IMG/VR virus record: IMGVR_UViG_3300033144_002610 | Coordinates: 1 to 42,957 of that record | Source: a virus | Strand: one strand, 5' to 3' | DNA: 42,957 nt | In this document: positions 1 to 42,957 of the stretch, piece by piece | Layout of the letters: the number at the start of each line of letters is the position of its first letter | How positions within the stretch are numbered: position 1 is the stretch's first letter | Notes under the pieces: model-generated | Databases searched by the model: none | What the model was told of the DNA's origin: nothing | The model's input: only the letters and a program-made list of their open reading frames with translations | Program-made: the position numbers and the translations under genes

Positions 1-22
1 ACCCACCGAGGGGTTTTTCACC

Positions 23-202
23 ATGCTGGAGGATCTTATGGGACCACCACATTGCCACATATGCAGCTCAGTCATGCGGTTCCTGGGGTACTTCTCCAGG
101 GTGCGCGACGGGCGCATGGAGCGACTGCCCGAGTACGTCTGCGACTACTGTGGCAAGACGCCCACCGAGTCCGCCGGGTTCCAGGAGAAGCTCGCCGCGT
201 GA
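23..202 (+). CDS. Small zinc-ribbon protein upstream of terminase
   Basis: A 59-residue reading frame starts at ATG 23, after a GAGGGG ribosome-binding site with about 9 bases of spacing. It contains two CxxC pairs, CHIC near residues 11-14 and CDYC near 40-43, as expected for a small zinc ribbon. Its TGA (200-202) overlaps the GTG at 199 of the terminase gene, so the two are probably translationally coupled. Two-knuckle miniproteins beside terminase genes are common in phages and may act as small-terminase-like or regulatory factors, but nothing here proves DNA binding. The frame stays open back to base 2, so a start left of the window cannot be excluded. Confidence 0.6.
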   Translation: MLEDLMGPPHCHICSSVMRFLGYFSRVRDGRMERLPEYVCDYCGKTPTESAGFQEKLAA

Positions 203-1665
203 GTGCAGCATCCCAGCGGGGCATGTCCGACTCGGAGTACGAGGCTGCCCTGGTTGAGGCCGTCGGCGAGTTCTACGACGATCCATTCGGGTTCACCATG
301 TGGGCCTACGAGTGGGGCTCCGGTGAGCTAGCCGAGTTCCCCAACGGACCAGACGACTGGCAGGCCGCGCAGATGATTCGGGTCGGCGAGAAGATCCGCG
401 CCAACCCCACCGACTACGCGATCCGTGAAGCCATTGCGTCCGGCCACGGCATCGGCAAGACCGCCGAGGTGGCCTGGCTGGTGAACTGGGCGATGGCCAC
501 CAGGCCACACCTGTCCGGGGTCGTCACCGCCAACACCACCAACCAGCTGTCCACCAAGACCTGGCGTGAGATCGCCCTGTGGCAGAAGCGCAGTTTAGTC
601 GGGCATTGGTTCGTCTGGTCGGCCACGAGGTTCTACCACAAGGAGCACCCGGAGACCTGGTTCGTCGCGGCCGTGCCTAACACTGAGCACAACTCGGAGG
701 CGTTCGCTGGTCTCCACGCGACCCACTCCATGATCATCTACGACGAGGCCTCCGGTATCCCGGATAAGATCTGGGAGGTGACTGAGGGCGCCATGACGGA
801 CCCGCGCGCGATGTGGTTCGTGTACGGCAACCCGACCAGGAACACGGGGCGTTTCAAGGACTGCTTCGAGCGCGACAAGATGCGCTGGACCACCCGGCAT
901 ATCGACTCGCGCACCTGCCAGATGACCAACAAGAAGGAGCTGCAGGAGTGGCTAGATACCTACGGGGAGGACTCAGACTTCTTCCGTGTCCGCGTCCGCG
1001 GCCAGTTCCCCAAGTTGGCCGTGACCCAGTTCATTGCGACCGATATCGTCGATGCGGGGATGCGGTTCGAGATCGAGCTGGAAGCTTACTTCGCCATGCC
1101 GATCGTGCTCGGGGTGGACGTCGCCCGGTACGGGGACGACAAGACAGTGGTCTCGATCAGGCAAGGCCGCAAGCTGCTCACCCAGCTCAAGTGGCGCGAG
1201 CTGAATACTATGGAGGTGGCGGAGCGTGTGGCGACGCTGATGCGCGAGTTCAAGCCACAGGCGACGTTTGTGGATGCGGTTGGTATCGGTGCTGGGGTCG
1301 TCGATCGGCTACGACAATTGAACTACGAGGTCATCGAGGTCAACGCCGGTTCCAAAGCTATGGACAACGAGACCTACTACAACAAACGTGCGGAGATGTG
1401 GGGTCGGATGCGGGAGTGGATTCGCGATGGCGCTGACATCCCACAGGACCAGGACCTGCGTGACGCCCTGACCGGCATCGAGTTCTCATTCGACGACAAG
1501 GAGCGCATCCGCCTGGAGCGCAAGCAGGACATGAAGAAGCGCGGCCAGGAGTCCCCGGACGAGGGCGACTCACTGGCGCACACCTTTGCGGAGATCCTGG
1601 GCGACTTCTCCATCAACTACTTCGAGCCCGACGATCAGTTCGAGCCAGAGGAGTACGAGATATGA
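199..1665 (+). CDS. terL: Terminase large subunit (ATPase-nuclease)
   Basis: This is the DNA-packaging motor. It pumps phage DNA through the portal and cuts the concatemer. Counting from GTG 199, the Walker A motif SGHGIGKT lies at residues 81-88 and Walker B MIIYDEA ends with D182-E183. The RNase-H-like nuclease has the usual acidic residues D307 (VLGVDVARYGDD), D359 (FVDAVG) and D457 (DEGDSLAH). The product is about 488 residues, normal for the family. GTG 199 overlaps the upstream stop and has AGGAG at 183-187; ATG 223 is an alternative with a weaker site. A longer in-frame start at 52 would give an Arg-rich leader that is really the upstream gene read out of frame. No separate small terminase is recognisable. 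Confidence 0.95.
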   Translation: MSAASQRGMSDSEYEAALVEAVGEFYDDPFGFTMWAYEWGSGELAEFPNGPDDWQAAQMIRVGEKIRANPTDYAIREAIASGHGIGKTAEVAWLVNWAMATRPHLSGVVTANTTNQLSTKTWREIALWQKRSLVGHWFVWSATRFYHKEHPETWFVAAVPNTEHNSEAFAGLHATHSMIIYDEASGIPDKIWEVTEGAMTDPRAMWFVYGNPTRNTGRFKDCFERDKMRWTTRHIDSRTCQMTNKKELQEWLDTYGEDSDFFRVRVRGQFPKLAVTQFIATDIVDAGMRFEIELEAYFAMPIVLGVDVARYGDDKTVVSIRQGRKLLTQLKWRELNTMEVAERVATLMREFKPQATFVDAVGIGAGVVDRLRQLNYEVIEVNAGSKAMDNETYYNKRAEMWGRMREWIRDGADIPQDQDLRDALTGIEFSFDDKERIRLERKQDMKKRGQESPDEGDSLAHTFAEILGDFSINYFEPDDQFEPEEYEI

Positions 1666-1796
1666 TAATTAAACGAAATGAGCAGTGGCTGTGGGTCCTG
1701 GCCATGGCGATAGGCGTAATTGCGGTGGGCCTGGTGCTAGGCCTGGCCGGTGGCCCGGTCAGCCCTGATGAGATGGGTCCCAACTTTTTAAGATAG
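1662..1796 (+). CDS. 44-residue single-helix membrane peptide
   Basis: The gene starts in an ATGA overlap with the terminase stop. It encodes a short basic N-terminus (IIKRNEQ) followed by a hydrophobic Ala/Gly/Val/Leu helix at about residues 9-29 and a short polar tail. One membrane-spanning helix is the only recognisable feature; the function is unknown. The last base of its TAG stop is also the first base of the tRNA acceptor stem at 1796, so this gene and the tRNA are packed without a gap. It is too short to be assigned to a family by eye. Confidence 0.5.
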   Translation: MIIKRNEQWLWVLAMAIGVIAVGLVLGLAGGPVSPDEMGPNFLR

Positions 1797-1872
1797 CTCG
1801 CGTGGCTCGAATGGTCAGGCGTCCGGTTCTGGCAACCGGTATATGCGGGTTCGATTCCCGCCGCGGGCTCCA
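1796..1872 (+). tRNA. Phage tRNA with non-canonical anticodon loop (UGG by geometry)
   Basis: A cloverleaf can be drawn. The acceptor stem GCTCGCG (1796-1802) pairs with CGCGGGC (1862-1868), followed by discriminator T and an encoded CCA (1870-1872). The T arm is GCGGG-TTCGATT-CCCGC (1845-1861), with a perfect stem. The anticodon stem CCGGT (1823-1827) pairs with ACCGG (1835-1839), and the variable region has 5 nucleotides. The 7-base loop TCTGGCA puts TGG (1830-1832) in the anticodon position, which would read proline codons. However, position 33 is C instead of the near-universal U and position 37 is C. The first acceptor pairs (G1-C72, C2-G71) and U73 look glycine-like rather than proline-like. 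The D stem is short, about 3 pairs. The gene is clearly tRNA-derived; its identity is uncertain. Confidence 0.75.
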
Positions 1873-1899
1873 TGTCATGTGACATAACATAGGATTGAG

Positions 1900-2088
1900 A
1901 TGACGACTAAGACCTTCCACTTCATGCCCTCATCGCTGCTCTGCAGCTGCGGGTACATCATGTACTACGAGGGGGTCTGGGCTGATCAGAAGACGGCCAC
2001 CTACATGTGCATCTACGATAAGTGTGAACACAAGGGCGTGAAGTATAAGATGCCGACCCTTGAACTGGAGGAGCTGCCTGATGCCTAA
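1900..2088 (+). CDS. Small cysteine-containing protein, putative zinc binder
   Basis: This 62-residue product has CSCG at residues 15-18 and CIYDKC at about 37-42. The paired cysteines resemble a compact zinc-binding knuckle. The ATG is preceded by a modest AGGA site, and it is the first gene after the tRNA. The stop (2086-2088) overlaps the next gene start at 2081. No family is recognised. It is the second small Cys-pair protein within 2 kb, together with the one at 23-202. Confidence 0.6.
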   Translation: MTTKTFHFMPSSLLCSCGYIMYYEGVWADQKTATYMCIYDKCEHKGVKYKMPTLELEELPDA

Positions 2089-2596
2089 GAAGATATCCGT
2101 CGCTAGAGCACGGCGCAAAGCGGATGAGAAGGCGGCCAAGAAGGCCGGGATACTGATGCCAAACGGTCAGCCAGTGGGTGAGGCGCCACAGCTGATCATC
2201 CCGCAGCACCACCGCGCCGACAACCGGGTGGTGGACTACAACGACGTCGAGATCAACGAAGGCAACATCGATCAGCAATCCATCGCTACCGTGGAGATGA
2301 ACCTGGCCAAGCGGTTCGGCACCCGGCTGACCCGACTTTATCCGGGCATCGACTGGGAGGTTAAAGTGGACAGCAGCCTCGGCAGTGTGGTAATTAAGTG
2401 CCCAGACGTTTCGGCCATCAGTGGCTACCACATCTCGATGGAGCGGTCACCGCGTGAAATAGATGACATGCTCATGAAGGTTGGTGGGGAGATCCTCGAA
2501 AGGGGGCTCATGCCGCGGATTAACATTACGGAGACGGACGTTGAGGACAGAGAACGAACAATCCGGGAGGAGGTCGTTGACCTCGACAACTCTTAA
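2081..2596 (+). CDS. Hypothetical protein before portal
   Basis: A 171-residue protein with a very basic, Lys/Arg/Ala-rich helical N-terminus (about residues 1-27) and a mixed alpha/beta body. The start at ATG 2081 is preferred over the upstream in-frame codon at 2060 because GGAGGAG (2067-2073) sits 7 bases before it. It lies between a putative zinc binder and the portal, and its TAA (2594-2596) overlaps the portal ATG. Position suggests a role in packaging or head assembly, but no recognisable domain supports this. Confidence 0.65.
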   Translation: MPKKISVARARRKADEKAAKKAGILMPNGQPVGEAPQLIIPQHHRADNRVVDYNDVEINEGNIDQQSIATVEMNLAKRFGTRLTRLYPGIDWEVKVDSSLGSVVIKCPDVSAISGYHISMERSPREIDDMLMKVGGEILERGLMPRINITETDVEDRERTIREEVVDLDNS

Positions 2597-4878
2597 TGGC
2601 TGATCAACACAGACCCGACGACAACACCGAGTATCAACTGGGGGCCGACCAGACCTCCGAGCCCATCTCAGGCCAACAGCCTGCCTACGAACGCACCGCC
2701 CTGGATCTACCACCGGGTGAGAACCCACCAGCTCGACAAGCAGGCGCCACTGGCACCGACAGTCTTCAGGAGGATGAGGACGTCAGGATGTTCAGCGGGC
2801 CTAACAGCGACGCCTGGCTGCTCCAACGAGCTTCAGAGATGTACGGCGCCAGCTCAGACTATCTGGATGCCAACATAACGAATCAGTGGGAGCGGAACCT
2901 CCACCACTTCAACAACGAACACGCGCCAGGATCACCCTTCTCTAACACCAAGCGAAACATTAAAAGATCAAGGATTTTCCGTCCGAAGACTCGTGCCATG
3001 GTGAAAAAGTCTGAGCGGGGCCTGGCCGTGGCCGCCTTCTCCACCCAGGACATGCTGGTCGTCAAAGCACAGGACCCGCGCGATGAGATGCAGGTCATCT
3101 CCGCGCAGATCAACCAGCGCATCCTGCAGTACCGGCTCGACCACACCATCCCCTGGTTCCAGACGGCCATTGGCCAGTACCAGGACACCAAGGTCTACGG
3201 CATCTGTATCTCGCATGCCTACTGGAAGTACCAGGAGGACACCGACGTCCGACCAGCCTTCGACGGCGACGGCAAGATGATGATGACCGACGACGGCGAG
3301 GGCAACCAGGTACCCGGAGGCTATGAGCATTACACGGTCAGGCACGATAAGCCCTGCATCGACGACATAGCCCCAGAGAATTTCCGCTTCGATCCCATGT
3401 GTGACTGGCGAGACCCGGTCAACACCTCTCCCTTCCTGATCTACCTCATGCCGATCTATCTCGGCGAGGCTGAAGAGCGGATGGAGATGAAGGATCCGAA
3501 GACAAAGCAACCCGTGTGGCGCAGACACAGCCGCGGGGCTTTACTCGGAACACGCGGCCAGGAGTACGACAGGACCCGCCAGGCGCGGGAAGGCCGGGAG
3601 CGGATCGACCCGGCAGATGAGCAGCACAGCAACTCGTTCACCACCTTGTGGGCGCACATGAACATCGTCAAGGTCAACGGCACTGACATGGTCTTCTGGA
3701 CCATGGGCACCGAGCTGCTGCTGACCGACGCCGTTCCGCTGGAGGAGCTGTACCCACATCTGCGACCAGGCGAGCGACCATTCCAGGTAGGGTTCTCATC
3801 CATTGAGGCCCACAGGAATTACCCCGCCGGTGACGTCGAACAGTCGGCAGGCCTGCAGGAAGAGATCAACAACGTAGCCAACCAGCGACTCGACAACGTC
3901 AAGCTGGTGCTCAACAAGCGGTACCACGTACGCCGGGGAAGTCAGACCGACCTGGACGCCCTGGTACGCAACACGCCCGGCGGCGGTGTCATGATGAATG
4001 ACCCCAAAGAGGACGTGGTGGTGGTGGACACACCTGACGTGACCAACTCCTCCTACATCGAGCACGACCGTCTGGCCGTGGAGATGGACGAGCTGGTGGG
4101 TAACTTCTCCCAGGGCAGCGTCCAGTCCAACAAGAATTTGAACGAGACCGCCGGTGGCATGGGGCAGATGTCCCAGGACGCCAACTCCGTCGGTGACTAC
4201 TCGATCCAGGTATTCATGACCACCTGGATGGGGCCGGTCCTCAATCAGCTTTTGCGCCTGGTGCAGCACTACGAGACGGACGAGGTGGTGCTGTCCCTGG
4301 CTGCATCCCAGTCCGATCTGTGGAAACGGTTCGGCACTGACGTGGTAACCAACAAACTGCTGACCCAGAACCTGACCGCCGCTGTTGACGTTGGCATGGG
4401 CAACACCGACCCAGTGCGTCGAGTGGACCGGCTGGTCTACGGCGTCACTCAGTCGCTGCAGATCCCCGGCCAGGCCGAGCGCGTGAAGGGTGGCAAGATC
4501 ACCGACGAGATATTTGGTGCGCTCGGTTACCGCGACGGCAGCCGGTTCTTCATGGACGACGAAGAGTTCAAGACCTACATTGAAGAGAACCCACCGCAGC
4601 CCGAGCCAGACATTGCGATCAAGCAGGCCGAGGTCGATATGCGTACCAAAGAAAATGACATGCGCAACGTGCGCGAGACGGATCGGCTGGAGATGGACAG
4701 GGAGCTGGGTTACGCCAAGCTCGCGCTCGAAGAGGGTCTGCGACTGAAGGACCTCTACCAGAAGCTGGACATCGAGACGATGCGTGACAAGACCACCCGC
4801 GAGGGCAAAGCCCTGGACGGCCAGATCCGCACCAGACAAACGAATTTACAGGCCGTTACTGCGGCCGGAGGATCTTAG
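2596..4878 (+). CDS. Portal protein (P22-like head-to-tail connector)
   Basis: The portal forms the dodecameric ring at one capsid vertex through which DNA enters and leaves, and is the docking site for the terminase. At 760 residues it is close in size to P22 gp1. Recognisable stretches include an N-terminal disordered acidic region (about 1-70), a conserved IDDIAPENFRFDP segment near 255-265, the central GFSSIEAHRNYPAGDVEQ region, and the helical TAGGMGQMSQDAN segment leading into the crown. The C-terminal about 90 residues are a charged coiled coil. It is placed directly after the terminase region and before the scaffold and coat genes. Translation probably restarts through the TAATG overlap with the preceding gene. 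Confidence 0.93.
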   Translation: MADQHRPDDNTEYQLGADQTSEPISGQQPAYERTALDLPPGENPPARQAGATGTDSLQEDEDVRMFSGPNSDAWLLQRASEMYGASSDYLDANITNQWERNLHHFNNEHAPGSPFSNTKRNIKRSRIFRPKTRAMVKKSERGLAVAAFSTQDMLVVKAQDPRDEMQVISAQINQRILQYRLDHTIPWFQTAIGQYQDTKVYGICISHAYWKYQEDTDVRPAFDGDGKMMMTDDGEGNQVPGGYEHYTVRHDKPCIDDIAPENFRFDPMCDWRDPVNTSPFLIYLMPIYLGEAEERMEMKDPKTKQPVWRRHSRGALLGTRGQEYDRTRQAREGRERIDPADEQHSNSFTTLWAHMNIVKVNGTDMVFWTMGTELLLTDAVPLEELYPHLRPGERPFQVGFSSIEAHRNYPAGDVEQSAGLQEEINNVANQRLDNVKLVLNKRYHVRRGSQTDLDALVRNTPGGGVMMNDPKEDVVVVDTPDVTNSSYIEHDRLAVEMDELVGNFSQGSVQSNKNLNETAGGMGQMSQDANSVGDYSIQVFMTTWMGPVLNQLLRLVQHYETDEVVLSLAASQSDLWKRFGTDVVTNKLLTQNLTAAVDVGMGNTDPVRRVDRLVYGVTQSLQIPGQAERVKGGKITDEIFGALGYRDGSRFFMDDEEFKTYIEENPPQPEPDIAIKQAEVDMRTKENDMRNVRETDRLEMDRELGYAKLALEEGLRLKDLYQKLDIETMRDKTTREGKALDGQIRTRQTNLQAVTAAGGS

Positions 4879-4880
4879 AA

Positions 4881-5357
4881 ATGTTTTTAGCCATCAGCTG
4901 GCGCAAAGTAGTTGACGTCGTGTTTGTGGCCGCCGTGGCCGAGGTAGTCGAGGTGGTGGAGGTCCTGTTCGTCGCGGCCGTGCCCGAGGTGGCCGAGGTC
5001 CTGGACGTGGACGGCGTCACTGTGTTGGTGCCCTTCGAGGCAGCTATACCTCAGGTAGACGCGGTTGCGCCGGTTGCGCCGGTGGCAGCAGTGGCAGAGG
5101 TGCCAGAGGTAAGCCACGAGGAACTCATGACGACCGACCTGGTCCATGGCAGCCGGGCCGCTGATATTGCTCGGAGCCTGAACAGCGGCGAGGATATGAC
5201 TGACTACTTCGAGCTGGTCATAAACGCAAACCGACAGAGCATTCTGGCCCATAAGGTGCGAATCAAACCGGGTGTGCGCGCTTCTGCGCCTGCACAGGAA
5301 ACCCTTGAAATCGAAGCCAACGGCCAGGTCGTCGGCTCACTGGAGGTAGACGTATGA
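4881..5357 (+). CDS. Hypothetical protein with Val/Ala/Glu repeat N-terminus
   Basis: The 158-residue product has two parts. Residues about 10-75 are a low-complexity run built from variations of VAEV, VPEV and VVEV. The remainder (from MTTDLVHGS, ATG 5128) is an ordinary compact domain of about 76 residues. GGAGGAT at 4866-4872 supports the start at 4881. A weaker internal site before 5128 could produce only the C-terminal domain. The stop overlaps the next gene by ATGA. It follows the portal, so a connector- or scaffold-related role is possible but unproven. Confidence 0.6.
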   Translation: MFLAISWRKVVDVVFVAAVAEVVEVVEVLFVAAVPEVAEVLDVDGVTVLVPFEAAIPQVDAVAPVAPVAAVAEVPEVSHEELMTTDLVHGSRAADIARSLNSGEDMTDYFELVINANRQSILAHKVRIKPGVRASAPAQETLEIEANGQVVGSLEVDV

Positions 5358-5776
5358 GCCTAAGAGCAAAAGTGGCGAGGCTAAATAGCGCCCGAGTGGA
5401 CGCTAACACCAATGCCGCGAGCCAAGCAGCTGGAGGCACCACCGGGACGCACGAGTACTCGCGATCACACCCGTCCGCCATCGCTTCGCGCCAGGGTCAG
5501 ATAGACGGCAGGGCCAGAGCTGAGACGCAGCGAGCTGCGCGCCAGGCACGGCGAGACGCAACCGGTGACCCAGGCCAAAGTCGAGCAGACCGGGCCAGGC
5601 CTGGACGCCCAGCAAGACCCTCCGGCCCTGCCGGTCGGCAAGGACCAGCAGCTCCGCAAAGTGCAACGAAGCCACAGCGCAGATCGAGGTCTGACAACGC
5701 AGCGCATGGGCGCGCGGGCAGACGCAGTGGCTCCCCTCGATCACACATTCTGGGGCGAGGTAACATAAGCACCTGA
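5354..5776 (+). CDS. Portal-linked hypothetical gene, probably frame-broken
   Basis: The gene starts at ATG 5354 with GGAGGT at about 5342-5347 and an ATGA overlap with the previous gene. The first about 70 residues look natural (Ala/Gln/Arg-rich helix). The second half in this frame turns into an Arg/Pro/Gly/Ser string typical of an out-of-frame reading. In the +1 frame, 5505-5768 is open, has good third-position GC and normal composition. A combined product of about 137 residues, MSLRAKVARL... joined to ...LDHTFWGEVT, is therefore more likely than the 140-residue single-frame product. The join should lie between 5505 and about 5565. Function unknown. Confidence 0.45.
   Translation: MSLRAKVARLNSARVDANTNAASQAAGGTTGTHEYSRSHPSAIASRQGQIDGRARAETQRAARQARRDATGDPGQSRADRARPGRPARPSGPAGRQGPAAPQSATKPQRRSRSDNAAHGRAGRRSGSPRSHILGRGNIST
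5565..5768 (+). CDS. Alternative-frame half of the 5354 gene
   Basis: This is a 67-residue frame opening at GTG 5565, +1 relative to the 5354 gene. Its codons end mostly in G or C, and its composition (Gln, Asp, Val, Leu mixed) is more protein-like than the overlapping frame. The frame is open upstream to the TAG at 5502-5504. Before that TAG it also encodes a natural-looking 30-residue segment starting at ATG 5412. It could be the true C-terminus of the 5354 gene reached by a frameshift, a sequencing indel, or a separate overlapping gene. It ends 8 bases before the next start. Confidence 0.4.
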   Translation: MTQAKVEQTGPGLDAQQDPPALPVGKDQQLRKVQRSHSADRGLTTQRMGARADAVAPLDHTFWGEVT

Positions 5777-6099
5777 TGGCTGAACCCAACTACAGTAATA
5801 TCGATTTCGTCAACGACGCCGAGCGTCTATTCTTTGAACAAGCTCGGCTCGGGATCGCGGCATCAGAGTTTATCCGCAGCGATGTAGGCCGATACATGCA
5901 CGGCTGTGCCAGACAACAGGCGGATGAGGCGAGAGACAAGGTTTTACTGCTCAACCCTTACATCCCCGAGGACCAGGCAGCGATCGCCAAAGCCCAGGCC
6001 GATGCGGCTTGTGGCCTGGCTTTCATGCGCTGGTGTACGGACTTAATCCACGTCGGCCATGAGGCCGAACAATCACTCCAGGAATATGATAATGGCTGA
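5776..6099 (+). CDS. Hypothetical helical protein between portal and scaffold
   Basis: A 107-residue, predominantly alpha-helical protein. The start ATG 5776 overlaps the TGA of the frame above. It contains RYMHGCARQQADEARDK and a segment around DQAAIAKAQADAA, the kind of amphipathic helices seen in small proteins encoded next to portal and scaffold genes. The 3' end overlaps the scaffold start. No catalytic motif is visible. A capsid-assembly role follows from position only. Confidence 0.65.
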   Translation: MAEPNYSNIDFVNDAERLFFEQARLGIAASEFIRSDVGRYMHGCARQQADEARDKVLLLNPYIPEDQAAIAKAQADAACGLAFMRWCTDLIHVGHEAEQSLQEYDNG

Positions 6100-7276
6100 A
6101 CCTACCCTCAATGAGGATGCTTCACAGCAACAAGCTTTTCCAGACCCCGAAGTACCAATGGTTGACAAGCCTGGTGACGGCGGGGAAGATCCGACACCTG
6201 CGGTCAGTGAACGAGACGAGAAACTGGCCGACCTGTATGCCAACTACGATGGGGCAGTGCAGGAGGAGATAGACGAGCAGACCCCGGAAGACTACCTCGT
6301 CGCCGGGATGGTGCCGCCGGATGTCCAAGCTGAGCCTCCCGAAGGGGACGCAACCAGCCGACTACCCGGAGAGCAACAGGCTCCTCTAAATCCAGACGGC
6401 GCGGAGTCGGTGCAACCGATGCACCCAGCCCCCGCCGCCAACAATCCGCTGCCAGCGGAGCTGCAAGGCAATCCACTGGCAGACTTCATCGTCATGCAGG
6501 GCGACGTGCCCATGATGAAGATGAACGTAAACGGGCAAATGGTTTACCGGCCATTAAGTGAGGTACAGTCTGCGGAGAACTCGATGTCGGCGGCTAACGT
6601 CAGACACAGAGAGAACGCAGCCTGGCAAAAAGACTTGCAGTTACGTGAGCAAAACATGCTGGACACCCAGCAAAGAGCCACGGTTAGTCAGCCTTTACCA
6701 CCCGCTCCTGCGGACGTAAACGACGACGCACTCTTAGCGAAAGCTCAAGAGACCATCTCTGAGATGTATCAAGGAGATGAAGAACTAGCAGCTCAGAAGC
6801 TGGTTGAATTTGTAAAGAACTTGCCGCAAGCGCAACCCGCCCAGCAAGTGAATGCGAATGAGATCGAGACGAGAGCTGTAGCCAGAGCGAAGCGCGAGAT
6901 CCAAGAAGAAGGGTTTCAGGTTGCGGTAAAAGACGGATGGAACACGTTCGTCAAAGACTACCCAGACCTGGCCTCTGATCGAGGACTGGTGCGATACGCT
7001 GACGGCCTGACCGATACGATCGAGGCGGATCACCCTACGTGGAATCCGACTCAGGTTATGGCCGAGGCTGGGGTACAGACACGCGCGTGGAGGGATAGCT
7101 TTAAAGCGCCCGCCCCCGTAGTAGCTGATCCTCTTAGAGATCGTCGTGAAACGAAACGGGAACTGACGCCGCTTCCATCGCCGAAGACCGGTCGCCAGGA
7201 GCCGGAGCCTGAAGAGCCAGAGCAGACTCCAGCGGATTACATCGCGGAACTTAGAGCGTCTAGGGGCCAGGTGTAG
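6092..7276 (+). CDS. Putative scaffolding protein
   Basis: A 394-residue acidic, Pro/Gln/Glu-rich protein encoded directly before the coat gene, the usual place for a scaffold that templates procapsid assembly and then exits. The N-terminal third is disordered and acidic. The middle (about 155-260) is rich in charged helix including an AKAQETISEMYQGDEELAAQ stretch. The C-terminus is Pro/Glu-rich and basic at intervals. ATG 6092 is chosen because AGGA lies 9 bases upstream and the extension to 6059 is only the previous gene read in another frame. Identification rests on position and composition rather than on a motif. Confidence 0.7.
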   Translation: MAEPTLNEDASQQQAFPDPEVPMVDKPGDGGEDPTPAVSERDEKLADLYANYDGAVQEEIDEQTPEDYLVAGMVPPDVQAEPPEGDATSRLPGEQQAPLNPDGAESVQPMHPAPAANNPLPAELQGNPLADFIVMQGDVPMMKMNVNGQMVYRPLSEVQSAENSMSAANVRHRENAAWQKDLQLREQNMLDTQQRATVSQPLPPAPADVNDDALLAKAQETISEMYQGDEELAAQKLVEFVKNLPQAQPAQQVNANEIETRAVARAKREIQEEGFQVAVKDGWNTFVKDYPDLASDRGLVRYADGLTDTIEADHPTWNPTQVMAEAGVQTRAWRDSFKAPAPVVADPLRDRRETKRELTPLPSPKTGRQEPEPEEPEQTPADYIAELRASRGQV

Positions 7277-7327
7277 GGGTGATCGTAAAAAGGCAGTAGC
7301 TGCGTCGCTTATTAAGGAGCGAAGCTT

Positions 7328-8254
7328 ATGGCTGGCCAAGTATGGCAAACCAACAGTCTGGGTGGATTCATGTTCGCAGTGAACTTGAGTCGTAAACTCA
7401 GAACAGCTCTTCAGCCCATGGTACGTTTTCGTCAATTCTGTGATGCCCGTGAGGCGTTCGGACTTGGCAAGGGTGAATCTTTCAACTGGAATATCTACAG
7501 CGATGTTGGTACCCAGGGTGGAACCCTACTGGAAACAGCTGTCATGCCTGAGAGCAATTTCACTGTCGCGCAACAAACGCTGACAGTAACCGAATACGGT
7601 AACTCTGTGCCGTTCACCAAGAAACTGGATGATTTCTCAGAACATCCGGTCACAGAGATCATTCAGAAAGTACTGAAGAACGACGCGCGTAAGGCCCTGG
7701 ACACTGCTGCGTACAACCAGTTCAATCAGGCGCTTCTGCGTGTCACCTCAACCACGGCCAGCGCACTGACGCTGACTACGAACGGCACCCCCTCGGGCGT
7801 CGCGAGTCATGTGTTGAGTGCGGATCACGTCAAGGTTATCGCTGATACGATGGCTGAGCGTGATATCCCTTCTTTTGATGGCAACAACTATCTGGCGGTC
7901 TCCCGCCCGACGACCATCCGTGCATTTAAAGACGAGCTGGAGCTTTTGCATCAGTACGTTTCGGAAGGTTGGCATGTCATCATGAACGGCGAGAAAGGCC
8001 GTTATGAAGGTATTCGATTCATCGAGCAGACAAACATTGCGTCAGCGGCGTACACCAACTCCATTGACCAAGTGTTCTTCTTCGGATCAGACACCGTTGT
8101 CGAGGCTTTCTCGGTACCGGAAGAGATTCGCGGAAAGATTCCTACCGACTATGGTCGGTCCAGGGGTGTCGCGTGGTACGCGAACCTGGGATATGGAATC
8201 GCGCACACGTCGGCCGCCCAGTCACGCATCGTGGTGTTTGACTCAGTTTCCTAA
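7328..8254 (+). CDS. Major capsid protein
   Basis: A 308-residue coat protein of the HK97-like fold, resembling the group named after N4 gp56. Supporting features are the N-terminal region with SRKLRTALQPMVRFRQF, the GTLLETAVMPES loop, the VPFTKKLDDFSEHPVTEIIQ helix (the spine-helix position) and the later NNYLAVSRPTTIRAFKDEL and VPEEIRGKIP stretches. A strong AAGGAG site at about 7314-7319 lies 9 bases from ATG 7328. It sits after the scaffold and before small structural genes, the standard order. Expression should be the highest in the window. Confidence 0.88.
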   Translation: MAGQVWQTNSLGGFMFAVNLSRKLRTALQPMVRFRQFCDAREAFGLGKGESFNWNIYSDVGTQGGTLLETAVMPESNFTVAQQTLTVTEYGNSVPFTKKLDDFSEHPVTEIIQKVLKNDARKALDTAAYNQFNQALLRVTSTTASALTLTTNGTPSGVASHVLSADHVKVIADTMAERDIPSFDGNNYLAVSRPTTIRAFKDELELLHQYVSEGWHVIMNGEKGRYEGIRFIEQTNIASAAYTNSIDQVFFFGSDTVVEAFSVPEEIRGKIPTDYGRSRGVAWYANLGYGIAHTSAAQSRIVVFDSVS

Positions 8255-8267
8255 ACTGATCAACCCA

Positions 8268-8286
8268 TTAACCCAAGGAGGGTTAA
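8268..8286 (+). promoter_or_regulatory. Hairpin enclosing the ribosome-binding site of the 8290 gene
   Basis: TTAACCC (8268-8274) and GGGTTAA (8280-8286) form a perfect 7-bp inverted repeat around the loop AAGGA. The Shine-Dalgarno sequence AAGGAGGG (8275-8282) therefore lies in the loop and the 3' arm, 7 bases before ATG 8290. The hairpin could hold back translation until ribosomes leaving the capsid gene open it. The pairing is seen directly; a regulatory role is inference. Confidence 0.45.
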
Positions 8287-8289
8287 GAT

Positions 8290-8664
8290 ATGTCTGGATT
8301 TTATGATGGTGTATTGGGGCGAAGAACTTACCGGTTCGATGCCTTAACGATCACAGCCGCTGCAGTCATTGGACGCATCCAAGGACCAGAAGGCAAGGTT
8401 GGTAAGCTCGTCGGCTTCGAGTACGTGCTTACGACCGGTGTCACAGTTGGTAATGCAGGACTTGATATGGACACGGCTGCGGGTCTTACCGCGCCGTTCA
8501 CGACAGCTGCGGAAATTGCTGCGATCAATACCGGCGGTGCGGCAACGCAAGCCGAGCTTGATCTTGCAGATGAGTTCCCTGCTGACACCGTAATTGAGTT
8601 GTCGTCTGACGCAGCGGCTACGGCCGGTGCAGCGGACATTACCGTAACCATAGCCTGGTACTAA
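8290..8664 (+). CDS. Small structural protein, possible head decoration protein
   Basis: A 124-residue, Ala/Thr/Gly-rich and beta-strand-rich protein encoded just after the major capsid gene. It has no charged catalytic clusters, and it ends in alternating TVTIAWY. Size, composition and position fit a capsid cement or decoration protein, but no family motif is recognised. The start has a very strong AAGGAGGG site, which sits inside a hairpin. Confidence 0.65.
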   Translation: MSGFYDGVLGRRTYRFDALTITAAAVIGRIQGPEGKVGKLVGFEYVLTTGVTVGNAGLDMDTAAGLTAPFTTAAEIAAINTGGAATQAELDLADEFPADTVIELSSDAAATAGAADITVTIAWY

Positions 8665-8699
8665 GACGTACCTGGGCAAGTATCTTAGGAGGTACTACG

Positions 8700-8984
8700 A
8701 TGGAAAATGCACACAGCTCCTGGGGAGCAGGATCGGCCAACGGCGGATACTCCGCCCCAGGTCATTCCAACGAAATGGTGCGACCTTGCTTTGAGCGCAA
8801 GGAAGGCAGCGGGGTATCCCACGGGCTATCCAGCTACGAGTCTTTCGACTCAGAGAACCATGGTCCGGCGTACTGTTATGCGCGCAACCCAATCACGGGT
8901 AACGCGAAAGAGAACGTCAAGCCTTACGAGTCCACCTACAATTCTAAGGTGAGCGAGAAAGGCATCAGCATGGATCTCTTCTAA
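8700..8984 (+). CDS. Hypothetical 94-residue late protein
   Basis: The protein is rich in Ser, Gly, Asn and Tyr with few hydrophobics, so it is probably largely unfolded or a small virion component. TAGGAGGT about 7 bases before ATG 8700 is a near-perfect ribosome-binding site, which implies high expression with the capsid genes. The gene is followed within 25 bases by a strong terminator-like hairpin and thus closes the head transcription block. No homology is recognised. Confidence 0.6.
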   Translation: MENAHSSWGAGSANGGYSAPGHSNEMVRPCFERKEGSGVSHGLSSYESFDSENHGPAYCYARNPITGNAKENVKPYESTYNSKVSEKGISMDLF

Positions 8985-9005
8985 GAGAGACTGCAAGTCC
9001 ACGCG

Positions 9006-9028
9006 GACTCCCCTTCGGGGGAGTCTTT
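9006..9028 (+). terminator. UUCG-tetraloop intrinsic terminator
   Basis: GACTCCCC (9006-9013) and GGGGAGTC (9018-9025) form a perfect 8-bp stem closed by C(UUCG)G, an unusually stable tetraloop, followed by TTT. The U tract is short, so termination is likely partial, letting some transcription continue into the tail genes. It separates the capsid block from the gene at 9050. Confidence 0.7.
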
Positions 9029-9049
9029 GCCATGGAGGAGAAGATGGGA

Positions 9050-9316
9050 ATGCATCCGACAAAAGATGTGCCTCAGCCGTACACCTACAAGCATCTTCAG
9101 ATCAATGAGATCGACGAAGACAATGTGATGGGCGGGATCGAGGAACGGTTCAGTGCGCATGCCAGCGAGACTGAAGGCGTTTCCGGGCGCAAGTCAATCG
9201 ACACCTGTTACGAAAACACCAGCGTGGCCACTGTAGAGCAGCCGCGTAGTCTGGGTGGTGGACCTAAACCCCCGTCAGACACTGATCGAAAACAGTTTCC
9301 ACATCGCGAACTCTAG
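9050..9316 (+). CDS. Hypothetical acidic/polar protein
   Basis: A product of about 88 residues beginning MHPTKDVPQP. Three in-frame ATGs (9032, 9044, 9050) are present. GGAGGAG at 9034-9040 is 9 bases from 9050 and too close to the others, so 9050 is preferred. The protein is polar with HLQINEIDEDNVMGGIEERF in its first half and a Pro/Gly-rich tail. It follows the terminator and has no recognisable domain. Confidence 0.55.
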   Translation: MHPTKDVPQPYTYKHLQINEIDEDNVMGGIEERFSAHASETEGVSGRKSIDTCYENTSVATVEQPRSLGGGPKPPSDTDRKQFPHREL

Positions 9317-9325
9317 GAGAGCACG

Positions 9326-9649
9326 TTGCCAAAATTAGACAAACGAAAGCCATATAACGAAGTATTAGAACTCGGCAAGCCGATTCAGTACTCCCAGTTA
9401 GGTCACATATTCAATGGCGCCGGTGAGGTAGTCCGCGAGGACCCGACCTATGTAGCTGCTCAGGCAGCTGAGGCGTTGGAGACGGTGGAAGCTGCCCAGG
9501 AAGAAGCACCGGAGACTTCAGCCGCTGAAGCTCGCCTTGGTGATTTTGGAGGCGACCCAGGTGCCTCTGAGGGTATGACTGATCCAATTGAAGACGCTAA
9601 CCGAGAGAACGCTGCTGCGCTGCAAGCTGATTCCCAACAAGAGGGCTAA
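9326..9649 (+). CDS. Hypothetical acidic protein with TTG start
   Basis: A 107-residue protein starting at TTG 9326 after AGGAGAG (9315-9321). The N-terminal about 45 residues look folded (KPIQYSQLGHIFNGAGEVVR). The rest is an Ala/Glu-rich low-complexity helix. Position between capsid-block genes and the adaptor suggests a virion or assembly role; nothing firmer can be said. Confidence 0.6.
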   Translation: MPKLDKRKPYNEVLELGKPIQYSQLGHIFNGAGEVVREDPTYVAAQAAEALETVEAAQEEAPETSAAEARLGDFGGDPGASEGMTDPIEDANRENAAALQADSQQEG

Positions 9650-9651
9650 AC

Positions 9652-10317
9652 TTGGCAGACTTTCTTACGTTGGTGCAGGACCTGCATCGGGAATCCGGTG
9701 CGTCAGGTCTCGCGCCCACAACGGTCATCGGCCAGACGGGTGAGAACGCCCGCCTGGTGTCATGGGTAAAACAGGCTGATCGGTTTGTTCAGGACCTGTG
9801 GCACCGGTGGAATTTCCTGCGCTTCGAGTACAGCGCGAATACCGTCGCCTCCCAGCGAGATATCACCAAACCCGCGACAATTCAGACCTGGGACCTGGAT
9901 ACCTTCTTTGTGGACGGCGATCCTATGGAGGCCATCCACTACAACGACGTAAAGCGTGAAGTGTTCGATATCACCATCGAAGAGATCCCTTGGCGGGTCA
10001 TCATCATGCCGAACGGCGACCTCAGATTCGATCCAGTGCCTGACGCCATCTACGCGATCACGGCCGACGCCTACCTGAACCCGGTCACGCTGACCGCCAA
10101 CATAGACATTTCGCTGATACCGGCAGCCCTGCACCAGATCATCATCGGCCGGGGGTTGATTCTGTACGGCAACTACGAGAACGCGCCGGAGATCAAGGAC
10201 CAGGGCGAGGAGCTTTATGAAGAGTTCCTGGGCCGGTTAGAATCGCTGGAGCTGCCGAGTCAGGACGGCGCCAGGTACAAAGGCAGTGGTGGCTTCTTTG
10301 AAGTGATCGCGGAGTAG
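9652..10317 (+). CDS. Head-tail adaptor protein
   Basis: A 221-residue protein resembling the adaptor family typified by phage SU10, which sits under the portal and links it to the tail nozzle. The N-terminus, FLTLVQDLHRESGASG followed by TTVIGQTGENARLVSWVKQA, carries the characteristic helix and GQTGE-R-LV pattern. The middle is beta-rich and the C-terminus helical. It starts at TTG 9652 with GAGGG about 6 bases upstream. Its position before the nozzle-like gene supports the call. Confidence 0.75.
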   Translation: MADFLTLVQDLHRESGASGLAPTTVIGQTGENARLVSWVKQADRFVQDLWHRWNFLRFEYSANTVASQRDITKPATIQTWDLDTFFVDGDPMEAIHYNDVKREVFDITIEEIPWRVIIMPNGDLRFDPVPDAIYAITADAYLNPVTLTANIDISLIPAALHQIIIGRGLILYGNYENAPEIKDQGEELYEEFLGRLESLELPSQDGARYKGSGGFFEVIAE

Positions 10318-10321
10318 CGCC

Positions 10322-12487
10322 GTGGTTGCAAGGAACAGACGACCCAGGAACGACACTCGAATCCAGTACTACCCACTGGGCGGCGGCCTCGACGTCGTCT
10401 CCCCGGCACTGTCTGTGCCGCCAGGCTTCGCGTTAGCGATGATCAACTTCGAGCCCTGGTACAACGGTGGCTACCGACGCATACCTGGCTACGAACGATT
10501 CGACGGGCGTCCTCGCCCGCACTTGCAAACATTCATAGGTTTCACTTTAGATACGACCGTTGGTTTAGTGGCGGGTACCACAGTGCTCACAGGGGACGCC
10601 TCCGGCGCCTCCGGGCTGGTTGTAGCCTTCGATGCCCCGACGAACTCAGTAGCTCTCACAAAAGTGACAGGGCTACCATTCACCCAGGGCGAGACCTTCA
10701 ACACCAGTTCATACACGATGGACGCGCTACCCGAGGCCGGGGTTGACGTAGCCCCCACCGAGGACCTGCTAAAGACATACCGGCTGGCGGCGGAAGATGA
10801 GTACCGGGCCGACATTGCCGAGGTCCCTGGCGCGGGGAATGTCAGAGGCGCCTGGCGCCGGGACGCAGTTAGCTTCGCCGTCCGAGACAACATCGGGCAG
10901 ACGGTTGGGATACTCCATAAAGATTCAGCCACCGGTTGGACCACCACCGGCATCACCATGGCCGAGACGATCCGGTTCGACACAGGCATCGCTGCGGGCG
11001 CCACAGTCGTCGAGGGTGACACACTTACCGGCGGGACCTCAGGCGCGACAGGCACCATCCACCGGATCATCCTCAACGGCGGGTCAGTGGCCTGGGACGG
11101 GACTGGCGAGGGGTACTTTGTACTGACCGGCGTTGCAGGTGGCCCGTTCCAGAACGGCGAGGTCCTGGAGTCACCGGCGCTGACCACGATCGCGAACGCG
11201 AACGGAGTGAACAGCGAGTTCGCCCTCTCACCTGGCGGGCACTACCGGTTCCACAACCACAACTTCTTCGGCGGGGCAGCCACCTACAGAGCGTACGCCT
11301 GTAACGGGCTGGACCCGGCCTTCGAGATCGATGAGAACAATATCGTCTCGCCAATTCTGATGCCGATCAACCCGGAGACGGGGACGGCGCCAGCCAACAA
11401 CACCCCCTTTGACCTTGAGGAGCACCGGAACCACCTGTTCCTGGCCTTCCCTGGTGGGTCTGTCCAGCATGCAGTGCCTGGGCTGCCCCTGTGCTTCAGC
11501 GGGTTCTTAGGCGCAGCTGAGTTCGGCCTGGGCAACGACGTGACAGGGCTCAACTCCGTGGCCGGTGGCGTACTTGTGATGACCACCGACAGGGACACTC
11601 AAGGGCTGTTCGGCACCGGCGTCGCGGACTGGGAGAAGAAACTACTCGGCGAGCAGACCGGCGGGCGGCTGTTCACCACCCAGAAGATTGACACGGTGTA
11701 TGCCCTGGACGACCTGGGGATCACTAACGTGGCCAGGACCGATGCCTTCGGCGACTTTGTAGGCGCAACCGTATCTCAGCTGGTGCAGACCATCGTCAAC
11801 GCGCAGAGGGAGTTCGTCACAGACTCCACGATCGTGCGCGAGTCCAACCAGTACCGGGTCTACTTCACTGACAACTCAGCCCTGGTTATGTACGTGCCCG
11901 CGGGGCAGGTGCGCTCCCAGGAGTTCGGTGGCCAGCGCACAGTGGAGTTCGGGTTCCTGTCGTACGACCGGCCAGTCAGCAAGATATACAACAGTGAGGA
12001 TGAGACCGGCAAGGAGCGCACGTTCTTCTGCTCCACCGACGGCTTCGTCTACGAGGACCAGGTCGGTCGCAGCTTCGACGGCGCCAACATTGAGTCCTAT
12101 GTGCGGCTGCCTTTCCACTTTGTGAAGACACCGGCCTACCGCAAACGATTCCGCCGGGCTGACCTGGAGCTGCAGGCGCTCAGTACCCTGACACTCAAGT
12201 TCACCTCTGACCTTTCCTATGGTGACCCTGACATCGGCACCGGCCAGTCCACGATCACCACCGTGGATGTGCCCGAGCTGGATGTGTTCGGTGGCGGCGG
12301 GTTTTGGGATTCTGATAACTGGGATGAGTTCCTGTGGGACGGCAACAACATATCGAGAGCGCAGGCGAACCTTACCGGGTCCGGCGAGAACATCGGTTTC
12401 CTCATATTCAATGACTCAGCTAAAGAGGACCCATTCATCCTGCAGGGGATCACGCTGCACTACGACATCAGAAGGATCCAAAGGTAA
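10322..12487 (+). CDS. Tail nozzle/tube structural protein with inserted beta repeats
   Basis: A 721-residue beta-rich virion protein. Its first about 55 residues (IQYYPLGGGLDVVSPALSV, then NFEPWYNGGYRRIPGYERF) match the start of large podovirus tail-tube or nozzle proteins that follow the adaptor. Two copies of an SGA[ST]G beta module, at about 80-130 and 221-290, are inserted in the N-terminal third. The rest resembles a propeller-like body (repeated GVLVMTTDRD and NQYRVYFTDNSALVMYV strands). GTG 10322 has GGAG 7 bases upstream. The gene shares a TAATG overlap with the tail fibre. Confidence 0.75.
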   Translation: MVARNRRPRNDTRIQYYPLGGGLDVVSPALSVPPGFALAMINFEPWYNGGYRRIPGYERFDGRPRPHLQTFIGFTLDTTVGLVAGTTVLTGDASGASGLVVAFDAPTNSVALTKVTGLPFTQGETFNTSSYTMDALPEAGVDVAPTEDLLKTYRLAAEDEYRADIAEVPGAGNVRGAWRRDAVSFAVRDNIGQTVGILHKDSATGWTTTGITMAETIRFDTGIAAGATVVEGDTLTGGTSGATGTIHRIILNGGSVAWDGTGEGYFVLTGVAGGPFQNGEVLESPALTTIANANGVNSEFALSPGGHYRFHNHNFFGGAATYRAYACNGLDPAFEIDENNIVSPILMPINPETGTAPANNTPFDLEEHRNHLFLAFPGGSVQHAVPGLPLCFSGFLGAAEFGLGNDVTGLNSVAGGVLVMTTDRDTQGLFGTGVADWEKKLLGEQTGGRLFTTQKIDTVYALDDLGITNVARTDAFGDFVGATVSQLVQTIVNAQREFVTDSTIVRESNQYRVYFTDNSALVMYVPAGQVRSQEFGGQRTVEFGFLSYDRPVSKIYNSEDETGKERTFFCSTDGFVYEDQVGRSFDGANIESYVRLPFHFVKTPAYRKRFRRADLELQALSTLTLKFTSDLSYGDPDIGTGQSTITTVDVPELDVFGGGGFWDSDNWDEFLWDGNNISRAQANLTGSGENIGFLIFNDSAKEDPFILQGITLHYDIRRIQR

Positions 12488-13410
12488 TGGCCAACAACTA
12501 CTACAATCGTGTAGGCGACTTCGTCCCAGGCACCCGTGTGAGATCAGGCAACGTCGATGCCGAGCTAGATGCGGTGGCGGTTGGGTTTGACCTTTTGCCT
12601 ACAGCAGCTGACGCCCTGACGACAGGCAAGGCGACCTTTGCGGGTGTCTCGGCCGGGACGGGGGATGCTTACACTGTGAGCATGCCAGACACACGTCTCT
12701 CGAACGCCAATGGCGACGAGGTGGTGTTCTTCGCAGACAGAACCAACACCGGCGTGGCCACACTCAACGTGGACAGTCTTGGGCCGATCAGCATGGTTCG
12801 GACAGACGGGGTTGTGCTTGCTGCGGGGGACATACAGCTGGGGGTTCTTTACGTCGCCCGGTACGACTTAGCCAATACCCGGTTTCAGCTGACCAGCCCC
12901 AGTGCCAGTTTCCTCGCTGCAGCAGCTGCCTCGGCCGCCGCTTCAGCAGCCAGCGCGGCCGCGTCATCGACCTCCGCGGGGGATTCAGCCGCCAGTGCCG
13001 CGGCGTCCCTGGTCAGTGAAAACATAGCGGCTGAGTGGGCGGCCAATGTTGTTGACAACGACATATCCACCTCCCCAGGCCAGTTTTCCTCTCTGCACTG
13101 GGCGAGTGGCTCATCAGCCTGGGCTATACAGGCCGAGGACAGCGCGATCGTTGCCAATTTTGGTGGGGATGGGGCCACCACCTTTTCAGCACTTCACTGG
13201 GCGGCCAAAGCAGAGGCGTCTGCGGCCGATGTCACCCAGGTCACCGGCACCGGCACAGACTTGCCGAGCGCACCAGGCACATCGAATGCGAATCTGCCCT
13301 GGCGGAACCGAGCGCACCAGGCACATCGAATGCGAATCTGCCCTGGCGGAACATCAACAACATCGACTGGGCCACGGTTGGATTTAACGCGGGTAGCGCG
13401 TTCAACATAA
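12487..13410 (+). CDS. Tail fibre, N-terminal fragment (broken by duplication)
   Basis: Residues 1-138 form the virion-anchoring N-terminal domain seen in podovirus fibres (VGDFVPGTRVRSGNVDAEL, then the GDAYTVSMP and FQLTSPSASF region). A long Ala/Ser helix follows (about 139-185), then a spacer with two LHWA segments. At 13264-13352 a 44-bp unit is duplicated. Because 44 is not a multiple of three, the frame is lost, and the last about 35 residues (from NRAHQAHRM) are an out-of-frame tail. Removing one copy joins this frame exactly to the frame that carries 13470-13937. As given, it encodes a 307-residue truncated protein. Confidence 0.75.
   Translation: MANNYYNRVGDFVPGTRVRSGNVDAELDAVAVGFDLLPTAADALTTGKATFAGVSAGTGDAYTVSMPDTRLSNANGDEVVFFADRTNTGVATLNVDSLGPISMVRTDGVVLAAGDIQLGVLYVARYDLANTRFQLTSPSASFLAAAAASAAASAASAAASSTSAGDSAASAAASLVSENIAAEWAANVVDNDISTSPGQFSSLHWASGSSAWAIQAEDSAIVANFGGDGATTFSALHWAAKAEASAADVTQVTGTGTDLPSAPGTSNANLPWRNRAHQAHRMRICPGGTSTTSTGPRLDLTRVARST
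13264..13352 (+). repeat. 44-bp perfect tandem duplication inside tail fibre gene
   Basis: The unit beginning CCGAGCGCACCAGG at 13264-13307 is repeated exactly at 13308-13351, and one more base matches. The encoded SAPGTSNANLPWRN stretch is therefore present twice, in two different frames. Deleting either copy restores one continuous reading frame. The match is perfect, so the event is recent, or it is an assembly or amplification artefact. Confidence 0.92.
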
Positions 13411-13469
13411 ACAGCCTGGTCCATGGAGGGCTGTTCACTGTTACCGGAGAGACGGGCGCCGGGGTACCG

Positions 13470-13937
13470 GTGAGTATGCTCCAGGCGAATCCAAGCACTG
13501 CCGTAACCGGCTACTACGGCGGGCTTTTAAACTGGGCCGGAGAAGCGCAAGGTTTCAACGTCCAAAGGACTTCAGGATCGACCACAAACTTCGATTTGCA
13601 AGATGCTTCGGGTACGCTGGAAGCGCGTCTACAATCGGAAGGCGCAGGCAATGTTTCTCTGCGTGCGGAGCTTAATAACCGTGGCATAACGCTGATTGGA
13701 ACGGACAGTGTTGGCGCGGATGCAACACTTCTTACTGGCTCTCCTGATGCAAATGTGAGTTTGTTCTATGACAACGCACTAGCGTTTTTCACAGGCGCAA
13801 CGGGGATGTTCTTCAGGGACACTCTCAGTGTTAACCCTAAGATATCTTTTCAGAGCAATGTCGGCGCTTTGATGACAGAGATAGCGCACTTTGGCCCTTG
13901 GCGGCACTCAAAGGAACCTGTTTTTAGGCGATCCTGA
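13470..13937 (+). CDS. Tail fibre, middle fragment
   Basis: This frame is open from the second copy of the 44-bp repeat (13308), though the first independent start codon is GTG 13470. It encodes shaft repeats such as SLRAELNNRGITLIGTDS and NVSLFYDNALAFFTGATG, the same type as those in the next fragment. The frame runs out at 13937 in a meaningless tail (from GPWRHSKEPV). A +1 change at about 13890-13900 leads straight into the next frame with GGTQRNLFLGDPDG. It is probably part of one fibre gene, not an independent protein. Confidence 0.6.
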   Translation: MSMLQANPSTAVTGYYGGLLNWAGEAQGFNVQRTSGSTTNFDLQDASGTLEARLQSEGAGNVSLRAELNNRGITLIGTDSVGADATLLTGSPDANVSLFYDNALAFFTGATGMFFRDTLSVNPKISFQSNVGALMTEIAHFGPWRHSKEPVFRRS

Positions 13938-15921
13938 CGGCGTAGCCTCCGTGTACTACGCAGGGGATGAGGCGCTGCTCACCAGCACAACCGGGGTGAT
14001 AGTTCAGCACCCAACCTCAGACGATCCAATCGTCACATTTCGAGATAATGTCTCTGGAACAGTTGCGGCCTTGGGATTTACTGCGGCCAATACCTCGCTT
14101 GTTCTGGACAACAACAAAACAAGTGGCGTGGTAGCTCTGACCGGGACGAACTCAGCAGTCGCTACAGCAAGTCTGGCCACCTTCAACCCTGACGGTTCTT
14201 CGGACTTGTACTTCGCAGGCACTAAAACATTCGGAACTATCTCCAACGGTGTTGATCTGTGGGGTTCACTGAACAATGCAATAGGCGGGACGCAAGATAC
14301 TATAACGCTGCTTCGTAATTCTGGGGGCACGCTTCTTGGCTCGATAGGTTATCCAACATCGGCGCATCTGGTTATCCGAAATAACAACCATGGCGGACAA
14401 GTGCAGCTTGATGCTGAGGACGCAGGAGGTTTCCGTCAATCTATGCTGATTGGTGATCCTGACGGATCGGTGGACCTGTACAACGCAGGGACGCGAGTAT
14501 TTATTACGACTGCCAACGGCGCGGACGTTCTAGGGACGAACTTTGATGTCGATAACAGTCTCTTAACAACAGAAGCGAGGATCACCGCACTTAACAGCGT
14601 AGGTGGAGCAAGGTTGTTAGTTTCCGGCACCACAGCCGGAGTGACGATAGCACAGACCACAGCAGGCGGTGTGTGGGAGAAGAACGTACTCTCTTATGTC
14701 CGAGATGGCGCGGTCAGCCTTTGGTACAACGGAGCCGGAAAGCTAAACACCACTCTCAACGGCATAGAAGTTCCTGGCACACAGGTTGACCTGAACAACA
14801 GCGGCCTTACCACCCCTACGCTTATCAGAGCCAGGAACAGTGAAGGTGGTTTCGAGTGGCGAGCGGACGCAGGGCAGGCTGTGCTCCGACAGACCAACAG
14901 TGGTGGAACGATTGAGGACGTGTGGATCGCTTGCAATGCTAACTCGTCAGTCAACCTAAGCCACAACGGAATCACAAAGCTCTCAACGACTGCTGAAGGT
15001 GTAGATGTACTGCACACAGCGGGCGCTTTGTTTGACGTTGTAAGCTCAGGTGTCAGCACTGATGCGATCTTAGGGCTTCGTGGCGCCACTAACGGCGGAG
15101 CCAGATACTACTGGGACGAGAGCACCTCCACCGCTTTCCTACGACAAACAACGCCGTCAGGAAATGTCGAAGATATCTGGGTGGAGATGGTCAAGAATGG
15201 CGAAGTCAGCCTGCACTACAACGGAGTCACAAAGCTATCAACACTCGCGCTAGGTGCGCAACTGCTTGGGGTGGCTGGGTCGGTTCTCATCTTCGATATG
15301 GACGGATCAGCCTCATCGGCAGCCGCGTCTTTGTCCGCGAGGAACATTGAAGGGGGTTACGATCTTGGTGCTAACGGAGGCGGGTTTTTACTCCAACAAA
15401 CTGCCTCTTCCGGTGCGCTTGAAGAGACTTGGATTTCAGGGGTAGAAGATGGCCTAGTCGGCCTCTATCACAACGGCGTTGAAAAGTTCGTAACCGACGC
15501 TGCGGGCGTGATCGTCACCGGGCACTTTGAACAGACGTCTATGTCCGTCGCCCCCGTTGGCACTGATGAGTTTTACATCAGTGACGGCGGAACGCTCAAG
15601 TCGATGTCGTACAACGAGTCTGCGAAGCCGGTCACTACCGACTCAGGGATTCACACTTTTGCCGATACGGACGTAGGCACCATCCGGCTCTACACCGGCG
15701 GCACCTCGACCCACGCCTGGACAATGAACACCGCCGTCGGCCAGACAGGTTGCGCGATCATCGTGATCAACGACGGCACCACGGCCGGGCCAACCCTCAC
15801 CGCAGGAACAGCGACAATCGAGACCTCAGCTCTAGGCCTGGTGGTTAAGCTGAACGGCACCGTGGCGCTGATCAACATTGGCTCCAACGTCTGGAAAGCA
15901 ACCGGGGACCTCGAAGCGTAA
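13891..15921 (+). CDS. Tail fibre, C-terminal repeats and tip
   Basis: A 676-residue frame from TTG 13891, in the same phase as the N-terminal fragment. It is built from repeats of about 75-90 residues with the pattern V-x-L-x-Y/H-N-G-x-x-K-x-x-T-x-x-x-G-x-x-V, for example VSLWYNGAGKLNTTLNGIEV, VNLSHNGITKLSTTAEGVDV and VSLHYNGVTKLSTLALGAQL. This is typical of trimeric beta-helical fibre shafts. The last about 120 residues (from FYISDGGTLKSM) form a different, presumably tip or receptor-contacting, domain. No chaperone gene is recognisable. Whether it is translated alone is doubtful because no ribosome-binding site precedes TTG 13891. Confidence 0.75.
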   Translation: MALGGTQRNLFLGDPDGVASVYYAGDEALLTSTTGVIVQHPTSDDPIVTFRDNVSGTVAALGFTAANTSLVLDNNKTSGVVALTGTNSAVATASLATFNPDGSSDLYFAGTKTFGTISNGVDLWGSLNNAIGGTQDTITLLRNSGGTLLGSIGYPTSAHLVIRNNNHGGQVQLDAEDAGGFRQSMLIGDPDGSVDLYNAGTRVFITTANGADVLGTNFDVDNSLLTTEARITALNSVGGARLLVSGTTAGVTIAQTTAGGVWEKNVLSYVRDGAVSLWYNGAGKLNTTLNGIEVPGTQVDLNNSGLTTPTLIRARNSEGGFEWRADAGQAVLRQTNSGGTIEDVWIACNANSSVNLSHNGITKLSTTAEGVDVLHTAGALFDVVSSGVSTDAILGLRGATNGGARYYWDESTSTAFLRQTTPSGNVEDIWVEMVKNGEVSLHYNGVTKLSTLALGAQLLGVAGSVLIFDMDGSASSAAASLSARNIEGGYDLGANGGGFLLQQTASSGALEETWISGVEDGLVGLYHNGVEKFVTDAAGVIVTGHFEQTSMSVAPVGTDEFYISDGGTLKSMSYNESAKPVTTDSGIHTFADTDVGTIRLYTGGTSTHAWTMNTAVGQTGCAIIVINDGTTAGPTLTAGTATIETSALGLVVKLNGTVALINIGSNVWKATGDLEA

Positions 15922-17297
15922 TGGCCTTTGGGTATACAGGCGGAGCGACTGACAGCGCAACAGGTGGTGGGGACATAACGCTCACGCACGGCCAGACGAT
16001 AAACTCTGGTGATTTAGAGGTGCTGATAGGGCATGTCAACGGCCTTGATGTGCAGCTGACCCCAGGCGCAGGTGCGGGTGCTGCGTGGATTGAGCTGTAT
16101 GGGCATGCCGGGCCAGACTCAGCCGGGGTACACCTGTGGTGGAAAATTGCCAACGCATCAGAACCTTCTTCGTACACCATAACCAACTCTGGTGGCGCAC
16201 AGTCGCGGGTGTGTATCAAGGTTTTTACGTCCAGCAGTGACGCCGAAGTCTTTTCCAGTATGTACGACTCGGGAGCGGGAACAACTAACGACATGGTCTG
16301 CGCGGCGACGCGAGGTCAGGTAGCCCCGGCAGCCGCACTTGGCATTATCGCCGGGTTCAAAGACAGCCGCACCACAGCAGAGGCCTACACTGTCGTAAAC
16401 AACAGCTATGGCAGCGTACTTGGTAATGTTGAAGATCAAGCAACTTCGATGGCGCACCGCATTTACGGCGCGGGGCAAACGGAACTAGACTTCGACGTCA
16501 CCATAGAGACTGCTGATGGCGACGACAGTTTCACCCTCGTTACGGCTTCCATTGGCGTACTGTTTACCGAGGGGCCTTTTACGGGAAACGTAGGGAAGCC
16601 TTATATCGCGGGTGAAGGCATCACCCAAAGCGGGATTAACACTACAACCCACACGGTTAACCTACCCGCTGACATTATAGACGGTGACGGTTTGGTGCTG
16701 ATGGCGGGTGCAGATGGGGGAGCCACGACCTTCGGTGTTCCTGCGGGATGGACAGAGCTTGACGATCAAAACGGTGGCAGCGGTGCCGCAATGGTTGCTT
16801 ACCGGGATGCAGATGGGACAGAAACCGCGACCATCGCGGTCACCACTAACAACAATGAAAAGGCGGGATTTCGTGTTCTAAAAGTACGCGGCGTAGACTT
16901 TGGTGATGCCGCGCCAGAGCTTTCTACAGTCAATGCTCAAGAACCAACCTCCGCGCCTAATCCTAGCTCGGTAACGCATTCAACAGGCGCAACGCGAAAC
17001 TATCTGTACGTTGCCATGGCGTCGTGTGACTCTAGCAACACTAGAGCAACGGCGGTCCCCACGGACTACGATGGCCTTAGTGCTATCGAGTTTGATGCAG
17101 GCTCGGCAGCAGGCACAGGGTACTTAAACACCGCGAGCAGAACTATCATGGCGGATGATGGCACAGAGGATCCTGGCACATTCACAATCCAAACATCGCA
17201 AGACTGCCTCTCGTTTACTGTCGCCATGCATGGGCCGGTGCTTGGTGGTGGAGCTGGCGGGGCTGTGGAGATTGCACAGGCGTTTGGAATACTATGA
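15921..17297 (+). CDS. Beta-rich virion protein, possible accessory fibre or receptor-binding protein
   Basis: A 458-residue protein overlapping the fibre stop (TAATG). It seems to contain two related beta-sandwich halves. The first begins near DITLTHGQTINSGDLEVLIG and the second near HTVNLPADIIDGDGLVLMAG; both continue to a W-containing strand and an ITVxT-like run. The C-terminus ends in a Gly-rich GPVLGGGAGGAVE segment. Composition (Thr, Gly, Ala, Asp) and location after the fibre suggest a virion surface protein. No named family is recognised. Confidence 0.6.
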   Translation: MAFGYTGGATDSATGGGDITLTHGQTINSGDLEVLIGHVNGLDVQLTPGAGAGAAWIELYGHAGPDSAGVHLWWKIANASEPSSYTITNSGGAQSRVCIKVFTSSSDAEVFSSMYDSGAGTTNDMVCAATRGQVAPAAALGIIAGFKDSRTTAEAYTVVNNSYGSVLGNVEDQATSMAHRIYGAGQTELDFDVTIETADGDDSFTLVTASIGVLFTEGPFTGNVGKPYIAGEGITQSGINTTTHTVNLPADIIDGDGLVLMAGADGGATTFGVPAGWTELDDQNGGSGAAMVAYRDADGTETATIAVTTNNNEKAGFRVLKVRGVDFGDAAPELSTVNAQEPTSAPNPSSVTHSTGATRNYLYVAMASCDSSNTRATAVPTDYDGLSAIEFDAGSAAGTGYLNTASRTIMADDGTEDPGTFTIQTSQDCLSFTVAMHGPVLGGGAGGAVEIAQAFGIL

Positions 17298-17316
17298 ACA
17301 ACGATCAGGAGGCGAC

Positions 17317-18732
17317 ATGCCGATAGAAATGGAAGAGATGTACTCGGAGAACCCTGGTGCCGCCTCGGCCACAGCTTCGCTTGTGGGTCCTAGCGTCGGG
17401 CAGGTATCTGATGAAGATATCGCCCAGGCGGAGGCCGCCCAGGCAGACGAGGTAGGCCCTGTAGATGTGGAGGCCTTCGACAGTGTGGATGCGACAGCAG
17501 CCTCAGGCACGGCAGGTACCGGGCTTGCGGGCGCCTCCGGCTCCACCGGCTACGATGCCGTCGTCGGTGACATAACCCCGGAGATGACCTCCGCCGGTCA
17601 GCTGGCCAACATCACCAGCCAGGCCAGTCCTTTGATGACCCAGGCCGCCAACCGAGGCGCACGGATATCCAACAGCCGTGGACTGATGAACTCCTCCATC
17701 GCGGCAGGCACCGCCCAGGCCGAGATGGTCAAGGCCGCCACACCCTTTGCTCAGCAGGACGCCAGCACTTACTTCTCTAACTTCTTAGAAGACAAGAAGG
17801 CACAGAACACAGCCCTCGGGTTCTCCGCCAACGCGGCCAACGTGTCCGCCTTGTCGAACGCTGAACTTGAGACTCAGATATCCGCGACCAACGCCCAGCT
17901 GGAGTCTCAGATGTCTGAACTGAATGCGCAGCTGGAGACCGCGGTGTCCCAGGGCAACCAGCAGGAGGCTAACCGGATCCGGCTACAGACGCAGGAGCTG
18001 CAGACCAACGCAGCCATTGCGATCGCAGAGATGAACTCGCGCATTGCCGCAGAAAACGCTTCCCTGACGACCCAGGTCAGCCTACAGAACACGGCCGAGT
18101 GGAACGACGTCATGCTGCAGAACGCAGGCATAGGCTCTGAGATCGCCAGGCAGAACGCTGACCGGTTGTCTCAGCTTGATATGTTCAACGCCGAGCAGCA
18201 GAACGACATCATCCAGGACGTCCTCGCGCAGAACACCGAGCTGAACAAACAGTTCATGGTCGGTGAGCAACAGCTGGACTTTGTTGAGCTGGGCAAAAAG
18301 TACGACCTCCTGATCACGCGCAACGAATCAGCGGCCAAGCTGTACCAGTCTCACCTTCAAGCGGTGGCAGACATCATGGCCGTCAAAGGCCTGACAGCAG
18401 CCAAGGTGACCTCGGCAGTGAATGCATTACAGATCAGCCTGGACAACGGGCTTAACCTGATCGACCAGCTCAACCAGGGTGTTATTGGTGGCCTAGAGGC
18501 ACCCGAAACACCAGCGTTTGAGCTGACACCGGAGCAACAGGCAGCCATAGATGCCGCAATAGCTGACAACCTAGATAACAACGATGGGACCGCAATCGCC
18601 GACCCTAACCCGACTCCAATCGGCGCGATAGCAGGCATCCCACCGTACGGGACACCGGAGTGGGATGAATGGGTTGGTGACATCGACATAGGCGGCATAG
18701 ACGGGCTTGAGATTGGCGGGATCGGGTTTTGA
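17317..18732 (+). CDS. Internal virion/DNA-ejection protein
   Basis: A 471-residue protein with an acidic N-terminus and a long helical, Gln/Asn/Ala-rich centre (about 130-330) that should form coiled coils. The ANRGARISNSRGLMNSSIA segment near 125-143 is of a type seen in internal virion proteins encoded after the tail fibre in podoviruses. The C-terminus is disordered, with GIPPYGTPEWDEW and a Gly/Ile/Asp repeat. ATG 17317 is chosen for AGGAGG at 17307-17312; the in-frame extension to 17155 lies inside the previous gene. It is presumably packaged and released with DNA. Confidence 0.65.
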   Translation: MPIEMEEMYSENPGAASATASLVGPSVGQVSDEDIAQAEAAQADEVGPVDVEAFDSVDATAASGTAGTGLAGASGSTGYDAVVGDITPEMTSAGQLANITSQASPLMTQAANRGARISNSRGLMNSSIAAGTAQAEMVKAATPFAQQDASTYFSNFLEDKKAQNTALGFSANAANVSALSNAELETQISATNAQLESQMSELNAQLETAVSQGNQQEANRIRLQTQELQTNAAIAIAEMNSRIAAENASLTTQVSLQNTAEWNDVMLQNAGIGSEIARQNADRLSQLDMFNAEQQNDIIQDVLAQNTELNKQFMVGEQQLDFVELGKKYDLLITRNESAAKLYQSHLQAVADIMAVKGLTAAKVTSAVNALQISLDNGLNLIDQLNQGVIGGLEAPETPAFELTPEQQAAIDAAIADNLDNNDGTAIADPNPTPIGAIAGIPPYGTPEWDEWVGDIDIGGIDGLEIGGIGF

Positions 18733-19160
18733 TCAGACCAGCAACATTGATGGACAGGCAGCAGCTGTATGACCTGGCGATTGAGCATGCCGAGGCCTAC
18801 CCGCTGCGACCGCATAAGTTAAAGATCATGCAGCTCATCACCGAGGCGATCAGCACCGCGCGCAACTACATGTTGGTGTCAGAAGAGGATGGCGTGATCA
18901 AGGGGGCGCTGGTAGCCCTGGGCGGCGAGAACGTGTGGGCCAACAAACAGAGCTGTCACATTTTGTTTTGGGCTACTACTATCCCCGGCGACGGGGTTGG
19001 GATGCTGCGTCGGTTTCGTAAGTGGCTAGACGCGCGACAAATTGTACGAGTGGCCGGGTTCGCACCGGATATGGATGTTGATCCACGTACTTGGAACATT
19101 GCACAGAGACTGGGATTCTTGCCATACGGCGGAGCCTATCTCTGGTACAGAGGAGTCTGA
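18729..19160 (+). CDS. GNAT-family N-acetyltransferase
   Basis: A 143-residue protein with the layout of a GNAT fold: an IRPATLMDRQQLYDLA start, a central strand pair (NYMLVSEEDGVIKGALVAL), a PGDGVGMLRRFRKWL loop-helix in the acetyl-CoA position, and a closing ARQIVRVAGF to RLGFLPYGGAYLWYR region. The acetyl-CoA loop lacks the full Q/R-x-x-G-x-G/A signature, so activity is uncertain. The start is TTG 18729, overlapping the previous TGA; the IRPAT opening is the normal GNAT N-terminus and supports it. It is encoded among internal virion genes, so it may modify a virion or host protein. Its substrate is unknown. Confidence 0.7.
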   Translation: MIRPATLMDRQQLYDLAIEHAEAYPLRPHKLKIMQLITEAISTARNYMLVSEEDGVIKGALVALGGENVWANKQSCHILFWATTIPGDGVGMLRRFRKWLDARQIVRVAGFAPDMDVDPRTWNIAQRLGFLPYGGAYLWYRGV

Positions 19161-19162
19161 CT

Positions 19163-20179
19163 ATGGGTTTATTCAGTGGGATCAAGAAGGGCCTAAGCTC
19201 GGTGTGGAAAGGGATCAAGAAGCGATTCAAGAGAGCCCTGGGTCATATCGGTAAGTTCATGAACACCGGCTTCGGTAAGGCGCTGATGGTGATCGTCAGC
19301 ATATGGACGATGGGTGCAGCCCTCGCGGCCGGGTACGCCGCCTGGGGTGCAGCTGCTGCTAAAGAAGGCGCGACAATGGTGTCCAAGTTCGTTGCGGCCG
19401 GGCAGGCAGTGATGTCCTCTGTGACAGGCGTAGGTGGCGCTGAGAAAGCCTCCGCCACCGGTCTTAAAGAAGGCGTAGAGGTGGTTGATAAATCCACCCA
19501 GGCGCTCAATGCAGCCAAGGAGACTCAAGGCCTCGCGACCATCCAGGGCCAGGGTCCTGGTAGCGAACTCATCAAGGAGGCTATCCAGAACGAGGGACTA
19601 TCTTCTGTGGTTGGTAAGGGCTCAACAGGCGCGGACGTGGGCCTTGATGTTGCGGGCATGGAGGCGGTATCCGAGGGAGCCGCGAATCTTAACCCCACCG
19701 CAGCTGACTTCGCTAAAGCTGACAGTGGCGGCGGGCTGTTCTCTAAGGCACAGGGTGGTGGCCAAACCGGCCAAACCGGAGTAAGTGCGCTGAATGCGGC
19801 CAACCCATCAAATGTTGCAGGAGCAGGCACGGACATGAACTTCCTCGGCAAGCTGAAGAAGTACGGCGGCGAGCTAGTCAAGGGTGCGGGGGAGTTCGCA
19901 AAAACACCCGCAGGTCTTCAGACCTTGGGCCAGATCGTCGGCGGTGTAGGTACCACCATGCTGCAGAAACAGATCCTCGACGATGAGCGCCGGTATAACC
20001 GCAAGCAGGGCACTCTCATCGGTCGGTACATAGACGAAGGCGGGTACGGTGGTGGGGGCTTCGACATAGGGACCGACAGAGGTCTCAGCCGCAACACGGT
20101 GGACCGCCCGGAACGTGAGAGTAAGTACGGGTATCAGCCTCGTAGAAGTGGCCGGATTAGAATGGGAGGGGTCGTCTAA
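19163..20179 (+). CDS. Internal virion protein with membrane-active N-terminus
   Basis: A 338-residue protein with a basic amphipathic start (GLFSGIKKGLSSVWKGIKK, residues 2-20), then a hydrophobic segment at about 36-58 (KALMVIVSIWTMGAALAAGY), then a Gly/Ala-rich body and a basic C-terminus (RRSGRIRMGG). Such proteins are expected to enter the host envelope during DNA ejection. AGAGGAG at 19149-19155 supports ATG 19163. The long in-frame extension to 19091 overlaps the acetyltransferase and has no site. A TAATG overlap links it to the next gene. Confidence 0.65.
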   Translation: MGLFSGIKKGLSSVWKGIKKRFKRALGHIGKFMNTGFGKALMVIVSIWTMGAALAAGYAAWGAAAAKEGATMVSKFVAAGQAVMSSVTGVGGAEKASATGLKEGVEVVDKSTQALNAAKETQGLATIQGQGPGSELIKEAIQNEGLSSVVGKGSTGADVGLDVAGMEAVSEGAANLNPTAADFAKADSGGGLFSKAQGGGQTGQTGVSALNAANPSNVAGAGTDMNFLGKLKKYGGELVKGAGEFAKTPAGLQTLGQIVGGVGTTMLQKQILDDERRYNRKQGTLIGRYIDEGGYGGGGFDIGTDRGLSRNTVDRPERESKYGYQPRRSGRIRMGGVV

Positions 20180-20862
20180 TGGGCGTTATGTCTGAGATGC
20201 ATCAGCAGGCTGCACAGCAGCAGCAGGCACCGCCTGCGCAGGAAGAACAGCAGGCCCCTCAACAACAAGCAGCCCCGCCGGGTATGCCCGTAGAGAATGT
20301 CTCTTCTGACATGGCCATGGCCAACCCGGAAGAGCCATTACACATGGCGGCCAAAGGGCAGTACCAGGCGGACCTCGACGGTCAGGAAGAGGAGCCCAAT
20401 GTCACCAACGATGAGCAGGCCGAGTACGAGCGCGTTGCAGAGGGTATGGGTGACATTTTGTACCGCGACGAGAAGATGTCCGCGGCCGTAGAACAAAGTA
20501 TCAACGCCGACGACAAAATGGGCAGCACGATCCAGACAGGGATCTCGCTTATGAAGGCCCTGGACGACCGGATGGACATTGACGGCATCGTGGTCGGTCA
20601 GATCACACAGGACCTGGCCGGTGCGTTAATGGAGCTAGGTGAGGCCAAAGGTATTCAGTACACCCCCAGGGAGTCTCAACAGATTTTGGCCGGTATCTGG
20701 CAGGGGTCGATGTTCTTGTTCGCCGGTGAGAGCGACGCCATGGCGCAGGACTACGCCACCGTCACTGAGGGGATGGGGCAGGAAGAGATTGATGAAGGTA
20801 ACGCTTCTTATGAGGCGCTCCTTGCCGAAGGGACCGGAATGGGGGAGCAGTTAAGTGGGTAG
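20179..20862 (+). CDS. Gln-rich internal virion protein
   Basis: A 227-residue acidic protein. Residues 1-40 are a Gln/Ala/Pro low-complexity tail, and the remainder is helical (from about 85, EYERVAEGMGDILYRDEKM). GGAGGGG at about 20163-20170 lies 8 bases from ATG 20179. It belongs to the ejection-protein run by position. It has no recognised domain and no membrane segment. Confidence 0.6.
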   Translation: MGVMSEMHQQAAQQQQAPPAQEEQQAPQQQAAPPGMPVENVSSDMAMANPEEPLHMAAKGQYQADLDGQEEEPNVTNDEQAEYERVAEGMGDILYRDEKMSAAVEQSINADDKMGSTIQTGISLMKALDDRMDIDGIVVGQITQDLAGALMELGEAKGIQYTPRESQQILAGIWQGSMFLFAGESDAMAQDYATVTEGMGQEEIDEGNASYEALLAEGTGMGEQLSG

Positions 20863-21607
20863 TTTCGCATTGGCCGGAGCACTTGAAGGGCTCGGTAAAG
20901 GTCTCACCAAGGCCGGTGAGATGCAGCACAGTGATGATCAAATGGAGCGCGCATCCACCCTCCAGGAGGCGCGGGATAACAGGCTGGCTGCACTGCGAGC
21001 TAAGTACGCAAAAGAGGCGGCTGGCGAAGCAACCACCACACGAAAAGAAGAGGCGACCACCTCATACGTCCGCGACCAAGCAAACACTGCGTTAGCCAAC
21101 TTCGAGACCGAGGAGGCTGCCGGGATCAAGGCTAAAGCGACGCTGGATGCCACTGCGCAGAAAGTAACTGACGACGCGACTGTGGCGAAGCAGAAACAGA
21201 CAGACGCTATGGCGCTGCAGGGGAAGAAAGACACTGCGGCTCTGGCCCGTGTTGAAGCTAGTTACGGTTCGGCAAATAAAGCCCGGTGGTCCTACAAAAA
21301 CGCAGAGGGCGGCGAAGCGAGTGACTGGGCCGACGTCACCCAGGTGTTCGACTCCCACAGCGCCCAGGGGTATATCATGGCTGGTGACAGGTTCACCCAG
21401 ATCGGCATGAAAGAGGGTGACAAACCAGAAGCACCGCAGCGTCACATAAATGTTGTGCTGAACGCCGCCCGTTCTGGCGGCGGGTACAAGACGCCTGACG
21501 GCAAGCAGGTGCCTCTGAGTGCTATAACGGCACGGTTCCTGAGGACCTACGGCTGGCTACCTACTGAGGTGTTCCAGGCAGCGTTCCTGAGAACCCCAGG
21601 AAGATAG
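20855..21607 (+). CDS. Helical internal virion protein
   Basis: A 250-residue protein starting at GTG 20855 inside the previous gene's end, after a GGGGGAG site. Residues 20-135 are a continuous Ala/Glu/Lys helix with coiled-coil character. From about 145 on there is a small beta-containing domain (RWSYKNAEGGEASDWADVTQ). Position between the ejection proteins and the first polyvalent protein suggests it is packaged with them. No enzymatic motif is visible. Confidence 0.6.
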   Translation: MGSFALAGALEGLGKGLTKAGEMQHSDDQMERASTLQEARDNRLAALRAKYAKEAAGEATTTRKEEATTSYVRDQANTALANFETEEAAGIKAKATLDATAQKVTDDATVAKQKQTDAMALQGKKDTAALARVEASYGSANKARWSYKNAEGGEASDWADVTQVFDSHSAQGYIMAGDRFTQIGMKEGDKPEAPQRHINVVLNAARSGGGYKTPDGKQVPLSAITARFLRTYGWLPTEVFQAAFLRTPGR

Positions 21608-21608
21608 C

Positions 21609-24600
21609 GTGGCGGAGCTTGACCTACTCGCCGGTATTGAAGAGGACCCGATGTCGGATCTGTCCGACGCGGACTTCTTCGACAGCCTATCGCTCGACGA
21701 CCAGAGCCAAATGCCGAGCGCCGACCAAAATGTGCTTGAGCCCGAAGATGACATAGCGTTCTTCGATAGTTTATCGGAGACCGAGTTTGGTTCTGCCGCG
21801 ACTGCACCTGAGCAGAGCCCCCTCTCCGACGACACCCGATGGGCCTGGGGACCGAGTGGTCCCTATCTCAAAAAGCTAAGAGAGGACGATCCTACGTGGG
21901 GTGATGTGACGGCGGGCCATGTGGCCGGTCAGGTAGGATCCGGGCTCGGCACCGCAGGAGCTTCACTCCCTCGCGGCCTGGCGATGACACTGTACGGTCC
22001 CGATCAGGACCTGCTGCAGATATTCAACAACATCGAGCGCCATGATAAAACTGAGTACGGCAAGACCCTGCCTGACATCAAGTTCTGGGACAACCATGCG
22101 ATAGATAAGGAGTCCCCTTTCGAGCTGTACGACGCCTGGCAGGTACGCGAGTACCGATCTGCTGGACCGGAGGAGCGCAAGGCTAAGCGCGCCGGTAAGG
22201 TCCGCGCCATTGAGGAAGCAACCAAGTCTGACATATACCAGTGGGGTAACTCGTTAGAGGAGTGGGCTCGGAAGCAGTCCAGCATTAACGAGACCTTGGC
22301 GGGCGCAGAAGGACTTCTTGGGTGGGCCGCTAACGGTCTCCCTAACGGGCTCGGTACGTTCTTCGGGATGGCTGTCCCGGCATTGCTGACCAGGGGCGCA
22401 GCCACCAAGCTGGGCGCAGGCCCAGGGATGGTCACCGCAGTCACCACAGCCTCCGGTGCCTTGACCGGTAGCGTCATGAACGAGATCGCTGTGTTCGAGG
22501 AGATGCTGGCCAACGGAGCGTCCTACGAGCAGTCATTCAACGCGGGCGACATAGCGGGCGTAGCAGGCACCTCGGAAGTGGTGCCGCTGGCTGCGTTCCT
22601 GAGTAAGGTCAACAGAGCGTCAGGCGGATATCTCTCTGCTGCGTTCAAACGGATGCTGATGCAGGGTGGCGAAGAGGGCTTCCAGGAGTTCGGTCAGGAG
22701 GTGATGAACGAGGTCGCCAAGCACACCTTCTACGATCAGGACAAGGGTGTCTTCGAGGTTTTGGGCCAGGCCGGTGAAGGCGCCGGTACCGGGTTCACAA
22801 TCGGTATGTTGGTGGAGGGGTTCGCCTCGCTCATGCCAGGCCGTCGTCGCGCATTCCGTAAGCTGCTGAAAGAGAAGTCCAAGATCCAGGAGCAGGCCGA
22901 CAAGCTTCAGGAGATGGAGAACGACCTGCGTCGCGAGGCAGAAGAGCAAGGATTCGACGGGTTAGAGACAGAGCTGTACGTTAACGAGCACCTGCCCGAC
23001 CCCTCCACTGATTTTGATCGGGACCTGGGTCTTGAGATAGAAGAAGAGATGCAGGGCCTGTCCGATCAGCAGCGCGTGGACGCTGAGATGGAGGCCGCCT
23101 TTGAAGAGCGCGAGGCTGCATCCGCCAAGCAGTTAGCTGCGGACATGCTCGACGCCACTGAGCAGCGCGAGAAGCAGAGAAGCGATGAGGCTGCCGGTAA
23201 GATTCAAGACCGACTGCGCGGTGAGCTGATCGAGGAAGGTGTCGAGGCCAAGCAGGGTAAGCAACCGATCAACCCTGAGATGGCCCAGAAGCTCCTGGAC
23301 GCCGGTGTCACCCCCGAGTACATACTCCAGTGGCATGAGCAGGAGCAGGAAGCTCTGCAGGCTGAGATGCAGGCTGAAGCCACACCCGCGGCCGATGTAG
23401 CAGAGGTCGAACGAAGGCGCAAACAGTCAGAGGAAAAGATAGAAGAGCCAGCTAGGCTCCTGAAGGATAAACGTGAAAAACCAGACGCCGTTTCGTCAAC
23501 AGACCCGCAGCGAGAGACTGACTTCGTGGTCTCCCCTGAAGGAGATGTTGAGACGAGTGATGCAATCCTGGCCCGCGGAGGCGAAGCAGAAAGAGGGCCA
23601 TCACCTACGGTCGAGCTTCCACTTGAAACACCCCGGTCAGCAAGCGCCGAAGAAAACGCAGAGCAGAGAGAACTCGGCACTGCCGTCGGTGAAGCAGTTG
23701 CGGAGATACCCACCGAGCCAAGTGCGGAGCGCACCGCGGCCCTGGCAGACGAAGCAGCGACGTCACCAACCAACGACCTCGCGCCACCAACAGAAGCACA
23801 GATCGAGGCGGACAGAGCCAAGAAGGGGCACCTCGAACCGAAGGACGTAGGTATTCCTGGGATACGGATCTCAATAGAGAACCCGGCGTCGGACACCTCC
23901 CGCGGGGGAGAGACCCACTACGGTGATATCCGAGGCACTATCGGGAACGACGGCGATCGAGTAGACGCCCAGGTCAACAAAGACATCGACCCTGAAGCGG
24001 ACACCGACGTGTACGTCATCGATCAGGTGGACCAGGACGGGAACTTCGACGAGCACAAAGCCATGATCGGGTTCAACACCCCTATGGCTGCTAGAAGGGC
24101 CTACGCCAGTGGGTACCCGAAAGGTTGGAAGATCGGCAAGATCACCAAGATGTCCAACAGCGAGTTCCTCGACTGGACACGTAGTGCAGAGCGGACAACT
24201 CGACCGGCGAACCCGAACACACCGGTAGCGACTGTAGCCCCTGGGACAACCAAACGGTTAGCCAAGGCCAAGGCTGAACCCAAGGCCGAGCCCGCAACTG
24301 AGCGGATGACGCCCCTGGAGGCGCGCAAGAAACTCAACGCCATGGCCTGGCGAACGTCCGGGCAGCCGCTCATTCGAGGAGCCTGGGAACCCGGTGTGGC
24401 TGAGGACATCGCTGCCATTGCCAAGGAGCAGGGCATCGACCCGGAAGAGGTTGGTGGCTGGTACGACCCGAAGACAGACAAGGCCCACGTCATCGTGGCA
24501 CCGGGCGAGAGCATGGATGAGGTCATCGTTCGGTCTCTCCACGAGCAGGTCGGTCACAAGGGGCTCCATGCGCTCTACCCGGATAAAGTGGAGCGGGAGA

Positions 24601-25037
24601 AGTTCCTCGCCGATGTGTTCACCCGTGCGGACCAGGAAGGGCTTCGACAGACCGCCCAGGAGTACAGCTGGCTAGACCCGACCAAGACAGAAGACCAGTT
24701 TATGATCGCGGAGGAGTACGCCGCCAAGGTAGCTCAACGCACCGAGGGTGGCGAGCAGGCCGGGGTACTACAGAGGATCATCGCTTCGGTCAGAGCCGCT
24801 CTGCGCAAGATGGGGTTCAAGCAATCTCAGTTTACTGACAACGACATACAGCGTATTTTGCGACAAGGAGCTGGCCGACTGCAACGTAGGCCAATGGACC
24901 GGACCTTGATCGACAGTGAAGTTGAAGTGGCCGGTACCGGTGAGGTCGTGACAATCCAGGAGCCCGCGCACATCGCGCTCAGACAGACAGAGAAACGCAT
25001 AAGCGTTGTCCAGTCACTGAGGGACTGCATTGGTTAG
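21609..25037 (+). CDS. Large polyvalent virion protein: pyrophosphatase-like and HExxGH metallopeptidase domains
   Basis: A 1142-residue protein. The N-terminus is acidic with two FFDSLS copies (about residues 22 and 51). Residues about 230-420 contain Gly/Ala-rich hydrophobic helices likely to insert in membranes, and about 420-620 is coiled coil. Residues about 738-865 match the inorganic-pyrophosphatase-like domain of polyvalent proteins: KKGHLEP, ISIENPASD, HYGDIRGTIGNDGDRVDAQV, then VYVIDQVDQDGNFDEHKAM. Residues about 900-1090 look like the polyvalent metallopeptidase: HEQVGH at 978-983 is a zinc-binding HExxGH, with EEYAAK further on. Start GTG 21609. It is presumably packaged and delivered with the DNA; substrates are unknown. 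Confidence 0.8.
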   Translation: MAELDLLAGIEEDPMSDLSDADFFDSLSLDDQSQMPSADQNVLEPEDDIAFFDSLSETEFGSAATAPEQSPLSDDTRWAWGPSGPYLKKLREDDPTWGDVTAGHVAGQVGSGLGTAGASLPRGLAMTLYGPDQDLLQIFNNIERHDKTEYGKTLPDIKFWDNHAIDKESPFELYDAWQVREYRSAGPEERKAKRAGKVRAIEEATKSDIYQWGNSLEEWARKQSSINETLAGAEGLLGWAANGLPNGLGTFFGMAVPALLTRGAATKLGAGPGMVTAVTTASGALTGSVMNEIAVFEEMLANGASYEQSFNAGDIAGVAGTSEVVPLAAFLSKVNRASGGYLSAAFKRMLMQGGEEGFQEFGQEVMNEVAKHTFYDQDKGVFEVLGQAGEGAGTGFTIGMLVEGFASLMPGRRRAFRKLLKEKSKIQEQADKLQEMENDLRREAEEQGFDGLETELYVNEHLPDPSTDFDRDLGLEIEEEMQGLSDQQRVDAEMEAAFEEREAASAKQLAADMLDATEQREKQRSDEAAGKIQDRLRGELIEEGVEAKQGKQPINPEMAQKLLDAGVTPEYILQWHEQEQEALQAEMQAEATPAADVAEVERRRKQSEEKIEEPARLLKDKREKPDAVSSTDPQRETDFVVSPEGDVETSDAILARGGEAERGPSPTVELPLETPRSASAEENAEQRELGTAVGEAVAEIPTEPSAERTAALADEAATSPTNDLAPPTEAQIEADRAKKGHLEPKDVGIPGIRISIENPASDTSRGGETHYGDIRGTIGNDGDRVDAQVNKDIDPEADTDVYVIDQVDQDGNFDEHKAMIGFNTPMAARRAYASGYPKGWKIGKITKMSNSEFLDWTRSAERTTRPANPNTPVATVAPGTTKRLAKAKAEPKAEPATERMTPLEARKKLNAMAWRTSGQPLIRGAWEPGVAEDIAAIAKEQGIDPEEVGGWYDPKTDKAHVIVAPGESMDEVIVRSLHEQVGHKGLHALYPDKVEREKFLADVFTRADQEGLRQTAQEYSWLDPTKTEDQFMIAEEYAAKVAQRTEGGEQAGVLQRIIASVRAALRKMGFKQSQFTDNDIQRILRQGAGRLQRRPMDRTLIDSEVEVAGTGEVVTIQEPAHIALRQTEKRISVVQSLRDCIG

Positions 25038-25404
25038 ACAGGTCAGTGAAGAAGAGCTTGCCACCATCAAGCGACAGGGTGGCAACGTCATCCGTAAGAA
25101 CCGCAAGGTACCGAAGAAAGAGAGACCGGCACCTGCACCCGAGCCTGTTGCAAAGGTCGAACCTGCGCCTCCACCGACTCCGCCAACTTCCCCGGAGGAG
25201 ACAACGCCCCTCAACCCAGCGGTGCTCTCATTGGTGGAGGCGCAGACTAAACTCATGGAGCACAACAACAAAGCTATGGTGCAGCTCGGTGTTGAACTGA
25301 AGGCCATCGCTTTATCCAGGAACCCAGTGCCTTGGCGTATGACAGTGGAGCGCAGCAAAAAAGGTTTCATTGACTATATTGATCTCAATCCGAGGACCGA
25401 ATGA
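25030..25404 (+). CDS. Hypothetical protein with Pro-rich linker
   Basis: A 124-residue protein from TTG 25030, overlapping the polyvalent gene's stop. It has a basic N-terminus (EEELATIKRQGGNVIRKNRK), a Pro/Glu-rich linker at about 33-64 and a C-terminal helix-strand region ending in VERSKKGFIDYIDLNP. Overlaps on both sides indicate translational coupling in the late operon. No function is recognised. Confidence 0.6.
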   Translation: MVRQVSEEELATIKRQGGNVIRKNRKVPKKERPAPAPEPVAKVEPAPPPTPPTSPEETTPLNPAVLSLVEAQTKLMEHNNKAMVQLGVELKAIALSRNPVPWRMTVERSKKGFIDYIDLNPRTE

Positions 25405-25700
25405 AGTACAACGGACGTGAACTGCTTCGCCTGTGGGAGCTAGAAATTGTTAACGGGTTTCCTGACCGGCCAGAACAAGTGTCATTCACAGTCGAGACCG
25501 TGCTGGCTTTCAATGCGGTTGAGGCTACTCGGGTGGTAGGTAACAAACGACTCAACTCACAGCCTGAACCGGTGTGCTATGTCACCTGGCCGGACGAAGA
25601 GAACAACGACGACACCCGCTACCGCATAGACAGCCCCAGGGGTCCGTCAACTGAAGTGATCGTGCCGTCCATACTCCCGGCCGGGGAAGAAGAGTGGTGA
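25401..25700 (+). CDS. Hypothetical protein
   Basis: A 99-residue acidic protein beginning MKYNGRELLRLWELEIVNG with alternating strands (VSFTVETVLAFNAVEATRVV). The start overlaps the previous stop by ATGA, and the end overlaps the next start. There are no cysteines in a metal pattern and no membrane segment. Function unknown. Confidence 0.6.
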   Translation: MKYNGRELLRLWELEIVNGFPDRPEQVSFTVETVLAFNAVEATRVVGNKRLNSQPEPVCYVTWPDEENNDDTRYRIDSPRGPSTEVIVPSILPAGEEEW

Positions 25701-26095
25701 CCGTGATCGGGATGTGGGAGCCTGGATTCTCCGACTACGAGCAGATCATTGAGTGGCGCATGTGGAAGCAAGCCATCATGGCCTATGAAGTGGATCATTG
25801 GCTCATGGTAGGCCCCCCGCCTAAGGGTGGCGTCTTCGATCAGTACGACACACTTCAAGAGGCTCTGGATGCCGCGGTTGGTAAGAAGGTGTTTCTCATC
25901 CCCAGCGCCGACCTTGATATAGACGAGGTTATCCTGGATGAGTACTCCGACATCGTGTTCATCTTTGGCAACACACCCGAGAGCATGGCCCGCTATGTCG
26001 GCGACGACCTGTCGCTCTCTATCAACATCCCTAACGGCCGGACACACCTGTTCGCTGTAACCTGCTTACCGCTGGTGCTGCATGGCCTTAACTGA
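25694..26095 (+). CDS. Hypothetical alpha/beta protein
   Basis: A 133-residue protein beginning at GTG 25694 or 25697 (ATG 25712 is also possible). Alternating strands and helices (KKVFLIPSADLDIDEVIL, SDIVFIFGNTPESMARYVG, HLFAVTCLPLVLHGL) suggest a small Rossmann-like fold with a FIFGN loop reminiscent of nucleotide- or cofactor-binding folds. The resemblance is weak and no family is claimed. It overlaps the next gene by 14 bases. Confidence 0.55.
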   Translation: MVTVIGMWEPGFSDYEQIIEWRMWKQAIMAYEVDHWLMVGPPPKGGVFDQYDTLQEALDAAVGKKVFLIPSADLDIDEVILDEYSDIVFIFGNTPESMARYVGDDLSLSINIPNGRTHLFAVTCLPLVLHGLN

Positions 26096-27806
26096 TAACC
26101 GCACCCTACTGAATGACTGTGAGGATGATGCGCAGACGTTCACTACCTCCGGTGCCCAGCTGGGTACAGAGAGTGCTGCTACCGGTCTTATATTCCAAGG
26201 GTCTGCCTCGGTGGACGTACAGCACTCAGATAACAACGACCGCACCAGCACCACCGGCGACAGCGCCGGTTCGACATTCAACGTAAACATGGCCGACATG
26301 ACGTTCTACCTGGTCACCAAAGACAACCTGGTGGACACCTTCGCAGCCTCCGTTGGTGGTAACGGCGGCCAGCAAATTGTGTTGGGGGATGGCACTGATT
26401 TGATCGGTTACCCGGTCGGCGGATCAGACGCTCGCGGCCTGCCACTACGACGACAGTTCAACGCATTCAAGCTGGACGTATCTGAGGTGGTCGCCACCCC
26501 GCCTGGTAATGAGGCAGTCTACGCAGGTTCTGAGGCAGCTCTTACCCAGACAGCTATCACTGAGGTCGGGTACGGATCCCTGCACTCCTCCAAGGCAGCG
26601 GGCGCTATCGTCAACCTCTGGATTGATGGACTGTACTACATCGCTAATGACAGCTATGCCTTGTCGATCACCGGCGGCACGATTGGTACCCCGGAGACCA
26701 TGACTGATGCGGTCGGGGATGATGAGACATCTGGCATCGGGCTGGTCAACAACCCCAAGGGTGCAGAGTTTGGGTTCTTCGGACCCACAGAGACCGGAGC
26801 GGCCTCGCCTCTAACGGCCGACTCCTACTTCACCACCACAGACGAGCAGTGGTACTTTATCGGTGACAACTCAGGCGGTCACCCGGTTGGTGACACCCAC
26901 TTCCCCTTCAGACTTGTAGGCAACACAACAGGGACCAATTCCTTCGTAGCCACCCGAACGGTCATCGTTAACATCGGCACCCGTGCAGAGTTCGATTTGT
27001 CCCATGCTGATATGGACATCGTCAAGTTCACCAGCTGCACCTTCACCGACCTGGGGACGATCACCTGCCCCCTCCAGGACGTAGGCAACAAGTTCATCAA
27101 CGACACAGTATTCAACAACTGCGCCCAGGTGATCACCTCTACGTTGGACATGGAAGGATGCACCTTCAACGGCTCCTTGGATGCCAACGGTGCCGTCTAC
27201 TGGGACGAGGCAGACGACCCGGACGGGCCGGTGGATCAGGCCAACTTCACCTTCAACTCAGACGGTACCGGCAATGCGATCGAGGTTAACCCAACCGGGG
27301 CGGGGCCATTCGTATACACCATCGACGGTTACCTCTTCGATGCGTACGCCACCCAGCTAGGGACGGACACCGACCGAGTATTCTTCATCAACCCGGTCAC
27401 CCTTAGCGCAGACATAACAATCAACCTGACCAACTCATCCGCAACCAACTCGGTGGGTGGGGGGTCGGATGTGTTCTCTCACCGGGATGTTGGCAGCTAC
27501 ACCGGAACGCTGTTGATTCAGCAGACCGTGAGTATTGTTATCCAGGTGAACGATGAGGACGGTAACGGCATATCGGGTGCCAAAGTCCGGGTAGAGGAAT
27601 CCCCCGGCGGAACCATTATCGTGGAGGGGACAGCTGACGGTACAGGGGAGTTTTCGACCTCTACGACGCACTCAGTGCCTCAGGCGATCACGATCAAGTC
27701 CAGACTTAAGGGCTTTAAGAATTTCAGGACAGGGGGTACGCTTGTGGCCGCTGGCCTTGCGTCGAGTATCACAATGCGAACCGACAATGAAGTAGACCTA
27801 CCATGA
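26082..27806 (+). CDS. Large beta-rich virion protein with C-terminal Ig/CarboxypepD-like domain
   Basis: A 574-residue Thr/Asp/Gly-rich protein. The start (MALTDNRTLLNDCEDDAQ) is typical of phage virion surface proteins. The middle (about 290-380) contains a ladder of short beta strands with DLGTITCPLQD and DMEGCTFNGSL, consistent with a beta-helix. The last about 90 residues (VSIVIQVNDEDGNGISGAKV onward) look like an Ig-like carboxypeptidase-regulatory repeat, ending in VDLP. This closing pattern is shared with the next protein. ATG 26082 lies inside the previous gene's 3' end. Confidence 0.65.
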   Translation: MALTDNRTLLNDCEDDAQTFTTSGAQLGTESAATGLIFQGSASVDVQHSDNNDRTSTTGDSAGSTFNVNMADMTFYLVTKDNLVDTFAASVGGNGGQQIVLGDGTDLIGYPVGGSDARGLPLRRQFNAFKLDVSEVVATPPGNEAVYAGSEAALTQTAITEVGYGSLHSSKAAGAIVNLWIDGLYYIANDSYALSITGGTIGTPETMTDAVGDDETSGIGLVNNPKGAEFGFFGPTETGAASPLTADSYFTTTDEQWYFIGDNSGGHPVGDTHFPFRLVGNTTGTNSFVATRTVIVNIGTRAEFDLSHADMDIVKFTSCTFTDLGTITCPLQDVGNKFINDTVFNNCAQVITSTLDMEGCTFNGSLDANGAVYWDEADDPDGPVDQANFTFNSDGTGNAIEVNPTGAGPFVYTIDGYLFDAYATQLGTDTDRVFFINPVTLSADITINLTNSSATNSVGGGSDVFSHRDVGSYTGTLLIQQTVSIVIQVNDEDGNGISGAKVRVEESPGGTIIVEGTADGTGEFSTSTTHSVPQAITIKSRLKGFKNFRTGGTLVAAGLASSITMRTDNEVDLP

Positions 27807-27827
27807 ACAACACGACAGGAGGCCATA

Positions 27828-30800
27828 ATGGCTATTGCAGACGATTGGGACTTTGACTACGGCGCGAAAGTGCTCAGCCATATTGATGGCACCTTGGCTT
27901 ACGACACAGGCACGAGTAACGCCCCCGAGGTTGGGGATGTCATCCGTGGATCCGTTTCAGGCGCGATGGCCAAGATACTTGTGGTCACCGGCGGCTCGCC
28001 GATCGTCAGTGGGACATTAACCCTGACTGACACGGTTGGACTGTTTGAAACCAACGAGCTGTTTGAGGTTATGTCTACTCTGCCCTTCGACGGGATCGTA
28101 GATAAAGCGGCCTCGCTCCAGGGCATCCGGGTTGGCGACACGATCGTTGACCAGGTCACTGGCACCATGGTGGTGCGCAGGGTGGAGTATAACGACCGCG
28201 GCCAGACAGGTGGCGCAGGCGGTGGCGGAGGTACCTTATATGGTGACACCTTCACCGCGTTTACCAACGACTCCACGCTGGACGTATCCGGCGGCGAGGC
28301 GGGTGTGGGCGTAGCTGACACCACCGGCACCGACAACGACCTTAAGCTCGGCACCACCCTGACAAACGGCACCGTGCAACCTCCAGGCACCACCGACGAG
28401 AACGAGTCTGTCATCATCCACTACAGCGCAGGCACTCAACTCATCCCAGAGCAGGCTGTCGTCAACGACGGCGTTACAGGTGCCACCGGACTGGTGGAGC
28501 GGCAGTACGGCCCGGCAGATGGGTCCGTTGGCTCCCTGCAGATCGTGGACTACGACTCCACCGGCGGTGTTTACGCTGACACCAACAGCCTCGTCATCCA
28601 GCAGGTCGTCAACTACGACAACCAGGTGGCTGGCCAGGTGTTCTCAGTCGGCGATGTGGTCGTGGGTACGGTCTCTGCTGCCACTGGCCGTGTGATCGCG
28701 GTGGTGGATGATGGTGACAGCACCGGTCGGATTATCCTGGCCGATGAATCTGGCGTTTGGAACTCAGCAGCGCCTGACCTCATCCAGCTGGACGGTGTCA
28801 CGATCGCGGAGGTGGAGAACGCTACCATCACGCTGGCCGCGGCAACGCTCAACCTGCCAGATGGCATCCGTACCGAACAGTTCGCTAAAGCTGTCGGGGG
28901 CTCAGTCGCCCAGGGCGGTATCTACGCAGCAGCCGAAGGCCTTAACATCGTGCGCAAGCTCAACAGCTGGTACACGCTGTCCCAGGACACCTTCGATGAA
29001 CTGGTCCAGTTGGACGATGACGAGGCCTTGGATGCTACCGGTAAGAACCAGGCCTACCAGATTGTGTTCGACTGGGAGGTCCCGGATCTCTCCATGCGGT
29101 TCCTTCGAGCTGGCGGCATAACTGATACCAACGGTCAGAACATCTGGGCCAACCCACAAACCACGGGCGCGCAGAACAAGATCGCAGACACGGCCTTCTT
29201 GTATGACAACACCCAGACCTTCCACCAGCCTCAGCTCTACATCGAGCAGAACGGTGCGAAGATTGATCCCTGGTGGATCGAGGGCAACATCGATGTGCTG
29301 TTGAAGGTCAAGACCTGGAATGACACCACGCTGATTGACCCGGCCACAGCCGCTCTTGGGAAGCTTATCCCAGGCGGTGACCCGGCCGTGGATGGCAACT
29401 ACACCATCTTCAATCGGGAGTACTACACATCCACCTACGACGCCACGCAGTTTAACGGCGCCTCCGGTGGTGTGAACACGGTTGCTTTGGGTACGCAGGC
29501 TGACAACGCCTCTGACCGGAACCCTCAAGGAACCCATACCCTCGGATACACCGCGGGGTCCGCAGCCACTTTGCTGGTCGGGGAAATGTTCACCACTAAC
29601 GCAGGGGGTAACTCCCTCAAGGTTGGCCTGGTGGTTGCTCAGACGGGCGATGCAGGAGCCACTGGAGACATCGAGTATGTTCTCAAGAGTGGTACGCAGT
29701 TTGTTAACACGGACGCCTGTACCGGTGAGGTGTCAGGTAAGACCTTCACGGCTGCAACGCCCACCTCAGTGGTGGCAGGTTTTGGAGCCGATATCAGGCT
29801 TCAAGTTGTTGACCTAGCAGCAACGCCCTCAGGAGGCACCGGCATCACAGGCACGTTCGTTCCTGGTGACCTGGTCACTCAAGCAGTCACCAGCGCAACA
29901 GGCTACGTTGTGTTGGCCGACACCGGCACCGACATTCTCTACATTGAGACTGTGTCGGGGACGTTCTCGGGTGATAACGACATCACCGGCGGCGTGTCAG
30001 GATCCTGGGATGCAGGTACCGGCGCGACCTATCCGTCGGACACTGACTTCCCTGGTGACCTAAACAACGGCGAGGGTGCCTTCCAATACTGTGCCTCAAT
30101 CAGTGCGGACATCACCAACGCCAGCCCGGAGACGATGCAGAATGTCTACCAGTGGTCCAAGTACCTGGCCAGAGCCGAAGAAGAGACATTCATCTTCAAC
30201 GGCCCAGGCACAGCGGACTTAGGCACGGTCGGCCAGTTCTTCAGACGACTGGGGGATACCTTCTCTGAGGTGAAACCCGGCAACCCTGTCGGCGTCTACA
30301 CCGGCTCGTTAGCGATGGCAACCGGTTGGTTCCTCGACACAGCCTTCCTGGCCGCGGCGGACATCCGGTCGTTCACAACCATCGACCACACAGGCGTGTC
30401 TCACGCACCACCAAACCTGCAGTCTCTAGTGCTGACCGGTTTAGCGACCGGCCAACGGGCTTCTGCTTATCGATCAACGGGACCAGGGGCGACAGCCATC
30501 CTGCGTACTGAGTTCGATGTGGGCGTCGGCGGGGCGGACAACCAGGCGGCGGACACTACAATTGTCGTGGGGGCTAACACCCGCACGGTGAGCCCGCTAC
30601 CTGCTGACGTGCCAGACTCAGCCGTACTTCGGGTCCTGGATCCGAACGGCACCGGAAACTATCTCCGGTACCCGTACAGCTCTGTTGTCCGAGGCACTAA
30701 CACGTTTACACTGACCTCCGGGTCAATTGGTGATGTGTCGAGTGGCATCGACCTGGTGGATAACGACAACGTGCATGTGGTCCTCATTGAGGAGGAGTCA

Positions 30801-30968
30801 ACGGGTGCTACGGTCTCTCAGACCATCCAGTACCTGGCCGACATCGACATTGTGTACAAGGGCCGCATCAAGGGTAAGAAGCCGTTCCGAGGAACAGGTA
30901 CTTTCACGTCCACGGGCGCGTCACTACCTATCAACTTCCAGGATGACTCAATTGTAGACTTGCCATAG
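27828..30968 (+). CDS. Large virion structural protein with repeated SGATG-type beta modules
   Basis: A 1046-residue protein starting at ATG 27828 after ACAGGAGG. At least four copies of one beta module appear, near residues 34-85, 209-255, 273-325 and 677-725, each opening with a variation of GDVVxGxVSGATG and followed by a strand and a V-x-G-x-F-x-x-x-E turn. The central part (about 345-560) is a different fold with WWIEGNIDVLLKVKTWND and an FNREYYTSTYD segment. The end (KGRIKGKKPFRGTGTFTS ... VDLP) parallels the end of the previous protein. Presumably a tail or fibre-network virion protein; its exact place in the particle is unknown. Confidence 0.65.
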   Translation: MAIADDWDFDYGAKVLSHIDGTLAYDTGTSNAPEVGDVIRGSVSGAMAKILVVTGGSPIVSGTLTLTDTVGLFETNELFEVMSTLPFDGIVDKAASLQGIRVGDTIVDQVTGTMVVRRVEYNDRGQTGGAGGGGGTLYGDTFTAFTNDSTLDVSGGEAGVGVADTTGTDNDLKLGTTLTNGTVQPPGTTDENESVIIHYSAGTQLIPEQAVVNDGVTGATGLVERQYGPADGSVGSLQIVDYDSTGGVYADTNSLVIQQVVNYDNQVAGQVFSVGDVVVGTVSAATGRVIAVVDDGDSTGRIILADESGVWNSAAPDLIQLDGVTIAEVENATITLAAATLNLPDGIRTEQFAKAVGGSVAQGGIYAAAEGLNIVRKLNSWYTLSQDTFDELVQLDDDEALDATGKNQAYQIVFDWEVPDLSMRFLRAGGITDTNGQNIWANPQTTGAQNKIADTAFLYDNTQTFHQPQLYIEQNGAKIDPWWIEGNIDVLLKVKTWNDTTLIDPATAALGKLIPGGDPAVDGNYTIFNREYYTSTYDATQFNGASGGVNTVALGTQADNASDRNPQGTHTLGYTAGSAATLLVGEMFTTNAGGNSLKVGLVVAQTGDAGATGDIEYVLKSGTQFVNTDACTGEVSGKTFTAATPTSVVAGFGADIRLQVVDLAATPSGGTGITGTFVPGDLVTQAVTSATGYVVLADTGTDILYIETVSGTFSGDNDITGGVSGSWDAGTGATYPSDTDFPGDLNNGEGAFQYCASISADITNASPETMQNVYQWSKYLARAEEETFIFNGPGTADLGTVGQFFRRLGDTFSEVKPGNPVGVYTGSLAMATGWFLDTAFLAAADIRSFTTIDHTGVSHAPPNLQSLVLTGLATGQRASAYRSTGPGATAILRTEFDVGVGGADNQAADTTIVVGANTRTVSPLPADVPDSAVLRVLDPNGTGNYLRYPYSSVVRGTNTFTLTSGSIGDVSSGIDLVDNDNVHVVLIEEESTGATVSQTIQYLADIDIVYKGRIKGKKPFRGTGTFTSTGASLPINFQDDSIVDLP

Positions 30969-30977
30969 GGGTAGTCT

Positions 30978-32483
30978 GTGGCAGAGCGTAGCGATATCAC
31001 AGTGGACTGGGGCGTCTTTAGCCGCTCCAGTACCCGCACTATCGAGGTTGGGGCACCTTCTACTCAGTTGGTGATTCAAGACCTTGTGGATACGCTGCGC
31101 TCCAATACTTTGCCTGCGGGAGAGGCTGACGACACCCTCGACAATATGGACGACGATGACATCCTCGAATCGGAGGGTAAGACGCCGGTTCAGCCGGGCA
31201 TACAATCAGGGATTGTTGCGACCATCCTTAACGCGAAGCTGCAATTCGCCGCACGAGCTGGACCTGACTTTATTCTGTGTTCAATAACCCGTGGCGACTT
31301 AGTGTCGAAGTTAGTAGATGAGGGGACTCAGACCGGCGGGGACTCAAACACAGTTCTGATAGATAGTGCTGCCAGCTTTATCACCTTCGGCATTGAGGCT
31401 AACGGTGAGTTTGAGGTGTTCAATGACACTGATGGGTCCTCTGCTAATGTGTCAACCGTGGACTCTGGTATCCAGATAACTACTGATGGGTTGACTGGGG
31501 GCTCCGATAACCTGTTCCAGGCGGGAGATGTCATCAGGGTCGTCGGGTTCGCTACGTCACCGATAATGGGTTCAGCGTTCACCACCGTGTCCTACGCCGC
31601 CTCTGTAGCTCCGTCCATCAGTTTACTGACCACGATGCAGACCCAGATAGCAGACATCCACGGCCAAGTGCAGCGCGGTGTCTTCCTGAATGAAGAGGCT
31701 CTGACTAACGGTGTCGGGTACCAACAGTCTCCCTTTAACAATTGGTCAGACGCGGTGGACTCTGCTGAAGCAAAAAGCCTGCATAAGCTGTTTGTTCAGT
31801 CGGACGCGACTGTGGATAGGAACCTGGCCAACTTTGAACTGCAGGGCATAGACCTACCGACAATTGACCTGTTTGGCTTCGACTTTAACGACGTCGTCAT
31901 ACGAGAGTGCTCGGTGACAGGACCCCAAGGCACAGGCAATTCTCCACTGCTTTTACTCACCTGTAATGTTGGATCGATAACAGACTTCAATGGCTCCATG
32001 CTGACGGTGACAGTCACCACCAAGGTTGGTGTTGCTGACGGCGCGACCATCCTGATAAACGAAGTCGTCCCCGCGATTGGAGGCTCCCCTTGGGAGTTGG
32101 ATATGGGGGCGGGCGGTGCGGCCTCAGTTGCACAGGTTCAAAACATCTCCGGCGGCATGATAATCACCAACATGGACAACGTCGCCGACGTGGTGCATTG
32201 CGGTTTCTCACAAGGCCAGCTGGTTATAGATGTGACCTGCACAGCGGCCGCCACCATTTTCGCGGCGGGTGATGTAACCGTCATCAACAACTCACCTGGG
32301 GGTATAGTGACCGTCATCGCAATAGGCACAAGCCTGGAAGTGTGGCGCGATAGAGGGCTGGACAGATCAAGTCCTAAGACCGTCACCGAAGTAACTGAAG
32401 GTCTTGACTACGATGAGTCGTCCGATGGGGTGGCCAAGGAAGTTAGAACGGTTGGTGGTGTACAGACCGTGCAGAGAACGTAG
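30978..32483 (+). CDS. Beta-rich virion protein
   Basis: A 501-residue protein from GTG 30978, 10 bases after the previous stop. The N-terminus (ERSDITVDWGVFSRSSTRTI) is followed by acidic helical and then beta-rich regions. At about 285-420 there is a ladder of short strands (NFELQGIDLPTIDLFGFDFN ... LLLLTCNVGSI), as in beta-helical virion proteins. Its TAG overlaps the next GTG start. Likely a virion component with its two large upstream neighbours; no family is recognised. Confidence 0.6.
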   Translation: MAERSDITVDWGVFSRSSTRTIEVGAPSTQLVIQDLVDTLRSNTLPAGEADDTLDNMDDDDILESEGKTPVQPGIQSGIVATILNAKLQFAARAGPDFILCSITRGDLVSKLVDEGTQTGGDSNTVLIDSAASFITFGIEANGEFEVFNDTDGSSANVSTVDSGIQITTDGLTGGSDNLFQAGDVIRVVGFATSPIMGSAFTTVSYAASVAPSISLLTTMQTQIADIHGQVQRGVFLNEEALTNGVGYQQSPFNNWSDAVDSAEAKSLHKLFVQSDATVDRNLANFELQGIDLPTIDLFGFDFNDVVIRECSVTGPQGTGNSPLLLLTCNVGSITDFNGSMLTVTVTTKVGVADGATILINEVVPAIGGSPWELDMGAGGAASVAQVQNISGGMIITNMDNVADVVHCGFSQGQLVIDVTCTAAATIFAAGDVTVINNSPGGIVTVIAIGTSLEVWRDRGLDRSSPKTVTEVTEGLDYDESSDGVAKEVRTVGGVQTVQRT

Positions 32484-32761
32484 TGGCAATCACCACCACC
32501 GGCATGAGCATCGCCACCGAGGGTCGCATCTGCGGCACCGGGCCGAGTGGGTTGTCGATCGCGACGCACGGCTACGTGTGCCTTGTGGGGGTGGTGGTCG
32601 TAGTTAGACCTAACGGAGGCGACAGCTCGAAGCGTGGGCTGCGGGTGGAGCCGATCCACAAGTTTGAGACACCGGCCATGATCCGCCGTCGGATCCTGCA
32701 GGAGGACGAGGAGATTTTGATGATCATATCTACAATTTTTGGAGTGATAAACGATGACTGA
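32483..32761 (+). CDS. Small protein with duplicated SIATxG motif
   Basis: A 92-residue protein from GTG 32483. The N-terminal 33 residues contain an internal repeat, MSIATEGRIC and LSIATHGYVC, each ending in a cysteine. A short hydrophobic run (LVGVVVVV) follows, then a charged helical C-terminus. Its stop overlaps the next small gene. It could be a minor virion or assembly protein; function unknown. Confidence 0.55.
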   Translation: MAITTTGMSIATEGRICGTGPSGLSIATHGYVCLVGVVVVVRPNGGDSSKRGLRVEPIHKFETPAMIRRRILQEDEEILMIISTIFGVINDD

Positions 32762-32876
32762 GTTACTTATATTCGCAGCAGGCTTTGGCACCGGTTGGGT
32801 TATATTCCAGAGACCTCAGTGGGTCGAGAGGACGAAGGTCAGCGCGATCAACAGATGGGACGACTGGAGAAAGTAA
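32754..32876 (+). CDS. 40-residue membrane peptide
   Basis: ATG 32754 has GGAG about 10 bases upstream. The peptide has an N-terminal hydrophobic stretch (LLIFAAGFGTGWVIF, residues 4-18) and a Trp/Arg-rich basic tail (RPQWVERTK ... NRWDDWRK). The stop TAA (32874-32876) abuts the GTG start of the giant polyvalent gene. It is probably a single-pass membrane peptide; function unknown. Confidence 0.55.
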   Translation: MTELLIFAAGFGTGWVIFQRPQWVERTKVSAINRWDDWRK

Positions 32877-35800
32877 GTGCCGACACTCACGACGTGCATC
32901 AAGAAGGCAGGCAAGGCTCTCAGCGGCGGCGACGCTGCCAACATCCTGGAGATCCAGAAGGACTATGTCGCTGATGGTATGACGCCCACCGCGGCGTCGA
33001 TCAAGGCAGTGGATGAGTACCTCGGGACCCTCCGGGATGAGCGCATCGACATCATTGATCGTGCGAAGAAAGCTGGGGCAGACACTGCCGCCATAGACGG
33101 CGCTCGGCTCATCACCCGGCGCAAGTCCTCAGGCGAGCCTCCACGAGTTAAGGGTGGTAAGAGCAAGGGGCGGTACATTGGATCCCCCGGCGCCAACATG
33201 AACACAAAAGAGAAGCTGAACAAGCTACGGGAGCGGGTGGAGTCCTTAGCCCGTGAGGGTGCCGACTCCAGGTACTGGTATGAGCAGAGCTCGGATGTGA
33301 TCCTGCTTGCCGTGGGTGGTGACCGGGAGGCTGCCTCTCAGGTGGCGGGCATCCTGGCGCTCTACTCACCGGCCACCGGCGTCAAGGTCAACGTCACCAA
33401 CGCCATGAAGGCCTGGTCTCAGTTCCAGCGGGACGGCGTGGTCAAGATGGCTGGCCGGTTCGGATCCATGGACGACAAAGCGCAGACGTGGATGAAGGAC
33501 GGTGTTCTTGAGGGCGGTGAGAAGGTCCACAACTTCTACAACAACCTGATGCGCAACATCTACAACGACCCCAGCTACGGTAAGAACGAGCAGGGAGTCA
33601 CCGCGGACATATGGATGGCTCGCGCCTTCGGATACCACATCGAGGCACCCGGCCCGGCTCAGTATGCGTTCATCGAGAGCGAGACCAAGAGGCTGATAAG
33701 TGAGGTGGAGTTCTTCTCTACCTGGGAGCCGCAGCAGGTGCAGGCCGCGATCTGGGTGGCCGCTAAGGCCAGGATCGAGAAGGTCCGCAAAGTGCAGAAG
33801 GAGAAGGCCCGGAAGAAGGGTTGGATCACCGGCCCGGAAAGCAACGAGAAGATCGTCGAGCCGGTCAAGTACCGACGGGCTCTGTACAACGCGGCCATGA
33901 AAGAGGCGATGGTCCAGGAGGAGTTCACCAAGGCAGGGTTCTCATTCGCTGAAGGGATCATGAAAGATCACCTCGCACAGCTGTCCTGGGAGGCCAAACC
34001 CTCTACGACACTGACCAACGTGATGCCTGAGATCCACACGGCGCCGATAGAGCAGCGTATAGATCACCAGCTGGGTGTTAGCCGGGCACTGACCAACGAG
34101 AACGGGACGGACCTGCTCGCCCGGCACATGGGGTTCCTGACCGTGGGAGCCCTCGACGGCCCGGCCGCCTGGGAGATGAAGATCAGCCACGGCCAGCAGA
34201 ACCTGATCGTTGTGCCACCCATGCATAAGCGGGCCACTGCGGGACCTAAGAACGCCAAGGGTGAAGGGACGGAGCTGTTCGTGGTCGATCCAGACGCCAA
34301 GGCTATGGTGAACGCCTACGCGGACATTATGGGTCTGCTACTGCAGCAGGACGCTGTGGCCTGGCACCGGCCGTTCTTCGGTGCCGCCCAGTACAAGTCG
34401 AACGGGATTCACTTTGAACTTGAAGGACCTTTGACGCACGACGAAGCAAAATCGTTGTATAATAAGATGGCAGAGCTGGCGAAGGCCGCCGGGCTGTCTG
34501 AAGAGGATGCCAAAGGGTTCGCCCCCATCCACACTGAGAACGGATTCCGGGTGCTCAACTTCAGCCACCTGTCTGATGGTGCGGCTATAGAGCACGTACC
34601 GTTCCACAAGATGGTGAAGGCAGCCGTAGCCTCTGAACTGGCTCATCGGAACGACGAAGCACGGCCACTGGTGTTCGTCTCTGACGGCGAGCTACGATCA
34701 AACAACTGGAAGGAGAATCCACATGGTCAAGATTTTAGAAACAGAATTGTTAACGCCGGATTCGGGGATACCCTTGGGTGGGCTGAAAGTGTACTCGCCC
34801 CGAGGATACGTGAAGCCCACCGAGTCTCCGCCGAGCAAAACGGCTGGACCCTCCCCGACACCGGAAAAGACGGACGTGCCCGCTTCGCCCTCAAAAGGCC
34901 GGGAGGACGCAACCTTCCCCAGGTCACACCAGGACGAGATGGAGGAGTCAATGCGCCACCAGTCAGAGATGACGGACGAGTAGAGCTAACCCACTACTCT
35001 CGGAGGGGCAACCTCTCCGAGCTAGACCCGGCGTTCTACGGCACAGGCCTCGCCGGGGACGAGCGCGCCCGCAAACAAGCCCACCCTGAGCAGTGGGTGG
35101 ACCGCACTTACTACGGTCTGGCAGTCGGCCAGATCGGCGGGTACACCAAGGAGCACATGCTGGGTGACCGCATCTACACCACCTCCCTGGCACCGGCGGA
35201 CCTCTACGACTTCAGGAAGGACCCGGACGGGCTTCGACTTACCGTCAGGAATCAGTCATTTAACGAGTCCCTCAACACCTCCATCTACGAGAAGAATATC
35301 CAGGCGGCCGGATACAAAGGCTACTGGGTCAACCACCCCAACCTGAACATGGTCGCGGCCGTCTACGAGGCGCTGCCGGTAGAGACTCAACAGCAGGTTG
35401 AGCCGTCCGATGACCCCACGATCAGGTTCAGCATCAACCGTGAGAAGCTCAACAGTATCAACGCGGATCCAACCAGCGGTCAGGCCATCATCGACAAGCT
35501 CGGCATAACGATTGAAGACCAGATCAAGAACCCCAAACCGCAACGCACCGTCGTCGAGAAACTTAAGATCGGCGCCACCCGCGTCGCTGACAAAACCAAA
35601 TCCAGAACGGGGCTGCTCGCCAGCTCACCGATGATGGCCCTGCCCGACTTCGTGCGTAACATGAAGACTCCGCAGCAGTACATCGACCAGGTGCTTCACA
35701 TGGATGGCTTCGAGTCTGAACTGTCAGAGGCCTACGCTAAACAGATGGACCCCTGGCTGGAGCTTCGTGGGGAGAACCGTGCCCAGGCCCAGGAGATGGA

Positions 35801-38396
35801 GGACCTGATGGGGTTCACCACCATCTGGGAGATGGACCCCTCCAAGGCATACGTTGGCTCCCTCTCCGACAAACAAGTCCACCGCCTTGACCAGCTCCAG
35901 GCCGACCAGCGTGAGGGGCGCATGACAGCTCCAAAGGCGGAGCAGCTAAACAGGCTGCTGGGGCTCAGAAAGAACGAGGCCCTGCGTAAGAAACGATGGG
36001 CCGTGGTCACCGAGTCCTGGGCTGGACTGGAAGAGCCAGCGCGGAAGATCTACGAGTCCATCCGCGACATCAACGACGTTAAGTACAAGCAGCTCCGCGA
36101 GGCCGTCGAGGCGCGCGTCAAGGAGCTGCTCCCTGAAGGTAAGACCAGGAAGATCGCGCTCGACGGCATCCGGGAGATGTACGAGTCCGGCAAGGTCAAA
36201 GGACCCTACTTCCCCATCTCCCGCTTCGGTGAGTTCTGGGGCGTGGTTAAGGAGAAGGTCGGGGTCGATGAGTGGGACACGCTCACCTTCTCCAAGTTCG
36301 AGAACCGCTCGGACATGGAGGACTGGGTTGCTGATATGGAGAAGGAGTTCCCCAACAGAGACAGGTTCGACGTTAAGGGCGACAGAGACTCTGGTGGCAT
36401 GGGCGACGCGGCTACAGTTAACCCCCGGTTCACCGCGGAAGTGATCGACAAGGTCCGTGGCGGCAAGAAGGGCACCCCCGAGCGGGAAGCCTTGGCTGAT
36501 GAGATATGGCAGATGTATCTGCGGTCCCTACCGGAGCAGTCAGCACGTAAGCACGGCATGCACCGTAAGGGCATCGCTGGATTCTCTAACGACGCGCTGA
36601 AGTCATTCGCGCACCACTCATTCCATACGTCAAAGCAGATATCCAAGGTAACCTGGGGCCATCGTTTGGATGCGACCCTGAGCGAGATGGAGACGGAGGC
36701 CCGCTTCAACGAGGATAACTACGCGGGTCCGCTCTACGACGAGTTCCTTGCGCGGCACAAGCACATCATGAACCCCAACGTGAGCCCGCTGTCTAGTAAG
36801 TTCACCTCCGCCGGTGCTCACATGTGGTTGGGGCTACTCAACATTGGGTCGGCCGGGGTCAACCTGACACAGAACCCGCTCTTCGGGGTGGCCCGCCTCA
36901 GCGCAGACCATGCGATCTTAGGCGCCGACGAGGACACTGAGCTGGGTGTTATACGCACCATGGCCAAGGCATCCAAGGACGTCATGCGTGGGTTCGATCA
37001 TGTGATCAGGGAGCTGTCCGCAGAAGAGATTGAGGACATGACCGCCGCCGAGCAGGCCGCCCACATCGCAGAGGGGGTCGCCTTTAAGCTTCTAGCCAGG
37101 CGCGGGCTCTTCGAGAAGACCAGGGCCTATGACCTGACCAACATGGCCGAGCAAGGTGAGGACTACGTCAGTGGATGGCGTACGGCTGGTGAGGTGTCCA
37201 TGAAGCTGTTCCACATCACGGAGCAGTTCAACAGACACAGTGCTGCGCTGGCCGCCTTCCGTCTGGCCAGGGACCGGGGCATGTCTACCGCAGACGCCAC
37301 GTCCTACGCTGAGAAGGCGACCTACGACATCCACTTCAACTACTCCAGCAAGATGCGCCCCCGGATCGCCCAGGGCAACGTCCAGCGGGTAGCTTTCCTG
37401 TTCCGCAACTACTCGATCAACGCCCAGGCCAGGATCTGGCGGGACGCGGTGGACAGCCTCGACTCCCTTGGCTCAACGCAGACGGCGGAGACTAAGAAGC
37501 TGGCCCGTAACCGGCTCGGCAAGACCATGATCGCGACGCTACTGATGGCTGGCATAAAAGGGATACCGACCGTGTGGGGCGCCATATCTTTGGTGGCGTT
37601 CCTGATGGCCGACGATGACGAATACCCCGACGTTCAGGCCACCGTGCGTGAGGTCCTAGAGGAGACCTTCGGCAGGAGAGGCACTGACGTCATCATGCAC
37701 GGACCACTCGACGCCTTCACCGGCGCACACATATCATCCCGCGTGTCCCTGTCGGACCTGTGGGTGAGAGCGCCCAACCAGCGTGATGCCATGGTCCCGA
37801 TGAGTGGTGCCTGGGCGGCCTACTACGCCGCTGAGATGACCGGTCCCTGGGGCAGCTACGCCTCCGATGCGTTCTGGGCGATTCAGCAGTGGCAGGAGGG
37901 CGATCGGCAGCGGGCCTTCGAGACAGTCATGCCTCGGACCATAGCCAACATCGCTAAGGCAGTCCGCTACGCCACCGAGGGGATAGAGACCGTCGGCGGC
38001 CAGGAGGTTATGACCAAGGAAGAGCTGAGCGCGTTCGACGCCCTGAGGCAAGGCATTGGTTACTCCCCCTCGAAGGTAGGCATCCAGTGGGAGATCAACT
38101 CCCAGATCAAATTCCAACAGGCCTCGCGGACTGCTCGGGAGCGCACGTTGCGCCGTCGGCTGGCGTCTGCCTTGGACTCCGGCGATAAGGATAGGATCGC
38201 CGCGGTGGACGAGGATATCAAAGCCTTCAGGTTGAAGAACCCTGAAAGCGCGTTGAACCGCGGCTCGGCAAGGAAGTCATACGGCCGCGGTAAGAAGTCC
38301 GGCGCTCAGAACTACCAACGCGGTGTGAAGATGACACCCAAAGAGCGTTACTACTGGAAGAATCGATACAGGTTAGAAGAGGAGACAACCGAATGA
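32877..38396 (+). CDS. Giant polyvalent virion protein: ADP-ribosyltransferase-like and PLxRFG domains
   Basis: A 1839-residue protein, start GTG 32877 with GGAG 7 bases upstream. Residues about 100-310 form a helical domain of the type found at the N-terminus of polyvalent proteins (GGDREAASQVAGILALYSP, then QGVTADIWMARAFGYH and WEPQQVQAAIWVA). Residues about 702-865 match the polyvalent ADP-ribosyltransferase-like domain: VELTHYSRRGNLSELDPAFY, RTYYGLAVGQIGGY, then YKGYWVNHPN. At about 1109-1121, GPYFPISRFGEFW is a variant of the PLxRFG signature. A hydrophobic segment at about 1550-1580 (ATLLMAGIKGIPTVWGAISL) may span a membrane. It is probably ejected into the host with DNA, where NAD-dependent modification of a host target is the plausible role. 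Confidence 0.82.
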   Translation: MPTLTTCIKKAGKALSGGDAANILEIQKDYVADGMTPTAASIKAVDEYLGTLRDERIDIIDRAKKAGADTAAIDGARLITRRKSSGEPPRVKGGKSKGRYIGSPGANMNTKEKLNKLRERVESLAREGADSRYWYEQSSDVILLAVGGDREAASQVAGILALYSPATGVKVNVTNAMKAWSQFQRDGVVKMAGRFGSMDDKAQTWMKDGVLEGGEKVHNFYNNLMRNIYNDPSYGKNEQGVTADIWMARAFGYHIEAPGPAQYAFIESETKRLISEVEFFSTWEPQQVQAAIWVAAKARIEKVRKVQKEKARKKGWITGPESNEKIVEPVKYRRALYNAAMKEAMVQEEFTKAGFSFAEGIMKDHLAQLSWEAKPSTTLTNVMPEIHTAPIEQRIDHQLGVSRALTNENGTDLLARHMGFLTVGALDGPAAWEMKISHGQQNLIVVPPMHKRATAGPKNAKGEGTELFVVDPDAKAMVNAYADIMGLLLQQDAVAWHRPFFGAAQYKSNGIHFELEGPLTHDEAKSLYNKMAELAKAAGLSEEDAKGFAPIHTENGFRVLNFSHLSDGAAIEHVPFHKMVKAAVASELAHRNDEARPLVFVSDGELRSNNWKENPHGQDFRNRIVNAGFGDTLGWAESVLAPRIREAHRVSAEQNGWTLPDTGKDGRARFALKRPGGRNLPQVTPGRDGGVNAPPVRDDGRVELTHYSRRGNLSELDPAFYGTGLAGDERARKQAHPEQWVDRTYYGLAVGQIGGYTKEHMLGDRIYTTSLAPADLYDFRKDPDGLRLTVRNQSFNESLNTSIYEKNIQAAGYKGYWVNHPNLNMVAAVYEALPVETQQQVEPSDDPTIRFSINREKLNSINADPTSGQAIIDKLGITIEDQIKNPKPQRTVVEKLKIGATRVADKTKSRTGLLASSPMMALPDFVRNMKTPQQYIDQVLHMDGFESELSEAYAKQMDPWLELRGENRAQAQEMEDLMGFTTIWEMDPSKAYVGSLSDKQVHRLDQLQADQREGRMTAPKAEQLNRLLGLRKNEALRKKRWAVVTESWAGLEEPARKIYESIRDINDVKYKQLREAVEARVKELLPEGKTRKIALDGIREMYESGKVKGPYFPISRFGEFWGVVKEKVGVDEWDTLTFSKFENRSDMEDWVADMEKEFPNRDRFDVKGDRDSGGMGDAATVNPRFTAEVIDKVRGGKKGTPEREALADEIWQMYLRSLPEQSARKHGMHRKGIAGFSNDALKSFAHHSFHTSKQISKVTWGHRLDATLSEMETEARFNEDNYAGPLYDEFLARHKHIMNPNVSPLSSKFTSAGAHMWLGLLNIGSAGVNLTQNPLFGVARLSADHAILGADEDTELGVIRTMAKASKDVMRGFDHVIRELSAEEIEDMTAAEQAAHIAEGVAFKLLARRGLFEKTRAYDLTNMAEQGEDYVSGWRTAGEVSMKLFHITEQFNRHSAALAAFRLARDRGMSTADATSYAEKATYDIHFNYSSKMRPRIAQGNVQRVAFLFRNYSINAQARIWRDAVDSLDSLGSTQTAETKKLARNRLGKTMIATLLMAGIKGIPTVWGAISLVAFLMADDDEYPDVQATVREVLEETFGRRGTDVIMHGPLDAFTGAHISSRVSLSDLWVRAPNQRDAMVPMSGAWAAYYAAEMTGPWGSYASDAFWAIQQWQEGDRQRAFETVMPRTIANIAKAVRYATEGIETVGGQEVMTKEELSAFDALRQGIGYSPSKVGIQWEINSQIKFQQASRTARERTLRRRLASALDSGDKDRIAAVDEDIKAFRLKNPESALNRGSARKSYGRGKKSGAQNYQRGVKMTPKERYYWKNRYRLEEETTE
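34723..34983 (+). other. Candidate nested ORF inside the giant polyvalent gene
   Basis: An 86-residue +1-frame ORF starts at ATG 34723, with AAGGAG ending 8 bases upstream, and ends at TAG 34983, just before the ADP-ribosyltransferase-like domain. The product is Pro/Ser/Glu/Lys-rich (LGGLKVYSPRGYVKPTESPP) with balanced codons, not the Arg-rich string usual for shadow frames. The host frame here encodes a linker, which can tolerate overlap. It may be a real overlapping gene or chance. Confidence 0.3.
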
Positions 38397-38737
38397 CACT
38401 CAATGAGAAGCAGGTCGAGTTCACCGCCACGCTCGGTAAGTTCCTGGTGTGGTGTGCCCGCAACGGGTACGACGTGATCCTGGCTGAGGTGCAGCGGACC
38501 CCTGAGCAGGCTGCCATCTACGCCGCCCAAGGCAAGGGCATAAAGAACAGCATCCACACCAAGAAGCTGGGGGCGGACATGTTCCGCTATCTCAACGGCA
38601 CGGTGACCTGGAACAACGCTGACTACGCCAAGATGGGCGCGAAATGGAAGACCATGCACGAGCTGGCCAGGTGGGGTGGTGACTTCAAGGGCAGGGACTC
38701 GGTCCACTTCAGCTTCGAGCACAAGGGAGTCAAATGA
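38393..38737 (+). CDS. Endolysin, M15-type L,D/D,D-peptidase
   Basis: A 114-residue single-domain murein peptidase related to the T5-type LD-endopeptidases and VanY carboxypeptidases. Zinc ligands are visible: H55 and D62 in SIHTKKLGADMF, and H105 in DSVHFSF. WGGDFKGRD just before supplies the usual conserved lead-in. It should cut the peptide cross-bridge of host peptidoglycan late in infection. It has no signal peptide, so it needs a holin to reach the wall. The start ATG overlaps the giant polyvalent gene's stop; it opens the lysis cassette. Confidence 0.88.
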   Translation: MTLNEKQVEFTATLGKFLVWCARNGYDVILAEVQRTPEQAAIYAAQGKGIKNSIHTKKLGADMFRYLNGTVTWNNADYAKMGAKWKTMHELARWGGDFKGRDSVHFSFEHKGVK

Positions 38738-39456
38738 AAACTCTGATAGTCCTACTCGTTTTGGCAACCCCCGCCTGGGCAACAAATCAGGACCACACCT
38801 GTCAGGGTGGCAACAACTGCAACGATGGCGTCGAGGTGATCGACCTGAACCAGGACCAGCTGCAGAGTCAGATCGCCAAGCAGGAACAGGAACAAAAGCA
38901 GCAGCAGGAGACCTTCGTTGAGGGCTCCAGCCTGAACAACCGGGTGTCGTTCGACTCTGAACGGTCGGCGGCTTCGGCCTTCGCGCCGACGGTGTTCCCC
39001 ACATCCCCTTGCCTTGTGTGTGCATCTGGGGGCGCCTCCACTGCTGTGGTCGGCCTGTCCTTCGGTGGCTGCAAGATCGATCTTAAGTGTGAGGAGCGCG
39101 AGACAATCCGGCTGGCACCGAGCGCGGAGCACAAGCTGTTCATGTGGTGCCACCAGGAGCTGGCCGTTGATCGGTTTGGGAACGTAGAAGATTGCATTGC
39201 TCACGGTCCTCGGGTACAAACCCAGTCGCTCATTCTGGCGCAGGTATCGGATGAGGCCTTCGAGGAGATGAGGCGCCACCAGGAATCCCAGGACGCTCAG
39301 ATCCAGAACCTGCTCGACAGGCTGGAGGCGGCGTCTAAAAAGACAGAGGCGGTTGACAAGAGAATGCGCTCCAGTGCGGCCAAGAAGGCTCGGGAAGACA
39401 AGGAGTATTTAGAACAGATACAGGCCATTTCCCAGAAGGAGTATTACGATGAATGA
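38734..39456 (+). CDS. Secreted Cys-rich coiled-coil protein in lysis cassette
   Basis: A 240-residue protein with a clear signal peptide (KTLIVLLVLATPAWA, cut before TNQ). After it come several cysteines (HTCQ, NNCND, PCLVCAS, GGCKIDLKC, FMWCHQ, EDCIA) that could form disulfides in the periplasm. Two coiled-coil stretches flank them: a Gln/Glu helix near 43-62 and a C-terminal helix from about 170 to 235. It overlaps the endolysin by ATGA and is followed by membrane proteins. It may help envelope disruption or superinfection exclusion; this is inference. Confidence 0.6.
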   Translation: MKTLIVLLVLATPAWATNQDHTCQGGNNCNDGVEVIDLNQDQLQSQIAKQEQEQKQQQETFVEGSSLNNRVSFDSERSAASAFAPTVFPTSPCLVCASGGASTAVVGLSFGGCKIDLKCEERETIRLAPSAEHKLFMWCHQELAVDRFGNVEDCIAHGPRVQTQSLILAQVSDEAFEEMRRHQESQDAQIQNLLDRLEAASKKTEAVDKRMRSSAAKKAREDKEYLEQIQAISQKEYYDE

Positions 39457-39790
39457 TCAGGTAGAGCGAATGTCGGCCGGGCGGAGGGCCTGGCTAGATA
39501 TAGTCCATGCGTGGCCTGTGATACTCAGTGTCCTAGGGCTGGTTACTTTGCTGATCAGCACCTACGGCACAGCCAAGATGACAGAGATTGCTGACGCCAG
39601 GATCCTTGCTAATGGGGCTACCCCTATCGCAGCAGTGACCGCACTTGAAGCCCGTCAGGGGGTCATCGACTTCGCACTGGAGACCAACTCAGACGACGTC
39701 ACTGAAGTGAAGGCTACGGTCATCCGGGTCGAGGGTAAGCTGGACGACCTGATACTGCTCATGCAGGCACGAGCCGGGGGAGGTCCCTGA
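39449..39790 (+). CDS. Single-pass membrane protein of lysis cassette
   Basis: A 113-residue protein with AGAAGGAG 7 bases before ATG 39449. One membrane helix at about 21-41 (AWPVILSVLGLVTLLISTYG) is followed by a predicted coiled coil (TALEARQGVIDFALETNSDD ... RVEGKLDDLILLM). This arrangement resembles small phage membrane proteins near holins. It could be a holin partner or an antiholin-like regulator; there is no family signature. Confidence 0.55.
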   Translation: MNDQVERMSAGRRAWLDIVHAWPVILSVLGLVTLLISTYGTAKMTEIADARILANGATPIAAVTALEARQGVIDFALETNSDDVTEVKATVIRVEGKLDDLILLMQARAGGGP

Positions 39791-40023
39791 TGTCAGACGA
39801 AGATCAAGCCAGCTGGAAGAACCGACGACGGATGGCGTGGCTGTCCTTCGCGGGGCTGTTCTTATTCCTGATCGGTATGATGTACCGGCTCATGTTCGGC
39901 GGGGACGACCCCTCTAACTGGACCGGCCTGGGAGCCACCGTGCTCTCGATCTTCGGCGCCATCGTTGTGGGGTACTCGGGCTTCGCTACCTGGGAGCAGG
40001 TCAAGAAGAAAGATGACACCTGA
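39790..40023 (+). CDS. Putative two-helix holin
   Basis: A 77-residue protein with two membrane helices, about 15-34 (MAWLSFAGLFLFLIGMMYRL) and 46-66 (LGATVLSIFGAIVVGYSGF), joined by a short GGDDPSNWTG loop. The N-terminus is charged and the C-terminus ends in KKKDDT. Size, two-helix topology and place between endolysin and spanins fit a class II holin that opens the inner membrane. Function is inferred from topology and neighbours. The start overlaps the previous stop. Confidence 0.65.
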   Translation: MSDEDQASWKNRRRMAWLSFAGLFLFLIGMMYRLMFGGDDPSNWTGLGATVLSIFGAIVVGYSGFATWEQVKKKDDT

Positions 40024-40252
40024 TGAGCGACGGCACTGGGAGGCCATGGAGCTGGAGCTGAATAGGTACAAACACCTATGCGGTGCGAAGGACACGATCA
40101 TCGCCGGTATGCAGATGGCCAACGAGCAGCTCGTGGAGATCGGTGACCACATAGGTGACCACCTGTCGAAGCAGATCAGAACACTGGAGCATCAGCTTGA
40201 GCTGGTGACCGAAGAGAGGGAGGATTTAGCATTAAGATCTGGGCGTATTTAG
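40013..40252 (+). CDS. Small coiled-coil protein
   Basis: A 79-residue soluble helical protein starting at ATG 40013 inside the holin gene's end. It reads TPDERRHWEAMELELNRYK and then a long heptad-like helix to IRTLEHQLELVTEEREDLAL. It probably forms a coiled-coil dimer. The gene overlaps the spanin at its 3' end. The longer in-frame start at 39965 reads into the holin gene. Role in lysis timing is possible but unproven. Confidence 0.5.
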   Translation: MTPDERRHWEAMELELNRYKHLCGAKDTIIAGMQMANEQLVEIGDHIGDHLSKQIRTLEHQLELVTEEREDLALRSGRI

Positions 40253-40641
40253 CGATCGCAGTCCTTGTTATCGGTGCGGCCGGGACGGCATACAGTGCTG
40301 TCTACAAGGCCGGGTTCAACAAGGCGATCAGTGAGCAGCAGAGTCTAGCTATCATCGCGCAGAACGAAGCGATTGCGGCAGCTCGGGCTGAGTGGGAGCT
40401 GTCAGCTGAGGTAGGCCAGGCTGAGATAATCATTGAAGAACGAATTGTGGAGGTGGTGCGTGAAGTCATTAAAGAGATCCCTGTTGTGGTCGAACGGATC
40501 GTGGAAACTACTCCTGAGTGCGCTGATCTTGGTGGTGATTTCCTCCGGGTGTTCAACGACGCCATCCGCGCCGGTGGTGGTGGAGAAGATGGTCCTGCCG
40601 CCGATACCCCCAATCCTGATGATGCCCTGCTCAGCTCTTGA
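40231..40641 (+). CDS. Inner-membrane spanin (Rz-like), apparent ATT start
   Basis: A 136-residue frame with an N-terminal membrane helix (KIWAYLAIAVLVIGAAGTAY, about 2-21) and a long periplasmic coiled coil (about 30-100, with repeated IVEVVREVIKEIPVVVERIV). It ends in an acidic region after PECADLGGDFLRVFNDAI, the usual Rz layout. GGGAGGA at 40218-40224 lies 6 bases before ATT 40231, and no ATG, GTG or TTG in this frame would keep the membrane helix. The next start, GTG 40447, gives only the C-terminal half. With Rz1 it bridges and fuses inner and outer membranes in Gram-negative lysis. Confidence 0.7.
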   Translation: MKIWAYLAIAVLVIGAAGTAYSAVYKAGFNKAISEQQSLAIIAQNEAIAAARAEWELSAEVGQAEIIIEERIVEVVREVIKEIPVVVERIVETTPECADLGGDFLRVFNDAIRAGGGGEDGPAADTPNPDDALLSS

Positions 40642-40777
40642 GCTGGCGGAGGACGCGAGACTGGAGACGCTGCTGTTCACTCACGCGGCCAACATGGAGC
40701 GGGCTCACAAGTGCCGGTCCAGGCATGACAGCCTGGTGCGTCGGCTAAACGAATTCGCTGATGGCCCACCCGATTAG
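40460..40777 (+). CDS. Outer-membrane spanin lipoprotein (Rz1-like), nested in Rz
   Basis: A 105-residue lipoprotein encoded in the +1 frame overlapping the Rz-like gene, the classic Rz/Rz1 arrangement. GTG 40460 has GGAGG (40449-40453) 6 bases upstream. A signal segment (LLLSALILVVISSG) ends at the lipidated cysteine C31, followed by a Pro-rich stretch (PSAPVVVEKMVLPPIPPILM). The C-terminal helix carries a second pair of cysteines. It should be anchored in the outer membrane and bind the Rz coiled coil. The 3' end overlaps the converging minus-strand gene by 33 bases. Confidence 0.8.
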   Translation: MKSLKRSLLWSNGSWKLLLSALILVVISSGCSTTPSAPVVVEKMVLPPIPPILMMPCSALELAEDARLETLLFTHAANMERAHKCRSRHDSLVRRLNEFADGPPD

Positions 40778-40897
40778 GAAGCCCACCAGCAACAGCCAGG
40801 GAGCCAGCTCATTCCAGCTACGGAACAACCCTGGCCGTGCCTCTTTCTCTTTCTGCCTGCGGACGCTCAATCGCCTCTCGTTCCCTCGGTCTTTCAT
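40745..40897 (-). CDS. 50-residue C-tail-anchored membrane peptide
   Basis: The start is ATG at 40897 on the minus strand, with GGAGGAGGG 6-8 bases upstream; a GTG at 40930 in the same frame lacks a site. Residues 1-28 are Arg/Glu/Lys-rich, and the C-terminus is one hydrophobic helix (APWLLLVGFLIGWAI). It is the last gene of the minus-strand operon and ends inside the 3' end of Rz1. Function unknown. Confidence 0.55.
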   Translation of the reverse strand: MKDRGNERRLSVRRQKEKEARPGLFRSWNELAPWLLLVGFLIGWAISEFV

Positions 40898-40922
40898 GCC
40901 CGGACCCTCCTCCACCAACTGT

Positions 40923-41294
40923 TTAGCCACTTAGCAAAACGGCGCCACCAGTTGGACCGGTCAGCTCTGGGGCGCTTTGATCTAAAGGGATGTCTTGCCA
41001 CCCTATCGGGGAGTACGGAGATGACCATCTCTGGACGCCAGTTACATCATTCAGCGCGTGTGACACGACAGCGTAGTCGGCACCCTCGGGCTGTCCATCG
41101 TCAGGGAAAAGGAACTGATTCTCTGGCACCACAACTACCGCATCAGGACCCACGTCACCCGAGTCGATCGAGTCAAGCCAGGCCGCGTTGTTGTCGTCGT
41201 CTGTCGTCCAGTAGACCAGATACTCGAACACATCTGGATCAGGATCAGGTATCCAGCTGATGCCTATGTTGTCTCGCAAACTATCTCTAGCCAT
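40923..41294 (-). CDS. Small fibronectin-III-like protein with Gly-rich tail
   Basis: About 123 residues from ATG 41294, chosen because GGGAG is 6 bases upstream; ATG 41300 has no spacing. The body (IGISWIPDPDPDVFEYLVYW ... DYAVVSHALNDVTGVQRWSS) has the strand order of a fibronectin-III domain. The tail ends in APELTGPTGGAVLLSG. The upstream minus-strand protein has a closely similar tail. It has no signal peptide. The gene overlaps its upstream neighbour by 8 bases, so the two are translated together. Confidence 0.6.
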   Translation of the reverse strand: MARDSLRDNIGISWIPDPDPDVFEYLVYWTTDDDNNAAWLDSIDSGDVGPDAVVVVPENQFLFPDDGQPEGADYAVVSHALNDVTGVQRWSSPYSPIGWQDIPLDQSAPELTGPTGGAVLLSG

Positions 41295-41631
41295 TATCAT
41301 CTCCCGTGATTACTTGCCCGCCGGTGGGGCCTTGAAGTACTGAGCCACCACCAGGGCCGCTCAGTCTCGATTCTATTTTGCGCACCTCGTTGCTGTACGC
41401 TGACTGATCCCCGTCCTGGTCGGTGGCCGTCATCGCCACATAGTAGACCCCCTCCGCTGCCCGCACGTTGGCACATGTCGAGTTCGCGCCTGCCCTTATC
41501 TGCCGGGTGTACGTGTTGCGCTCTGCCCCATAGTAGATGTCGAAGTGTGTCAGCCTGGTGATCGGTGTGCCATCGACGTTCTCAGTCGGTGCTTGCCAAC
41601 AGACCTGGAACGCGAAAAGCAGGATTAGCAT
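41287..41631 (-). CDS. Fibronectin type III domain protein with hydrophobic start
   Basis: A 114-residue protein from ATG 41631. A short hydrophobic leader (LILLFAFQ) runs directly into a recognisable FnIII domain: VCWQAPTENVDGTPITRLTH, DIYYGAERNTYTRQI, then YYVAMTATDQDGDQSAYSNE. The C-terminal tail contains GPGGGSVLQGPTGGQV. FnIII modules on phage proteins usually bind surfaces or carbohydrates. Here the domain stands alone on the strand opposite the virion genes, so the role is unclear. The leader may be an incomplete signal peptide. Two cysteines are present. Confidence 0.7.
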   Translation of the reverse strand: MLILLFAFQVCWQAPTENVDGTPITRLTHFDIYYGAERNTYTRQIRAGANSTCANVRAAEGVYYVAMTATDQDGDQSAYSNEVRKIESRLSGPGGGSVLQGPTGGQVITGDDNG

Positions 41632-42023
41632 TCGGACACTGAGGGATCGCTCATCACCATCCTCTTGCCTTTCCAGGTGCCGTACTTCACGTAGTCGATG
41701 TAGTCGATCAGCAGATCCCTCGCAGCCTCCAGGTCGCGCACCCCTTTTTTGACCTTGTGCCTCTCCACGTACTTGCAGATCGTGTGCTGGGCTGCGTCCA
41801 GGTCATTCTCCAGGCTGCGGTGCATCGGCTCGATGGCCATGTTCCGGTAGTGCTCGTCATGCTTCTGGCTCGAACGTATGTCTATGATGGTGTCCAGCAG
41901 CTCCTCATGAGGCGTTCGTTCAACTGCGTACTCGTCGTGGTTGTTCTTCAGGTGCGTCGCGAACCCCTCCACCGAGTTGAACTGCTTCTCACAGTGGGTA
42001 CAGCGCATTGGTTCAATCTGCAT
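41625..42023 (-). CDS. C2H2 zinc-finger protein
   Basis: About 132 residues from ATG 42023 (GTG 42032 is also possible). The N-terminus carries a classical C2H2 finger, RCTHCEKQFNSVEGFATHLK, with C-x2-C-x12-H-x4-H spacing. The remaining about 100 residues are helical (ENDLDAAQHTICKYVERHK) and could serve for dimerisation or catalysis. Single C2H2 fingers occur in some phage DNA-binding proteins. The gene overlaps the HTH gene by a few bases, suggesting a shared transcript. Confidence 0.7.
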   Translation of the reverse strand: MQIEPMRCTHCEKQFNSVEGFATHLKNNHDEYAVERTPHEELLDTIIDIRSSQKHDEHYRNMAIEPMHRSLENDLDAAQHTICKYVERHKVKKGVRDLEAARDLLIDYIDYVKYGTWKGKRMVMSDPSVSEC

Positions 42024-42285
42024 CTCTGACACCTCTGAGCCCCTGGTCTCGTTTGCTTTTGAAGTAGGCCTTCACCACCTCCACATCAGCCACCAGGTAC
42101 TTGCCGTGGTGGAATGTCGGGATCGGAAAAGATCCTCGGGCGATGGCGTTGTATAGGACGTCCACATTGTTGTAGCCCCACAGCTCAGCGAGGTCCGCCG
42201 CGTCCATCAGGAATGATGGCAGCTTCGGCCGGAATACTGGCTTGCCGTTGCGGTGTAGTGCAATTTTCTCTTCTGTCTCGCTCAT
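42013..42285 (-). CDS. Excisionase/MerR-like helix-turn-helix protein
   Basis: A 90-residue protein from ATG 42285 with AGAGGAGA about 6 bases upstream. The core (MDAADLAELWGYNNVDVLYN followed by AIARGSFP and GKYLVADVEVVKAYF) has the winged-helix pattern of excisionase-like proteins, in which a helix-turn-helix is followed by a short two-strand wing. It probably binds DNA as a small regulator or recombination directionality-type factor. No integrase is visible in the window to pair with it. Confidence 0.72.
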   Translation of the reverse strand: MSETEEKIALHRNGKPVFRPKLPSFLMDAADLAELWGYNNVDVLYNAIARGSFPIPTFHHGKYLVADVEVVKAYFKSKRDQGLRGVRDAD

Positions 42286-42303
42286 ATCTTCTCCTCTGAT
42301 ACC

Positions 42304-42675
42304 TTAGCGTACTATAGCAAGGCCGAGCCGTTTCATCGCCTGTATTAACGAGTTTTCTACTCGGGCCTTGGACTTCAAACTGTCCTGGGTGTTGTCGTCG
42401 GCGGTGCCGGGGACGACGATGTGGTGGTTGATCACGTTCTTACCGACGCGCCGGTGGCCGCCTGCGAGCCTGGCGATCGCCTGGTTGTACAGCTCCAGGC
42501 TGTAGTTGAGCCCGAACCAGGCCATCAGTTCTCCACCGTCTTGAAGGTTTAGCCCGTGACCGGCACCGGCAGGGTGCAACAGCATCACCGGTATCCGCCC
42601 GGCGTTCCAGTCGTCCTCTTCCTTCTCGGTGTCGAGCTTGCGCCAGGGGATCTTGGCCTTGGTCAGGATAGAAGA
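42304..42675 (-). CDS. SNF2-type helicase, C-terminal part (shifted frame)
   Basis: This minus-strand frame carries the second RecA-like domain of a phage SNF2/DEAD-like helicase: KAKIPWRKLDTEKEEDDW, then PVMLLHPAGAGHGLNLQDGG (motif V region), WFGLNYSLELYNQAIARLAG (motif VI region with the arginine finger), and a C-terminal helix ending at TAA 42304. The preceding part of the domain lies in a different frame. The frames must be joined between about 42661 and 42675, a +1 change. A few residues also seem to be missing there compared with relatives. Confidence 0.7.
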   Translation of the reverse strand, partial: SSILTKAKIPWRKLDTEKEEDDWNAGRIPVMLLHPAGAGHGLNLQDGGELMAWFGLNYSLELYNQAIARLAGGHRRVGKNVINHHIVVPGTADDNTQDSLKSKARVENSLIQAMKRLGLAIVR

Positions 42676-42957
42676 TCATCACCGGCTTGCCCTCACAGCC
42701 CTCTATAAGCTCCATAACAGCGCGCAGCTTCGAGTCGTGTACGTGGTGGACATTGCGCTCATCGTCGTACACAGCGCCGTTGGCCATCTGCAGGAGCTTG
42801 TTCTGTAGCACCCCCGCGTTGGCGGCTGAGATGACCTTGCCGCTGGACAGCTCCGACACGTAGTGCTTGGCCATCCGGTTATAGATTTTCCACTCGGCCG
42901 GGGTCATGTCCACCTGGATCCAGTTGTCCATCACCGGCGGCAGGTCCAGGTAGTCCT
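42440..42957 (-). CDS. SNF2-type helicase, upstream part (5' end outside window)
   Basis: This frame is open to the right edge of the window and continues beyond it, so the start is not seen. It encodes DYLDLPPV, then WIQVDMTPAEWKIYNRMAKH and NKLLQMANGAVY, then KPVMIFY, the typical lead into the second helicase domain of SNF2-like phage proteins. After about 42661 the frame becomes an Arg-rich string ending at 42440, while the true sequence continues in the neighbouring frame. It would remodel or unwind DNA with ATP. The ATPase motifs lie outside the window. Confidence 0.65.
   Translation of the reverse strand, partial: DYLDLPPVMDNWIQVDMTPAEWKIYNRMAKHYVSELSSGKVISAANAGVLQNKLLQMANGAVYDDERNVHHVHDSKLRAVMELIEGCEGKPVMIFYPDQGQDPLAQARHREGRGRLERRADTGDAVAPCRCRSRAKPSRRWRTDGLVRAQLQPGAVQPGDRQARRRPPARR

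What the first reader, a model, noticed from the sequence alone, without database searches (positions are those of the whole stretch)
32877..38396. Virion-borne polyvalent giant with ADP-ribosyltransferase-like and PLxRFG domains
The 1839-residue protein is encoded directly before the lysis cassette. It combines an N-terminal helical domain, an ART-like domain (HYSRRGNLSELDP ... GYKGYWVNHPN, about 702-865), a variant PLxRFG signature (PISRFG, about 1113-1118) and a late hydrophobic segment. Family knowledge: polyvalent proteins with these domains are thought to be packaged and injected. Inference: this phage delivers an NAD-using modifier at infection onset. The PI instead of PL signature and the domain order may be new.
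Basis: partly seen in the sequence, partly recalled or inferred. Interest (0 to 1): 0.65.

Follow-up and report, generated by a model that had tools for sequence, protein, structure and literature searches.

The report
Giant phage protein with payload modules
This phage gene encodes a giant protein of a known kind, thought to be packed in the virus particle and injected into the host; its front half is an unrecognised, widespread phage module that looks like a DNA-repair-type enzyme, joined to a divergent ADP-ribosyltransferase-like domain that may have lost a catalytic residue.

Summary
In detail: one intact 1839-aa ORF (32877-38396) directly before lysis genes, with an ART-like stretch (~700-840), PISRFG at 1113-1118 and a weak hydrophobic segment. 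The C-terminal half (LPD39, PLxRFG region) is the known C-terminal module of giant phage 'DarB-like/PLxRFG' proteins; the PI variant is a conservative change.

(1) Residues 95-660 form a conserved ~565-aa module (DUF7178 plus ~360 aa) with 167 related contig stretches, fused in giants or standing alone. In 14 T7-like contigs the free version lies in the internal-virion (ejection) gene block, before gp16. Its model (pLDDT 90) resembles AGOG 8-oxoguanine DNA glycosylases, with Lys216 and Asp244 invariant in 47/47 sequences at HhH-GPD catalytic positions. Sequence alone does not prove this. (2) The ART-like domain matches no curated family, but its model finds AcrIF11 (an anti-CRISPR ART) first in the PDB. 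His706 is invariant; the window copy lacks the acidic residue most relatives carry, so NAD transfer is doubtful.

Verdict: new variant of a known kind (polyvalent protein). Delivery is supported by gene context only; enzyme activities are predictions.

The parts
32877..38396 (+). Polyvalent protein ORF, 1839 aa
   Evidence: families
33159..34856 (+). N-module, residues 95-660: DUF7178 plus about 360 aa, conserved as one unit in viral contigs
33264..33770 (+). DUF7178 part (residues 130-298), predicted HhH-GPD/AGOG-like fold
33522..33524 (+). Lys216, invariant, candidate catalytic lysine
   Evidence: 47/47; helix-hairpin-helix position
33606..33608 (+). Asp244, invariant, candidate catalytic aspartate
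   Evidence: 47/47; start of helix
34974..35396 (+). ART-like domain, residues 700-840; His706 at 34992-34994
35310..35342 (+). GYKGYWVNHPN, the loop where ART relatives carry the acidic residue; none here
35577..38393 (+). C-terminal module shared with giant PLxRFG phage proteins (residues 901-1839)
35592..36212 (+). LPD39 (residues 906-1112)
36213..36230 (+). PISRFG, variant of PLxRFG
37524..37616 (+). Weak hydrophobic segment (about residues 1550-1580)

Best explanation
A phage polyvalent protein, made late, packed into the particle and ejected with the genome. The C-terminal half (LPD39 plus PLxRFG region) is the part shared by such giants and probably serves packaging, ejection or membrane passage (inferred). 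The N-terminal half is payload. Residues 95-660 form a DNA-acting module whose first part has an AGOG/EndoIII-like HhH-GPD fold with a Lys216/Asp244 pair, predicted to excise bases or nick at abasic sites in host DNA or in the incoming genome. Residues 700-840 form an ART-fold domain of the AcrIF11/ART-PolyVal kind, which either modifies a host or defence protein with altered chemistry or only binds NAD or a target. Shown: ORF, domain borders, families, conservation, gene context. Predicted by model: the two folds. Inferred: ejection, catalysis, targets.
For: LPD39 and DarB-like C-terminus; giants in the same pre-lysis position in other phages; free N-module proteins between tail-tubular/gp15-position genes and gp16 in 14 T7-like contigs; N-module followed by the same ART domain in 13 other loci, about five lineages; AF2 models with pLDDT 90 and 82; Foldseek to AGOG and AcrIF11; K216 and D244 invariant in 47/47 and in the diverged solo protein of phage Caelum.
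Against: No proteomics. Foldseek E-values are weak (0.68 for AGOG, 0.01 for AcrIF11). Profile-profile comparisons do not exceed shuffled controls. No HhH-GPD or ART-PolyVal Pfam hit. The window's ART copy lacks the acidic residue.
Confidence: 0.5

Rival explanations
1. It is mainly a structural ejection protein: the N-module is a non-catalytic DNA-binding or channel part of the ejectosome and the ART-like domain is a degenerate passenger.
For: The free N-module sits in the internal-virion gene block; the ART acid is lost; structure and sequence links to enzymes are weak.
Against: About 20 polar or aromatic residues including K216 and D244 are identical in 47/47, a pattern typical of active sites; a solo DUF7178 with the same residues lies in an early-type gene cluster beside an OCR-like antirestriction gene.
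Confidence: 0.3
2. One reading: the protein's key function is an NAD-using ART that modifies host proteins at infection onset.
For: ART fold predicted, AcrIF11 first in the PDB; His706 invariant in 30/30; ARTs are the commonest protein-modifying domain in polyvalent proteins (PMC5512222).
Against: No acid at the loop position or at G-Y-x-G in this copy, although 26 of 30 rows have one; no ART-PolyVal profile match.
Confidence: 0.15
3. It is not packaged but acts inside the producing cell late in infection, for example with lysis.
For: No proteomic proof of packaging; the gene is next to the lysis genes.
Against: Ejection-block position of the free N-module; P1 DarB is a virion head component (PMC5512222).
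Confidence: 0.08

Closest known systems
Giant PLxRFG / 'DarB-like antirestriction' proteins of podophages (Klebsiella SopranoGao gp6, Ochrobactrum POI1126 gp30)
   Same: C-terminal ~900 residues align end to end, LPD39 then PLxRFG; position before lysis genes
   Different: Those are ~4,400-4,800 aa with methylase/helicase-type parts per their annotation; here 1839 aa with N-module and a different ART, and InPase on a separate protein
AcrIF11 (PDB 6kyf), anti-CRISPR ADP-ribosyltransferase
   Same: Top PDB fold match of the ART-like domain (prob 0.98); H-x-S at strand 1
   Different: No detectable sequence-profile link; catalytic D115 has no acidic counterpart here; AcrIF11 is a small free protein
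ART-PolyVal (PF18760)
   Same: Same type of carrier protein; ART-PolyVal-like proteins among weaker viral fold matches; one relative carries both domains (L049)
   Different: Pfam profile does not match the window domain or its 13 homologues
AGOG 8-oxoguanine DNA glycosylase (PDB 1xqp, 7ou3), HhH-GPD superfamily
   Same: Only sensible PDB fold matches of the N-module; K-x3-F and D-x4-R patterns around catalytic K140 and D172
   Different: Weak E-value, no profile-level similarity, different spacing, and an extra ~360-aa partner region
T7 internal virion (ejection) proteins gp14-gp15-gp16
   Same: Free N-module proteins are encoded in this block before gp16
   Different: The window phage is not T7-like in gene order; its portal is nearest to Vibrio phage 1.232.O

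Membership tests
Phage polyvalent protein (Iyer et al. 2017) | Large multidomain protein with LPD-type domains and unrelated predicted activities | tested here: met
   LPD39, DUF7178 and an ART-like fold in one 1839-aa chain
Phage polyvalent protein (Iyer et al. 2017) | Encoded with late structural genes | tested here: met
   terminase, portal, capsid upstream, lysis downstream
Phage polyvalent protein (Iyer et al. 2017) | Packaged in the virion and delivered | not testable with these tools
   only context; no proteomics
PLxRFG giant protein (C-terminal module) | LPD39 followed by PLxRFG and ~700 residues | tested here: met
   PI instead of PL
ADP-ribosyltransferase fold | ART fold | tested here: met
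   AF2 plus Foldseek, several ARTs on top; prediction only
ADP-ribosyltransferase, active enzyme | Catalytic triad with His (strand 1), aromatic (strand 2) and Asp/Glu | tested here: not met
   His706 present, aromatic plausible, acid absent by alignment; alignment-based
ART-PolyVal (PF18760) | Match to the curated profile | tested here: not met
HhH-GPD DNA glycosylase superfamily | Fold with helix-hairpin-helix | tested here: inconclusive
   AGOG hits prob 0.82 and 0.33, E 0.68; secondary structure fits
HhH-GPD DNA glycosylase superfamily | Catalytic Lys after the hairpin and Asp after the GPD loop | tested here: inconclusive
   K216 and D244 invariant 47/47 at matching places; 3D distance not measured
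HhH-GPD DNA glycosylase superfamily | Sequence profile match | tested here: not met
   No HhH-GPD or AGOG Pfam hit in 47 members; hhalign score within shuffles

The most novel reading that the evidence does not exclude
DUF7178 and its ~360-aa partner form an unrecognised virion-ejected DNA glycosylase/lyase-like enzyme, used both as a free protein in T7-type ejection blocks and as a fused domain in giant polyvalent proteins, often paired with an uncatalogued ART domain: base-excision chemistry delivered with the phage genome.
Probability: 0.4. Interest if true: 0.75.

Novelty: new variant of a known kind. Interest (0 to 1): 0.55.

Why it matters
Polyvalent proteins are a large, mostly untested store of phage effectors. 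The 2017 survey paper does not contain the word glycosylase. If the N-module is a HhH-GPD enzyme carried in the particle, phages deliver base-excision chemistry at entry, against host DNA, against base-modification defences, or to repair their own genome. Its free form in T7-like ejection blocks is a protein of ordinary size on which this can be tested directly, and an ART family without a Pfam entry adds a second domain to screen.

Tried and rejected
Pfam, NCBIfam and PHROGs for the ART-like domain: no family. PDB sequence searches with ART and N-module profiles: nothing relevant; sulfatase hits match one short LYDLxxDP stretch and are rejected as local similarity. Profile-profile ART against AcrIF11 and N-module against AGOG: not above shuffled columns, so no sequence-level homology is claimed (83-84 were failed runs of the same test). 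Full-protein search of viral contigs: no match. Genome-contig scan with the ART domain: none confirmed. Plasmids: none. N-module against phage isolates: no full-length relative. PADLOC: none. 'PI instead of PL may be new': rejected as a conservative change. 'Domain order may be new': kept only as 'not seen in this sample'. Reference sequences for 6kyf, 8dwq and 1xqp were recalled from memory and then verified identical to the PDB entries.

Full report
What is there. The window is a virus record with terminase, portal and capsid genes on the left and a lysis-type cassette on the right. The finding is one intact ORF, 32877-38396, 1839 aa, with GGAG and an in-frame stop directly before its GTG. 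Pfam finds DUF7178 at 130-298 and LPD39 at 906-1112, both above their curated cut-offs. PHROGs finds the C-terminal part of giant 'DarB-like antirestriction' proteins at 1091-1820. The described motifs are at the stated places.

C-terminal half. Residues 901-1839 align with the last ~900 residues of giant proteins in Klebsiella phage SopranoGao, Ochrobactrum phage POI1126, Serratia phage Parlo, Erwinia phage Pavtok, Pseudomonas phage Skulduggery and others. In SopranoGao, Skulduggery, Pavtok and Pseudomonas phage BR228a the giant is followed by endolysin-, lysozyme-, holin- or lysis-annotated genes, as here. The motif reads PLxRFG in all 12 other homologues that cover it and PISRFG here. This half is a known module; its role in packaging, ejection or membrane passage is inferred from its constancy, not shown.

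ART-like domain. No Pfam or NCBIfam model matches this domain or its 13 homologues, and no PHROG matches residues 690-880. Homologues were found in 19 viral contigs and in a 4012-aa protein of Nostoc phage Nsp-JY18, mostly inside proteins of about 1,000-3,600 aa. The AF2 model (14 sequences) has mean pLDDT 82. Its best PDB match is 6kyf (prob 0.98, TM 0.44/0.50, E 0.01), which is AcrIF11, an anti-CRISPR ADP-ribosyltransferase (PMC12421852); EcPltA, MbcT and the diphtheria-toxin catalytic domain are among the top 11. Confident matches among predicted viral structures are largely polyvalent proteins, and ART-PolyVal-like proteins follow at weaker E-values. His706, Gly812 and Tyr777 are invariant in 30 sequences. 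In AcrIF11 the catalytic acid is D115 (D146/E147 in a homologue), just after a G-[YF]-x-x-V-x-M segment. Most relatives have Asp or Glu in this loop or at G-[YF]-[DE]-G; the window has GYKGYWVNHPN with none, and only three other rows lack an acid there (L013, L014, L002). NAD transfer by this copy is therefore doubtful, although binding or altered chemistry is not excluded. The placement is alignment-based: sequence profiles do not align with AcrIF11 above shuffled controls.

N-terminal module. A search with the DUF7178 region found proteins whose similarity ran far beyond it, over residues 95-660. A search with that alignment found 167 related stretches, of which the best 80 were kept; most cover the whole module at 30-39% identity. 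It occurs inside giants up to 3,394 aa and as free proteins of about 730-950 aa. In 47 diverse members W134, Y135, S164, N172, K216, F220, T242, D244, W246, R249, P285, Q289, W293, K297, E372, D412 and Q491 are identical in all. Before any structure search I noted that the pattern resembles a HhH-GPD glycosylase (note). The AF2 model (pLDDT 90, pTM 0.90) puts K216 as second residue of the helix after a six-residue hairpin and D244 immediately before the next helix, the arrangement of the catalytic Lys and Asp in that superfamily (family knowledge). The PDB search gave only two hits with a sensible fold match, both AGOG 8-oxoguanine glycosylases (1xqp prob 0.82, 7ou3 prob 0.33), whose K140 and D172 are essential (PMC9638937). 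Against this, E-values are weak, no sequence-level link is detectable, and I could not measure the K-D distance. I put the fold at somewhat better than even.

Context for delivery. In 14 T7-like contigs with the free N-module protein, it is followed by a gp16-type internal virion protein and, where the contig reaches it, the tail fibre; upstream, where the contig reaches that far, lie tail-tubular proteins, in some a gp14-like internal virion protein, and usually a gene in the gp15 position. Products of this block are ejected into the cell in T7 (family knowledge). The N-module is followed by the ART domain within about 75 residues in 13 other loci, about five lineages. A solo DUF7178 protein in Streptomyces phage Caelum keeps the K, F, D, Q and W and lies in a cluster with an OCR-like antirestriction protein. 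The window's fusion of N-module, ART and LPD39-PLxRFG was not seen in the other loci examined (positive control).

Mechanism. Most likely the protein is packed and ejected; the C-terminal half handles packaging or passage, and the N-terminal half acts at once on DNA and, perhaps, on a protein target. The DNA step would be base excision or nicking through K216/D244. Substrate, direction (host or own DNA) and timing are unknown.

Relation to known systems. It belongs to the polyvalent proteins of Iyer et al. (PMC5512222) by domain content and gene position; virion presence could not be tested. It is not a member of ART-PolyVal by profile, and membership of HhH-GPD is inconclusive. Overall a new variant of a known kind. 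The interest lies in the N-module rather than in the ART or the PI motif.

Limits. Many IMG/VR contigs are near-duplicates, so counts of loci overstate lineages. Both folds are predictions. I found no experiment on this protein.

Noticed in passing
window 21609-25037: A second polyvalent-type protein (1142 aa) with an InPase domain at 730-857 (Pfam E 9e-28) and a zincin-like HEQVGH motif at residue 978 (24540-24557). The phage seems to spread over two proteins what relatives carry in one giant.
   Followed up: partly
window 42304-42955, - strand: Two overlapping ORFs in different frames look like one SNF2-type helicase C-terminus broken by a frameshift at the contig edge, natural or sequencing error (my reading).
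   Followed up: no
window 1796-1872: tRNA-Pro (TGG) between the terminase and portal genes.
   Followed up: no
L127 2657-3274 (Streptomyces phage Caelum gp80): Solo DUF7178 protein near an OCR-like antirestriction gene and an acetyltransferase gene, suggesting a takeover or counter-defence role.
   Followed up: partly
L049 giant protein, residues 2251-2373 and 2826-3008: One protein carries both the uncatalogued ART-like domain and a canonical ART-PolyVal domain, plus a MuF_C-like stretch below its curated cut-off.
   Followed up: no
L036 and L088 giant proteins: N-module combined with LPD38 instead of LPD39.
   Followed up: no
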